Shown here in pieces: positions 1 through 47,508 of a DNA stretch of 47,508 nucleotides. The notes beneath the pieces are model-generated. The model made no database searches. It worked only from the letters and a program-made list of their open reading frames with translations, and was not told the DNA's origin. Numbering within the stretch: the stretch's first letter is position 1; each line of letters opens with the position of its first letter. Origin of the DNA: a virus; IMG/VR virus record IMGVR_UViG_3300022916_000029, positions 1-47,508 of that record. One strand, written 5' to 3'. Both the position numbers and the translations under genes were made by a program.

Positions 1-1786
1 TGTCCCAGTCCCGCTGCATGAGCGGGTGTCCGGCGTCTACGACGTTGACCTGGAGGACCCCCGGCGTGTCGATGGCGATCTGCGTGTAACCGCGGTACCG
101 ACCCGAATCCACAGAGGACAGGAGGCCGTCGGCCCGGACTGCAAGCTCCCGGTTCGACTCTTCGTCCCGGCCACCGAACGTGGCGGCGCTGTTGGCGCAA
201 AGCACACCAGGAGGGCCGTCCACCATGGTGTTGATCTGACCCGCCGCCAGGTTCCCTGCGGTTCCGGGCTGCTCCGCCTGGATGAACACGGTGATCGAAT
301 ACCGGCCCGTGGCGGGGTCGTAAGAGGACCCCGCACCGGACGGGGTGATCTCACCCGAAGAGGTAGCCCTGAAGCTCGCTGACCCGCCCTGAGCCTTCTG
401 TCCGATGACAACAGTACGGGTCGTGTTGGGGCGGGCTGTCGTGAAACACGCCAACTCTCCCCGTGCCCTGGACCCTGTGTGCCGGATAACGCCCCTGCGG
501 GACGCCAACTGGTCGAAGGCGTTATTGATCATGTTCTGGACGTCGATGTCCGTCCGCAAGTAGAACGACTGCTTCAACGCCAGCTTGTAGGCCGACTGCG
601 TGACCGGGATGGGGTCTCCCGTGTTACCGGGGTCGTCAATGGCCAGCAAGGTGGCGAACGACTGGGCCGCCTGCAAGAACCCGATGATGAACCGGATCCG
701 CTCGGCCTCCGTGGCGAAGGGCTCGATGAAGGTGTCCCGCAGGACTGTTCCCGGCTTCACGTCCAACTCGGGCTGCGTCCTGTAGATGGAGAGCACCGTG
801 TCCTGCACGATCTGCTGGTGTGTGACTACGGGAAGCTGCGTGATCGCCGGGGTCACGATGATCGGGTCTGCCGCCACCTCGGGGCTGAAAACGGACTCGT
901 ACTCCGCCCCATTGATCAGGTAGACCGCTGTGACAACGTAGTACAGGGGATCCGTCTCCGGGATGGCCAGGAACTCCGAGTTCGGGATGGCCGGGTTCTG
1001 CGAGGACGTAGACGTAGAGCGCCTGTCGTGCGTGAACGAATACCGGGTGATCTGGCTGATGGCGTCCACCTGGAGGGTGGTCTTGAACCGACTCACCGTC
1101 TCAGGGATGCCGATGACCTCGTTGTAGTCCGCCTCGATAGGAGCGTTGAACTTGTCGACCTGCGTGCCCTGCACCCGGAAGTAAAGCGGGTCGGCTGCTG
1201 CGGACCCATCCAGGTTGGTCGCCACCGTGGAATCGACGGTCAGTTCGCCGAGGGTGCTGGTGTCCTCTACGATGTCCCCGGTCGAGACCATCTCGGTGTT
1301 GAGCCGGTAGTAGCCGGTCGTTCCACCGCCAGGAGACACAGAGGCGTAGAAGTGATAGCCCACGACGTTGCTGTCGTCGATGCCGTCCACATGAACGGTG
1401 ATGATGCGGTCGCCCCGTTCCACGTAGATGCCCGAGGGTGCGATGACCAGGGCCTGTACGTCCCGGTCGAGGGACAGAATGGCCTCCGCCGACGCCGGGT
1501 TCGTTGTCGACCCGCTGGAGAGGATGGAGCGAACGAGCACGGTGTTGCTACCGGGCAACAGGTTCAAGCCGTTGGGGTACGCCGACGGGTTCGGGACGGT
1601 GAACGAGGTCCCCTCGAACAGGATCATGTCCGGGTCAGAGGTAAAGGCGGCCCCTCGCACGGAGACCTGCATGTCCACCGTGAGGGCGTCCATCGTGCCT
1701 GTGAAGAACCGGGAGGAAATGTCTGTCGTGAAGATGAACTCCTCACGCAGCACCCCATCCGGGCCCAAGAACTTGGGTGTCGCCAT
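1..1786 (-). CDS. Baseplate J-like (T4 gp6-like) wedge protein, partial, 3' end outside window
   Basis: The frame stays open from ATG at 1786 to the left edge, giving at least 595 residues with no stop. Residues about 325-595 look like the Baseplate_J family of contractile-tail wedges. They contain QPELDVKPGTVLRDTFIEP near 338-356, then GGRDEESNRELAVRADGLL near 538-556, then GYTQIAIDTPGVLQVNVVD near 566-583; the last two are the family's usual charged motif and PGV strand. Residues 1-320 are beta-rich (GDRIITVHVDGI, YYVVTAVYLINGAEYES) and resemble Ig/FN3-like domains. The family joins wedges into the ring around the hub. The start overlaps the stop of the upstream wedge gene (TAATG), which suggests translational coupling and fits the gp25-then-gp6 order of many myoviruses. 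The long plus-strand frame opposite is a shadow. Confidence 0.9.
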   Translation of the reverse strand, partial: MATPKFLGPDGVLREEFIFTTDISSRFFTGTMDALTVDMQVSVRGAAFTSDPDMILFEGTSFTVPNPSAYPNGLNLLPGSNTVLVRSILSSGSTTNPASAEAILSLDRDVQALVIAPSGIYVERGDRIITVHVDGIDDSNVVGYHFYASVSPGGGTTGYYRLNTEMVSTGDIVEDTSTLGELTVDSTVATNLDGSAAADPLYFRVQGTQVDKFNAPIEADYNEVIGIPETVSRFKTTLQVDAISQITRYSFTHDRRSTSTSSQNPAIPNSEFLAIPETDPLYYVVTAVYLINGAEYESVFSPEVAADPIIVTPAITQLPVVTHQQIVQDTVLSIYRTQPELDVKPGTVLRDTFIEPFATEAERIRFIIGFLQAAQSFATLLAIDDPGNTGDPIPVTQSAYKLALKQSFYLRTDIDVQNMINNAFDQLASRRGVIRHTGSRARGELACFTTARPNTTRTVVIGQKAQGGSASFRATSSGEITPSGAGSSYDPATGRYSITVFIQAEQPGTAGNLAAGQINTMVDGPPGVLCANSAATFGGRDEESNRELAVRADGLLSSVDSGRYRGYTQIAIDTPGVLQVNVVDAGHPLMQRDWD

Positions 1787-2979
1787 TATCTGCCCCCGTT
1801 AATCTGGGCCACAGCCGAGTTCGGGATGTTAACCACGTCCTTCTCGGCCAACCCGGCGGCTTGTTGCCCTAGCATCAGCCCGTTGGACCCCATTGTCGCC
1901 ACCACCCCCGGCACCGTGAACACGATGGGAAGGTTGATGGGCTCCGCAGCAGCGTTCTGGACGGTCACATCCAACAGGAACGTCGTGGGGTCCTGCTCGT
2001 GCGGGGCCACACGGACGCCCAGGACGGCGTAGAGCCGCTCCTTGAACGTCACCGACTGGTACTTGCTCTGTGACTCTTGGAGCGTCTGATAGCGTGCCAG
2101 GGCCCGCCTCACGTCCTCATTCAAAAGGGACGCCACTCCGCCTAGAGCCTTGCTCCCAATTCGGGAACTAATCTGCGACCCGTACCAAGGGAAATAGGGG
2201 TTGGAGCCCCTGTCCGTCAGCAGGATCTTCATGACGGCCTGGTACAGGAGGGACTCATTCTCAATCATGAGCGTCTGCCCTGCCAGGTCGTACCTGTAAT
2301 CGTTCTCAACGTAGGACGCCCCACAGCGTAGACAACGCTGTGGTGGGACCGTGTAGGACACCGCAAAGGTCGGGTTCGTCCGTACCGGCTCGTTGAATAT
2401 GGGATACCTGTTCGTGATCGTGTCCGGGCGCACCTGGAGCGTCCAGCCAGGGTATAGCCTCCGTCCTGACGCCCGCCACGCCGTACCTGTCCCGGCGCAG
2501 TTTCCCACCTTGGAGGGCGTGCCGAACCCGAGGCTTTTGGCCGCCGTGCCCGTCACCTTGACGAAGGAGTCGATCCCAACCCTGGAGGTGTCCGTGAACA
2601 CGAGGTGCCCGTTGATGCTCTCAGGGAGGGCCACGGTAAACTGCTGGCGCAACAGGTACTGAACAACCTGGTCGGCGGTCAGCCGCTGTACGTTGGACGT
2701 ACCGAAGCCGACTGACTCGCTGCCCCGAGGCGTCTCTACCGTGAGGGTGTCCTCGTTGGCCGTCAGGTCGTAGGGGCCGGACTCGGAACTGAATAACTGG
2801 GCCGACACGTACAGGCCGCTCTGCGGGATGACCAGTTCGTCGTTGGCCACGATCCGCACTGTTCCGGCTCCGCCGACGGGCTGTTTCGTCGGAAGAGACA
2901 CCCGGTCTGTGCCTAGAGCTACGTTTTCCTCTAGGGTCAAGTGCGGACAGTGCCATGCCAGTTGTACGTCACGACTCAT
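1786..2979 (-). CDS. gp25-like baseplate wedge protein with N-terminal extension (397 aa)
   Basis: Residues about 230-357 resemble the gp25/gpW wedge family: NESLLYQAVMKILLTDRGS followed by NPYFPWYGSQI, then LLNEDVRRALARYQTLQESQ and a beta-rich end (LLDVTVQN..., PIVFTVP). Typical gp25 proteins are only about 100-150 residues, so the first 220 residues are extra. They hold a small module at about 98-152 (LTADQVVQYL ... AAKSLGF) that also occurs in the giant 3758-residue protein and the sheath, and a CLRCG motif at 216-220 that could be half a metal site. The next gene is the J-like wedge, the usual partner of gp25. The start follows a 50-base gap with only a weak GGGG ribosome site. Function by similarity and position; confidence is moderate because the match is by eye. 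Confidence 0.62.
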   Translation of the reverse strand: MSRDVQLAWHCPHLTLEENVALGTDRVSLPTKQPVGGAGTVRIVANDELVIPQSGLYVSAQLFSSESGPYDLTANEDTLTVETPRGSESVGFGTSNVQRLTADQVVQYLLRQQFTVALPESINGHLVFTDTSRVGIDSFVKVTGTAAKSLGFGTPSKVGNCAGTGTAWRASGRRLYPGWTLQVRPDTITNRYPIFNEPVRTNPTFAVSYTVPPQRCLRCGASYVENDYRYDLAGQTLMIENESLLYQAVMKILLTDRGSNPYFPWYGSQISSRIGSKALGGVASLLNEDVRRALARYQTLQESQSKYQSVTFKERLYAVLGVRVAPHEQDPTTFLLDVTVQNAAAEPINLPIVFTVPGVVATMGSNGLMLGQQAAGLAEKDVVNIPNSAVAQINGGR

Positions 2980-3029
2980 GCGTTACCCCACGGGTCTCAT
3001 TGAGGGCATGGTATAGGCAGGACACCGGC

Positions 3030-3920
3030 TCACCCCTTCGAGTCACGCATGGTCTCGGACCCCGTATCCTCGAACGTGAACCGTAGGAAGGACAGGTCCT
3101 GCCGTGCCTTAAAGTTTGACACGAATCCGTCGGCGTCCTTTTCATAGAGCACCTCGTACATGTCCTGCACCATGCTCTGCACTCTGAAGGAGGGCGTAAA
3201 CCTGTCCTCATCGAACGTGGACAGCCCGATGAGCGCCCCGCCGAACGCCTGCATCAACACGTCATCCCGTTCCCGCTCCAACTGTTCCCGAAGGTCACAG
3301 AGCTTGATGATCCGCCACTCAATGTCCTGCACCCGCTCCTTGATGGTCTGGTTGGCCCAGGCTCTCATCTGGTGCATGTACCGGACAATCGTGTTGGAAT
3401 CGTAGGCTCCACGGTCGATCCGGCCACCCTGTCGGGCCGGGGCGTAACCACTGTGCCGGGGCATACCGCCGGAGCCCTGTTCGTACCCCGTGCGCTCCCC
3501 CTGCTTGGGGACGGGGTCATTGGTGTCAACGGACCTGGGGGCGATGATGCCGCCGTAGGGGTACTTCTCGGACACGATGAACGTGCCGTCCTCTTTCTCT
3601 TCGATCACTTCCGTGGCGTCCGGGTGCAGGAACGGGGAGATGTCCGTCGGGTTGCCGCCCTGTGCCACGTAGGCCCGGATGAGGCGCTCCAAGGAGGAGT
3701 TCTTGGTCACAGTGAACCCTGCACGGTCCTCGGTCGCCCGGATATTGCCCTCTGCGTCCTTCTCCGTCTGGTAGGACACGGTCACCATGCCGATACGGAT
3801 CACCTCGGCGTTGATGGTTGCGATTCTGGCAGCCACCTCACGGCGGTTCCTAAGCAACCAGCTTGAGTAGGAACGGAAGTAGCCAACCGGCCACACCCCC
3901 ATCTTGGCAAAAGACGCCAT
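3030..3920 (-). CDS. Unknown baseplate-region protein (296 aa)
   Basis: I do not recognise the family. ATG at 3920 is preceded by AGGAGG seven bases upstream, and the stop of the preceding gene lies inside that site, so the two are tightly coupled. The N-terminal 55 residues are predicted helix (SYSSWLLRNRREVAARIATINAEVIRIG). Residues about 60-180 are polar and Gly/Pro-rich (KQGERTGYEQGSGG), probably a flexible linker. Residues about 185-245 form a charged amphipathic helix (IKERVQDIEWRIIKLCDLREQ) suited to coiled-coil pairing. The C-terminal part is mixed. No enzyme motif or membrane segment is visible. Position between the 967-residue protein and the gp25-like wedge suggests a baseplate structural or assembly role; this is inference from context. 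Confidence 0.6.
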   Translation of the reverse strand: MASFAKMGVWPVGYFRSYSSWLLRNRREVAARIATINAEVIRIGMVTVSYQTEKDAEGNIRATEDRAGFTVTKNSSLERLIRAYVAQGGNPTDISPFLHPDATEVIEEKEDGTFIVSEKYPYGGIIAPRSVDTNDPVPKQGERTGYEQGSGGMPRHSGYAPARQGGRIDRGAYDSNTIVRYMHQMRAWANQTIKERVQDIEWRIIKLCDLREQLERERDDVLMQAFGGALIGLSTFDEDRFTPSFRVQSMVQDMYEVLYEKDADGFVSNFKARQDLSFLRFTFEDTGSETMRDSKG

Positions 3921-3929
3921 GCCTACCTC

Positions 3930-6833
3930 CTACAACACATCAGGGGGTTCCGTCGGCGGGATCGGAACGTTCTCGGGGATGGCGTCCACACTGAAGATCG
4001 GAGCGGGCAAGCTGTCCTGGCTGGACATGGTCTCGCCCTCCCCGGGCTCACCCTCCTCTGTATCCAGGAGCATCCGAATCATATCCATGGCGATGGCGGG
4101 TCCATACGGGATCACCACAGCCAAGCCCGCACCGTAAGCCAGGGGACCGTCTGAGGGCTTATTCTTCGCCGACACGAGTTCCGAAAGGACCCCTCCCGTC
4201 CCGTCGGACACCAGCGCCAGGGCCGAACACTTCGGGATCTTGAAGGAGTAGCCCAGCAGAGCCTGGATGATGGCGTTGATCCGCTTGATCAGTTGCTGAA
4301 GCTCGATGATCCGGGCCTCGATGAACTCGATGTACTTGAGCAACGTGTCCAGCACGGACTTCAGCGACTTGGCGATGGCCTCGATCCAGTTCTGGAACAC
4401 GGTCAGGAACTCTTCGATGGCCGGGTACTGGTCCAGGAACCGGATTGCGATCCATTCCCCGTCCTCCGGCGACCGGCGAATAGCGGACGCTGCAACCCCA
4501 AGGGCCATGGCGGCCTCCTGGTACAGAATCCCTCCCTGGTACTTGGCCAGGAGCCCCCGCACGTAGCAGATGCCGAAAGGCCGGGTCGCCACCTCCAGAT
4601 TGTCATAGTCCTCAAGCACATGGCGGTTGACCACGAACACGGGGGACACGTCAGCGGACCCCTCCACGCTCTCAAACCCACCGATCCGTGACAGGTAGGG
4701 GCCGAACTTGGGGTCGACCAGGATGGAACCGTCCTCCTGGACGCTCTTCTCATACGCACCCAGCACGGAGCGGGACACGGTCGCAAGGAACTCCTCCACA
4801 TCATCAGCCTCAACGGCCATGGGGAGCTTGAATGAGGTGTCCCCCACGCCGAGGGTAGCTACCAGCATGTCGGGGTCCCGGTCGTAGAAGATGGTCGGCG
4901 GACTCTCGAACTTCAGCGTCGGCGTGAACAGGTCCCCGACGATCTCCTCGTTGATGTCCATGCTGTACGGGTTGATCGCCAGCCCCGTGTTCCTGTTGTT
5001 GTCTTGCAAGGACTCCAGGGGGCGCAAGAGGCCGGTCAACTGAGGAATGCCCGGGGCCAACTCGGGGTGGACCTCTTTGAAGATGTCTGCCCATGTGACG
5101 GTGCGGAGGTTCTCTGTGGCCTCCACGATGGCCTTCTCAGCTTCGGGCATCGGCCCGGTCTTGGAGTAGATGTCCTGAGCCGCCCGGTCGATCTGCTGGA
5201 GCAGGTCCGTGCGGAAATCCAACGGGGAGAGGTCCTTCTCCTCGACCTTCTTGCGGTACTCAGGGTACAGCAACCCGTTGAGATGTTGGAGTTTCTCCAA
5301 CCCACGCCGGTTCTTGACCACCCCACTGATGATCTGTGTGCCCTGCTCGATGGCCTTCTTCGTGTCCGCTGTCAGCGTGCTGTCCAACTGATCGAGGGGA
5401 ACCAGGTCCGGGCGGGTCAGGAACAGGATCATCAAGGCTGTCCGCAAGGCGTTGAGGTACTCCTCTGAGTACGCCGTCGGGAAGGTCACCGTCCTGGCGT
5501 CTGAGTAGGACGACACGAGAAACTCGGAGTCCACGGTCGGAACGACGGGGAGCTTCGGGGCATCCTTGACCTTGCCGAACTCCGGCAAATCATACCGGAA
5601 CCCGCCTGCGCTATCCTCGGGGGCATTGGACACGGACGTGGCGGCTATCCTCACGTACACCAGCCCTGCGGGCTTATCTTCTACCTCCAGGGTCACTAGG
5701 CCCGTCGCCGCATCCATCTTGGGGGTGGCGTGCCACGGCATGTCCTCCCACTTGAGCAGTTCGGAGTACTCTCCCATGGCCCACTGTGTCAGTGACGCCG
5801 AAAGAGGCACAAAGAAGGATCGCTGAAGGACGTAGCTGCCTTCCTTGTACAACTCCTCCAGGGGCACGACACTGTTGTCCGGGAGCTTGGCGTAGATCCG
5901 GGTCACCCCGTTCTTGACCTTACCGCCGTCGATGTTGGCATTGTAGGCCAAGGCGTCATCCAAGGAGAGCATGGCTGTTCCGCCGTGCAACACGATGGGC
6001 CGCCCGTCGATGTCACGGACCTGGCCGAACTCTCTTGGCTGTGCTTGGCCACTGCTGCCTGTATCCTCTGTCCCTCCGGCGGCCCTGGGGCGGTCGTACA
6101 CGAGGGGAAGGCCGTCCTTGATGGTCGACACCGTGACCAGGAACCCACCAGGCGGAAGCGGCGGGAAGGGCATCAAGGGGTTCTTCTTATTGACCGCAGG
6201 AACCTTCCACGCCACCTGTGCCACGTTGGGCGGTGTGCTCTCCAAGGTGAAGAACGACCCGATGTCCCCGAACTGGAGGATGTTGCTGGTCTCAGCAGCG
6301 TCCAGGCCGTACTTGAGGCTCGTGATGAACGGGACAGGCGGCCCAGAGGCGTCGCTGTAGGTCTGGTTGAAGTACGAGATCAACTGCTTGATGAACTTGA
6401 TGAGCCTCTGAATGTCCGAGATGTCCACGGACAGGTAGAAGAAAACGCTCAGGACCTCAGTTCTGCTGGTCACGTCCGGGCGTGTCGGGTCCGTGGTGTC
6501 CGTCAACCGTGCAATCATCCGGCGCTCGTACTCAGCGAACCCACCTACGAGATCATCGTAGGGGTAGTTCATCAGCTTCCAGTCGCCTGTGATGTAGATC
6601 CCCAACTGCCGAAGGTCATGGATCAAGGCCCGGATCTCATCTGCGATGGCCTTAACCAGAGCGGCGATGGGATCCAAGAAGGCGACCAGGAACGCCTTAG
6701 CTAGACGCAGGGCGGCCAAGGCCACGTCGAGGGCTGTGATCAGTACCTCGGCGACGGAGTTGATCGTCTCCCGGAGGTCTTCCAGAAAATCCGGGACAGC
6801 TAACTGGATTGTCCCCCACTCACCATCAGCCAT
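3930..6833 (-). CDS. Large virion/baseplate protein of unknown family (967 aa)
   Basis: An unrecognised large structural-type protein. Residues 10-75 are a run of hydrophobic amphipathic helices (VAEVLITALDVALAALRLAK, AFLVAFLDPIAALVKAIADE) without a signal-peptide pattern. Residues about 130-160 add helices (DISDIQRLIKFIKQLISYF). The centre is mixed beta, and residues about 840-900 return to helix (KSVLDTLLKYIEFIEARIIE then LQQLIKRINAIIQALLGYSF). A later hydrophobic stretch (LAYGAGLAVVIPYGPAIAMD) precedes an acidic, proline-rich end. Helical ends around a beta core suit a protein that packs along the baseplate or tail tip. It starts in a TGATG overlap with the 78-residue gene and is followed nine bases later by the 296-residue gene, so it sits in the baseplate operon. 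No catalytic motif was seen. Confidence 0.65.
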   Translation of the reverse strand: MADGEWGTIQLAVPDFLEDLRETINSVAEVLITALDVALAALRLAKAFLVAFLDPIAALVKAIADEIRALIHDLRQLGIYITGDWKLMNYPYDDLVGGFAEYERRMIARLTDTTDPTRPDVTSRTEVLSVFFYLSVDISDIQRLIKFIKQLISYFNQTYSDASGPPVPFITSLKYGLDAAETSNILQFGDIGSFFTLESTPPNVAQVAWKVPAVNKKNPLMPFPPLPPGGFLVTVSTIKDGLPLVYDRPRAAGGTEDTGSSGQAQPREFGQVRDIDGRPIVLHGGTAMLSLDDALAYNANIDGGKVKNGVTRIYAKLPDNSVVPLEELYKEGSYVLQRSFFVPLSASLTQWAMGEYSELLKWEDMPWHATPKMDAATGLVTLEVEDKPAGLVYVRIAATSVSNAPEDSAGGFRYDLPEFGKVKDAPKLPVVPTVDSEFLVSSYSDARTVTFPTAYSEEYLNALRTALMILFLTRPDLVPLDQLDSTLTADTKKAIEQGTQIISGVVKNRRGLEKLQHLNGLLYPEYRKKVEEKDLSPLDFRTDLLQQIDRAAQDIYSKTGPMPEAEKAIVEATENLRTVTWADIFKEVHPELAPGIPQLTGLLRPLESLQDNNRNTGLAINPYSMDINEEIVGDLFTPTLKFESPPTIFYDRDPDMLVATLGVGDTSFKLPMAVEADDVEEFLATVSRSVLGAYEKSVQEDGSILVDPKFGPYLSRIGGFESVEGSADVSPVFVVNRHVLEDYDNLEVATRPFGICYVRGLLAKYQGGILYQEAAMALGVAASAIRRSPEDGEWIAIRFLDQYPAIEEFLTVFQNWIEAIAKSLKSVLDTLLKYIEFIEARIIELQQLIKRINAIIQALLGYSFKIPKCSALALVSDGTGGVLSELVSAKNKPSDGPLAYGAGLAVVIPYGPAIAMDMIRMLLDTEEGEPGEGETMSSQDSLPAPIFSVDAIPENVPIPPTEPPDVL

Positions 6834-7069
6834 CAGGCACCTCCACCGCCCCTTTGGAGTCGGACTTGCTGGTCACGCAGGGCGGCCACCTTCTTGATGT
6901 CGTCGTCCAGGGCCCCCTCCAGGATGGACTTCAGCCGGAACAGCATGTCCACCTGTCCCTTCAAGGCACCGGAACCGACGAGCTTGGCGTCTTGCTCACC
7001 CCAGGACCCAATGTCGATCCCGTCGGCCTTCAACTTGGCCCGGATCTCTTCAAGGGTAGGATTACTCAT
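6833..7069 (-). CDS. Small protein of unknown function (78 aa)
   Basis: A short acidic-to-basic protein with sequence typical of a coding gene: predicted helix at residues 5-16 (LEEIRAKLKADG), a linker (IDIGSWGEQDAKLVGSG), and a second long helix at about 37-70 (GQVDMLFRLKSILEGALDDD) ending in Gly-rich GGGGA. The ATG lies inside the end of the giant gene (8-base overlap) and its stop overlaps the start of the 967-residue gene. That double overlap is the best support that it is translated. No conserved motif was recognised. It could be a small structural adaptor or chaperone for its very large neighbours; that is inference only. Confidence 0.65.
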   Translation of the reverse strand: MSNPTLEEIRAKLKADGIDIGSWGEQDAKLVGSGALKGQVDMLFRLKSILEGALDDDIKKVAALRDQQVRLQRGGGGA

Positions 7070-10000
7070 CGCTCACTCCCTCCACCGTTTCCTCCAGCAA
7101 GATCAGACGCTCGGCCTCCGCCAGCCGTTCCGGTAGCTCCTCGTCGAAGCGCCGGAGGGATGCGATGGTGCCGAGTACCTTGTGGGTGCGGTAGGCCAAC
7201 CAGACGTACCGGACAGGGCGGAACTTGTCGGACGTATCCAGCACAAGATCAACCCTCTCGGGTTCGACGGGCAGCACTTCGCCACCACCGCCTGGGGATG
7301 TGTCTGTATAGGCCGTGTAGGGCACCGGAGCCGGGGGTCCCGGAGGCGCTTGGGACAGCAACTGCATAGAGAACCCGTCACCCACACCCGTCAAGCTGTC
7401 CAACTTGCTGTCGTGGATCCAGAACCTGCGGTCCAGCATGGACAGGCAGCCCGAGTTGTTCAGGTAGGGCTGGAAGTCCACCTCGCCGACTAGGGATTGC
7501 AGGTAGGCGTTGGACAGGACTCCCATCCCGTCCTCAAAGTCCGTCGGGTGCCCCACGTCGATGATGTGCTCATCCCGCTGGAAAACGTAGAAGTTCCCGT
7601 ACTTTCTCCCGTTGAGCATCGCCCGGAACATCTCGATGATGGACAGCATCCTCTCCCGGATCATCAGGACAAGGTCGAGGGCTTCGTTCGTGTAGAGGCC
7701 GGACGGGCGGATGACCTTGTACGAGAAGGGCTGCACGGAAAACTGGTTGCCGTCAAAGGACTTGGAGATCGGGTCCCTCGCCTGTGTAGGCCGGAGGTCC
7801 ATCTGGCCTTCGTCACCTCCCGTACCAGGCAGGGTCGAACCCGAGATCGTCGGGTAGACGGCATACTCAAAGTCGCCGTCGGCGAACGTGACCGGGGTGA
7901 GGGCCGTCCCCGAGTACGTGGAGATGGGCTCTAGCACCAGGTGGGGCTCAACGGCGTCGTAAATTACGCTCTTGACCCGGTAGTAGCCCCGGTTGTCGTC
8001 GTAGACGCTGGGCTCAAGGGGGTCGTAGCCAGAGGTGCGCCCGTCTACGCCCCTGTCACCCAAGGGCCTCGCACCCTTCTCGTTCAGGTCTGTGGCCCCC
8101 AACCCCCGCACGTCCAGGTCGCCCTGCGGGTCGATGATGACGATGTCGTCCTTCCTGATCCCTGCGGTGTTGAGGTCTTCCTTGCTGTCGTACAGCTTGT
8201 TGGCGTCCGTGCCGTAAGCCCCGGTGTTCTTGACGTAACCGCCCGCATCGGTGGACCAGTCAGCGTCCGTCTGGTGTACGAGGCGGTCGGTAATGAGTTC
8301 CAGAAGCTGCTCGTTGCTTTGCTCGTGCGGAACCACCGCCTGCCGGAGGTAGATCTCAAACCTGTAGCCTATGGGGCTGCTGGTCTGGATCGGGGCTACC
8401 AGCTTGAGGAGGCCGTCGCCCTCCACGCCCACGATCTCGATCTCCTCCAACACGGAGAGGTCCTCGCCCAAGAGACGGAACGTGTCTCCGGCGTTGATGT
8501 TGACGTCGGGGTCCGTGAACGGGCCGACGTTCGTCCCTGTGTAGGTCTGGCCGTCGTTCCACACGTCCGGGGCCTTCGGGTCGAAGGGGGCGTGCAGCGG
8601 GTTGTCATTCCAGTCCATCACGAAGCTCTCGGCGTGGACTGTGGGCCGCTGCCGTGCGCTGCCGCTGTACCCCGTGAGGATGCCCCTGCGGATCTCGTAG
8701 GCGTACCGCAACGGCTTGAAGCCGCTCCCAGCGTCCTCCTGAATCTCGTGCCAGCGCCGCATCCGACGGATCTCAAAGCTGACCAGTTCGGGATCGGACA
8801 CCGTCGCACCGCTCAGGTCATAGTAGTACGCCTCACGGGCCGTCACAGACCGCTCCCAGTCGTCCTGTGCGTGCGGGTTCGGCAAGGGGCGGGCGCTGTC
8901 CACCACGAGGGGGTCAACCGCCCCCAGGTCCACCGTGGAGCGGGGGAACGAGGGCTCTAGGAAGATGCCCTCCTGTGCGTAGTGCCCCGGCGTCACCGTA
9001 CCCGGCACAGAGTAGTCGGCAGCCCCTGCGGTCGTCCCAGGCAGGATGCACCCAACCACGTTCGCCCCGCCGAAGCCGAAGGATCCAGGCGGCACGTTGA
9101 TGCTCGGCCACAGGAGCAGGAGCGATGAGATGTCGAGGGTGTGTACCACGTTGGAGAACCGCACCGAGTCCTCTTCCGGGTCAAACTCATTCCACCTGGT
9201 CAGGTCCATCCAACCTTCGTGGACGCCCACCGAGTTCGGGGCCGTCCCGTTGGTGACAATGTCTCCGCCAGGGGCAGAGAACGGCAGGTCCGAGGCGGCT
9301 GCCAGGGAGGCCGGGGGCCGGAGAGTGATGAACTCAAAGCCGAGGTTGACGGCCCCGGGGTTGTGGTAGCCCGCCACGTTGTCGTCCGGGAGGCCGGGTC
9401 CGTTGACGTTCACCGGGAGGTAGACCATCCCAGACACCGGGTAAGGCTTGTCCAGCAACGCCTCAAAATCAGCGGGAGAAAGCGGGTTCCCGCTGGCATC
9501 CCTGTAGTCCGTCACGGCAAAGTCGGGCGTCGTGCCACCGCCAAGGGTGATCGCCGTGTACTGTGCGCTGATGACGGCGTGGTTGAACGTCGTCTCGTCC
9601 GCAGAGGCCAGGTCACCCACGTTCCTGACGATGTAGATCCGCACGACCCCCGCACTGTCGGGGAAGGCGGACCAGTACAAGCCGTCAACCAGTTCCACAA
9701 CGGCGGGATCCTTGTACTCCGTCTGAGGCAGGTTGGAGAGGGTCAAGGTGCCCGGTGTGAATGCCTCCACCGTCGGGAACACCATCGGAACCCAGTCGCC
9801 GCCACCGCCCACGGTGATCTCAGGGGCAGACCGCCAATACGGGCCAGGGGCCGCCAGGGTGTCCCGGTCTACCGCATGCCGCACCAGGTAAGTCCCGACC
9901 TTCGTGCAGGCGGGGTTCGCACCCGGGGCCGAGTCGATCACGAGCAAGTCGCCCTGCTCAATGTTAGACAGAGCACCAGCGCCCAACGTGATCCCGGCTA

Positions 10001-13000
10001 CCCGGTCTGAGAAAGCCCGGACGTCGTCGGGAGAAATGGCAGGGATCGACAAGGGGCTACAGATCGAACCTGTGCCCGTGCAGATGTCTGCTCCGCCCTT
10101 GATGTTCGTGTTGGTAGCGACGCCGGAGAACCGCACGTCGGACGCTGTAAAGGCCTGGTCTCCGTACCCCTCAAACGACATGGCCCTCAAGGAGCCACTG
10201 TCCTCGCCAGGAAGGGTCGCCGGGGTCCAGTTACCCGTGCCGTAGCCCCGCTCCAGGAAAGTGAGGGGTACGCCAGTACCGGCCCCCGCATTCCCGTTAC
10301 AGAAACGGTTGATCGAGGACCAATGTACACCCGACGGGTGATTGATTTCTACCTCATTGATAAGGAGCGAAGTCTGCAACAACAGACCCGACTGCGGGTG
10401 CTGAAATCCTCTGGGGGCGGCCCACCGGAGGTCCACAGACTCATCAAAGACCAGCCTGTCAGGCCGGATCGCCGCAGAGGTGGAAAGCCCAGCGGGGGCG
10501 GGCGGAATCGAGATCGGCTCACCCGCCAGCATGGGCAGCCCTGCGGTGTCCACATGCACCCGGAACTCAAACCCGTAGATCATCCTGTTGTAGAACGGCG
10601 TGCCCAAGTAAGGGAGGAACCATTCGTTGAAGCCACCTCCGCCAGGACCCCACGGGATTACGCCCACCGCAGGGTAGAAGATGATCTCGTGGTTGTCTTC
10701 AGGCAGCGGGTTCGGGGCCGGGAAGTTCGTCCCGGACTCAGGCGGGAAGCCCAAGGCTACCGGACCTGTCGAGGTTCCCTGGTAGTCGATGACTTCCACC
10801 GTCGTCATCGTGAGGATGATGGTCAGGGCTACGAAACCGCCAGGGTTCAGCCAGGGGTCAGGGTTACCACCAGCGGGGCCATTGAGGATCGTGTTGTCCC
10901 ACCTGGAGATCAACTGGATCACGACCCTGTTGTTCGGGTCGGCCCACCAGATGTTGTTCAAGTTCCCCAACGGGTTCGGGGCCAATGGTGTCAGGCGGTC
11001 GTTCAGGTCCAGTGCGTCCCCAGCGGCGACCACAGAGGCGAAGTCCATGATGACAGCCCCGGAGGCCATGTGCTGACTGATCCGGCAACCCGGCGGCAGG
11101 GTCGTCTGCGGTGTCCCGTCGTAAGGCCCCTTCAAGTACACCATGGCGTTCTCCATGGTGTGCCGGACGTTCTGGCCCCTCGCAACGGGGGTCACGAACC
11201 GAGGCGGCTCGAGATCGGAGGGTCCACCAGCGGAGGCGGCCACCGATCCGACTGCGTGGATGCCCATGGGGCCGCCCGTGCCGAACGGACTCGGCGAGTC
11301 GACCTGAATGAGCATGAGGTCGCCCGGGTGAACGTCACCGATGCCCTTGGCCAGTGAGCCGTTCGCCAGGGGCTGCACGTCCTGTCCGGTTCCCAACATG
11401 GCGGGGTCTAGGTCCGGGCTGGTCAGTACCGTGCCGTCGTTGGCTACGATCTCGTCCGGGTACACGGCGTTACCAGCACCGTCCACCGTCATGACAACCG
11501 CCGCCATGGTGCCGCTCAGTTCATCAAAGCGGTCTAGCTCCGTGTTCGTGGAGCGGAGGTACGGGATCTGGTAGTCGCCCGAGTCGTCCTTGTCTGCACC
11601 GTTCAGGGCGGGCACACGGAGCGGATTCTGGCTCTGGTACACGAACTCCACGGGTCCACCGATAGCGGACACGGGGTCCGGCGGCTTCTGCCCGAACATT
11701 TCCTTCAGGCCGAAGAACCAGGGGTCCTTGAAGGAGGGGAGCGTCTTGTCCACGATCCGCCCGTCCTCCTTGACGTCGAAGTCGAATCCGTCCCGGAAGG
11801 TATCAAAGCCCTCCGACATGGTCTGGATCGTCTCAAACGTCACGGGGTCGGCAGGTCCTGCGTCCTGTGAGCCCAGAGGCGGCCCCACATAGACGGTGTC
11901 CCCACGCTCGACCGGGAACTGATGGAGCGGGATACCTGCGTCCGGGGCCGTCCCGATCAGGACACGGTTGGAGTTGGTGATCGGCTCCCCTGTGTTGTCC
12001 GCCAGGGTGAGCACGCACCCGTAAAGCACCTGACTTACGAACACGCCCGTCAGGACAGCCTGCCCGAAAATGTCGATGGCCTGCTGGTAGTACACTTCGT
12101 AGAGGCCGCCATCCGGCTGGCCCCAGCGGATCTGCTCACCCTCAAGGAAACCAGGCACGACCAGGTCAGGGTCACCGGAGGCGGCGTCCACAACCTCGCC
12201 CCCGAGGCCCTGTGAGAGTAGCTGTGTGTCGTCCGGGTAGCCCGTCTGCGGGTCCACGGGCACCTCACCCAGCGGGGCGGGGAACGCCACGATGCAGGGC
12301 TGTGCCATGGCAAGGGAGCCCCCGCTTTGGAACATCCCTGCGGGGATGCCGTCCGGGAAGTAGCCCCACACACGGCCACGGGCGTACCTGTTGGACAGGG
12401 ATGCCGTCGAGACCCCGGTGATGTCCTCGACCACCGGGTTGTACAACTGAGCAATGGTGCTCCCTTTGCTCCGGCGGAACTCCCCGTCAATGAGCCTACC
12501 CCAAGTGTACACGCCGTTGTCGCCGTTCTCGGGGTCCGCTCCCACACCAGGGCCGGTCAGCATGAAGGCCCGTGTCAGAGTGGGGTACAGGCGGGAGAAC
12601 CTGTGCTGGTCGGACATGAGGGCGAACTCGCCCTGAGCCCGTGCGAAGAACCGAGGCGGGAGCCCCGGGATGAACTTCACGTCCGGCTTGCCCGTTCGGG
12701 TCATGACGACGTCGTCCACGTCGTTCTGGACGAGCGCCCCCTGACGAACCATCAAGGCTTCCAGGTCGTCCGAGTCCGGCATCCAACCCTGGAGGACCCC
12801 GCTCACCATCGTCGTGCTCGCCGGGGAGACAACGTAGTCGTCCTCGATGAACCAGAGGTCGAGGTTCGGGTTGGCCTCGTTGAACACCTCCGACCAGACG
12901 TTTCGGGGTGTCAGAGCGCCTGTGATCGGGTTCTCGTAGCCCGGAGTCGGGACATCCTTGCCGTGGCCCACGAAGAACCGGAACTTGCCGTCCCTGTCCC

Positions 13001-16000
13001 CCACGAACTCACCGTTGATGGTCTCCCCAACCTGCTCAAACGCCACGATGTTGCTGTTGTAGAAGTCGAGGAACGTCCGGGCCGCCCGATCCTTGTCCAT
13101 CAGGTGGCGGCGCTCTCCTGCCAGGCCCAGCCGTCCCTTCTCCCAGTTCTCATCCCCACCCGCAGGGGGCTGGATTGCTCCGCCCGCAGGACGCTTGGCC
13201 GTGATGTCATCTACCGCTTCTCCCGCCGCCTCAACCAGGAAGCTGGGCAGCGTGAGGATCCTGAAGTAGAAGGTGTCGGGGCTACGGAACGTGTAGGTCC
13301 CGGTCACCCGGCCACCGAGGAGCCCGTTGGACTCATCCGGCAGGATCGTGTGCAGGAAGTCGGCGCTGTACCGTGGGAAGGCCACCACCCCATCCTTGAG
13401 GAAGGGCTGCAAGGTACGGACCTGTGTGTAAGACAGGGACAGGCTTTGCCCAGGCTGTAGGGCCGCCTGCATCGGGTCCAGCAGCTTTACGTTACCCGTG
13501 CTGGGCTCTATCTCGTAGTCAACCGTAGGACGCAAAGTGCGTCCTGGCTGTGTCACGCCACCGCTGCTCTCCCCATATACGACAAGCTCAGACTCCTCAC
13601 TCTCCAGCAAGGCACCCAACCCCAGAATGTCTCTGGTGTCCGGGGCGTAGATGGGACGGTAGGAGAGCTTCACCGTCGGGCTGTTAGACACGTCGAACGC
13701 CGCATGGAACCCAGCGGTCACCGAAACCTTCGTGCGTGTGCCGTCATCGTTGAGGCCCACCTCCGAGATGGTGAAGGGGTAGCCCCCGATCTCAAAGATG
13801 TGGCCCGGGATGGCAAAGGACGTCAGGTCCCCGGTGAACGTGATGGCCTTCTGGCCCTTGCTGACAGGCTCAAAGGGGAACGTCACCAGGTCCACGGGGA
13901 ACATGAAGCCCGCCGGAGCGGACGTGCTCACGGGAGTCTGTCCGTCCGGGTCCACGATAGTGGTCACGGGGTCCAGGGTCATCACGGAGATGACGTCGTT
14001 CGCCGGAGCCCTCGTACCTACCTCAAGCACCGTGGACGGGAAGATGTCGATCCCGGTGATGTCGTCGTCCGGCCAGTAGTCCACGGCCCGGACGTAGAAA
14101 CAGTCCTCACCGAACCGGAGCAACTGTCCCGCTACGAAGTCCGCCGTCCTATCACCCCGGAGGCCGAAGCGGTCGAGGTTCTCCTTGATGAAGAAGGGCG
14201 GCCTGTAAACCGGCTTCTGGCTGGTCTCGTAGGCCCGTTCGCCGCCCTGAGCCTCGAAGACCCAGTAGGACACCATGACGTCGACGTGGGCCGGGATGGT
14301 CTGCGCCAGGAACGTGATCCGCCCCACCCCGGCCATGTCAGTCGGGAAGTCGATGATGCAGTCCTGCGTCCCGAAGTTCTGCTGCACCGGCCCCAAGTAG
14401 ACGATGGGATCAATGGCCTGGAGCACCGTGTTCTGAGTGGTGTTGAAGTAGAATACCTTGTCGGACACCCGCTGGGCCGCCTCGTTGCGGACGGGGACGG
14501 GCAGGAACTCCACGACCTCGTCGCCGACCTTGCGGCCTTCCAGGTCCGCCCGCCAGTACTGCGCTTCCACGGCGCAGCCCTCGGGGACGGGGCTGTTGAA
14601 GGCGAAAGTGCCGACCTGCGGTGACAGGGACACGTCCTCACGGCCCTCCGTGATCATCCGCTCCACGAAGTAGGCCCGTGTGCCTGCCCAGGCCGTCACG
14701 TCCGCCTCTGGGAGGTTGAGGTAGCCCGTGTTGGGGTTGTACTCAGCAGCCAGGGCCGTCAGGTCAGAGGGGTCAGAGAACTCCTCCACGTACCAGACGG
14801 GCGCTGTGGCATACGACACCAGGACGTTTGACCCGAATTTCAGGAGCCCGATGTCACCGTCACTGCCTGCCGCTGTGAGGTACTCGATGCCAGAACCGCC
14901 GCCCGGGTCGGCACTAAACGAGGCCACCCCTGTCAAGAGTGCCCCGTGGTAGTAGGACTCGGTGCCCACCCGGATGGAGAACTTCTCGGTCGTGAACCTG
15001 GTCGATCCCGTGTCCGGCACCTCCAGGCTGTTGTTCGCCACGGGGCCAAGCTCCGCCTGTGTCAGAGGAGTGAGGCTCGCCGTGTTGGTCGAGGTTGCCA
15101 CTGTCAGGCCGTAGCGGAGTTCGATGGGCCGCCCACTCTCCAGGGCCCCCTCCATGTTGGCCTTGAGGCGGTTGTTCACCTGGTCGGTCGGCACATCCCC
15201 CAACGGGGACAGGAGCCGCACCTGGAAGGGCTCCTCGGGGAGGTGGTTGAAGGTCTGGTACACGAAGTCCGCCGCCAGCGAGGGGTCGTACACGTCACGG
15301 GTGTAGCCCTCGTACAAGGACCAGACGACCGGGGTACTTGTCGTAGCCAGGGCCGCCGGACTCACCCGCAGGCTGGTGCCCGTCAGCACTTCGGCCACCA
15401 CGTAGGACCCGGCGTTGTCCCCGGACAGCACCTTCAGGCGGTATCCAGGCTGCACGTTCGTGAAGTCCCCGTCGGGGTCTGAGAACGTGGTGCTCCCCGC
15501 CGTCATAGCGCCCTGAGCGCCCGACATGGCACGGGCTCCGAACCGTTCCACCAGGATGGCCTGCCCGGAGATGCCGTCGTCCGGGAGCACGTAATCTGTG
15601 TCTGAGTCTTGGAACACAGAGGGGCCCCCGTCGGGGGAGATCAGGAACCCACCGCCGATGCCAGGTGCGCCAAGCATCGACTCAGGCACGATGTTGCTGA
15701 ACCCGAACCCGAGAACGGACGTGGACCTCTCCACGTTGCCCTCGATGGAGTCGTCATCCACCCAGTCGAACTTCCGCTGCCCGAAGCGGTGGATGATGTC
15801 GGAGTAGTGCTGGAGAGGGCGGTTCACGATGGTGACGCTCTCTCCCTCAGTGATCATGGACTGGAGGTTGAAGAACACCCCGTCATCGATCCCGGCCACG
15901 TCCTGCAAGGGCGGAGCGTCCAAGAAAAAGAACGGTGTCGCCTGGATGTTCTTTGTGAGTGTCCTGTCCTCCATCCTGTCAGATGCGGCCAGGTCCGGCG

Positions 16001-18338
16001 TGGCGTTCGTCCTCGCCATGTTCACCGGGCTGCGGTTGAGCCCCAAGGAGACCCCGGAGTCCGTCAGCCAGTTGGTGGTGCCGCCCTGGACACGCCAACC
16101 AGGCATGAAGCCCAGGATGGCTGCCCCGGAGAGATCCTTGTCCGTGGCGGTGCCCCAGCCGATCTCCACAGTGTCGTCGCCCTCGATGACGAGGCGGCCA
16201 TTCAAGGCGTAGGCGCTACCCGTGCCGGTGATCGCCGTGTTGATGCTCGCCGCTACCTGATCCGGCGTGTAGAAGGACGCCGCCGGAAGGGCCGAGGCCA
16301 GCCAGGTGTAGTCAACGGTGTCGACGTTGAAGTACAGGATCTCGGTGCCATCGAACCGGAACAGATCCCGGTTCCGGGAAAGCACACGGGGCAGCCTCGT
16401 GTACGTGGCGGGCGTCAGCGACGCCTGCAAGAAGTAGACGGCCTCGCCGTCCCAGTCCCGCAAGTCGTCACGGCTCAACTGGACCTTGGACAGTGTGCCC
16501 GCACCGTGGGCCTGCCGGGACACGTAAGCCGTCCCCTTCGCCACCTTGTAGGATCGATCAGGGAGATCCTGCTCCCGATCTACGACAAGGATCTGTGCCG
16601 CACTCTGCGTGGCGAAGATGATGGTGTCACCGACACCGTCCTCAACCTGCCGCACCATCCCCGTCCAAACGCCTGTCAGCGTGTCGCCACCAGGCCGGAT
16701 GCCCGGGACTGTGCCCGGGGAGATGGGAAGCGCCCCCGTCTCGTCCGGGGCGTTGATGATGCCAGAGACACCCAGCCCTCTGCGGGTCAGGTCGGTGGAG
16801 TAGTTGTCGTTGGGCAGCGTCACCGCCAGCGGGATGAACAGGTCCCCTGAGCCTGCCGTTGAGGGCACGCCTGCGTCGTCCACAAGCTGCACCGGGGCCT
16901 TCGTGGGCTGCGGCACCTGATTGAGGGCCACCCCGTCATAGATGACGTCCTCGCCGAAGAAATGCTTGTCGAAGGCCGCCGCATCGTCCGGGTCGGACTT
17001 GGCCATGTCGCCAGGGGCCAACCGGATGCGGCCAGTGGACAGCGACACGGACACCTCACCCTCTGCGGGATCCCCGTGAGCGTCCTGGTCAGCGTCGGTG
17101 TCCAAGAGCGTCGGCGTCAGGTACGTGCGGTTCCCCAACCGAAGCAGGGGCCTGTCCGTCGGCCCGGGGATCGGCGAAAGGAACAGAGGATCCGTGAGGG
17201 CGTCCAGAAGCTGCCCCACGAGGCCCTCATCGGTCTCTGTGAAGGTCTTGAAGCAGTACCAGACCGTCTTGCCTGCGTGCTGCTCGGCGAAGCTCGGGTT
17301 GAACTCCAGGATGCCGTTGGTCTGCCCCATAACAGCGTTGAAGTCCGGGTAAGCGGTGAAGTCGAACCCACCCGCCACCTCCGTGTTGGGCCGGACAACG
17401 ATGTCCTCCACCGGCAGGGCAAGGCTCGGGGACGGACCCAGGCGGATCATGGCGTAGGCGTCCACCACCGACGTACCCGGAAGCTCCGAGTTCACCGGCA
17501 GGTTCGCCACCTTGGGGTCCATCTTGTAGGTCTGGTCGAGGTACAGCCGCCCCAGGTCCCGTGGCGACGAACCCTTGTAGGGTTCCCACCGCTGAGTGGT
17601 GTCGCTCCACCCGAACCGGGTCTCGTAGCGGTCGTTGCGGGTCCACCACATCTTGACGGTGCCGACCGTGTACCGGACGCCCATGATCTGGTCACCACGC
17701 TCTTGCGAAAGGCCACCGTCCAGCAGCGTCAACTGCGCCGCTGTCAGGTCCGCCGTCCCAGCCACAGGGTTCTGATCCCCCGTGGCGATCTCAAAGGCCA
17801 GGTACGGGTTATCTCCCGCACGAGGGGAGGCAGGGTTATCCGGGTCTACCCAGCCCTCATCGTCGTAGTCGTCTACGTCCCCACGGGCCACCACAAGCCA
17901 CAGGATAGCCCCCAGGCTACGCCCGCCGTCATCCGCAACGACAACCCTACTCGTGCCGTCATAGAACCACCCAGCGCCCTTCAGGGGCGGTTTCTGTGGA
18001 GCCGGTGTCGTGTCCAGAACCGAGAGGCTGCCAGCCGGGAAGGTTCCCTGTCCGAGTTCCGTCCACCAGCTAGGATCATCGGCCACAGCAAGCTGCGCCG
18101 TGTTCTGAGCCCAGAACAGGTACTCCTGCGGGCTTGAGCCAGGGCCATCCAGGACGGCGGCCCTGTACTGATCGGCGTAAGCGTCGATGAAGTCCGGCGA
18201 AGTCCCGCTGATGTCGTACACCGGGGGGACTTCCATCGGGACACGGATCACGCCGTTGTCCGGCTCGCCCGTGTACTTGGAGTTGACCGGCGAGATGCGG
18301 GGAGGCCGTAGTACGAAACCGTCGAAGGAGAATCCCAT
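7062..18338 (-). CDS. Giant virion protein, probably baseplate or fibre (3758 aa)
   Basis: One uninterrupted 11.3-kb frame, about a quarter of the window. ATG at 18338 starts one base after the stop of the 202-residue gene. There is no signal peptide. The protein is rich in Gly, Pro, Asp and Thr and appears almost wholly beta, as in baseplate, fibre or decoration proteins. Residues about 690-745 carry the module YTPDQVAASIN ... LNGRLVIEG ... AAILGFMPGW, also seen in the gp25-like wedge and sheath. Repeated short units of the form PGYRLKVLSGDNAGSYVVAE, IEQGDLLVIDS and IRKDDIVIIDPQ suggest strings of small barrel domains. Another strand pair (EPSTGNVKLL ... GQSLSLSYTQ) resembles units in the sheath. 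The C-terminal 330 residues include helices (NEALDLVLMIRERMLSIIEM). No enzyme motif or collagen-like repeat was seen. Gene order puts it between spike and wedges; the exact role is unknown. Confidence 0.8.
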   Translation of the reverse strand: MGFSFDGFVLRPPRISPVNSKYTGEPDNGVIRVPMEVPPVYDISGTSPDFIDAYADQYRAAVLDGPGSSPQEYLFWAQNTAQLAVADDPSWWTELGQGTFPAGSLSVLDTTPAPQKPPLKGAGWFYDGTSRVVVADDGGRSLGAILWLVVARGDVDDYDDEGWVDPDNPASPRAGDNPYLAFEIATGDQNPVAGTADLTAAQLTLLDGGLSQERGDQIMGVRYTVGTVKMWWTRNDRYETRFGWSDTTQRWEPYKGSSPRDLGRLYLDQTYKMDPKVANLPVNSELPGTSVVDAYAMIRLGPSPSLALPVEDIVVRPNTEVAGGFDFTAYPDFNAVMGQTNGILEFNPSFAEQHAGKTVWYCFKTFTETDEGLVGQLLDALTDPLFLSPIPGPTDRPLLRLGNRTYLTPTLLDTDADQDAHGDPAEGEVSVSLSTGRIRLAPGDMAKSDPDDAAAFDKHFFGEDVIYDGVALNQVPQPTKAPVQLVDDAGVPSTAGSGDLFIPLAVTLPNDNYSTDLTRRGLGVSGIINAPDETGALPISPGTVPGIRPGGDTLTGVWTGMVRQVEDGVGDTIIFATQSAAQILVVDREQDLPDRSYKVAKGTAYVSRQAHGAGTLSKVQLSRDDLRDWDGEAVYFLQASLTPATYTRLPRVLSRNRDLFRFDGTEILYFNVDTVDYTWLASALPAASFYTPDQVAASINTAITGTGSAYALNGRLVIEGDDTVEIGWGTATDKDLSGAAILGFMPGWRVQGGTTNWLTDSGVSLGLNRSPVNMARTNATPDLAASDRMEDRTLTKNIQATPFFFLDAPPLQDVAGIDDGVFFNLQSMITEGESVTIVNRPLQHYSDIIHRFGQRKFDWVDDDSIEGNVERSTSVLGFGFSNIVPESMLGAPGIGGGFLISPDGGPSVFQDSDTDYVLPDDGISGQAILVERFGARAMSGAQGAMTAGSTTFSDPDGDFTNVQPGYRLKVLSGDNAGSYVVAEVLTGTSLRVSPAALATTSTPVVWSLYEGYTRDVYDPSLAADFVYQTFNHLPEEPFQVRLLSPLGDVPTDQVNNRLKANMEGALESGRPIELRYGLTVATSTNTASLTPLTQAELGPVANNSLEVPDTGSTRFTTEKFSIRVGTESYYHGALLTGVASFSADPGGGSGIEYLTAAGSDGDIGLLKFGSNVLVSYATAPVWYVEEFSDPSDLTALAAEYNPNTGYLNLPEADVTAWAGTRAYFVERMITEGREDVSLSPQVGTFAFNSPVPEGCAVEAQYWRADLEGRKVGDEVVEFLPVPVRNEAAQRVSDKVFYFNTTQNTVLQAIDPIVYLGPVQQNFGTQDCIIDFPTDMAGVGRITFLAQTIPAHVDVMVSYWVFEAQGGERAYETSQKPVYRPPFFIKENLDRFGLRGDRTADFVAGQLLRFGEDCFYVRAVDYWPDDDITGIDIFPSTVLEVGTRAPANDVISVMTLDPVTTIVDPDGQTPVSTSAPAGFMFPVDLVTFPFEPVSKGQKAITFTGDLTSFAIPGHIFEIGGYPFTISEVGLNDDGTRTKVSVTAGFHAAFDVSNSPTVKLSYRPIYAPDTRDILGLGALLESEESELVVYGESSGGVTQPGRTLRPTVDYEIEPSTGNVKLLDPMQAALQPGQSLSLSYTQVRTLQPFLKDGVVAFPRYSADFLHTILPDESNGLLGGRVTGTYTFRSPDTFYFRILTLPSFLVEAAGEAVDDITAKRPAGGAIQPPAGGDENWEKGRLGLAGERRHLMDKDRAARTFLDFYNSNIVAFEQVGETINGEFVGDRDGKFRFFVGHGKDVPTPGYENPITGALTPRNVWSEVFNEANPNLDLWFIEDDYVVSPASTTMVSGVLQGWMPDSDDLEALMVRQGALVQNDVDDVVMTRTGKPDVKFIPGLPPRFFARAQGEFALMSDQHRFSRLYPTLTRAFMLTGPGVGADPENGDNGVYTWGRLIDGEFRRSKGSTIAQLYNPVVEDITGVSTASLSNRYARGRVWGYFPDGIPAGMFQSGGSLAMAQPCIVAFPAPLGEVPVDPQTGYPDDTQLLSQGLGGEVVDAASGDPDLVVPGFLEGEQIRWGQPDGGLYEVYYQQAIDIFGQAVLTGVFVSQVLYGCVLTLADNTGEPITNSNRVLIGTAPDAGIPLHQFPVERGDTVYVGPPLGSQDAGPADPVTFETIQTMSEGFDTFRDGFDFDVKEDGRIVDKTLPSFKDPWFFGLKEMFGQKPPDPVSAIGGPVEFVYQSQNPLRVPALNGADKDDSGDYQIPYLRSTNTELDRFDELSGTMAAVVMTVDGAGNAVYPDEIVANDGTVLTSPDLDPAMLGTGQDVQPLANGSLAKGIGDVHPGDLMLIQVDSPSPFGTGGPMGIHAVGSVAASAGGPSDLEPPRFVTPVARGQNVRHTMENAMVYLKGPYDGTPQTTLPPGCRISQHMASGAVIMDFASVVAAGDALDLNDRLTPLAPNPLGNLNNIWWADPNNRVVIQLISRWDNTILNGPAGGNPDPWLNPGGFVALTIILTMTTVEVIDYQGTSTGPVALGFPPESGTNFPAPNPLPEDNHEIIFYPAVGVIPWGPGGGGFNEWFLPYLGTPFYNRMIYGFEFRVHVDTAGLPMLAGEPISIPPAPAGLSTSAAIRPDRLVFDESVDLRWAAPRGFQHPQSGLLLQTSLLINEVEINHPSGVHWSSINRFCNGNAGAGTGVPLTFLERGYGTGNWTPATLPGEDSGSLRAMSFEGYGDQAFTASDVRFSGVATNTNIKGGADICTGTGSICSPLSIPAISPDDVRAFSDRVAGITLGAGALSNIEQGDLLVIDSAPGANPACTKVGTYLVRHAVDRDTLAAPGPYWRSAPEITVGGGGDWVPMVFPTVEAFTPGTLTLSNLPQTEYKDPAVVELVDGLYWSAFPDSAGVVRIYIVRNVGDLASADETTFNHAVISAQYTAITLGGGTTPDFAVTDYRDASGNPLSPADFEALLDKPYPVSGMVYLPVNVNGPGLPDDNVAGYHNPGAVNLGFEFITLRPPASLAAASDLPFSAPGGDIVTNGTAPNSVGVHEGWMDLTRWNEFDPEEDSVRFSNVVHTLDISSLLLLWPSINVPPGSFGFGGANVVGCILPGTTAGAADYSVPGTVTPGHYAQEGIFLEPSFPRSTVDLGAVDPLVVDSARPLPNPHAQDDWERSVTAREAYYYDLSGATVSDPELVSFEIRRMRRWHEIQEDAGSGFKPLRYAYEIRRGILTGYSGSARQRPTVHAESFVMDWNDNPLHAPFDPKAPDVWNDGQTYTGTNVGPFTDPDVNINAGDTFRLLGEDLSVLEEIEIVGVEGDGLLKLVAPIQTSSPIGYRFEIYLRQAVVPHEQSNEQLLELITDRLVHQTDADWSTDAGGYVKNTGAYGTDANKLYDSKEDLNTAGIRKDDIVIIDPQGDLDVRGLGATDLNEKGARPLGDRGVDGRTSGYDPLEPSVYDDNRGYYRVKSVIYDAVEPHLVLEPISTYSGTALTPVTFADGDFEYAVYPTISGSTLPGTGGDEGQMDLRPTQARDPISKSFDGNQFSVQPFSYKVIRPSGLYTNEALDLVLMIRERMLSIIEMFRAMLNGRKYGNFYVFQRDEHIIDVGHPTDFEDGMGVLSNAYLQSLVGEVDFQPYLNNSGCLSMLDRRFWIHDSKLDSLTGVGDGFSMQLLSQAPPGPPAPVPYTAYTDTSPGGGGEVLPVEPERVDLVLDTSDKFRPVRYVWLAYRTHKVLGTIASLRRFDEELPERLAEAERLILLEETVEGVSDE

Positions 18339-18339
18339 C

Positions 18340-18948
18340 TTACACCACCACCGAATTCGTTACCCCGCCAGACGCGACGGGAGGGACAACCGGAGTCCCC
18401 GTCACAGGACCTGCTCCCGTTCCCTGGAGCAGCAAAGAGGCGATCCCCATCCCCAAACCTGTCGTCATAAAGCCAAGGGCTGGCCCAGGACCGAGAACGG
18501 CACTGAGGTTCGCATTCAAGATACCAATGAGCGAGGGACCATTGGCCACCGTGACCTTGGAAATGTCGGCTCCAACGGCCACCGTCGGGGAAACCCCTGC
18601 GTACTGGCCGGACGTGGAGAACGCCTGTGAGATCCCCAATGTCACCACAACCGCAAGGCTCTGTGACAATGGGCCCACCATTCCGGCCCCTGCCAGGGCG
18701 CTCTGCATCAAACCCACCGTCGGGGGAACCACCAGCCGTGTTGTGAGCGGGTTGATCGCCCCCACACCGGCAAGTCCCGTGGCCGCCCCGAAGAGAGCCA
18801 GGTTCTGAGGCTGGCCGACTCCCCACTGGGACACGGCCAGGCCGATCCCCAAGGCCAAACGGTCAAAGTTGATCCCTGCAAAGGGATGCGGTGCCGCCGC
18901 CCGGACGCTCAATAGAGCGCTCTGAATGACAGGCGGGGCCAATGCCAT
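18340..18948 (-). CDS. Hydrophobic Gly/Ala-rich protein next to the spike (202 aa)
   Basis: The start chosen is ATG at 18948, which overlaps the stop of the HNH gene as TAATG; an upstream in-frame extension would run inside the HNH gene and has no support. The protein is strikingly poor in charged residues and rich in Gly, Ala, Val and Leu. It has several apolar stretches (FDRLALGIGLAVSQWGVGQ, SLAVVVTLGISQAFSTSG, GPALGFMTTGLGMGIASLLL) that look like glycine-zipper or amphipathic beta/helical segments. It could be a tail-tip plug, membrane-interacting or spike-associated protein. Before the HNH gene arrived, it probably followed the spike gene directly, with the same TAATG overlap. I do not recognise the family. 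Confidence 0.75.
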   Translation of the reverse strand: MALAPPVIQSALLSVRAAAPHPFAGINFDRLALGIGLAVSQWGVGQPQNLALFGAATGLAGVGAINPLTTRLVVPPTVGLMQSALAGAGMVGPLSQSLAVVVTLGISQAFSTSGQYAGVSPTVAVGADISKVTVANGPSLIGILNANLSAVLGPGPALGFMTTGLGMGIASLLLQGTGAGPVTGTPVVPPVASGGVTNSVVV

Positions 18949-18977
18949 TACGCCCCCACAATGTGACCCTTCGCTCC
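18948..18977 (-). repeat. Restored-end copy 1: last nine codons plus stop of the HNH gene match the spike gene's end
   Basis: These 30 bases encode GAKGHIVGA-stop. Bases 19789-19818 encode GAKAHVIGS-stop at the end of the spike gene. The two align codon for codon up to the stop. Five residues are identical and the other four are conservative (A/G, V/I, I/V, S/A), while 12 of 30 bases differ. This copy still overlaps the start of the downstream 202-residue gene, so it is probably the original spike-gene end, now fused to the endonuclease. Confidence 0.7.
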
Positions 18978-19757
18978 ATGCTCTGTGATAGCACGGCAAA
19001 GAGCCAAGAATTCTTCTTGTTTCAAGTTCCATTTCATTTGCTGAACACGCTTGTCTAACCACTGCACGTTCCCGGCCTCGTACCCCTTCGTACTGTCTAC
19101 CCTATCAAGGGATGCGGTACCGGAACGCTCCCCTATCAGAGGGAATCGAAGAGAAACCCCTGTCAGAGCGCATTTCCTGTTTTGTTGCAGGAACAAATCC
19201 CACACATATTGGTGTGAGATCGTACACGCCAAATTTCGAGTCTGAGCACCATTCAGGATCTGACCCCAAAAGGAAGCGGAAATATCCCCCACACCTTTCC
19301 AGTTATGCGCTCGTACCCCTTTCCTTTTCTTCCCGTTCCTAGAGGAGGATTCTAATGCAAAACATCCACAACTCTGGGTCGTGCCATTGTGCAGGTTTGA
19401 AAGGGCCACTGTCTTCCCATTCCCACAATCACAAAGACAATCCCAACGAGTCCCACCTACAGAAGTTCCTGTAGGATTCCTTCCGACCACCACCAGCCTG
19501 CCAAACCGCTTGCCTCTCATCTCTTCCAAGGTAAGTGCCCTCCAAGAGGCACCCCTGGCGCAACCACAACTCTTTGTGTGCCCACTCACCACCCGGGATA
19601 GGCCCTTCACGGTAACAGCCCCACAACCACACAGGAAAGTCGCCTGTGCTCGGCCCTTAACGGGATCTGCGGGACCCTTCAGTGTCAGGAACCCAAACTT
19701 CTGCCCCACCATCTCGTCTACTTTGAATTTTCGTGCGCCCATCTTTACCCCAACCAC
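18948..19757 (-). CDS. HNH homing endonuclease with two tandem zinc-binding modules (269 aa)
   Basis: Two tandem modules at about 19-66 (GQKFGFLTLKG ... FLCGCG ... GHTKSCGC) and 82-132 (GKRFGRLVVVG ... WDCLCDCG ... GTTQSCGC) are the Cys-rich DNA-binding units common in phage HNH enzymes. The nuclease follows at about 180-245: CALTG at 196-200, SLDRVDSTKGY at 216-226, GNVQWL at 229-234 and QQMKW. Such proteins cut an intron-less or insertion-free allele so that their own gene is copied in. The start may be GTG at 19757 or ATG at 19742. Base composition is lower in G+C than the flanks (hand count 48% over 19141-19260), a sign of recent acquisition. The last nine residues look borrowed from the spike protein end, and the stop overlaps the next gene as TAATG. 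Confidence 0.92.
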   Translation of the reverse strand: MVGVKMGARKFKVDEMVGQKFGFLTLKGPADPVKGRAQATFLCGCGAVTVKGLSRVVSGHTKSCGCARGASWRALTLEEMRGKRFGRLVVVGRNPTGTSVGGTRWDCLCDCGNGKTVALSNLHNGTTQSCGCFALESSSRNGKKRKGVRAHNWKGVGDISASFWGQILNGAQTRNLACTISHQYVWDLFLQQNRKCALTGVSLRFPLIGERSGTASLDRVDSTKGYEAGNVQWLDKRVQQMKWNLKQEEFLALCRAITEHGAKGHIVGA

Positions 19758-19788
19758 AAACTTATCCTATGGAGCATAGCCTCATAAC

Positions 19789-19818
19789 CTAACTACCGAT
19801 GACATGAGCCTTAGCTCC
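19789..19818 (-). repeat. Restored-end copy 2: end of the spike gene (GAKAHVIGS-stop)
   Basis: This is the partner of 18948-18977. It lies immediately upstream (in transcription) of the HNH gene, which begins 31 bases after this stop. If the HNH cassette entered the 3' end of the spike gene, this copy would have arrived with the cassette and would now supply the protein's C-terminus. Confidence 0.65.
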
Positions 19819-22215
19819 CAAACCCCAAGTTGCGAAGGGGAGATTCGTGAAGGGCTCCAAGGACCCCGCGCAGATTATGGGGCCAGCGTCAGGTCCGTAC
19901 AGAGGAGCGCCCAGGTACACGCCCGTAGCGCCCCTCACCTGTGCTTGCCCTGCGGTAGCTACCAGGTTGGCCCCTGCCAGCCCCTGCACCGTCAGCGTGC
20001 CTGCTGTGGCCTGCATGGACACGTTCCCGACCAGAGCGGAGGCCGTGATCCCGGTAGGTCCCATCTCCATCTGAGAGGTGACCGCCCGGGCTTTCCACGT
20101 CCCGAGGTTCGTCTCATAGGACATGTTGCCGATGAGCATCGTGGTCTTGTGGTTCCCGAGGTAGAAGGTCTCCTCCCGGTCGCCGAACACGTAGGTCACG
20201 GCCTCACACACGATGCCCGGGTAAGGCGGCGTGTAGGTGCGCTCGTGCAACGGGGCGAACGTGGGAAGGAACAGCTTCGGGCCGCTGTAGGACTCGGACG
20301 CCTTGGCGGCCACCGTCTTCTGGAACTGCTCAGTCGTGATGGCGACCCGCTTGACGCCGTCGAGGGTCAGGTCCTGGTGCGCCCTGATACTGGCAGAGGT
20401 GGTGCTCGTCGCAAGGCGGTCACCCTGGATGAACACGGCCTGTCCGGCCTTGAGGCGCATGTTAGTGAGCGCCTCGATGTCCACGGAGGGAAGGTCGCCC
20501 TCTCCGTTCCCGGTTCCCGTCGTGCGCTCTACCTCTGCGGACTGGTCCCGGATAGGTCCGGCCCCGAAGATACGGACAGCGCCGTCCTCCGCCGTCAGGA
20601 ACAGGCTGGACTTGGACAGGGTGCCGATGTGCGTGTGTCCCTGGAGCAGGAACTCAAAAGCTCCACCGATGCCCAGCTTGAGGCCGCCCTGCATGTAGAC
20701 TTCGGCAGAGTTCTCGTTGACCGGCCCACCGATGGCCGCCTTAAGCTGGCCCTTCTTGTTGTAGGACACAAAGGTCTGCGGTGCCCCGTCCGGCAACGGC
20801 GGGTTGATACGGAACAGAGACGCCGCCTGCTCTCCCAGCGGAGTCGGACTTACACCTGACCCAGCGACCGTGACGTTGGCCGCCTCCAGGCGGGGGTTGG
20901 CGTTTGGCCCATCAAAGACCACAGCCTTGATGGGCAGCCCGTACATGGAACGGCCCATCTGAGAGTAGGGGTCGTTGCCCACAACGGACCCCATAACGAA
21001 CTCCATGAAGGGAGCATTGGGGTTCGGCCCGGGCACCTCGCCAGGTTGCTGCGGCAGCCGTTCGGAGTCGAAACCGTCGGTCTGCTCTGAAACAGGCAGC
21101 CTGCCGTCAGAGGTGTGCGTGACCTCGATGCGGTACTCGGTCAGGGTCGGAGCGTCCGGGTCCAGGACGGCGTTGTCCTGCCGCTGTGAGGCCACTCTGA
21201 ACAGAGACTTGCCACCGTAGATGGCGTCGGACACGAAGCGGTCGCCCACCACGTACCCGGTTTCGTCCACAATCCCGCCCAACTGGAGGAACTGGTACGG
21301 GTCGATGGAACCTTCGTACTGGATTCCCGTCCGGCCCAGGTAGCCGTCCTCGGCTGAGAGGGCTGACCGCTGCATGGGACGGGCCGGGGTGAGGAAGCCC
21401 TCCTTGTTCATGAGATCGTTCGGGAGGTCCCACTCGGCGACCGGCATGTTGCCGATAGCCTGGAGAGGTCCGTCCCAGATCCTGCCGTCGCTCACCATGT
21501 CCGGGGCGAGGAAGGTGGCGTCACGCTGCACCATCCCGGCATAGACACGAGCACCGGCCAGCACGTCGAACTTCTGTAGCGCACGGGTGATGGCCGCCTG
21601 GTCCTGGTCCCTCAAACGGAACTCGTTGCCCCTGCGGTTGGAGAACAGGACACCCTCGTCCAGCACCATGTCGGCACCCTGAGCCGAGGAGCCCACGATC
21701 ATGCCAGGTTGAATGTGCCGGAGCTTGTGGCGGATGCGGCGAAGCGCCGGAGAAGCCTGTCGCTCCTTGGGCGCATCCATGTCGTACTCGTCGATCTCAA
21801 AGTCCGACGTGGTCAGCCAGTCACGCCCCGGCCAGACGCCAGGGACGGCCCAACCCACGATGACCGGGGTCTTAGTCATCTCAGAGCGGGAGGTGGATTC
21901 GGCGATCCAGTCTACGACGGCGAGGTCCCCGACTTCGGGCATCGCCCCGAGGAAGTGGCGGGCACCGGCACCCGGGAAGGTCATCGGGACGGGCACACGC
22001 TCAAAGGTGTCGGACGTACCCGTGATCGTCCGCAGGGTGACGTAGAACTCCTCGTAGTCGATGCTGGCGACCTCGGCGATACCGAGACCCCAGTTGGACT
22101 CCGGGCGACCCTTCTCCTTGTCCTTTCGGGCCTTGGCGGTCGACGTGAGCATGGACCCACGAGAAACCGTGTCCAAGACCGAAACGGGCCGCCTTCTGGT
22201 GATCGTGTCAGCCAT
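19789..22215 (-). CDS. Baseplate spike / tail-tip puncturing protein with OB-fold (808 aa)
   Basis: After a basic N-terminus, residues about 43-125 match the OB-fold of gpV/gp5-type spikes: GLGIAEVASIDYEEFYVTLR, then FERVPVPMTFPGAGARHFLG, then AMPEVGDLAVVDWI and VIVGWAVPG. The centre is mixed. The C-terminal third is low in charge and beta-strand rich with repeated T, A, G and V (VSMQATAGTLTVQGLAG, NLVATAGQAQVRGATGVYLG), suited to a trimeric beta-helix shaft. Spike proteins of this type cap the tube beneath the hub and pierce the envelope. The hub gene lies directly upstream with a TGATG overlap, the standard order. No lysozyme motif was seen; the cell-wall enzyme is in the hub instead. The extreme C-terminus GAKAHVIGS is duplicated at the end of the adjacent HNH gene. 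Confidence 0.78.
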   Translation of the reverse strand: MADTITRRRPVSVLDTVSRGSMLTSTAKARKDKEKGRPESNWGLGIAEVASIDYEEFYVTLRTITGTSDTFERVPVPMTFPGAGARHFLGAMPEVGDLAVVDWIAESTSRSEMTKTPVIVGWAVPGVWPGRDWLTTSDFEIDEYDMDAPKERQASPALRRIRHKLRHIQPGMIVGSSAQGADMVLDEGVLFSNRRGNEFRLRDQDQAAITRALQKFDVLAGARVYAGMVQRDATFLAPDMVSDGRIWDGPLQAIGNMPVAEWDLPNDLMNKEGFLTPARPMQRSALSAEDGYLGRTGIQYEGSIDPYQFLQLGGIVDETGYVVGDRFVSDAIYGGKSLFRVASQRQDNAVLDPDAPTLTEYRIEVTHTSDGRLPVSEQTDGFDSERLPQQPGEVPGPNPNAPFMEFVMGSVVGNDPYSQMGRSMYGLPIKAVVFDGPNANPRLEAANVTVAGSGVSPTPLGEQAASLFRINPPLPDGAPQTFVSYNKKGQLKAAIGGPVNENSAEVYMQGGLKLGIGGAFEFLLQGHTHIGTLSKSSLFLTAEDGAVRIFGAGPIRDQSAEVERTTGTGNGEGDLPSVDIEALTNMRLKAGQAVFIQGDRLATSTTSASIRAHQDLTLDGVKRVAITTEQFQKTVAAKASESYSGPKLFLPTFAPLHERTYTPPYPGIVCEAVTYVFGDREETFYLGNHKTTMLIGNMSYETNLGTWKARAVTSQMEMGPTGITASALVGNVSMQATAGTLTVQGLAGANLVATAGQAQVRGATGVYLGAPLYGPDAGPIICAGSLEPFTNLPFATWGLGAKAHVIGS

Positions 22216-25200
22216 CAGCGTTCCCTCTCTTCATCAGCACCGCCAGGTTGGGCGGCCTTGGCTGCCTGTTGCTTTCGGATCTCCTCAACCTCAGCGTTGA
22301 ACTGCTCCGGGGTGTCCCCTTCTCTCCAACTATCGTAGAAGGCGTCCTTGGCGTGCTCCCCTACGTCCAGGCCCGCCTGCTTTACCGCACTGGCAGCCGT
22401 TTTCACGTCCTCAACAGCCCTGTCCACGTTAGCCTGCCCCTCCGCAAACTGGTCGCCGAGGTTCTGGATGGTCTCCAGGAGGCTGACGGGGGACCTGTCC
22501 GGCAGGACTCCCCGAAGAGCGTCCTGTGAGAGTTGCCAGTCCACAGAGGACTGCGCCGCCGTGGAGATTAGCCACTGAGTAGCCTTGTCCTGCGTCCCAT
22601 CACCGTACCCCTGCGGAACCATGACACCCGGCTCGATGAACTGTACGAACTGTTCCTGACCGGCGGCAGCCAGGAGCACGTCCGCCGAGGCCATGCGGCA
22701 ACCGCAGACGTTCTGCCCTACCTGGAGGTTCAGATCGGCCAGAGAGAGGGCAGCGTTCTGAACGGGGAGCTTCATGACCCCGTCCTTGGCCTTGGAGGCC
22801 AGGAAGTTGGCCATGTTCAACTGGAGGACGTTCGGGTCGCCCGTCTTGATGGCAAAGCCCAGGTCCAGGATCTGCTCGTCCGTCAACTGGGCCCGCAACT
22901 GCGCCAGGACACGGCGCTCCACCTCAGTGGCTGCGGTCGACCCGCCGATCTCCTTGCGGACGACCTTCTTCGTGCCGTCCTTGAGGATGGTCACATCGTC
23001 CTCGTAGAGCTTCTTGCCCTTCACCAGGACGTCGACAACCTGGGCGACCATAGCGGAACTGAGGAACTGCAAGGGGTCCTGCTCTGCCAGGGCTGCCCAC
23101 GCACCGTCAGGGGCGATGTCCAGGTCCCTGCCGTAACGGTAGGAGCCGATGACCTCGTAACCAGAGGCATCGGACACAGGGAACACCGGGGACTGCATCA
23201 TCTTCCGCAAGGAACCAGGCAACGCCTTCGGGCTGCCCTTCTTCTTGGGCGTCGGCGGGGACTTTGCCCCGATCTTACTGTTGAAAGCCGTCGTGAAAGC
23301 GGTCAGGACGGTCAAGCGATCCTCAATGGAGAACCCCTGAGCCTCCATATCGTTCTCCCACTGCCCCCGTGCCACCACCAAGAGGCCCCAGATGGCCGTC
23401 CCATAGGCTTTGGCGGCCTTGTTCCAGAAGGTGTCCAAGGAGTCCTTAGGGGCTCCCGGGTACAGGGCTGTGCCCTCCTGGTCCCCGGCCCCGCTGAACT
23501 GATGGTCATCTATGACCTCGTCTACGTCGATGGCGGATCCCAGAATCGTGATGGACTCAGGGGCGATCAGCGTCGGGAAGTTTGGAGCGGTCTCGGACCC
23601 CGGCACAGCGTCATACAACTCTGCTTGTGCGGCCTCCGTGGACGTAGGGACCCAACTGTCCCGGATCGTGGCGTTGAACCAGTCCGTGAACACGTCCCCG
23701 ACTGTGGTCCGGGTCGTCTGCGAGTCCTTGTTGTTCGTGGCCTGGTTCTGCAAGGCCGTCTGCATCGTGTTCGTCCACTCGAACCTCTCAGCCCGCTTCT
23801 TCGTGCTGGTAGCCTTGCGGACGTGAGCCACGTCGTGCGTGGCGAACATCAACTCCCGGACCTCGCTCGTGGGCACAACTTCACCCTGCGGGGCGACCGG
23901 GTTGTTTGTCAGGACACGGATGCCCCGTGTAGGCCGGACAATGCCGAACTCGGCCTCCGGCTGCTTCGTACCGGCCCGTGCCTGTGGGGGATCCACATAG
24001 CCCGTGACCTCTTCTCCCTGCCAGATAGACTCCAGGTAGGCGGCCTTGAACTTGAGAGCCTGCTCGTCCTGAGCCTTCTTGACGTGGAAACTGGGCTCCA
24101 TCTGGCCCTGGTGCTGCGGGTCCGGGTGCGATGCAGAGTAGTAGCGGTAGGAACCCGGCAACTGGCCGTTCGTAAAGACCGCCTTCTTGTCGCCCAACAT
24201 GTCGAGGAGGTTGGTCGTGGAGGTGGAATCCCCCATGCTCTGGCCACCAAACTGCGGGTCTGTCAGGTAGCCCTTGCCGACGCTACGGACGAGCTTCAAC
24301 AGGTCGTCAACCCCTGTCTTCGTGCTGTCCCCGATCTTGTCCCCGTAGGCCCGGGCGGCCTGGTCGTAAGCCACGTCGATCTTCTTGAGCTTGGTCTCGA
24401 TGGCGGTGATCTCTTTCTTGAGCGCCTTCTGACGCTTCAGGGCCGCCTTCTTTTTCTTGTCGTCCGGGTCGTCCACGTTCAAGGAGCGCTGCTCCGCCCG
24501 CTTGAGGGTGAGGGCATAGTCCAGGGGAGCTTTCTCCCCCACCTTGGTGTCTACCGCCTTGGTGATCTTCTTCTGTGCGGCCTCGTACCCCTCCGCCGCC
24601 GCCTTGAGATCGATGGCACCGTCAGGCTTCGATGTGGACGTGGCGGACGCCGCATACCCGGAGGGCCCCTCAAACCAGAAGTACTTGTTCCGGGTCGCAT
24701 CCACTTTGATCCAATACTTCGGGCCAGGGTTGGAGGGGTCGTCCGTGTTCAGGGCCCCCACCTTGACCGCCATGTTGAGCAACGCCTGGAGCGTGAAATC
24801 ATTGGCGATGTCGTCAATGTCCTCACCCACAACGAAGAAGAGCGGGTTGATCTGTGTGGGGTCGAGCGCCATCACGACGTTCGGGAACCCAGACAGCCTC
24901 GGGCTGTTGTTCCCGTCCAGGACCTCCAAGGGCTTCTGCGGGAGGTACGTGTTCGACAGGTCAATGGCTTCTATCCCCGTCTTGTTCGGGTAGCCCGGGG
25001 CGTAGAACTTGGCCCGCTTGCCGATCAACTGAAGGGCCGTCGTACACTGGCCGCCCACGCTGAAGCTGTGGGCAAAGCTGTTGCAGTAGTAGAAGCAGTC
25101 CAGGTACGGGATGAAGACCGGGTAACCGGGCCTCAACTCCGGGCGCAACGGGATCGTGACGCTCGCCGAGTTGATCGCTGCGTTGGCGATGTCCATACGG

Positions 25201-27443
25201 TTGACGGAGGCGAAAAACAGGCTCTTGCTGTCGTTGAAGTAGGCGACCTCAAAGTCGAGGGGCCGCCATCCGAACTGGGCCACCAGCCGGTAATCGATGT
25301 ACTGTCCCTGAACGCCCCACTCGCCCTCCAGGCCAGTGCCCAGGGTGTTCTTGAACCCCGGCCCCTTGCCTGTGACGTAAGTGAACTCGGGCTCCTTCTC
25401 GTCGAAGTTGATCGAGATGATGTCGATGTCCTCGATCCGATAGACCCGGCTCGACGAGGTGTCCAGGTTGTACATCGGCGGCTTGAACACGAAGTCGCCG
25501 TCGACGTCTTGGAAGAACTCAAAGCCTGTGATCTCACAGACGGCAACGGCGATGTCGTGCTTGGACTCGTAGGTGGATTCGAACAGTTGGACCTGCCCGT
25601 AGTTCCCTATGTCCGCCGTGAAAGCCTGCATCTCCCCGAGGTTCATCTCAAACCGGGGGTACGTGCCGTCCACCCCACCGGGGGCTGACCGTCGGGAGAA
25701 CTGAAGGGCGTCCAGGAGGCCGGAGCTACGCAAGCCCAGGGCCTCTGACTGTTGCATCACGCCCTTGTTGGCCGACCCTCCTGTGGGGTTGAACCTATGC
25801 TTCATCAAGCCTGTAAGCTCACTGCTCTTCGTGCGGGACAGCCAATCGGCCTGTGCGGCGTTGAACAACTCTCCGCTGGCACCGTGCAACCGGAGCTTCA
25901 CCTGTCGGTTCTGGAAACGCTGCTCCCAGTACTTCAAGTTGAGGCTGAACAGGGAGTCACCCGTGATCCCTGATGCGTCCTGGTTCGTGGACTGTGAGAG
26001 TGCCCACGAGACACCCGCCGCAGCACCGCCCACGTCGTTGTGGAGCGTGTAGATGATCTCGTAGGGGTGCATCCCGGTGAAGTTGTGGCCCACCAGGCTC
26101 ACCTTGAGCTTTGAGTTCTGAGGTCGGGCACCGAACAGGGAGGCGTTCGTACTCACCCTCTGGTACTGCCAGAAGTGCAGCATCGAGGCACACTGGACGC
26201 TGATCGTCTTGGTCGGGCCAGAGCGGGCCGTCCCCACCTGTGTCACCACCCCATGGAAGACGTGGTAGTAGGGGTAGGCCAGCACGTCCTCAAGCCCCTG
26301 CCCTGCAAGCCCTAGCTCCTCCAGCAAGGAGGGCTCAAAGTCCGCCGACGTGGGAGTCACGGGGGCCGGAGGACCCATCGTACCGTCTACTTGTTCCGTG
26401 GCCGTGCTCATCACCTGGTCGAGGGAGGGGATGCCGTCAGTGCCGGGGAGTCCGCTGTCAGACCCCCACGCACCATTAAAGTAGTCGGCCTGCTCCCCCA
26501 TGCCGTTGGTGTTGAGCCACCCGATAGCGCCCCCGGTGCCCCCACCCCAACTGCGCTCCGTGGACATGTCGGCCTTGCCGTCCCCGTTCGTATCGATCCG
26601 CATCCACGACATCGAGGGTTCACCCTCTTTGAAGCCGTAGGAGCCCCGGTAGTCATAGTGGTTCGTGGAGGTGCGCCTGCCCGTCTTAGGGTTCACGTAC
26701 ATGCCGTGACCGCCGTCGGGGATCTTGCCATCAGCGGCGAGCTTCTTCTGTCCGGCCCAGACCTCTGCGGGTGGGACTTCGGCCCCGCCTTGGCCCGTCT
26801 TGACGACGTAGTCGGTGGCTGCCCCTGTGCCGTGGTTGGATTCCTCACCGCCCCGGTAGCTGCTCCGCACCTCCACACGTCCTGCGGGGTACTTCTGCCG
26901 CCAGTACTGCTCTACGACCTCCATGGCCGCCGCACTGTAGACGGCGGACTCGCCGACACTGCCGCCCTGGTCAAGGGCGTCCATGCCCCGACCCTTCCAC
27001 TTGGCGATCATGTCCTCGTCGAGGGTCGCCTGTTCAACAAGCACCTGGCCGGAGGCGTCAAAACCCCCACCTTCGGGCGGGTTCTCCAGGTTACGGGGAT
27101 CCCCGAGATTCGAGTACAGGCCCTTCACAGGGAAGTAGCCCCGCTCGTAGACCGTGACCTCCAGGCCCGGGCGGATGAGCGCCCGGGCGTCCCGGAACAG
27201 GGACTCGTTGGTGGCGAACGGAACGGACATAGTGAAGCTGGCAGAGGCCGCACCAGGTTCTGTACCCCCGTCCACGGAGACCTCAGTGACGAACTTCTGG
27301 ATGTCAATCCGTCCGTTGCACTTGGGGCAACCCGGGATCGTCAGGTCTCCGTTAATGTAGACCAGGGCATCAGGGGTGTGCTGGACGAGCTTGCGCCCCT
27401 CCATCTGCCACGTCCCGACGTATGGACGATGCTCGATACCCAC
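22215..27443 (-). CDS. Baseplate hub protein with inserted M15-type peptidase domain (1742 aa)
   Basis: The likely start is GTG at 27443, overlapping the previous stop (TAGTG). Residues 45-110 (FVTEVSVDG, ASASFTMSVP, LIRPGLEVTVYERGYFPVKG) and about 388-440 (PYYHVFHGVVTQVG, KTISVQCASM) look like the two halves of a gpD/gp27-type hub barrel. Between them, at about 165-300, sits a zinc-peptidase-like domain: SNHGTGAATD at 202-211 fits HxxGxAxD of family M15 (VanY-like), and NHYDYRG at 261-267 supplies the third ligand His262. A calcium-type loop DTNGDGKAD follows at 284-292. This family cuts peptidoglycan stem peptides. Residues about 640-860 continue as hub (YPVFIPYLDCFYYCNSF). About 850 more C-terminal residues are helical and unrecognised. 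It sits between the two paralogous tail proteins and the spike gene. Confidence 0.78.
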   Translation of the reverse strand: MGIEHRPYVGTWQMEGRKLVQHTPDALVYINGDLTIPGCPKCNGRIDIQKFVTEVSVDGGTEPGAASASFTMSVPFATNESLFRDARALIRPGLEVTVYERGYFPVKGLYSNLGDPRNLENPPEGGGFDASGQVLVEQATLDEDMIAKWKGRGMDALDQGGSVGESAVYSAAAMEVVEQYWRQKYPAGRVEVRSSYRGGEESNHGTGAATDYVVKTGQGGAEVPPAEVWAGQKKLAADGKIPDGGHGMYVNPKTGRRTSTNHYDYRGSYGFKEGEPSMSWMRIDTNGDGKADMSTERSWGGGTGGAIGWLNTNGMGEQADYFNGAWGSDSGLPGTDGIPSLDQVMSTATEQVDGTMGPPAPVTPTSADFEPSLLEELGLAGQGLEDVLAYPYYHVFHGVVTQVGTARSGPTKTISVQCASMLHFWQYQRVSTNASLFGARPQNSKLKVSLVGHNFTGMHPYEIIYTLHNDVGGAAAGVSWALSQSTNQDASGITGDSLFSLNLKYWEQRFQNRQVKLRLHGASGELFNAAQADWLSRTKSSELTGLMKHRFNPTGGSANKGVMQQSEALGLRSSGLLDALQFSRRSAPGGVDGTYPRFEMNLGEMQAFTADIGNYGQVQLFESTYESKHDIAVAVCEITGFEFFQDVDGDFVFKPPMYNLDTSSSRVYRIEDIDIISINFDEKEPEFTYVTGKGPGFKNTLGTGLEGEWGVQGQYIDYRLVAQFGWRPLDFEVAYFNDSKSLFFASVNRMDIANAAINSASVTIPLRPELRPGYPVFIPYLDCFYYCNSFAHSFSVGGQCTTALQLIGKRAKFYAPGYPNKTGIEAIDLSNTYLPQKPLEVLDGNNSPRLSGFPNVVMALDPTQINPLFFVVGEDIDDIANDFTLQALLNMAVKVGALNTDDPSNPGPKYWIKVDATRNKYFWFEGPSGYAASATSTSKPDGAIDLKAAAEGYEAAQKKITKAVDTKVGEKAPLDYALTLKRAEQRSLNVDDPDDKKKKAALKRQKALKKEITAIETKLKKIDVAYDQAARAYGDKIGDSTKTGVDDLLKLVRSVGKGYLTDPQFGGQSMGDSTSTTNLLDMLGDKKAVFTNGQLPGSYRYYSASHPDPQHQGQMEPSFHVKKAQDEQALKFKAAYLESIWQGEEVTGYVDPPQARAGTKQPEAEFGIVRPTRGIRVLTNNPVAPQGEVVPTSEVRELMFATHDVAHVRKATSTKKRAERFEWTNTMQTALQNQATNNKDSQTTRTTVGDVFTDWFNATIRDSWVPTSTEAAQAELYDAVPGSETAPNFPTLIAPESITILGSAIDVDEVIDDHQFSGAGDQEGTALYPGAPKDSLDTFWNKAAKAYGTAIWGLLVVARGQWENDMEAQGFSIEDRLTVLTAFTTAFNSKIGAKSPPTPKKKGSPKALPGSLRKMMQSPVFPVSDASGYEVIGSYRYGRDLDIAPDGAWAALAEQDPLQFLSSAMVAQVVDVLVKGKKLYEDDVTILKDGTKKVVRKEIGGSTAATEVERRVLAQLRAQLTDEQILDLGFAIKTGDPNVLQLNMANFLASKAKDGVMKLPVQNAALSLADLNLQVGQNVCGCRMASADVLLAAAGQEQFVQFIEPGVMVPQGYGDGTQDKATQWLISTAAQSSVDWQLSQDALRGVLPDRSPVSLLETIQNLGDQFAEGQANVDRAVEDVKTAASAVKQAGLDVGEHAKDAFYDSWREGDTPEQFNAEVEEIRKQQAAKAAQPGGADEERER

Positions 27444-28753
27444 TAGACCTCCACCTGTGCCACTTCGGTTTCCTCTTGTGTCTCAGGAGGTTGGAACCCG
27501 TTTGAACTGGGGTTGATCTCCGTCGGACGCTCTGCTTCCGCCACGTCCACGGTGTCCCCGCTGTACCCGGCGATGACTCTTCCCTGCACGGACACGTTGG
27601 GCTTGCTGGTGAACAGGTCCACCGAGTACACCCCAGGCCCCTCGTGCCCCCGCTGTGAAGGATCCCTGATATACCGTGAGTCGGTCAGGCTCACCGTGGG
27701 GGACTTCATAGGCGTCACGGCAAAGGAGGGCTGCGACGTGTCCGTCATGGAGGACACGGTGAACTCCATGGTGAACTCGATGCCACCGTTCTGCTTGTCC
27801 TCCTCGTAGCTGTAGGAGAAGGATTCCATGTTGCCGTAGTAGATCCACCCGTCGTAGTGAATGGACAGGGCACCCACGAACAGGTGGGCGTTCGACTTGC
27901 CGACCGTGTCGTAGATGTACCCGTTGTTCTTGTAGAATTGGAAGGCGGTCATCAGGTTCTGCCACGCCTTCGAGTCCCGCTTACTGGCGAACTGGACGCC
28001 TCTCCCGCCGGACAGGAACGCACCGCAGCGAGCAGTGATGGAGAGCTTAGGCTGGTCTTCGCCCCACGCATGGAAGATGTAGCCGTGCCTGGAACGGTCC
28101 TGGTACTGCTGGATCTTCGTGTACGTGATCGCCATGTTCTGCGGGTTGATCAACAGGACAAGCGGCGGCGTGTTGAGGATCGCCGACAACTGCTGGGCGA
28201 TGTCCACAGCCGTGTAGAGATCGGCGATAGCGGGCTGACCGTACTTCTGGCCCCCTGTGCCGTCTACGTCCGTAGTCGTACCGTCAGCGGCTGTCTGGGA
28301 GGACTTGCTGGCTGCGTTCTGTGTGACGTACTCCTGAGCCCCCTGCGCCTGGTAGCTGATCCCCACGATGCCCGTCTGGGAGAGCTTGGCACGGGCCGCC
28401 TGGAACGACGTGATGCCTGTGTTCCCGGCCTCCCCGTACATGGCCGGGTTGAAGGCGTTCCTTGGCTTGTCCGTGAACCCAGCGTCCTCCCCAAAGACCA
28501 TCGGGGGTTCCACCTGGAACATGAACGGGGAGAGGTTCCGCAGGAGGCTGTCCTCCAACGAAAGCGGGGTCGCCCGTGCGGCCTCCAACTCGAGGGACAG
28601 TTCGGGTCCGCTCCTCAGTCCGCTGAATGCGTCCGGGGGCGGAGGGTCCGTTACGGCCCTTGAAACCTGCTGAAGGCGTCGATCCCCGTAGTTGTCCCCG
28701 CTGATCGTCTTGGGTGAAGGGATAGCCCCTCGTTGTCCGATGGGAACTGTCAT
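27443..28753 (-). CDS. Tail/baseplate hub-proximal protein, paralogue of the next upstream gene (436 aa)
   Basis: Residues about 198-336 form a domain shared with the 255-residue neighbour: LVLLINPQNMAITYTK, then FHAWGEDQPKL, then AFQFYKNNGYIYDTVG, then SIHYDGWIYYGNMESFSYSY and IEFTMEFTV. The first 195 residues are a Pro- and Gln-rich, polar arm with no recognised motif, and about 100 polar residues follow the domain. It lies between the tape measure and the hub, the usual place for proteins that attach tube and tape measure to the hub; LysM-carrying proteins are common there, but I do not see a convincing LysM. The ATG overlaps the stop of the upstream gene (ATGA), and the stop overlaps the hub start. 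Specific role inferred from position only. Confidence 0.72.
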   Translation of the reverse strand: MTVPIGQRGAIPSPKTISGDNYGDRRLQQVSRAVTDPPPPDAFSGLRSGPELSLELEAARATPLSLEDSLLRNLSPFMFQVEPPMVFGEDAGFTDKPRNAFNPAMYGEAGNTGITSFQAARAKLSQTGIVGISYQAQGAQEYVTQNAASKSSQTAADGTTTDVDGTGGQKYGQPAIADLYTAVDIAQQLSAILNTPPLVLLINPQNMAITYTKIQQYQDRSRHGYIFHAWGEDQPKLSITARCGAFLSGGRGVQFASKRDSKAWQNLMTAFQFYKNNGYIYDTVGKSNAHLFVGALSIHYDGWIYYGNMESFSYSYEEDKQNGGIEFTMEFTVSSMTDTSQPSFAVTPMKSPTVSLTDSRYIRDPSQRGHEGPGVYSVDLFTSKPNVSVQGRVIAGYSGDTVDVAEAERPTEINPSSNGFQPPETQEETEVAQVEV

Positions 28754-29517
28754 TTCAGACCCTCCCCGGACAGAATGCCCCCGATACGCCCGCCAAGGCT
28801 CCCTGCCAGCCGCTCATTCGTGATCTGGGTGGTCGTGGGCACAATCGAAGCGGGGTCTACGTCACGCATACCTGTGGCCCCGGGTACGAGGCCCCGGTTG
28901 TAAGGCAACGTGCGGAACCGCTGGACCTCGTGGTCGATGGTGAACTTGGTAGTCAACGCAAACTGGTAAGGCTTCTCGGCGGCTTCCGTGACGTTGAAGT
29001 CTGAGAACCACCCGAAGTAGATGCCACCGTCGAAGGTGATCTTGATCATGCCCTGGAACACGATCTTGCCGGAGGCGTCATAGACGCTGCCGTTGTTGTG
29101 GAACAAGGCCAGCATGTCCAGGTACTTGTCGTAGGCGATGGTCTCCCGCCGGGTGCCCTTGGCGTCGTAGGCACCAGGGCCGCCCGTCACGTTGGACAGG
29201 CCAGAGAAGACCCGCTTGAACCCGCCCGTGGCCATGTTGAAGTCGATCCCATCGACGCCCTCGCCCCAGTGCTGCTCAACGAAGCCGCCCTTCGTCTGGA
29301 TCCGCTCAATCATCTTCGTGTAATTGAGGCTCATCGAGCTTGGGTTGACGTGCAGGACCATCGCCAAGCCGTCCGGGAGGATGCTGGTCTCATGGTCCGG
29401 GGCAAGGATGTCGAACACGACTGGCTTGGTCCCCTTGTTGGTATCGAACTCATCGTCCTTCGACTTGAACGCCGACCGGAAAACGGGCGTGACATTGGTG
29501 CGGTGTCCCAACGGCAT
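28750..29517 (-). CDS. Tail/baseplate hub-proximal protein (255 aa), short paralogue
   Basis: Residues about 52-196 carry the same domain as the 436-residue gene downstream: AMVLHVNPSSMSLNYTK, EQHWGEGVDGIDF, LALFHNNGSVYDASGK, ITFDGGIYFGWFSDFNV and YQFALTTKFTI. The pair shares about a dozen fixed positions (VNP or INP, YTK, WGE, NNG.VYD, a DG.IY.G strand), so a tandem duplication is clear. Here the domain makes up most of the protein, with short tails. The C-terminal RLAGSLGGRIGGILSGEG is a probable amphipathic helix. The gene starts three bases after the tape-measure stop. Two copies may form stacked rings at the tube-hub junction; that is inference. Confidence 0.72.
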   Translation of the reverse strand: MPLGHRTNVTPVFRSAFKSKDDEFDTNKGTKPVVFDILAPDHETSILPDGLAMVLHVNPSSMSLNYTKMIERIQTKGGFVEQHWGEGVDGIDFNMATGGFKRVFSGLSNVTGGPGAYDAKGTRRETIAYDKYLDMLALFHNNGSVYDASGKIVFQGMIKITFDGGIYFGWFSDFNVTEAAEKPYQFALTTKFTIDHEVQRFRTLPYNRGLVPGATGMRDVDPASIVPTTTQITNERLAGSLGGRIGGILSGEGLK

Positions 29518-29520
29518 GGC

Positions 29521-32500
29521 TTAACCCAGAACCCCGGCCCGCTGGGCCTTCTCGATGGACTTCATGACGCCAGGGCCGTCGTTGTAAAGGTGGAACACGT
29601 TGACGGAACCGCCAGCGCCGCCCTTGGAGATGGCCCCTCCAGGCTTGGCGAACACACCGACGTCGTTGTTGTCGACCCGCTGTGCGAACTTCACGCCGCC
29701 AGCCCCGATCTGCAACACCATGTCGTCCGTCTTGCCCCCCAGCAAACCCGGGATGTTCGTGTTCCCCATCAACTCACCGATGCGGCCCTTGTGTGGCAAC
29801 AAGGTTGCCCTCACCTCGTCGGACATCTGACCCTTCATGAGGGCCTCTGCAGCCTCCTCCCAGTAAGCCTGGGACCCGCCGTCTGTGATTGCCCTGAGTG
29901 ATGCCCCTATCCGGCTGGCCTGCTCCTTCTTCTTCTGGTTTTCGATGTCCTCCATGGCCGCTAGGACTCCCGTCTTCGTAGCGTCCTGTGTGTCGGCCTT
30001 GAACTCCCCCCGGCGAACCGACCTGCGGGATTCCTTCTGCTCCTCCAACCTGAGTAGGGCGGCCTGGTACTCCGTCCCTTCCCCGGCGTCCTTCAAGAAG
30101 GCTTCCCCGAAAGCGGACTCACCCACAGCTTCCGCTCCCTGCCCTTCGATCTTGGTCCCCTTACCTTTCACAAGGAACTGGAACACCTCTCCCTGCATGT
30201 CCGCAATCGGGGTGAGCCACTGTTGCTGGAACCCCACCCCAAGGGCCTCCGCCAACATGGTCAGGTCCTCTTTCTTCCACTCCATGGGGGCTGTCCAGCC
30301 TCCCTTCGGGGTCGGGATCTCTGCCCCCGGGATGTATTCCATGCCCGACACTGCCTCCTGGGCCTTACGGTTGCCCTGGGAGGCCAGTTTCTGAACCAAA
30401 GGACCCCATTGTGAGGCCATCCCGGCATGCTGAACAGACATGGACTGGAGGCTCTGTCCCGCAGCCATTGGGTCCTCCCTGCCACCGGATGCGATACCCT
30501 TGAGCATCTTCCCCCGTTGTGTCTGCCACTCGGTACTGGACCAACCGGCGGGCTTACTCCCTATATACCCTTCACCTCGCAGGGACTCCTTCTGCGCCGT
30601 GTACGCCGCTACTTGTGCCTGCATCGCTGCAAGGGCCGCCGTTTCTAGCTCCAGGTCCTTCTTGTGCTTGGCCTTGTTCTTGGGGTCCGCCTGCATCAAG
30701 TCCCGATACGAATCGATCAAAGCCTCCGACATGCGGACAGCCTCTTGGCCCTCCCGAAGACTCTTCTCGACCCCCTGAAGTGCCCGGTCGACAACTTCAG
30801 CGACAACCTTCTCGTCCTTATCCCCGAACAGCCATTCCTTGATGGAGGTGATCGCACTGTAGATGCCTTCCAGAACAGAGGCTACCCCGACGCTCATCGT
30901 GTGGCTCATCGCCGTGGTTGCGGAAGCGATCTTCACGGACAGCCGGGTCTGCTCGTCCAACTCAGACGCCACGGCTTGCTCCAAGAGCTTGCCCTGTGTC
31001 TGCATGTAGTCCCCGACATTCTTGATCTCTTCCTTGATGATCTTGCCGTTCTCGTCCCGTGCGATCTCCCCGTCCTGATCCAGAATGGCAGCCCAAACCT
31101 TGCCACCCTCTGCGAAGATGCCCTGCGTTTCGATCTGCTGCTTGATGACAGCTTCGGAGGATTCCTTTCCCTGTGCAGCATCTCGCTTGGCCTGCTTCTG
31201 TGTGTTCTCAAAGTTGCTGTGCAGGCGTCCGCTGATCCTCTGGAGTTCATCGAACTGCTCAACGGACATGCCCATCATTTCGGCGGCACCCACACGCTCC
31301 AGCCCCTGCAATTCGTAGATCGGCTTAGAGAACTTGGCTGCCACACCGTTGAGCAGGATCGCCAGCTTGCCGCCCATATCGAACCCGCTCATAGCGTGAG
31401 CCACGTCAGCAAGGCCGCCTTTGATCCCTGCTGAGAGCTTCGCCAGGTCTTCCAGCTTCCTGGTCTGATCCAACCCGATATGCTCTTCCGCATCCGCAAT
31501 AAAGGCGGCGGTCTTCTTCGGCCCCGCTGTAGTCAGGGCAGCGACAAGGGCTTTGGTCTGGTCCTCTGTGGACTTGCCTACCAGGTTCACGTCCAACCCT
31601 GCGGCCTTGGCTGCCGCCTGTAGCCCCGCGATCTTCCCTGTATCCATCCCCCGCAGCAGGTCCTTACCTATCCGGCTTGCGGCCCCCCCTAGTTCATCTT
31701 TGACCTTGCCCGATCCAACAAGCTTGGTCCGCTTCATCCTGTCCTGGTAGCCTTCCTCGCTGAAGCCCTTGGTGAGCCCCTCAACAAAGGCCCCGCCACG
31801 CTGCGGGCCGAGGATCTTGGTGATCATGGACAGCATGGCAGCGGTCTCAGCCAACCGGACGTTGTACATGGACATGCCAGAGGTAGCTTGTAGGACCATC
31901 CCGTAGAAGCGCTTCACGCCGAAGCCCGACCCCCGTGCGGCGATGGTGATCGCCCCGAGTCCTTCTTCTACGGACTTCATGTCCTTGCCCAACTCCTCCA
32001 TCCACATGCCGATGTTGCCAGCCATCTCGTCCGTGCCTGCACCGAGGAGCTTGGAATACTTGAGGGTCATGATGGTGGCATCCTGGAGTCGTTCCATCTC
32101 CTCTGCGGCATTGGCGGCTCCCTTCGTGACCTCCTTGAACGTGAACCCCGCTTCAGAGTAGGCCCCAAGGATCTTGATGTGGTCCTCTGGCGTTGTGCCC
32201 CAGATCCGGTTGAGGTTGAAGTCCGTGAACGCTTTGCGGATCTTGGTGAACCCGGCCTCCACATCATCGAGAGCACCCGCCACCTCCAACCCGGTCAGCC
32301 CAGATTCGAGCATGGTCTTGTTGAGGTCCTTCGCCTTCTCATCTACGTCCATGATGAGCTTGGCGATGGCGGCCAGCCCTCCAGCAATAGCCCCGATGGC
32401 GATCAGAGCAGGGCCGATCTTGGTCAGGAACCCGCCCAAGGTGCCCATGAGCTTGCCCGCTTCACCGGTGTCGGCTTTGGCCTGTGCGTTCAAGCCCTGC

Positions 32501-33066
32501 TTCTTCGTGCCCTCACCGATCTTCTTGATGAGACCGGACATGTTCCCAAGATCCCCGGAGGAAAGGTCTGCAAACGCACCGGCCAGGGACTCTCCGAAGC
32601 GTTCTGCGGAGGCGGAGGAGAGTTTAGAAACCTCTGCGCCCATAGCCTTCAGTTGTGTCTCAGCGTCCTTGCTGCGCTTTGCGGCGGCGGAAACCGCACC
32701 AGCCTCTTTCTTCAGGCGGTCTTCAAGGTTCTTGGCCTCCAGATTCGCCTCTTTCTTGGCCGATTGGAGGCGGATCTTCTCATCCTCACCGAGGTGCTTC
32801 TTACGGAGGCGGCGGTCGATGGCGGCAGCCTTGATGGAAGCTGTTTCCCTTGCCTTGACCGCCTCCACCTCGATCTTGGCGAGGTTCTTCTGGACCTTGC
32901 CAAGCGCACGGGGGGACCACGCCGTATCCAGGGCTTCCCCAAGGGCGTCGCCGACGATCTTCTTGATCGGGTTGGCGACCTTCTTGAACTGCGAGGAGAT
33001 CGAACCCCCGGCAGCCTGGATGTCCGGTATGACCCGGACGACGATGTCATTCGCAGAAGGCGGCAT
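29521..33066 (-). CDS. Tail tape-measure protein (1181 aa)
   Basis: A long, Ala/Lys/Glu-rich helical protein in the standard place between the tail chaperone genes and the hub genes. Residues about 55-165 are highly charged coiled coil (KKHLGEDEKIRLQSAKKEAN). Residues 208-238 are a glycine-rich hydrophobic segment (GTLGGFLTKIGPALIAIGAI) typical of tape measures and usually linked with membrane passage of DNA. The region around 330-480 (FGVKRFYGMVLQATSG, AAMLSMITKILGPQRGGAFV) fits the conserved core of such proteins. Another coiled coil lies at about 600-760. By the usual rule of about 0.15 nm per residue, the tail would be near 175 nm. No lytic transglycosylase or peptidase motif is evident. 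Confidence 0.93.
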   Translation of the reverse strand: MPPSANDIVVRVIPDIQAAGGSISSQFKKVANPIKKIVGDALGEALDTAWSPRALGKVQKNLAKIEVEAVKARETASIKAAAIDRRLRKKHLGEDEKIRLQSAKKEANLEAKNLEDRLKKEAGAVSAAAKRSKDAETQLKAMGAEVSKLSSASAERFGESLAGAFADLSSGDLGNMSGLIKKIGEGTKKQGLNAQAKADTGEAGKLMGTLGGFLTKIGPALIAIGAIAGGLAAIAKLIMDVDEKAKDLNKTMLESGLTGLEVAGALDDVEAGFTKIRKAFTDFNLNRIWGTTPEDHIKILGAYSEAGFTFKEVTKGAANAAEEMERLQDATIMTLKYSKLLGAGTDEMAGNIGMWMEELGKDMKSVEEGLGAITIAARGSGFGVKRFYGMVLQATSGMSMYNVRLAETAAMLSMITKILGPQRGGAFVEGLTKGFSEEGYQDRMKRTKLVGSGKVKDELGGAASRIGKDLLRGMDTGKIAGLQAAAKAAGLDVNLVGKSTEDQTKALVAALTTAGPKKTAAFIADAEEHIGLDQTRKLEDLAKLSAGIKGGLADVAHAMSGFDMGGKLAILLNGVAAKFSKPIYELQGLERVGAAEMMGMSVEQFDELQRISGRLHSNFENTQKQAKRDAAQGKESSEAVIKQQIETQGIFAEGGKVWAAILDQDGEIARDENGKIIKEEIKNVGDYMQTQGKLLEQAVASELDEQTRLSVKIASATTAMSHTMSVGVASVLEGIYSAITSIKEWLFGDKDEKVVAEVVDRALQGVEKSLREGQEAVRMSEALIDSYRDLMQADPKNKAKHKKDLELETAALAAMQAQVAAYTAQKESLRGEGYIGSKPAGWSSTEWQTQRGKMLKGIASGGREDPMAAGQSLQSMSVQHAGMASQWGPLVQKLASQGNRKAQEAVSGMEYIPGAEIPTPKGGWTAPMEWKKEDLTMLAEALGVGFQQQWLTPIADMQGEVFQFLVKGKGTKIEGQGAEAVGESAFGEAFLKDAGEGTEYQAALLRLEEQKESRRSVRRGEFKADTQDATKTGVLAAMEDIENQKKKEQASRIGASLRAITDGGSQAYWEEAAEALMKGQMSDEVRATLLPHKGRIGELMGNTNIPGLLGGKTDDMVLQIGAGGVKFAQRVDNNDVGVFAKPGGAISKGGAGGSVNVFHLYNDGPGVMKSIEKAQRAGVLG

Positions 33067-33069
33067 TAG

Positions 33070-34263
33070 TTACTCCGTGGGCTCATCATCAACCGACCTG
33101 CCAAACTGAAGCTGCCTTTCGGCCACCTTTTCCAACAGGGACGGAGCCCCTTGCCTGACCACTCTGCCCTGTTGAGTAGAAAGCAAACCGGCATCAGGCT
33201 CCCTCTCTAGGTACTTCTCATAGAGGTAATCTCGACCTCCTTGGCCCCCTTCAGCAATAAAGCGAACACCAGGCGCTCCCGGGCTCCGATCTTTGACGAT
33301 CTCCTGCAACTGTGCCGCCGTGTAGCCGACAAGCTGTGTGGACGGCCCCTGGAAATGCTCCAACTGTTCCCTGTACGCCGCTGCCCGCTTCTCCTGTTCC
33401 TCTTTCTGCTGTGTGTGCTGGGCTACAACCGCACGCTTGTAGGCGCTGACCACCTGGTCGTGGATGTCCTCATCCCCCTGTACCCAACGACGCATCTCGT
33501 CCGCCAGTTCGTCGGGGGTGTTGGCGTGAGTGACGCCCGCCAGCCGGGGATCCTCGCCTTTCTTCTCCGGGTCGTCCGAAATGATCCCGATGTGCTTGTA
33601 GTAGAACAGGTCTTGGACACGCTGACGGCGCTCTGTCTCCTGCTGTGTCCGCTGCCTGTCCTTCTGATCGACCTTCTTGACCCCAGAGGACATCGTGGAG
33701 GCGACGAACTTCTGGCCCTCCCACACCGCATCCTGAGACTGTTTGGTGTCCTCCACCCGGTTGTAGAAGGCCCACATCTGCTGAACGTGGTTAGACCCCA
33801 GCTTTTCAGCACCAGGCACGCCCGGACGGAACCGGCCAGCCGTGGAGCGCCACAAGTACCTGGAGGCGGTCTCGTAGGTGTAGGGCTCAACAGCCCTGAT
33901 AGCCCTGTCCTGTCGGGAGAAAAGCCCTTGAACGATGCTGAACAACATCTCCAGGGCAGACGGGGGGAGCGCCTGAATCTTCTTCCAGATGGCAGGGGCT
34001 GCGTGGGGTTCACCGAGGATGCAGTAGCCGTCTACCATCCAGACGGAGGAGGCCACCATCCAGCACTTCCACTGCTTGTCAGGGGTGCCCGCAGCCCTCG
34101 TGTGCAGGAGGAATCTGTCGCCAGGTCCCAGGGACCGGAGACTGAGACGGAGCCCGTTGACCGTTACCGGGTTGGAGAGGAACCCCATCATCAGCAGACT
34201 CTCCACGTCCTCGTAGAGGGGCGCTCGCTGTGAAGAGGTCGTCGTCGGCAGGTCGGTGGGCAT
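33070..34263 (-). CDS. Protein in tail-assembly-chaperone position (397 aa), unknown family
   Basis: The gene lies between the probable chaperone and the tape measure and starts nine bases after the previous stop, with its own GGAGG site. Residues 17-130 look globular (EDVESLLMMGFLSNPVTVNG, DRFLLHTRAAGTPDKQWKCW, SALEMLFSIVQGLFSRQDRA). Residues about 190-290 are highly charged helix (DQKDRQRTQQETERRQRVQD, QQKEEQEKRAAAYREQ). The second tail chaperone is normally made by programmed frameshift from the first gene; here the two are separate frames with a stop and ribosome site between them, so ordinary re-initiation is enough. It may be the second chaperone or a structural accessory to the tape measure. 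I do not recognise a family. Confidence 0.6.
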   Translation of the reverse strand: MPTDLPTTTSSQRAPLYEDVESLLMMGFLSNPVTVNGLRLSLRSLGPGDRFLLHTRAAGTPDKQWKCWMVASSVWMVDGYCILGEPHAAPAIWKKIQALPPSALEMLFSIVQGLFSRQDRAIRAVEPYTYETASRYLWRSTAGRFRPGVPGAEKLGSNHVQQMWAFYNRVEDTKQSQDAVWEGQKFVASTMSSGVKKVDQKDRQRTQQETERRQRVQDLFYYKHIGIISDDPEKKGEDPRLAGVTHANTPDELADEMRRWVQGDEDIHDQVVSAYKRAVVAQHTQQKEEQEKRAAAYREQLEHFQGPSTQLVGYTAAQLQEIVKDRSPGAPGVRFIAEGGQGGRDYLYEKYLEREPDAGLLSTQQGRVVRQGAPSLLEKVAERQLQFGRSVDDEPTE

Positions 34264-34272
34264 GCTCCTCCA

Positions 34273-35508
34273 TTACGGTCCCTTGGGCGGGGCCTTGAAC
34301 CTCGGGTTACGAGAAGCATCCATCTGTGCCGGTGCATCGATCTGAACAGGCGGGGCTGACCGTGGATCTGCGTGCGCTGTCCGGGTCAGTTCCTGAGCCG
34401 GTGCCCTGAACACGGGCTTGCCGTCCTGCTCGCCGATCTGTTCCGCCGCATCGATCCCCGGGTCCGGCTCCGCTGATCTCGCACGGACGGCATCATGCAC
34501 TGCTGTCAGTGCCGAAGGGTTCGATGTGGGTGCGCCCTTCCCAACTGTCCGGCGCATTTCCATGAGGCGGGCTGTCTCCCGTGCCGCTTCCTGCTGCATG
34601 GCGTCCGGGTCCGACATGTCCACGAAGGAATCGTCGGCGGGCGGAGGCGGTAGCGGGGCAGCAGGCTTCTCCTCGGCGACGGGCTCTTCCACGACGGGCT
34701 CCTCCTGTGGCGCAGGGGGCTCTTCGACGGGCGGAGCCGGTTCCGGGGGTGCCGGAGGCACGGCGCTGGCAGGAGTGATGGGCTGCCGTGTCCCTGTGGC
34801 GGGCTGTGCGGCCTCCTGGGGAGGCTCTTCCACCTGTGGGGGTTCGGGGGCCGGTTCAGGCTGTGGGGTGCCCAGGGCCGCCTCTACAGCCTTCTGGCGG
34901 TGGGCCTTCTTGGCATCCTTCCCGGCCCGTGCTTCCTCTGCGACCATCTTGACCTGGTTTGCGAACCCCTCCTGGGCATCCTTGGACTTGCGCTCCTTGG
35001 CCTCCTTGAGCTTCTTGAGGTGGGCCTCAACCCGCTCGATCTCGGCATCAAGGTCCGGGGGCTCATAGTCGATGGCTGCATCGACCCTGCGCTCGAACTG
35101 TTCCAGCAGATCGTAGTAGCGGAGGAACACGGTAGTCCGCATCCCACCAGGCCACTTGTCCAGAATCCCTCGCATGGCCAGGTGCTTGGCGACCTTGACC
35201 GGCTTGTCGTTGTCCAGCTTCTCGGGGGTCTCCACGAACTTGACGTCCCGGAGGTTCATGGTGCCGATCTGAACGATAGCGTGTGAGAGGACAGCAACCT
35301 TGAACCGCTCCAGGTAGGACATGACCTCATCGGCGGAAGGATTCTCCGGCATAGGCCCAGCCGAATACCGTTGGACCTCCCCCTCTTCCTCCGGCGACAT
35401 AACCCGCAGGGAAACCTCAGTACCGCTGACGGTGAACGTCAGTTCTTCAGTACCGATCTCAGTGATGGGGGAGAGTGCCTGTTCCAAGGCTTCAAGTGTC
35501 AGATCCAT
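34273..35508 (-). CDS. Probable tail assembly chaperone with Pro/Glu-rich linker (411 aa)
   Basis: The first gene after the tail tube, where gpG-like tail chaperones lie. Residues 1-145 look like a compact domain: TFTVSGTEVSLRVMSPEEEG at about 24-43, SYLERFKVAVLSHAIVQIGT at about 64-83 and GGMRTTVFLRYYDLLEQFER at about 121-140, resembling the all-helical chaperone or tail-length factors of other phages. A lysine-rich helix follows (155-210). Then an unusual low-complexity segment at about 213-292 is almost entirely Pro, Glu, Ala and Val (PEPAPEPPQVEEPPQEAAQP). The rest is polar. The ribosome site AGAGGG precedes ATG at 35508. An intergenic region with hairpins and a repeated motif lies upstream. 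Chaperone assignment is from position and general look only. Confidence 0.6.
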   Translation of the reverse strand: MDLTLEALEQALSPITEIGTEELTFTVSGTEVSLRVMSPEEEGEVQRYSAGPMPENPSADEVMSYLERFKVAVLSHAIVQIGTMNLRDVKFVETPEKLDNDKPVKVAKHLAMRGILDKWPGGMRTTVFLRYYDLLEQFERRVDAAIDYEPPDLDAEIERVEAHLKKLKEAKERKSKDAQEGFANQVKMVAEEARAGKDAKKAHRQKAVEAALGTPQPEPAPEPPQVEEPPQEAAQPATGTRQPITPASAVPPAPPEPAPPVEEPPAPQEEPVVEEPVAEEKPAAPLPPPPADDSFVDMSDPDAMQQEAARETARLMEMRRTVGKGAPTSNPSALTAVHDAVRARSAEPDPGIDAAEQIGEQDGKPVFRAPAQELTRTAHADPRSAPPVQIDAPAQMDASRNPRFKAPPKGP

Positions 35509-35596
35509 GTGCTTCCCTCTTTGTCAGGAAGCAACTCGCAGGGGCCTTGAACAGCACAAAGGGGATAGGTCTGGCAGTTCACATCCGCATAGGTCT

Positions 35597-35620
35597 AACC
35601 AACCCCCGCATCAGCAGGGG
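35597..35620 (-). terminator. Possible weak terminator/attenuator downstream of tail tube gene
   Basis: On the minus strand a 7-bp stem CCCCTGC / GCGGGGG (one G-U pair) closes a TGAT loop and is followed by TTGGTT. The T-tract is interrupted, so full termination is doubtful; partial attenuation or an RNA-stability hairpin is as likely. Confidence 0.35.
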
Positions 35621-35645
35621 TGGGGTTCAGCGCAAAAGGTTCTGT

Positions 35646-35673
35646 CAGTCCGTCCCGTCTGTCTGTCTGCCCA
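35646..35673 (-). promoter_or_regulatory. Repeated intergenic motif, copy A (upstream of chaperone gene)
   Basis: Contains GTCCCGTCTGTCT (plus strand 35652-35664), which is identical to 43408-43420 in the region upstream of the sheath gene, with similar flanking CCGTC and GTCTG units. On the coding strand it reads as a GACAGAC-rich tract followed by GGGACG. It could be a phage-specific promoter, a regulator site or an RNA element; which one is unknown. Confidence 0.4.
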
Positions 35674-35721
35674 CTGGGCTGCTCCGTTTCGTCACGCCCT
35701 TGGCAGTATCATCTTACCAGC

Positions 35722-35738
35722 CTAGCCTGTCCGGCTAG
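35722..35738 (-). repeat. Perfect 6-bp inverted repeat at the tail tube stop codon
   Basis: CTAGCC and GGCTAG flank a five-base loop, and the tube gene's TAG lies in one arm. There is no T-tract, so it is more likely an mRNA 3'-end or stabilising hairpin than a terminator. Confidence 0.4.
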
Positions 35739-36607
35739 ACGGAAACGTCAACGGCCTCGGAGGCGAAGAGGCTCTGCGAGCCGCCGCCACCGGCCCCACG
35801 CCCCGCCTGGGCGATGGTGAAGCCGTTCTCAGCGAATCGGATTGAGCCCAACTGGCCGAGGGTCGGGTCGTTACCTGTCGCCAGGAACTCCCCGTAGACG
35901 CTTGCGAAGTCGTGGACGTCGGAGATGGTGACGTCGCCCGTCTCCATGATCATTCCGGCGTCCTTGGCGAAGCTGGTCGACCATGAGTTGAACCAGCAAG
36001 CCTCGTGGATCGTGATGATGGCGCTGTGGCCACGGTCGCCCGGGTTGCCCCCGGCGTAGTCCGCACGAGCCGAATCCTTCGTGACCTCGGGGAAGCTCAG
36101 GGCCTTCACGCCGCCCTGGAACGTACCCGGATCGCCACCCATGCCCGTGTTGGCTTCACCCAGGTCTGCGTCGGCCAGGGTGCTGAACACAAGCTGCTGC
36201 TCGATGTCGAAGGGCCAGCGGTGGTGCTTCAGAGAGCGCACCGGGCCGTCCACGCCTGCGGCGTAACCCGTAGCCTGCCAGAGGTTGCACAGGTACAGGA
36301 GCGCACGCTCGAAGGAACCCGTCATGGGCTCCGTGACGGACGGCACCAGTTCAGCAACCTGATCCCCGAACCCGATGCCTCGTACCGGCTCGATGGTCCG
36401 GGACTCAGTCGGGTTGAACGTCGAGATAACCCCCATCTGGTGCATCGCCTGTGTGTTCCCGTAGTGGGGAGTCAGGATGCGTACTTTCTGAGAGACCGCC
36501 GTCCTGGTGTTCGGTGACGTGCCGAAGTCGTACATGTAGGACGTGCCACCTACGCCCGACTGCGGGTTGTTGTCTTTGTTCCCACCAGAGATGGTCTGGT
36601 TCGCCAT
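35735..36607 (-). CDS. Tail tube protein (290 aa)
   Basis: ATG at 36607 has a near-ideal AGGAGG site seven bases upstream, stronger than most in the window, as expected for an abundant protein. An in-frame upstream extension of 79 codons lacks a ribosome site and crosses the probable promoter region. Tube-like features are GIGFGDQVAELVPSVTEPMT and RALLYLCNLWQATGY near residues 75-115, and a C-terminal part with HEACWFNSWSTSFA, MIMETGDVTISDV and GEFLA. It sits after the sheath and before the chaperones and tape measure, the usual myovirus order, although a plus-strand gene and two small genes now separate it from the sheath. A capsid role is less likely because no protease or scaffold is nearby. 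Confidence 0.75.
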   Translation of the reverse strand: MANQTISGGNKDNNPQSGVGGTSYMYDFGTSPNTRTAVSQKVRILTPHYGNTQAMHQMGVISTFNPTESRTIEPVRGIGFGDQVAELVPSVTEPMTGSFERALLYLCNLWQATGYAAGVDGPVRSLKHHRWPFDIEQQLVFSTLADADLGEANTGMGGDPGTFQGGVKALSFPEVTKDSARADYAGGNPGDRGHSAIITIHEACWFNSWSTSFAKDAGMIMETGDVTISDVHDFASVYGEFLATGNDPTLGQLGSIRFAENGFTIAQAGRGAGGGGSQSLFASEAVDVSV

Positions 36608-36858
36608 GAGGGACCTCCTGTCAGTGCCGGGTGCGGCGACTCTTCTCACTACAGGGTCGTTATAGGCTATCCAACGAGCCCCGAGGGAGGAGCGGGTAGG
36701 GGGCAAACAAAGCCACCCAACCCTATCTAGGATGTTCAAGAGGCGGAATATCGGGGCAGGCCATGTCGATTCTCGGCCCGTATGGGGTTCTTTTCTGGAG
36801 TTGATGGGTAGAGAAGTAGAACGACGGCCCATAACGGGCATCACAACTGGAGGGTTCC
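36608..36858. promoter_or_regulatory. Divergent promoter region between tail tube (-) and histone-like gene (+)
   Basis: The 251-base gap separates two divergently transcribed genes, each with a strong ribosome site, so it must hold a promoter for each unless the tube is transcribed through from the sheath side. On the minus strand, TATAAC at 36664-36659 could be a -10 box, leaving a leader of about 45 bases to the tube ATG, but no good -35 box is at the right distance. No convincing plus-strand promoter boxes were picked by eye. Confidence 0.4.
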
Positions 36859-37041
36859 ATGAAAGCGACCGAAGCCATCGACAAGATCATCGGCAAGCTG
36901 GAAGAGGCCAAGGGCGACGCAGAGCGCCACGACAAGGAGCAGAAGGCGGCGGGCACCCGCCTCCGCAAGACGCTTCAGGGCCTCAAGGGCGAGTTGGACG
37001 ACGTCCGCAAGGGCGTGCTCGCCGACCAGAAGTCCTGGTAG
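36859..37041 (+). CDS. Small histone H1/Hc1-like protein (60 aa), moron-like
   Basis: The only gene on the plus strand that I accept. GGAGG lies six bases before ATG at 36859. The protein is fully helical and charged (about 14 Lys/Arg against 12 Asp/Glu), with core KAAGTRLRKTLQGLKGELDD at residues 29-48 followed by VRKGVLADQKSW. This resembles the N-terminal part of chlamydial-type histone H1-like Hc1 proteins (pattern NKAAG.R.RK ... L ... RK). Such proteins bind DNA or RNA loosely; this one lacks the usual long Lys-rich tail, so nucleic-acid binding is uncertain. It is flanked by 251 and 208 non-coding bases and runs against the tail operon, the layout of a phage moron gene with its own control. 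A small coiled-coil protein of other function is possible. Confidence 0.6.
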   Translation: MKATEAIDKIIGKLEEAKGDAERHDKEQKAAGTRLRKTLQGLKGELDDVRKGVLADQKSW

Positions 37042-37249
37042 CACAGGGCTGCACCGCTGATCTGGGGGACGACGCCCCGTCAGGCCACCCACCACGGGTG
37101 ACCGGACACGGTCGGGAGCTACGCCGGGTTATCTCGTTGACTGGCGTGGCTACGGGTGGGGGGTTCTAACGGGATGGCTCACGCAACACAGTGGGGCAAC
37201 GGCCCTGGTTCCCGGCTTTGCAGGCGGTGGGACCGGGGCTGTCCTGCTT
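37042..37249. other. Convergent intergenic region with several small hairpins
   Basis: This gap lies between the ends of the histone-like gene (+) and the 114-residue gene (-). I see no gene. There are several short inverted repeats, for example CACCC / GGGTG around 37087-37101, and a longer imperfect pair in which GGCCCTGGTTCCC can fold against GGGACCGGGGCT around 37200-37240. None is followed by a proper T-tract, so transcription stop signals here are likely factor-dependent or lie in the RNA folds. A GGTTC box gave a passing tRNA look, but no cloverleaf forms. Confidence 0.4.
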
Positions 37250-37594
37250 CTAGCGGGTGTAGTTGAGGTTGTACGAGGCGCGCCCAGGCTTGGGCATGGG
37301 CTGAATACCGTCCACAGGAGCAGTCCCGAACAGCTTGCGGATAGCCTTCAGAGCGTTCTCACCCTCCGCCTCGGGGACACTGATCTGCAACATCACCCCG
37401 TACCGTGTGGCGGAGATGCTGCAAGTCGAACCGTGGGGGAGAACCCGCAGGGCATCCGTGCGGATGGCGTTGTGTGCATCACCCACGAGCTTCGCAGCCT
37501 CTCTTTTGGCCGCATTCAACCTAACAATGGGGCTCTTCTTGCCCGCCATCCTCGTCATCGGACCCCAAGAGGCGATCAGGTCTTTCTGGTCCAT
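37250..37594 (-). CDS. Small paralogous protein B (114 aa), shared leader with upstream gene
   Basis: The protein begins MDQKDLIASWGP, nearly the same as the upstream gene (MNEKDLIASWGP). Both also share a plan: a basic helix, LPHGS or LPKGS, a strand pair, then NALKAIRKLFG or NAVKRLVGNLVG. So the two are tandem paralogues with the same fold, yet the middle and C-terminal sequences have diverged far while the first 48 bases of leader and coding DNA have not. I do not recognise the family. Placement between sheath and tube suggests a tail accessory or assembly role. The ribosome site is AGGAA before ATG at 37594, only 16 bases after the previous stop. Confidence 0.7.
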   Translation of the reverse strand: MDQKDLIASWGPMTRMAGKKSPIVRLNAAKREAAKLVGDAHNAIRTDALRVLPHGSTCSISATRYGVMLQISVPEAEGENALKAIRKLFGTAPVDGIQPMPKPGRASYNLNYTR

Positions 37595-37607
37595 GTCGGT
37601 TTCCTAT
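37560..37607 (-). repeat. Duplicated gene leader, copy B
   Basis: A 48-base stretch covering the ribosome site, start codon and first 11-12 codons differs from 37912-37959 at only about four positions. Similarity stops abruptly after the codons for SWGP. Confidence 0.8.
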
Positions 37608-37610
37608 GTC

Positions 37611-37946
37611 CTACTTCCACTCGCACTGGATGCGGATGTTCCCCTTGGAGGCAAGATCCTTGAACGGGGTCACCTTGGAAGGGTTACCTCCGACGAGGTT
37701 TCCGACCAACCGCTTCACAGCGTTCTGATCGATCCCGTCCCCACCCTTCACCTCGACCTCAACGGTGAGGATGCCGTCCTCGAAGTCCGGGTCCTCCACA
37801 ACGGAACCCTTCGGGAGGCCCGTCTGGACGGTCTTCTTGATCTTCTTCAACTCCTCGAAGATGACCTTACGGATGCGGGTCACCGGAGCCGAAGAGGCGG
37901 TCTTGATGGTAGGGCCCCAAGAGGCGATCAGGTCTTTCTCGTTCAT
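37611..37946 (-). CDS. Small paralogous protein A (111 aa), shared leader with downstream gene
   Basis: Starts MNEKDLIASWGP. Residues 25-45 are a lysine-rich helix (VIFEELKKIKKTVQTGLPKG). Then come an acidic turn (DPDFEDG), a strand ILTVEVEVKGG, helix QNAVKRLVGNLVGG and a final strand NIRIQCEWK, an alpha/beta pattern. Its RBS AGGAGAC lies directly after the T-tract of the sheath terminator, so a transcript that escapes termination, or one starting nearby, would be needed. Family unknown; paralogue of the next gene. Confidence 0.7.
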   Translation of the reverse strand: MNEKDLIASWGPTIKTASSAPVTRIRKVIFEELKKIKKTVQTGLPKGSVVEDPDFEDGILTVEVEVKGGDGIDQNAVKRLVGNLVGGNPSKVTPFKDLASKGNIRIQCEWK

Positions 37947-37959
37947 GTCGGTCTCCTAT
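37912..37959 (-). repeat. Duplicated gene leader, copy A
   Basis: Partner of 37560-37607, with about four mismatches over 48 bases. It begins just at the end of the T-tract of the sheath terminator (TATAGGAGACC) and runs through the codons for DLIASWGP. Confidence 0.8.
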
Positions 37960-37994
37960 AAAAAGGTGGCCCCGTCCCGTTCGTAGACGGGGCC
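37960..37994 (-). terminator. Rho-independent terminator after the tail sheath gene
   Basis: On the minus strand a perfect 9-bp GC-rich stem (GGCCCCGTC / GACGGGGCC) with a nine-base loop is followed by ACC and five Ts. It starts ten bases after the sheath stop codon. This is the best terminator in the window; its plus-strand side has no T-tract. It would end or reduce the sheath message before the two small paralogues and the tube. Confidence 0.88.
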
Positions 37995-38004
37995 GCCCGT
38001 AGTC

Positions 38005-41000
38005 CTACAGGCTGCTGCGGAGGTGGAACGTCAGGAGGATGTAGAGGAGCGGGAACACCGGGGCGTAGTACGCCTGCACCTCAGCAACCGTCGGGTCGTC
38101 CGAGGCTACGTTGGCCTTGATGTTCTGGTAGGCGCTGATGATCTGGGCGGCCACGAGGGCCTTCATCATCATCGCCAGCCGTCCCTCGATCTGGGACAGG
38201 ATCCCCGGCAGGAACTTGATCCCGATGAAGCCCTCCAGGGTCTGCCTGGACTGGCGCTGCACCTCGTCGGCGATCTGAATGACCGTCGGGATCTTGGTCA
38301 GGATGTTGGCCATGTTGGTCGTCAGCCCGTGGCGTACCCGGAGGTACGGAGGCCGGTCTTCCATGACCGTGACACCCTTGGTTGCCACGATGTTCTGCTG
38401 CACGGCGTCCAGCTTGCGCCCGGTCTGCGTGAAGCCTACGAGGCGGCGTCCCGTCCACGGGGTCGCTACGTCCACGTTGGGGCTCACAACCGAACCCGCC
38501 ATGGCTGCTGCCACGTAGGTCCCGTCGATCAGATACTCCTTGGTGTTGTTGAACTGATCCTGAAGGGTCAGGACAACGATGTCCGGGTACACGATCCGCA
38601 TACGGGTCGAGGCCAGCGTCCTCGCCATGTCCCCGACCTGCTCCGGGGTAGTCCCGGCGCTCACGCCCAAGATGCTCGTCCGCTCGCTGCGGTAGCGCAC
38701 GCTGGACATGATCTCGTTGGAACGCTTGAGGATCTGGTACAGCGAGGTGCTGTCACCCCTGAGCGGGGTGATGATGTCCGGCAGGGCCTGACCTGGCAGG
38801 ACGCCCTCCAGTTCCTCGATGGCGGCCACGTAGCTGGCGAGGCTGGCCTGCTCCGTGCCCTCTTCCTTCTGTACCTGCTTGACCCCTACGAGGACCGCCC
38901 CGTTGAGGATGGCCAGGTAGGCGGCGAGGCTGACCGGGTTGTCCGGCGTGGCCGCACCGTAGGCCGCCTCAATGCTGCTGATCTTCGTGTAGAAGGCCGT
39001 GTCGAAGCTGGGCTTCGTGTAGTTGTAGGTCACGTAGTACAGGTCGCCGATGGCGGGCTCTTGGCCGCCACGCTCGTAGGTCTTGGTCAGGCAGGTGTCG
39101 CCCGCCGTCACGCCGACCGTATTGTCCACCCGCAACTCCGTCCCAGGCAGGGCGTTGTGCGGGATGTTGGCGTCACAGGTGAAGGTCTTCGAGCACTCGA
39201 TGCGGAACGTGGCAGCCGCCGTCGGGTAGCTGATCCAGGGTCCGTTCTGGTTGGTGCTCCAGCCCCTCGGGAGGATGGTGAAGGTGAGGCCCGTCACCTT
39301 GTCCCGGTAGGTCTGACCTACGATGCCGTCCTGTCCGACCCCATTGTTCAGGATCGAGTCATTGGCGGAACCCGAACCGTTGGGGTTCGAGGAAATCACG
39401 AAGTAGCCGTCGAGGGCTGCTTCGCCTACCGCTCCGGCACCCGATACCGCCCCAAGCCCCGTGTCGTACCGCAGGGCGTTGGCGATGCTCTGGAGGGTGT
39501 CCAGAACCTGAACCGTCGAGGAGGCTCCCAGGTTGCCCACGATGACCGGGGCGTCCTGCATGTAGAGGTACTCCTGACCGGCGGCGTCGATCTCCACAGA
39601 GGCCAAGGCCGAGGAACCGAACTCAGTCGCCAGACCGCCAGCCGTGAAGGCCATCCAATCGGCAAAGGAGCCCGTGTTGTAGTTGTTCATCAACGCACTG
39701 GCCACCAGACGGGCCGTCGGCTGCACCCGCAGGCTGACTGCGCCCGCCGTGAACCCGAGGGCGCTGTTGGCGCTCCCAGACCCGATGGTGATGCGGCTGG
39801 CACTATCGAACCGCTGGGAGGTGATGCGGATACCCGCACCTTCCTGCCGGACGAGGAAGTCGGCGAACACTGCGGGGGCGGCCCCGAACGGTGCGCCCGG
39901 TACTGCGGCGATGGCGTCGATGATCTGGTCGAGGATCGAGCCGTTGCTCGTTCCGCTTGCCGGACCCAGAGGCGTCGCCGTGCCCGCAGGGGTGGAGGTG
40001 AAGGCCGCCGTGACCGGCACACCGTCAACCTCAAAGCTGAACTCGTCGTTGGCGGCGATGGTCCCCGTCCCGTCGTACAACGTGACCAGGGGCTCACCGT
40101 TGGCGTCCATACCGCCCGAGAAGCCCATCGTGCCGACCGCCGTGGCGGCCCTGACGGTTGCCACGGCCCCTGCGGTGCCATAGTCGCCCGTGCTGATACC
40201 GGCCTTGGTGTTGCCGCTCTTGACCGTCAGGAGCGTCTGCTCCAGGACGTTGGCGGGGTGCATGCTGCCACCGTAGCCCGGAAGGATCCGGTTACGGAGG
40301 ACCAGGCGGTCGTACAGCTTCTCCGGCCCTGCCACTTCGTAGGTCCGAGCGATGGGGCCGTGGACCAGGGTCGCCTGCCCGCCGAACACTGCGGCTGCCG
40401 TGTCCAAACCGGCCAGGACAGCGAAGTCCTCTGCGGCGGTGTCGGCATCCAGGAACTGAAGGAAGGCAACGCTGTCCGTACCAGCGGGCTGGATGCGGAA
40501 CTCGAGCTTCGCGTCCGAGTTGGCGATGCACTCGATGTTGGCCCCGGCGAACGCTGCGGCGTAACCGGCGATGGCTGCGTCGATCTGCGTCTGCACCTGT
40601 GCGGCCAGGGCGTTCGGGGTGTCGTAGGTGCCCACGGCCAGGGTCAGCGTGCTGACTACCCCCAGACCGGACACGTCGCCCACGTAGCGGAACACAAGCT
40701 GATCGTGGCTGTCGGCTACGATCACGACCGGGCCGTCGAAGGCGGTCGCCGTCTGGAGGCTCGCCCTGTTCTCCGGCCTGAAGATCGTGTAGCGGTCGGT
40801 GATGATGGGCGGTGCGGACCAGTTGGCTGCCATGGTCGCTACGCCGGTGGTGCCGTTGTAGGCGGTGACCGCAAGGGCGTCGCCCGCCGCTGCGGCACCG
40901 AGCCCCATGACCACCCGCCAGCCCACGTAGAAGTCGTCGATGTCAGACCGGGACAGCGGGTCAAGGGTTACGGAAGCCACCCCGCCAGCCGCCGCCGTAC

Positions 41001-43281
41001 CCGTGTGGCCTGCCGCGGCCTCGTTGATGGCGTCAGCGAAGAAGCTGATGTCCACGTTCGTCCCTGTGCCCGTCTTGACCGGCACGTCGGCGTCGTCCGT
41101 GGTGATGATGAACTCTTCGGAGGCCGTCACGTCGTAGGACTGGCCCACGGTGGCTCCGGTGCCACCCGTGTAATCGATCTCGTCGCTCAGGAGGCTGGCG
41201 AAGAAGCCCGAGTTCCAACCCGAGGGGTCCATCAGGTCCAGACCGGCACTGTTCGAGATGTCCGTGCTGCGGATCGCAACCCGGAAGAAGTCCGAGAAGG
41301 CCGGGATGAACTCGTAGGGGCCGTAGCCAGGTACGGTGTACTTGGCGGGACCAGCCACACGGCTACCGAACTCGACCGTGACGATCTCCTCGACCGGGCC
41401 TTCAAAGTCGTCGTCGGACACGCTCTCGTAGCGCAGGTCAGGCTTCAACTCGGAACCGGAGGGGAACTCGATGGTCACACCGATCAGGTTCGCACTCTTC
41501 GTCCCGGTGTTGAAGATGGGCCCGTACACGTCGTTGCTGCCGCTGTCTTCCACCGTGTAGGTGCCAGCCCCGGACAGGCCAGGGTTCAGACAGGTCAGGG
41601 TGTAGGTGTTGTCCGTAAGCTGGTTGTACCAGAACGTGGCGAACACCGTCGCCCCAACCGGCACACTCTCGTCCAGCGTGATGACGTTGCCCTCGACCTT
41701 CGTGACCTGGACGGGACCCCTGTCGAGGGCGTCCTGCATGTCGAAGCCCCAGTAGGCGGTTACCAGGTCGGGGCGGTTGGTCGGAAGGTCGATGCGCCCG
41801 TTGCTGACCGTCTGGAAGAGGCTCGTCCCGAGAGGCGTGTTCCTGCCGTTACCCGTCGTGGGGCTCAAGGGCAGGGTGAACTCCCGGACGCTTGCCACGG
41901 AGGAGCCGCCGCTCGAGGTTGTCACGGCGGTGCAGGCGGACATGAAGGTACGGTTGTCGATCAGGGTGCCGGTCACCTGGGTGTCGTCGAAACGCTCCGA
42001 ACCCACCGAGTTGACGCCGCTCTCGACCGTAACCGCCGTTCCCCAGAGGATCTTGTCGTCCTGGAGAATGAAGTCGCTGGCCTGCGTGTAGCCCGAACCG
42101 TTCGGCACGTCGCCACACTGAGTGACGGCCTGGACATTGATGTTGGCCAGGTAGTCGAACGTGTCCTGCCATGCGTTGAAGTAGTACGTGATGGCCACAG
42201 TCGCCCCGGCGATGGGGGCCTGGGGCAGCGTCACGGCGCGGGTGGAACCGCTGACCGAGGTCGGGATCACCTGCGTGCCGTTGACCTTGACGGTGACGTG
42301 CGAGGGGTCGGTCGTCGTCACACCGCCGTTGGAGCCGTCCACGATGGGACCCTGGAAGGTGTAGAACGTGGCGACCCGTGCGTCCGCCTGCCCCGTCAGG
42401 AGCCCGAGGAGGGCGTTGGCCGTGCCCTCGTTGACTACGATGCTGTGGTCGGCGTTCAGGAGCAGGGCGCTCTGCCCAAAGTTGTTCGTGAACGTCGAGG
42501 CCGTCAGCGTGCCTACGTTGGCCGCCGTGATCGCCGCAGCGATCTGAGCCATCGTGTAGTCACTGCGGGGCGGGATGACGATGGGGTAGGTCGTGGAATC
42601 GATCACCAGGTTCAGGACGTTGTTGTTCTCCACGATCACAGCGCCGTTGGCGTCCGTGATGTCACCGTGGAGGTCAACCGTCTCTGCCACACCGCTGCCA
42701 CCGCCCACGCTACCGGGCGAATCCGTGTCGTAGAGGCCAAACTGGCCCTGCACGACCGCCGGGTCGGGGTCCACCTGATCGGACAGGTCGTCCGTGATCA
42801 AGGTGTCTGTGCGGTTGTAGTAGTACGTGCAGAGGACCTGCTGACCAGGCTGTGGGGCCTGCGCCAACTGCACGATGCCGGTCGCTCCTGTCACTGCCCG
42901 GACAACGATGGGCTCGCCGTCCAGAGTCACGGTCACGTCGCCACGGCTGTTCGTCGTGGTGCCCGTACCGTCACCCGTCACGAGGGGGTAGTGTCGGACC
43001 TGGATCTTGTCCAGAACACCGTTGAAAGCGCCGAGCGTCACCTGTCCCGTCTGGGACACGCTGGCAACGGCCCGTCCGGTCATGTCCTCATCAACCCTGC
43101 GCTGGTCGATGGTGGACGAGGAGCCACGGACCACCTCCAGGTTCTCCTGGACGAGTAGTTCGCTGCCCTCTCCAATGAAGACCGGGATCTTCAGGGTCTG
43201 GAGGGCTGCACCCAGAGGATTCTCGAACTCTGTCTGGGTGAAAACACCAGGGGGAGCATAAGCGGATCCGGGGAAAGCCAT
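38005..43281 (-). CDS. Giant tail sheath protein (1758 aa)
   Basis: ATG at 43281 has GAGAGG upstream. The N-terminus (GSAYAPPGVFTQTEFENP, residues 5-22) and the C-terminal 340 residues (LYQILKRSNEIMSSVRYRSE, PDIVVLTLQDQFNN, GRRLVGFTQTGRKL, ISAYQNIKANVASDDPTV, YYAPVFPLLYILLTFHLRSS) are those of phage tail sheaths, which form the contracting outer tube. Usual sheaths are 400-700 residues; here over 1000 residues are inserted between. The insert has repeated strand units ending TYYYN, TYYFN or TFWYN (about 130-160, 341-372, 526-560) and three module-like stretches (about 240-297, 880-960, 1113-1178) ending near ALLGL, VLAGL and ALGF, related to a module in the wedge and giant proteins. They would decorate the outside of the tail. 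A long open frame on the opposite strand is a composition shadow. Confidence 0.93.
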   Translation of the reverse strand: MAFPGSAYAPPGVFTQTEFENPLGAALQTLKIPVFIGEGSELLVQENLEVVRGSSSTIDQRRVDEDMTGRAVASVSQTGQVTLGAFNGVLDKIQVRHYPLVTGDGTGTTTNSRGDVTVTLDGEPIVVRAVTGATGIVQLAQAPQPGQQVLCTYYYNRTDTLITDDLSDQVDPDPAVVQGQFGLYDTDSPGSVGGGSGVAETVDLHGDITDANGAVIVENNNVLNLVIDSTTYPIVIPPRSDYTMAQIAAAITAANVGTLTASTFTNNFGQSALLLNADHSIVVNEGTANALLGLLTGQADARVATFYTFQGPIVDGSNGGVTTTDPSHVTVKVNGTQVIPTSVSGSTRAVTLPQAPIAGATVAITYYFNAWQDTFDYLANINVQAVTQCGDVPNGSGYTQASDFILQDDKILWGTAVTVESGVNSVGSERFDDTQVTGTLIDNRTFMSACTAVTTSSGGSSVASVREFTLPLSPTTGNGRNTPLGTSLFQTVSNGRIDLPTNRPDLVTAYWGFDMQDALDRGPVQVTKVEGNVITLDESVPVGATVFATFWYNQLTDNTYTLTCLNPGLSGAGTYTVEDSGSNDVYGPIFNTGTKSANLIGVTIEFPSGSELKPDLRYESVSDDDFEGPVEEIVTVEFGSRVAGPAKYTVPGYGPYEFIPAFSDFFRVAIRSTDISNSAGLDLMDPSGWNSGFFASLLSDEIDYTGGTGATVGQSYDVTASEEFIITTDDADVPVKTGTGTNVDISFFADAINEAAAGHTGTAAAGGVASVTLDPLSRSDIDDFYVGWRVVMGLGAAAAGDALAVTAYNGTTGVATMAANWSAPPIITDRYTIFRPENRASLQTATAFDGPVVIVADSHDQLVFRYVGDVSGLGVVSTLTLAVGTYDTPNALAAQVQTQIDAAIAGYAAAFAGANIECIANSDAKLEFRIQPAGTDSVAFLQFLDADTAAEDFAVLAGLDTAAAVFGGQATLVHGPIARTYEVAGPEKLYDRLVLRNRILPGYGGSMHPANVLEQTLLTVKSGNTKAGISTGDYGTAGAVATVRAATAVGTMGFSGGMDANGEPLVTLYDGTGTIAANDEFSFEVDGVPVTAAFTSTPAGTATPLGPASGTSNGSILDQIIDAIAAVPGAPFGAAPAVFADFLVRQEGAGIRITSQRFDSASRITIGSGSANSALGFTAGAVSLRVQPTARLVASALMNNYNTGSFADWMAFTAGGLATEFGSSALASVEIDAAGQEYLYMQDAPVIVGNLGASSTVQVLDTLQSIANALRYDTGLGAVSGAGAVGEAALDGYFVISSNPNGSGSANDSILNNGVGQDGIVGQTYRDKVTGLTFTILPRGWSTNQNGPWISYPTAAATFRIECSKTFTCDANIPHNALPGTELRVDNTVGVTAGDTCLTKTYERGGQEPAIGDLYYVTYNYTKPSFDTAFYTKISSIEAAYGAATPDNPVSLAAYLAILNGAVLVGVKQVQKEEGTEQASLASYVAAIEELEGVLPGQALPDIITPLRGDSTSLYQILKRSNEIMSSVRYRSERTSILGVSAGTTPEQVGDMARTLASTRMRIVYPDIVVLTLQDQFNNTKEYLIDGTYVAAAMAGSVVSPNVDVATPWTGRRLVGFTQTGRKLDAVQQNIVATKGVTVMEDRPPYLRVRHGLTTNMANILTKIPTVIQIADEVQRQSRQTLEGFIGIKFLPGILSQIEGRLAMMMKALVAAQIISAYQNIKANVASDDPTVAEVQAYYAPVFPLLYILLTFHLRSSL

Positions 43282-43438
43282 GTAGCACCTCTCTTCAAGC
43301 CGCGGGAGCGGGTTCCAGTTCAACCACCGTGTCCGTTGGTTTCTCAGTCCACATTGACCAGCCCTCGAAGGGGCGGAACGTCAGCCCAAGTAAGTGGTCC
43401 GTCTGTCGTCCCGTCTGTCTAGCCCGTGCGTACCCGGG
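43282..43438. other. Intergenic leader upstream of the tail sheath gene
   Basis: 157 bases with no gene. It contains copy B of the repeated motif and a small hairpin (plus strand 43361-43374, GCCC ... GGGC). As the sheath must be made in large amounts, a promoter here is likely, but standard -35/-10 boxes are not clear. Confidence 0.5.
43397..43425 (-). promoter_or_regulatory. Repeated intergenic motif, copy B (upstream of tail sheath)
   Basis: Contains GTCCCGTCTGTCT (43408-43420), identical to 35652-35664, preceded by a second CCGTCTGTC unit. It lies 116-144 bases before the sheath ATG. Being found in two of the few non-coding gaps, both ahead of virion genes, argues for a promoter or regulator site. 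Function not proven. Confidence 0.42.
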
Positions 43439-43900
43439 TCACCGCTCGTCGGTCGGTGGAGAGGAACTCTGCCTCCTCTCTTGTAGGCGCTTCATAGCCA
43501 GACTATTGATGGCCTGTGCCCTGTCGTGGACGCCCCGCTCCTCCGGCTTCAGAACGCCGTAGGACCCGTCGGGGTTCTTGGATAGGTCCTTCCCGTCCAC
43601 GCCGGTCTCTTCCATGATCTCCCGCTTGTCCGCCACCCGCTTTTCGGCGACCTGCCAGCCCTGCTGTGCGGACTCGCCGATGGCCCGGTCGGCCACCGTA
43701 TCGATCTCGGCGACCCCTGTATTCTGGGGTCCGGGGGTGCCGTCCATGCCAGGGTTGAACACACCGGAGACGTCCTCGGGCATCCAGCGGGGAGCCAATG
43801 TCCCACACTCGGGGCAAGGCTTCGGGGTGCTGTGCTCCTTGGACTTGGCGGACTCCTCAAAGCGGACGCCGCACTCACACTGAAATTCGAACCGGGGCAT
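43439..43900 (-). CDS. FmdB-like zinc-ribbon protein (153 aa)
   Basis: ATG at 43900 is chosen because GAGGAGG lies just upstream and because the zinc ribbon starts there; a GTG at 43972 would overlap the previous gene but adds an unrelated tail. Residues 1-40 are PRFEFQCECGVRFEESAKSK then KPCPECGTLAPRW: two C-x-C/C-x2-C knuckles as in FmdB-type ribbons, which often begin MP.YEF.C..CG. The other 110 residues are polar and charged (VADRAIGESAQQGWQVAEKR) with no recognised domain. Phages often carry such ribbons near structural genes; their role is unclear (nucleic-acid or protein binding). It follows the neck gene and precedes the sheath. Confidence 0.75.
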   Translation of the reverse strand: MPRFEFQCECGVRFEESAKSKEHSTPKPCPECGTLAPRWMPEDVSGVFNPGMDGTPGPQNTGVAEIDTVADRAIGESAQQGWQVAEKRVADKREIMEETGVDGKDLSKNPDGSYGVLKPEERGVHDRAQAINSLAMKRLQERRQSSSPPTDER

Positions 43901-43968
43901 GGCTGCCTCCTCATATTCTTCGCATGGGGCGCTACATCCGGGCCGCATGTAGGCGTTCGGGTGCCACA

Positions 43969-45168
43969 TCACCGGATGACCTCGTAGGTGTAGGACCTAT
44001 CGCTGAAGAACGGATCACCGAACCGTTGCAGCCCCAAGTTCTCCACCATGCGGAGGTTATTGTTGAACGAGGCCACCTGGTCGTCCGTCATGGCGGCCAC
44101 GGCCTGTGATTGCTCTAGTGTCATGAAGGAGGCTTGGCGGAGGAAGATGTTGAGGGGAACGTAGATCTCCCAGTTGGTCCGCACCGTCAGACTGAAGGTC
44201 GAGTTGTAGAAGTAGTCATCGGCGTTGTCGTCGTAGATCTCCTCCGACTCTCCGCCCAAGGACAGTTCCGTCATCTCCAGGCCTTCTGACGACATGGCAG
44301 CCCGTAGGACCCCCCACAGGTAGATCACGGTCATATCAGCGATCTGCTGCTGTGCGTATACGTCCCGGGACATCACCTCAAAGTCGAGGGTCAACTCCCA
44401 CTGGCCACCGTAAGCCAAACAGGCGGGCCGCCTCATGTCCTGAATGACCACCGCCAACCTGTCCCCCACCTCGCTCCGTTCCCCGAACGCCAGGACGACG
44501 CCAGGGATGGCGGTGTTGTTGGCGAACATAGGGTGGAACTCATGAGGGCCTGTAGAGGCCGCAGCGTGCCTGTAGTCGGCGGTCAACGTCCGGCCACCTG
44601 TCAGGGCCTGCGCCAGGATGATCTCCCCTGTAGGCTTGCCTGCGGGGTCTAACGTCAGCGTGTAGTTCGTGCCCTCGACCAACTGATAGGCGGCGGGCAT
44701 CTCAAACAGGCGGAGGGTGCCTGTCAGGGGCGCATTCTGGAGTTGCCCCGTGATGGTGTCGACCATCGTTACGGGTTCGGCGTACACGTCCAGGAGCGGG
44801 TCCACGTAGAACTCGTTGGCCCCTGTGATCTCCATGAAGTAGACGCCAGGGAGGGACGGGAACAGGCCGCCGTTCTTCTGAATGGCCAGGGAGTCCTCAC
44901 GAACCCACTCAACTGAGAGGCCCGCATAGGCCCCGACCTTGGCCAGGTACGGGTAGGCGTTGATGACGCCGATGTAGTTGTCCGCTGACAGGTCCACCCT
45001 GTTGCCGCCGGACGTCTTGACGATGATCCCGTACTGAGGACGCTCCCGGAAGGAGTACTTCCCCTGGATGTGATCGACGATGTCCCGGTACTTGGGGTGA
45101 CTGGCCCAGAAGCGGCGCATCTCAAGGACGAACCGCCTTTTCATCGCCTCGGTGAGGGCAAAATACAT
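43969..45168 (-). CDS. Probable neck or tail-completion protein (399 aa)
   Basis: ATG at 45168 overlaps the stop of the endonuclease gene (TGATG). A longer frame from TTG at 45204 reads into the endonuclease gene and is not favoured. The N-terminus MYFALTEAMKRRFVLEMRRF is a helix, then IVDHIQGKYSFRERPQYGII and beta-rich sequence (LPGVYFMEITGANEFYVDPL, NYTLTLDPAGKPTGEIIL), and a C-terminal part with VYAQQQIADMTVIYLWGVLR. No exact family was recognised; place just before the sheath suggests a tail terminator, neck or sheath-attachment protein. Its first eight codons have a counterpart at 45993-46016 on the far side of the endonuclease, where a GTG with a much better ribosome site stands. So this gene probably began there before the insertion. 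Confidence 0.65.
   Translation of the reverse strand: MYFALTEAMKRRFVLEMRRFWASHPKYRDIVDHIQGKYSFRERPQYGIIVKTSGGNRVDLSADNYIGVINAYPYLAKVGAYAGLSVEWVREDSLAIQKNGGLFPSLPGVYFMEITGANEFYVDPLLDVYAEPVTMVDTITGQLQNAPLTGTLRLFEMPAAYQLVEGTNYTLTLDPAGKPTGEIILAQALTGGRTLTADYRHAAASTGPHEFHPMFANNTAIPGVVLAFGERSEVGDRLAVVIQDMRRPACLAYGGQWELTLDFEVMSRDVYAQQQIADMTVIYLWGVLRAAMSSEGLEMTELSLGGESEEIYDDNADDYFYNSTFSLTVRTNWEIYVPLNIFLRQASFMTLEQSQAVAAMTDDQVASFNNNLRMVENLGLQRFGDPFFSDRSYTYEVIR
45145..45168 (-). repeat. Restored-start copy 1: first eight codons of the neck gene (MYFALTEA)
   Basis: Aligns codon for codon with 45993-46016 (VYFQLTEA, GTG start). Six of the seven residues after the start codon are identical (the exception is Q/A), while 7 of 24 bases differ. 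It now serves as the working start of the neck gene just after the endonuclease stop. Confidence 0.72.
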
Positions 45169-45938
45169 CAGGCAACCCCATAGGAGAAGAGCCGCCAGCC
45201 CCAACCTTGTTGTTGTGCAAAGGTTTCTCCAGCACGCAACTTCACTGCAATCCGACCGCTACCTTGAGCATCCCGTTCCACTATCTGTAAGGGCTTGATC
45301 TCCTCCAATACCTTGCTCCCATCCACGTACTCGACCAAAACATCCGGGATGTACCGATGGGTACTACCGTCCCACAAGTAAGGGATGGAACAAGGCTGCA
45401 CCGAGTAACAGGCAACGCAAGGATCTGCATCAAACTCCTTGTACCGCCGAAGCTCCCAACCCGACATGTAATAAACCCGGCCTGCTTTCGGGGACTGGTA
45501 GTACCCCCTTGAATAGTAGCGCCCGGACTGGATCATTTTTGTCCGCACAATAGAACAACGTTCCCGAACTTCGGGCCTTCGCATGGCATCAGCCACGGCC
45601 TTCCTTTGCCGAACCCTTCGGGGATCATCGTAAGGAACCCCTACTGTCCATGCACACACCCGGGCTAGTGCAGCCCTCTTCTTGGCCGCTGTCTCAGGGG
45701 AATCCTTACGCCCGAGATGCGCCGCAGAAATCTTAGCCTTAGTGGCCTCATTCCAGGAACGTCCAGCCCGTGCTTCCGACTTGGTCCGCCAGCGAAGCCC
45801 ACAGGCTCGAAAAGAAGCCCTCACGACGCTATATGGAACACCCCGCATCTCAGCAATCCGAGGCATCGAGAACTTCTGGTCAAAATACAGGTCTAACAGA
45901 ACCTCTTTTGTGAGCAGTGCATGCTTGCGGGGCGGCAT
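45168..45938 (-). CDS. Homing endonuclease: HTH, NUMOD3-like repeat, PD-(D/E)XK nuclease (256 aa)
   Basis: ATG at 45938 is chosen for its GGAGG site five bases upstream. Residues 7-52 look like a helix-turn-helix (FSMPRIAEMRGVPYSVVRAS). Residues 61-91 match the NUMOD3 DNA-binding repeat of phage homing enzymes (SWNEATKAKISAAHLGRKDS). The C-terminal domain about 140-256 is a PD-(D/E)XK nuclease of TnsA-like or EDxHD-like look: Glu162 in SGWELRRYKEF, IPY at 185-187, RYIPDVLVEY with Asp199, LEEIKP with Glu213 and Lys215, then WGWRLFSYG. Hand-counted G+C is 53% over 45301-45360, lower than the flanks. It lies between the 57-residue gene and the neck gene, both ends overlapping or abutting coding sequence. 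There is no room for a group I intron core, so it is a free-standing insertion. Confidence 0.86.
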   Translation of the reverse strand: MPPRKHALLTKEVLLDLYFDQKFSMPRIAEMRGVPYSVVRASFRACGLRWRTKSEARAGRSWNEATKAKISAAHLGRKDSPETAAKKRAALARVCAWTVGVPYDDPRRVRQRKAVADAMRRPEVRERCSIVRTKMIQSGRYYSRGYYQSPKAGRVYYMSGWELRRYKEFDADPCVACYSVQPCSIPYLWDGSTHRYIPDVLVEYVDGSKVLEEIKPLQIVERDAQGSGRIAVKLRAGETFAQQQGWGWRLFSYGVA

Positions 45939-45942
45939 AAGA

Positions 45943-45972
45943 GCCTCCGGTGTATCTCCAGCTAACGGAAGG
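45943..45972 (-). promoter_or_regulatory. Hairpin that could hide the endonuclease ribosome site
   Basis: In the minus-strand RNA, CCTTCCG (45972-45966) can pair with CGGAGG (45949-45944), with one bulged base and a 16-base loop. This covers the whole Shine-Dalgarno sequence of the endonuclease gene. Homing-enzyme genes in T4-like phages are often held down in this way. A second small hairpin, CCCG-GTAA-CGGG (a GNRA-type loop), lies just upstream at 45979-45990. Confidence 0.4.
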
Positions 45973-45992
45973 TATAGCCCCGTTACCGGGTT

Positions 45993-46016
45993 CGCCTCTG
46001 TCAGTTGGAAATACAC
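45993..46016 (-). repeat. Restored-start copy 2: orphan gene start (GTG, VYFQLTEA)
   Basis: GTG at 46016 is preceded by AGGGAGAAGCC, a strong ribosome site, and reads in frame into the endonuclease. The eight codons match the neck gene start at 45145-45168. This looks like the original start of the neck gene, now cut off by the inserted endonuclease. If used, it would make an extended endonuclease of 282 residues. Confidence 0.68.
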
Positions 46017-46174
46017 GGCTTCTCCCTGTCCCCGTGGAACGCCTGGAAATCCTGTTCCATCTCTTCCGTCCACCTCGCCTTCGGGGGCGGCTTGGGCGGG
46101 TTCATCTTGTCCCCGTGGAACAACTCCAGGTCTCTCAGGGCGGCTTCGGGGTCGTAGAAGGGGTTGCTGCTCAT
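46001..46174 (-). CDS. Small protein with FHGD repeat (57 aa)
   Basis: ATG at 46174 overlaps the stop of the 64-residue gene (TGATG). The protein starts MSSNPFYDPEAALRDLE and has two units, LELFHGDK and FQAFHGDR, encoded by an identical 14-base sequence 81 bases apart, with a Pro/Lys linker (MNPPKPPPKARW) between. The end (EKPCISN) overlaps the orphan GTG start by 16 bases, as expected if this gene originally overlapped the neck gene. No family recognised. It is too short for certainty, but the coupled start and coding-like codon use support it. Confidence 0.6.
   Translation of the reverse strand: MSSNPFYDPEAALRDLELFHGDKMNPPKPPPKARWTEEMEQDFQAFHGDREKPCISN
46027..46040 (-). repeat. 14-base direct repeat, copy 1
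   Basis: TGTCCCCGTGGAAC (plus strand) is identical to 46108-46121. Both copies encode the FHGD part of the 57-residue protein, in the same frame. Confidence 0.6.
46108..46121 (-). repeat. 14-base direct repeat, copy 2
   Basis: Partner of 46027-46040, 81 bases apart (27 codons), consistent with an internal duplication in the 57-residue gene. Confidence 0.6.
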
Positions 46175-46368
46175 CAGGTCACTCCGTCCAAGGCGTCGAC
46201 CACGTCCTGCGCCGTGCCCTGCCCGTCTAGGGCCAGTTCGAAGGCTTCTACGACCTTGGGGGTCAGTCCAAGGTGGAAACGCAAGGTGTCCGCCTTGGCC
46301 TTGGGCTCAAGGTCTATCTGCCACAGTTCCATGATGGCGTGCCGGAGTTCCTCGTGGGTGGTGCTCAT
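46174..46368 (-). CDS. Small acidic helical protein (64 aa)
   Basis: ATG at 46368 lies one base after the stop of the actin-like gene, with AGGAGG inside that gene's last codons. The sequence is helical and acidic (EELRHAIMELWQIDLEPKAK, TPKVVEAFELALDGQGTAQD) with no metal, membrane or ribbon-helix-helix pattern that I can see. Tight coupling to the actin-like ATPase makes a partner or adaptor role for it possible, but it lacks an obvious ParR-like DNA-binding fold. Family unknown. Confidence 0.65.
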   Translation of the reverse strand: MSTTHEELRHAIMELWQIDLEPKAKADTLRFHLGLTPKVVEAFELALDGQGTAQDVVDALDGVT

Positions 46369-46369
46369 C

Positions 46370-47392
46370 TCAGTCCTCCTCGTGTTCCTGCATCGCCTGG
46401 ATGAGCAGACCGTGGGCCACAGCGTTCAAGGGCTCGCCCGCCTGTCGGATCTCACTGACCTCGATGGGGAACCGCTTGCGCCGCTCATTGAAGACCTTGG
46501 TGAAGAACTCCATGAACCCACCAGCGAGGCTCGTCCCGCCGGACACGATCACGGGGATCGCACGGGGCAGGTCGAACTTGCCCTCAATGGACTTGAACCG
46601 GAGGCCGATCTGGTCCAGCACGTAGTCGATGTGGGCCCGGTAGTAGTGGGCGATGGCCTCTTCCAGCCTGTCCTGCGGCTTGGTCAGGTCGATCCCCTTC
46701 TCCTTGGCCGCACAGGCACGGGCCTGCGTCGCTCCTACGGACTTGGCGGCCCCACGGTCGATCCAGTCACCGCCACGGGCCACAGAGAAGATCAGGCCCT
46801 CGATGGTATTGATCGCCAGGGCGACGTTGGTCATGCCGCTCCCGAACGAAAGGGCCACGCCGGAGAACCCTTCCTTCGCCGTCTCGGCGAAGATGATCCC
46901 CATGCCTTCGTTGGCCGGGAAGGGCTTGTACCCGCACTCCGTCACGATGCGGCGGAACACCTCCCGGTGATAGATGATGTCCCTGTCCGGCTGGTCGATG
47001 GGCTCCGCAGGGACAGAGTAGTAGCACACCTCGTCCGGCACGGCAGGAGGTCCCAGGACCTCCTTGATGAGAAGGCCCAGCACGTCCAGGCTCTCGGACT
47101 CTGTCGCCGACACGATGCCAGCGGACAAAGGCCGACGGGCCTCCTGTCCGAACACGTTGGCCAGTTCCAAAGCAGCGTCGCCGAGGATCAGCACGTCGTC
47201 CTCACGCTCTACGAAGCTGGTGGCGGAGAGCTTGAGCATCTTCTTCGCCGACGTGGGCAGGTCCAGGAACACGTCCCGCATCCGCTTGGTCGTGATGCCC
47301 TTGTCGCCTCTGCGGGCGGACACGAGGTTCATGGTGCCGATGTCCAGGCCGATGCCCGGAATCACCGCTGTCTTCTTGGTATCGTCGCTCAT
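46370..47392 (-). CDS. Actin/Hsp70-fold ATPase (ParM/MreB/FtsA-like), 340 aa
   Basis: The nucleotide-binding signature of the actin superfamily is complete: phosphate-1 loop GIGLDIGTMNLVSA at 13-26 (Asp17, Gly19, Thr20), connect-1-like NEGMGIIFAE at 161-170, phosphate-2 loop ALSFGSGMTNVAL at 180-192, and adenosine loop IPVIVSGGTSLAGGF at 279-293. Length fits ParM or MreB (about 320-350). Such proteins polymerise to move or position DNA or build a scaffold; some act as chaperone-like ATPases. No membrane-binding helix is evident at either end; the C-terminus is acidic (QAMQEHEED). ATG at 47392 has AAGGAG upstream and overlaps the previous stop (ATGA). Presence at the head of a virion gene block is unusual and could mean DNA positioning during late infection or a role in assembly. 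Which subfamily is uncertain. Confidence 0.86.
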   Translation of the reverse strand: MSDDTKKTAVIPGIGLDIGTMNLVSARRGDKGITTKRMRDVFLDLPTSAKKMLKLSATSFVEREDDVLILGDAALELANVFGQEARRPLSAGIVSATESESLDVLGLLIKEVLGPPAVPDEVCYYSVPAEPIDQPDRDIIYHREVFRRIVTECGYKPFPANEGMGIIFAETAKEGFSGVALSFGSGMTNVALAINTIEGLIFSVARGGDWIDRGAAKSVGATQARACAAKEKGIDLTKPQDRLEEAIAHYYRAHIDYVLDQIGLRFKSIEGKFDLPRAIPVIVSGGTSLAGGFMEFFTKVFNERRKRFPIEVSEIRQAGEPLNAVAHGLLIQAMQEHEED

Positions 47393-47508
47393 GGAGTCTC
47401 CTTCTTCTGCTTACGGGCCGCCTTCAAGGCCGCTGCGGCGTCATCCACCCCACCGGATCCCTCTGACTCCGCCTCTTGTACTTCGACGGTGCCCTCTACG
47501 GCCCCTAC
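47389..47508 (-). CDS. C-terminal end of an upstream gene (39 codons, 5' end outside window)
   Basis: A frame open from the right edge ends in TGA at 47389, overlapping the start of the actin-like gene as ATGA. The visible part is acidic (VEGTVEVQEAESEGSGG) then turns basic at the end (AAAALKAARKQKKETP). No function can be assigned from this tail. The four-base overlap shows that it belongs to the same operon as the ATPase. Confidence 0.7.
   Translation of the reverse strand, partial: VGAVEGTVEVQEAESEGSGGVDDAAAALKAARKQKKETP

Follow-up and report, generated by a model that had tools for sequence, protein, structure and literature searches.

Organization of the neck gene locus

The window examined here, by which we mean the whole stretch of viral DNA that was analysed, spans 47,508 nt (positions 1 to 47,508 of IMG/VR record IMGVR_UViG_3300022916_000029) and carries on its minus strand a neck gene (43969-45168) that by family alignment encodes 399 amino acids. 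Its identity is given by fold, the protein matching the neck protein of phage 812 in a Foldseek search (E 2.3e-7) and, more weakly, the neck chains of E217 and Pa193. Upstream on the same strand lies a gene for a TnsA-like PD-(D/E)XK endonuclease of 256 amino acids (45168-45938), flanked in direct orientation by two copies of the neck gene start. The upstream copy, U (46016-45993; GTGTATTTCCAACTGACAGAGGCG), opens with GTG and reads VYFQLTEA; it is probably the native start, severed from its gene by the insert. The downstream copy, D (45168-45145; ATGTATTTTGCCCTCACCGAGGCG), opens with ATG and reads MYFALTEA, and appears to be a replacement supplied by the cassette, which would make the neck gene a hybrid of D and the native gene body. 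The pairing of these starts, first proposed in the initial annotation, is confirmed, with 7 base differences between the two 24-base copies and agreement in six of the seven residues after the start codon. The same sequence is present in three other assemblies of the same phage with 0, 0, and 2 differences, so the double start is not an assembly error. Expressed as a fraction of the maximum BLOSUM score, the U peptide scores 0.86, whereas none of 200 Markov-shuffled versions of the upstream 2 kb exceeded 0.69.

Two details need small adjustments. Members of the endonuclease family share the start at position 45938 (ATG); U, together with the 54-base linker that follows it (45939-45992, minus strand) and is in frame with both U and the endonuclease, thus forms a leader that is read in frame into the enzyme. 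The linker carries a GGAGG resembling a ribosome site ahead of the endonuclease ATG. At the other end, the stop codon of the endonuclease and the ATG of D run into each other in the sequence TGATG, and such close or overlapping placement of D and the stop suggests coupled translation. A gene for a 57-residue protein (46001-46174, minus strand) lies upstream of U and shares 16 bases with it, its stop codon among them. Further upstream is an actin-like gene of the Volactin family (46370-47392, minus strand; Pfam PF25216, 4.1e-72), which adjoins the neck gene in most close relatives and served as a marker for locating them. Elsewhere in the window, a 1772-residue open reading frame (38005-43323) matches phage tail sheath proteins only over its last 340 residues, the remainder being a very large insertion or extension.

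The endonuclease

The enzyme combines a helix-turn-helix-like N-terminus with a C-terminal TnsA-like PD-(D/E)XK domain. This nuclease domain is recognized by Pfam PF08722 in all seven family members (E 5.6e-13), and the AlphaFold model matches Tn7 TnsA (1t0f; Foldseek, E 9.7e-6). The active-site motif is intact, with E162, D199, and the ExK at 213-215 invariant in the family. A NUMOD3 motif is detected at 1.6e-4 in the best member and at E values up to 1 in three of the seven, and is weak in the enzyme of the window. Distant relatives occur in LR745208 (L070), LR756511 (L071), and L069, where L denotes a locus in our collection; the relative in L070 (LR745208.1, 2629-4475) lies directly before, and overlaps, an open reading frame with an intein-like C-terminus. 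Plasmid matches to the nuclease domain were set aside as generic TnsA-like proteins.

The surroundings of the endonuclease gene resemble neither a spliced element nor a transposon. No Rfam intron match was found at 44500-46700, and beyond the endonuclease stop the neck gene opens with a start codon of its own, which is not the layout of a self-splicing group I intron or an intein. The endonuclease is the only gene of the insert and the gene start the only repeat noted, so that the TnsB-type transposase and element ends of a transposon are lacking.

Neck genes in related phages

Searches with the neck, actin-like, and endonuclease proteins yielded 72 distinct neck loci on contigs of up to 536 kb; a scan of a genome collection found two neck loci, both lacking the endonuclease. 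An N-terminus of the YF.LTEA type is common to all 72 neck proteins and can therefore be taken as the true start of the family. The endonuclease lies directly upstream of the neck gene in seven lineages (the window, L059, L061, L110, L151, L144, and L152), and in five of these both U and D are present, at a distance of 821-872 bases. A second peptide copy is missing from L144 and L152, where the endonuclease begins at the native start codon itself. Among the 65 loci without a full endonuclease, a few of which lie on contigs that are short upstream, none has a recognizable second start within 2 kb; the best score there, 0.69 in L021, comes from an unrelated-looking peptide 1.7 kb away and is chance-like. 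Peptide scores in four of the five double-start lineages are 0.83-1.00. In L151 the score is just 0.67, as U and D differ in two residues, and U is identified by an empty relative. The two observations that were to refute the original proposal, endonuclease-free relatives with both copies and a neck family lacking the YF.LTEA N-terminus, are thus not encountered in this collection.

The proposal had also predicted an uninterrupted allele joining the 57-residue gene directly to the neck gene. Empty alleles do exist in relatives, but none with that junction was found in the lineage of the window, whose closest relative without the insert (L005, 71%) carries a different gene in place of the 57-residue gene.

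Filled and empty alleles

The clearest view of the insertion is provided by L151 and L155, which are filled, and L157, which is empty. The left flank is 99.8% identical over 2151 bp and the right flank 99.7% over 4109 bp, so that L151 and L157 differ essentially by the insert alone. L151 tracks L157 across the start and as far as base 23 of the gene, diverges for 872 bp, and rejoins it at codon 10; the 872-bp insert follows GTGTATTTTCACCTGACAGAAGC, ends in ATGTACTTTTTTCTGACCGAAGGGGTG, and is succeeded by the shared CGGCGGAGG. The last 27 bases of the insert are themselves a gene start, with 17 of 27 bases identical to the native one and 10 differing. In L151, then, U is native, D is foreign, and the gene is a hybrid.

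Two more distant pairs agree with this. L110 and L105 share flanks of 85% and 90% identity, with left homology extending 21 bases into the gene and resuming at D, and L144 and L148 share flanks of 81% and 79%, with left homology stopping at the native GTG, which has been taken over by the endonuclease. The three pairs reveal a presence/absence polymorphism at one fixed site, within which the insertion point ranges from codon 1 to codon 8. They also bear out the earlier suggestion that the cassette severed the native start and supplied a diverged one, and the assignment of the upstream copy as the original start is upheld base by base by L151 and L157.

Simple comparison with the nearest empty relative is a poorer guide. 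In the window, U matches the start of L005 at 17 of 21 bases and D at 13 of 21, whereas in L059 the order is reversed (D 16 of 21, U 12 of 21) and in L110 the two copies match about equally well (17 and 16); in the latter two, native and foreign thus cannot be separated by base identity alone. For the window, the case for U as the native start is drawn mainly from the matched pairs of relatives.

Mobility and decay of the cassette

The endonuclease and neck trees conflict, which indicates that the cassette moves between lineages. In the neck tree L110 groups with L105 and lies near L059, and a grouping of L061 with L110 is rejected (AU p 5e-132); in the endonuclease tree L110 and L061 group together (95/93), and a grouping of L059 with L110 is rejected (p 0.025). 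Between L151 and L157, three of the five differences in the left flank form one cluster 89-104 bases from the insert, which fits co-conversion, although the evidence is thin.

D itself travels with the enzyme. The endonuclease reading frame ends inside D in L061, L110, and L151, making D physically part of the cassette. D also outlives the enzyme, since up to four loci retain only an endonuclease remnant directly before it. In L076 a C-terminal remnant of 60 residues (72% identity, E 1e-27) abuts D, in L142 the remnant carries an internal deletion joining both ends (E 9e-10), and in L102 only 17 residues persist (E 1e-5); the match before D in L111 is weak (E 0.06). A scan for excess start identity among the neck loci gave no clear signal. 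The starts of L051, which lacks the endonuclease, and L102, which has a remnant, share 23 of 24 bases and were considered as a shared cassette-derived start, but with thousands of pairs compared such a match is no more than suggestive, and the candidate was not retained.

A probable homing cassette at the start of the neck gene

We consider it very probable that these elements are a free-standing homing cassette that targets the first codons of the neck gene in large phages. The endonuclease would cut alleles that lack the cassette, probably near codons 1-10, and repair from a cassette-bearing genome would then bring in both the endonuclease and the foreign first 8-9 codons. The native ribosome site and U would remain in front, now serving the endonuclease. 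This is seen in different forms: the enzyme lies behind the native ribosome site by way of an in-frame leader in the window, L110, and L151, follows a short coupled open reading frame in L061 and L059, and takes over the start codon directly in L144 and L152. The neck protein would be made from the supplied D, giving a working hybrid gene, and on decay of the endonuclease D would persist as the working start. D is presumably resistant to the enzyme, as is to be expected, since a start left unaltered in front of the gene body would recreate the target. That its divergence protects the cassette from re-cutting or recombination is a guess.

It had been suggested that D is a recoded version of U, and active recoding under selection, allowing D to escape both cutting and recombination with U, would add to homing rather than compete with it. 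L061 retains all seven residues with six of seven codons changed, and D differs from the native start in all three filled/empty pairs. Yet special recoding is not borne out by codon usage. U and D share 5-7 of 7 residues, and of the 30 residues so shared 14 have identical codons, a rate not below the 40% found for unrelated alleles with similar residues, so that D looks like the start of another lineage. The D of L151 alters residues as well as codons, and foreign origin alone accounts for the divergence. We therefore regard active recoding as rather unlikely.

Far less probable is the reverse assignment, in which D would be the native copy and U, with its ribosome site, would have arrived with the cassette as the cassette's own translation start. 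D is presumably the start in use, a fair ribosome site precedes it in L061 and L076, and in L059 the nearest empty relative is closer to D than to U. For L151, however, this reading is refuted, as the left flank and U equal L157 through base 23 of the gene but D departs from it at 10 of 27 bases, and in the L110/L105 and L144/L148 pairs the left junction falls at the native start or within it. More improbable still is a transposition-like insertion whose TnsA-type staggered cut duplicated the target site, the two copies then drifting apart. The nuclease is of the TnsA type and direct repeats stand at both ends, but with D differing at 10 of 27 bases between flanks that differ by 0.3%, the copies of L151 cannot have drifted apart since its insertion; moreover, a transposase gene is lacking from the insert, and the site of insertion is not constant, ranging from codon 1 to codon 8. 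Finally, that an ordinary nuclease gene or an intron-borne endonuclease sits beside a chance resemblance of eight residues can be dismissed: the repeat is short, but chance is excluded by the shuffles and because the double start recurs in five lineages, always together with the endonuclease; against an intron stand the lack of any Rfam match at 44500-46700 and a neck gene whose own start follows the endonuclease stop.

Relation to known mobile elements

The nearest precedent to the homing cassette lies in fungal mitochondria, where mobile open reading frames (mORFs) bring a foreign C-terminal end to a gene and leave the native end behind, as in atp6 of Allomyces macrogynus, atp6, atp9, cox2, and nad3 of Glomus sp., atp9 of Rhizopus, and cox2 of Mortierella (PMC3630166). 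As in those systems, a free-standing endonuclease near the end of an essential gene carries a diverged copy of that end from another lineage, the native copy stays, and the gene becomes a hybrid. Unlike the mORFs, which replace the 3′ end and encode LAGLIDADG or GIY-YIG enzymes, the phage cassette replaces the 5′ end and start codon, passes the native ribosome site to the endonuclease, and uses a TnsA-like PD-(D/E)XK enzyme. The initial annotation named no class of homing cassette defined by this arrangement; a precedent at the 3′ end of genes does exist (PMC3630166).

Among phage elements, the free-standing endonucleases of T4 (seg and mob genes) are described as intergenic, sparing coding sequence (PMC2988022). 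They too are selfish nuclease genes beside conserved phage genes, and they move by break repair with co-conversion of the flanks, as the cassette would; the cassette differs in lying within coding sequence and replacing the gene start. With Tn7 TnsA (1t0f, 1f1z) the enzyme shares its nuclease fold and catalytic layout, but its partner transposase is absent from the insert and the domain is joined to putative DNA-binding modules of the homing type. Endonucleases of group I introns and inteins likewise reside in essential genes that stay functional, and interrupted genes in phages are described in a survey of their endonucleases as rescued by introns or inteins (PMC10448857); here no splicing element was detected and a spare start would rescue the gene instead.

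We found no account of a start-replacing cassette, in its 5′ version or in a phage, in the open-licence literature. It is possible, if somewhat short of an even chance, that these elements form a class of homing cassette in its own right, one that propagates by exchanging the start of an essential gene. Such a cassette would take the native ribosome site for its own enzyme, carry a portable start that resists the enzyme and rescues the host gene, and leave a lasting scar after loss of the enzyme, with chimeric starts, possibly including rare ATT or ATC codons, across a large phage group. The cassette illustrates how a selfish endonuclease can inhabit an essential gene with neither intron nor intein by carrying a spare gene start. 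A mechanism so far described in fungal mitochondria is thereby extended to the 5′ end of a gene and to phages. The matched filled and empty phages make the cut site, self-protection, and hybrid-gene steps directly testable. Gene starts of related phages may also be scars of invasion, which affects start-site annotation and N-terminal comparisons.

Start codons and upstream motifs of the neck loci

Thirteen of the 72 neck genes apparently start with ATT or ATC (L005, L027, L030, L061, L076, L084, L110, L112, L137, L142, L149, L152, and L160), several of which follow a normally spaced ribosome site and have no ATG, GTG, or TTG close by. These starts are commoner beside an endonuclease or its remnant (5 of 11, against 8 of 61; Fisher p 0.02, kinship ignored). 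L061, one of these phages, carries an apparent intein as well as the neck cassette: its actin-like Volactin gene (L061, 1380-3509; an open reading frame of 709 amino acids) is interrupted by the intein, with a LAGLIDADG-type endonuclease. Of the 61 empty neck genes, 18 have the motif CCTAT in the 80 bases that precede them, where about 3.6 are expected; it lies mostly near -30 and is possibly a late promoter, and a copy is also found in the linkers between U and the endonuclease of L059, L110, and L151.
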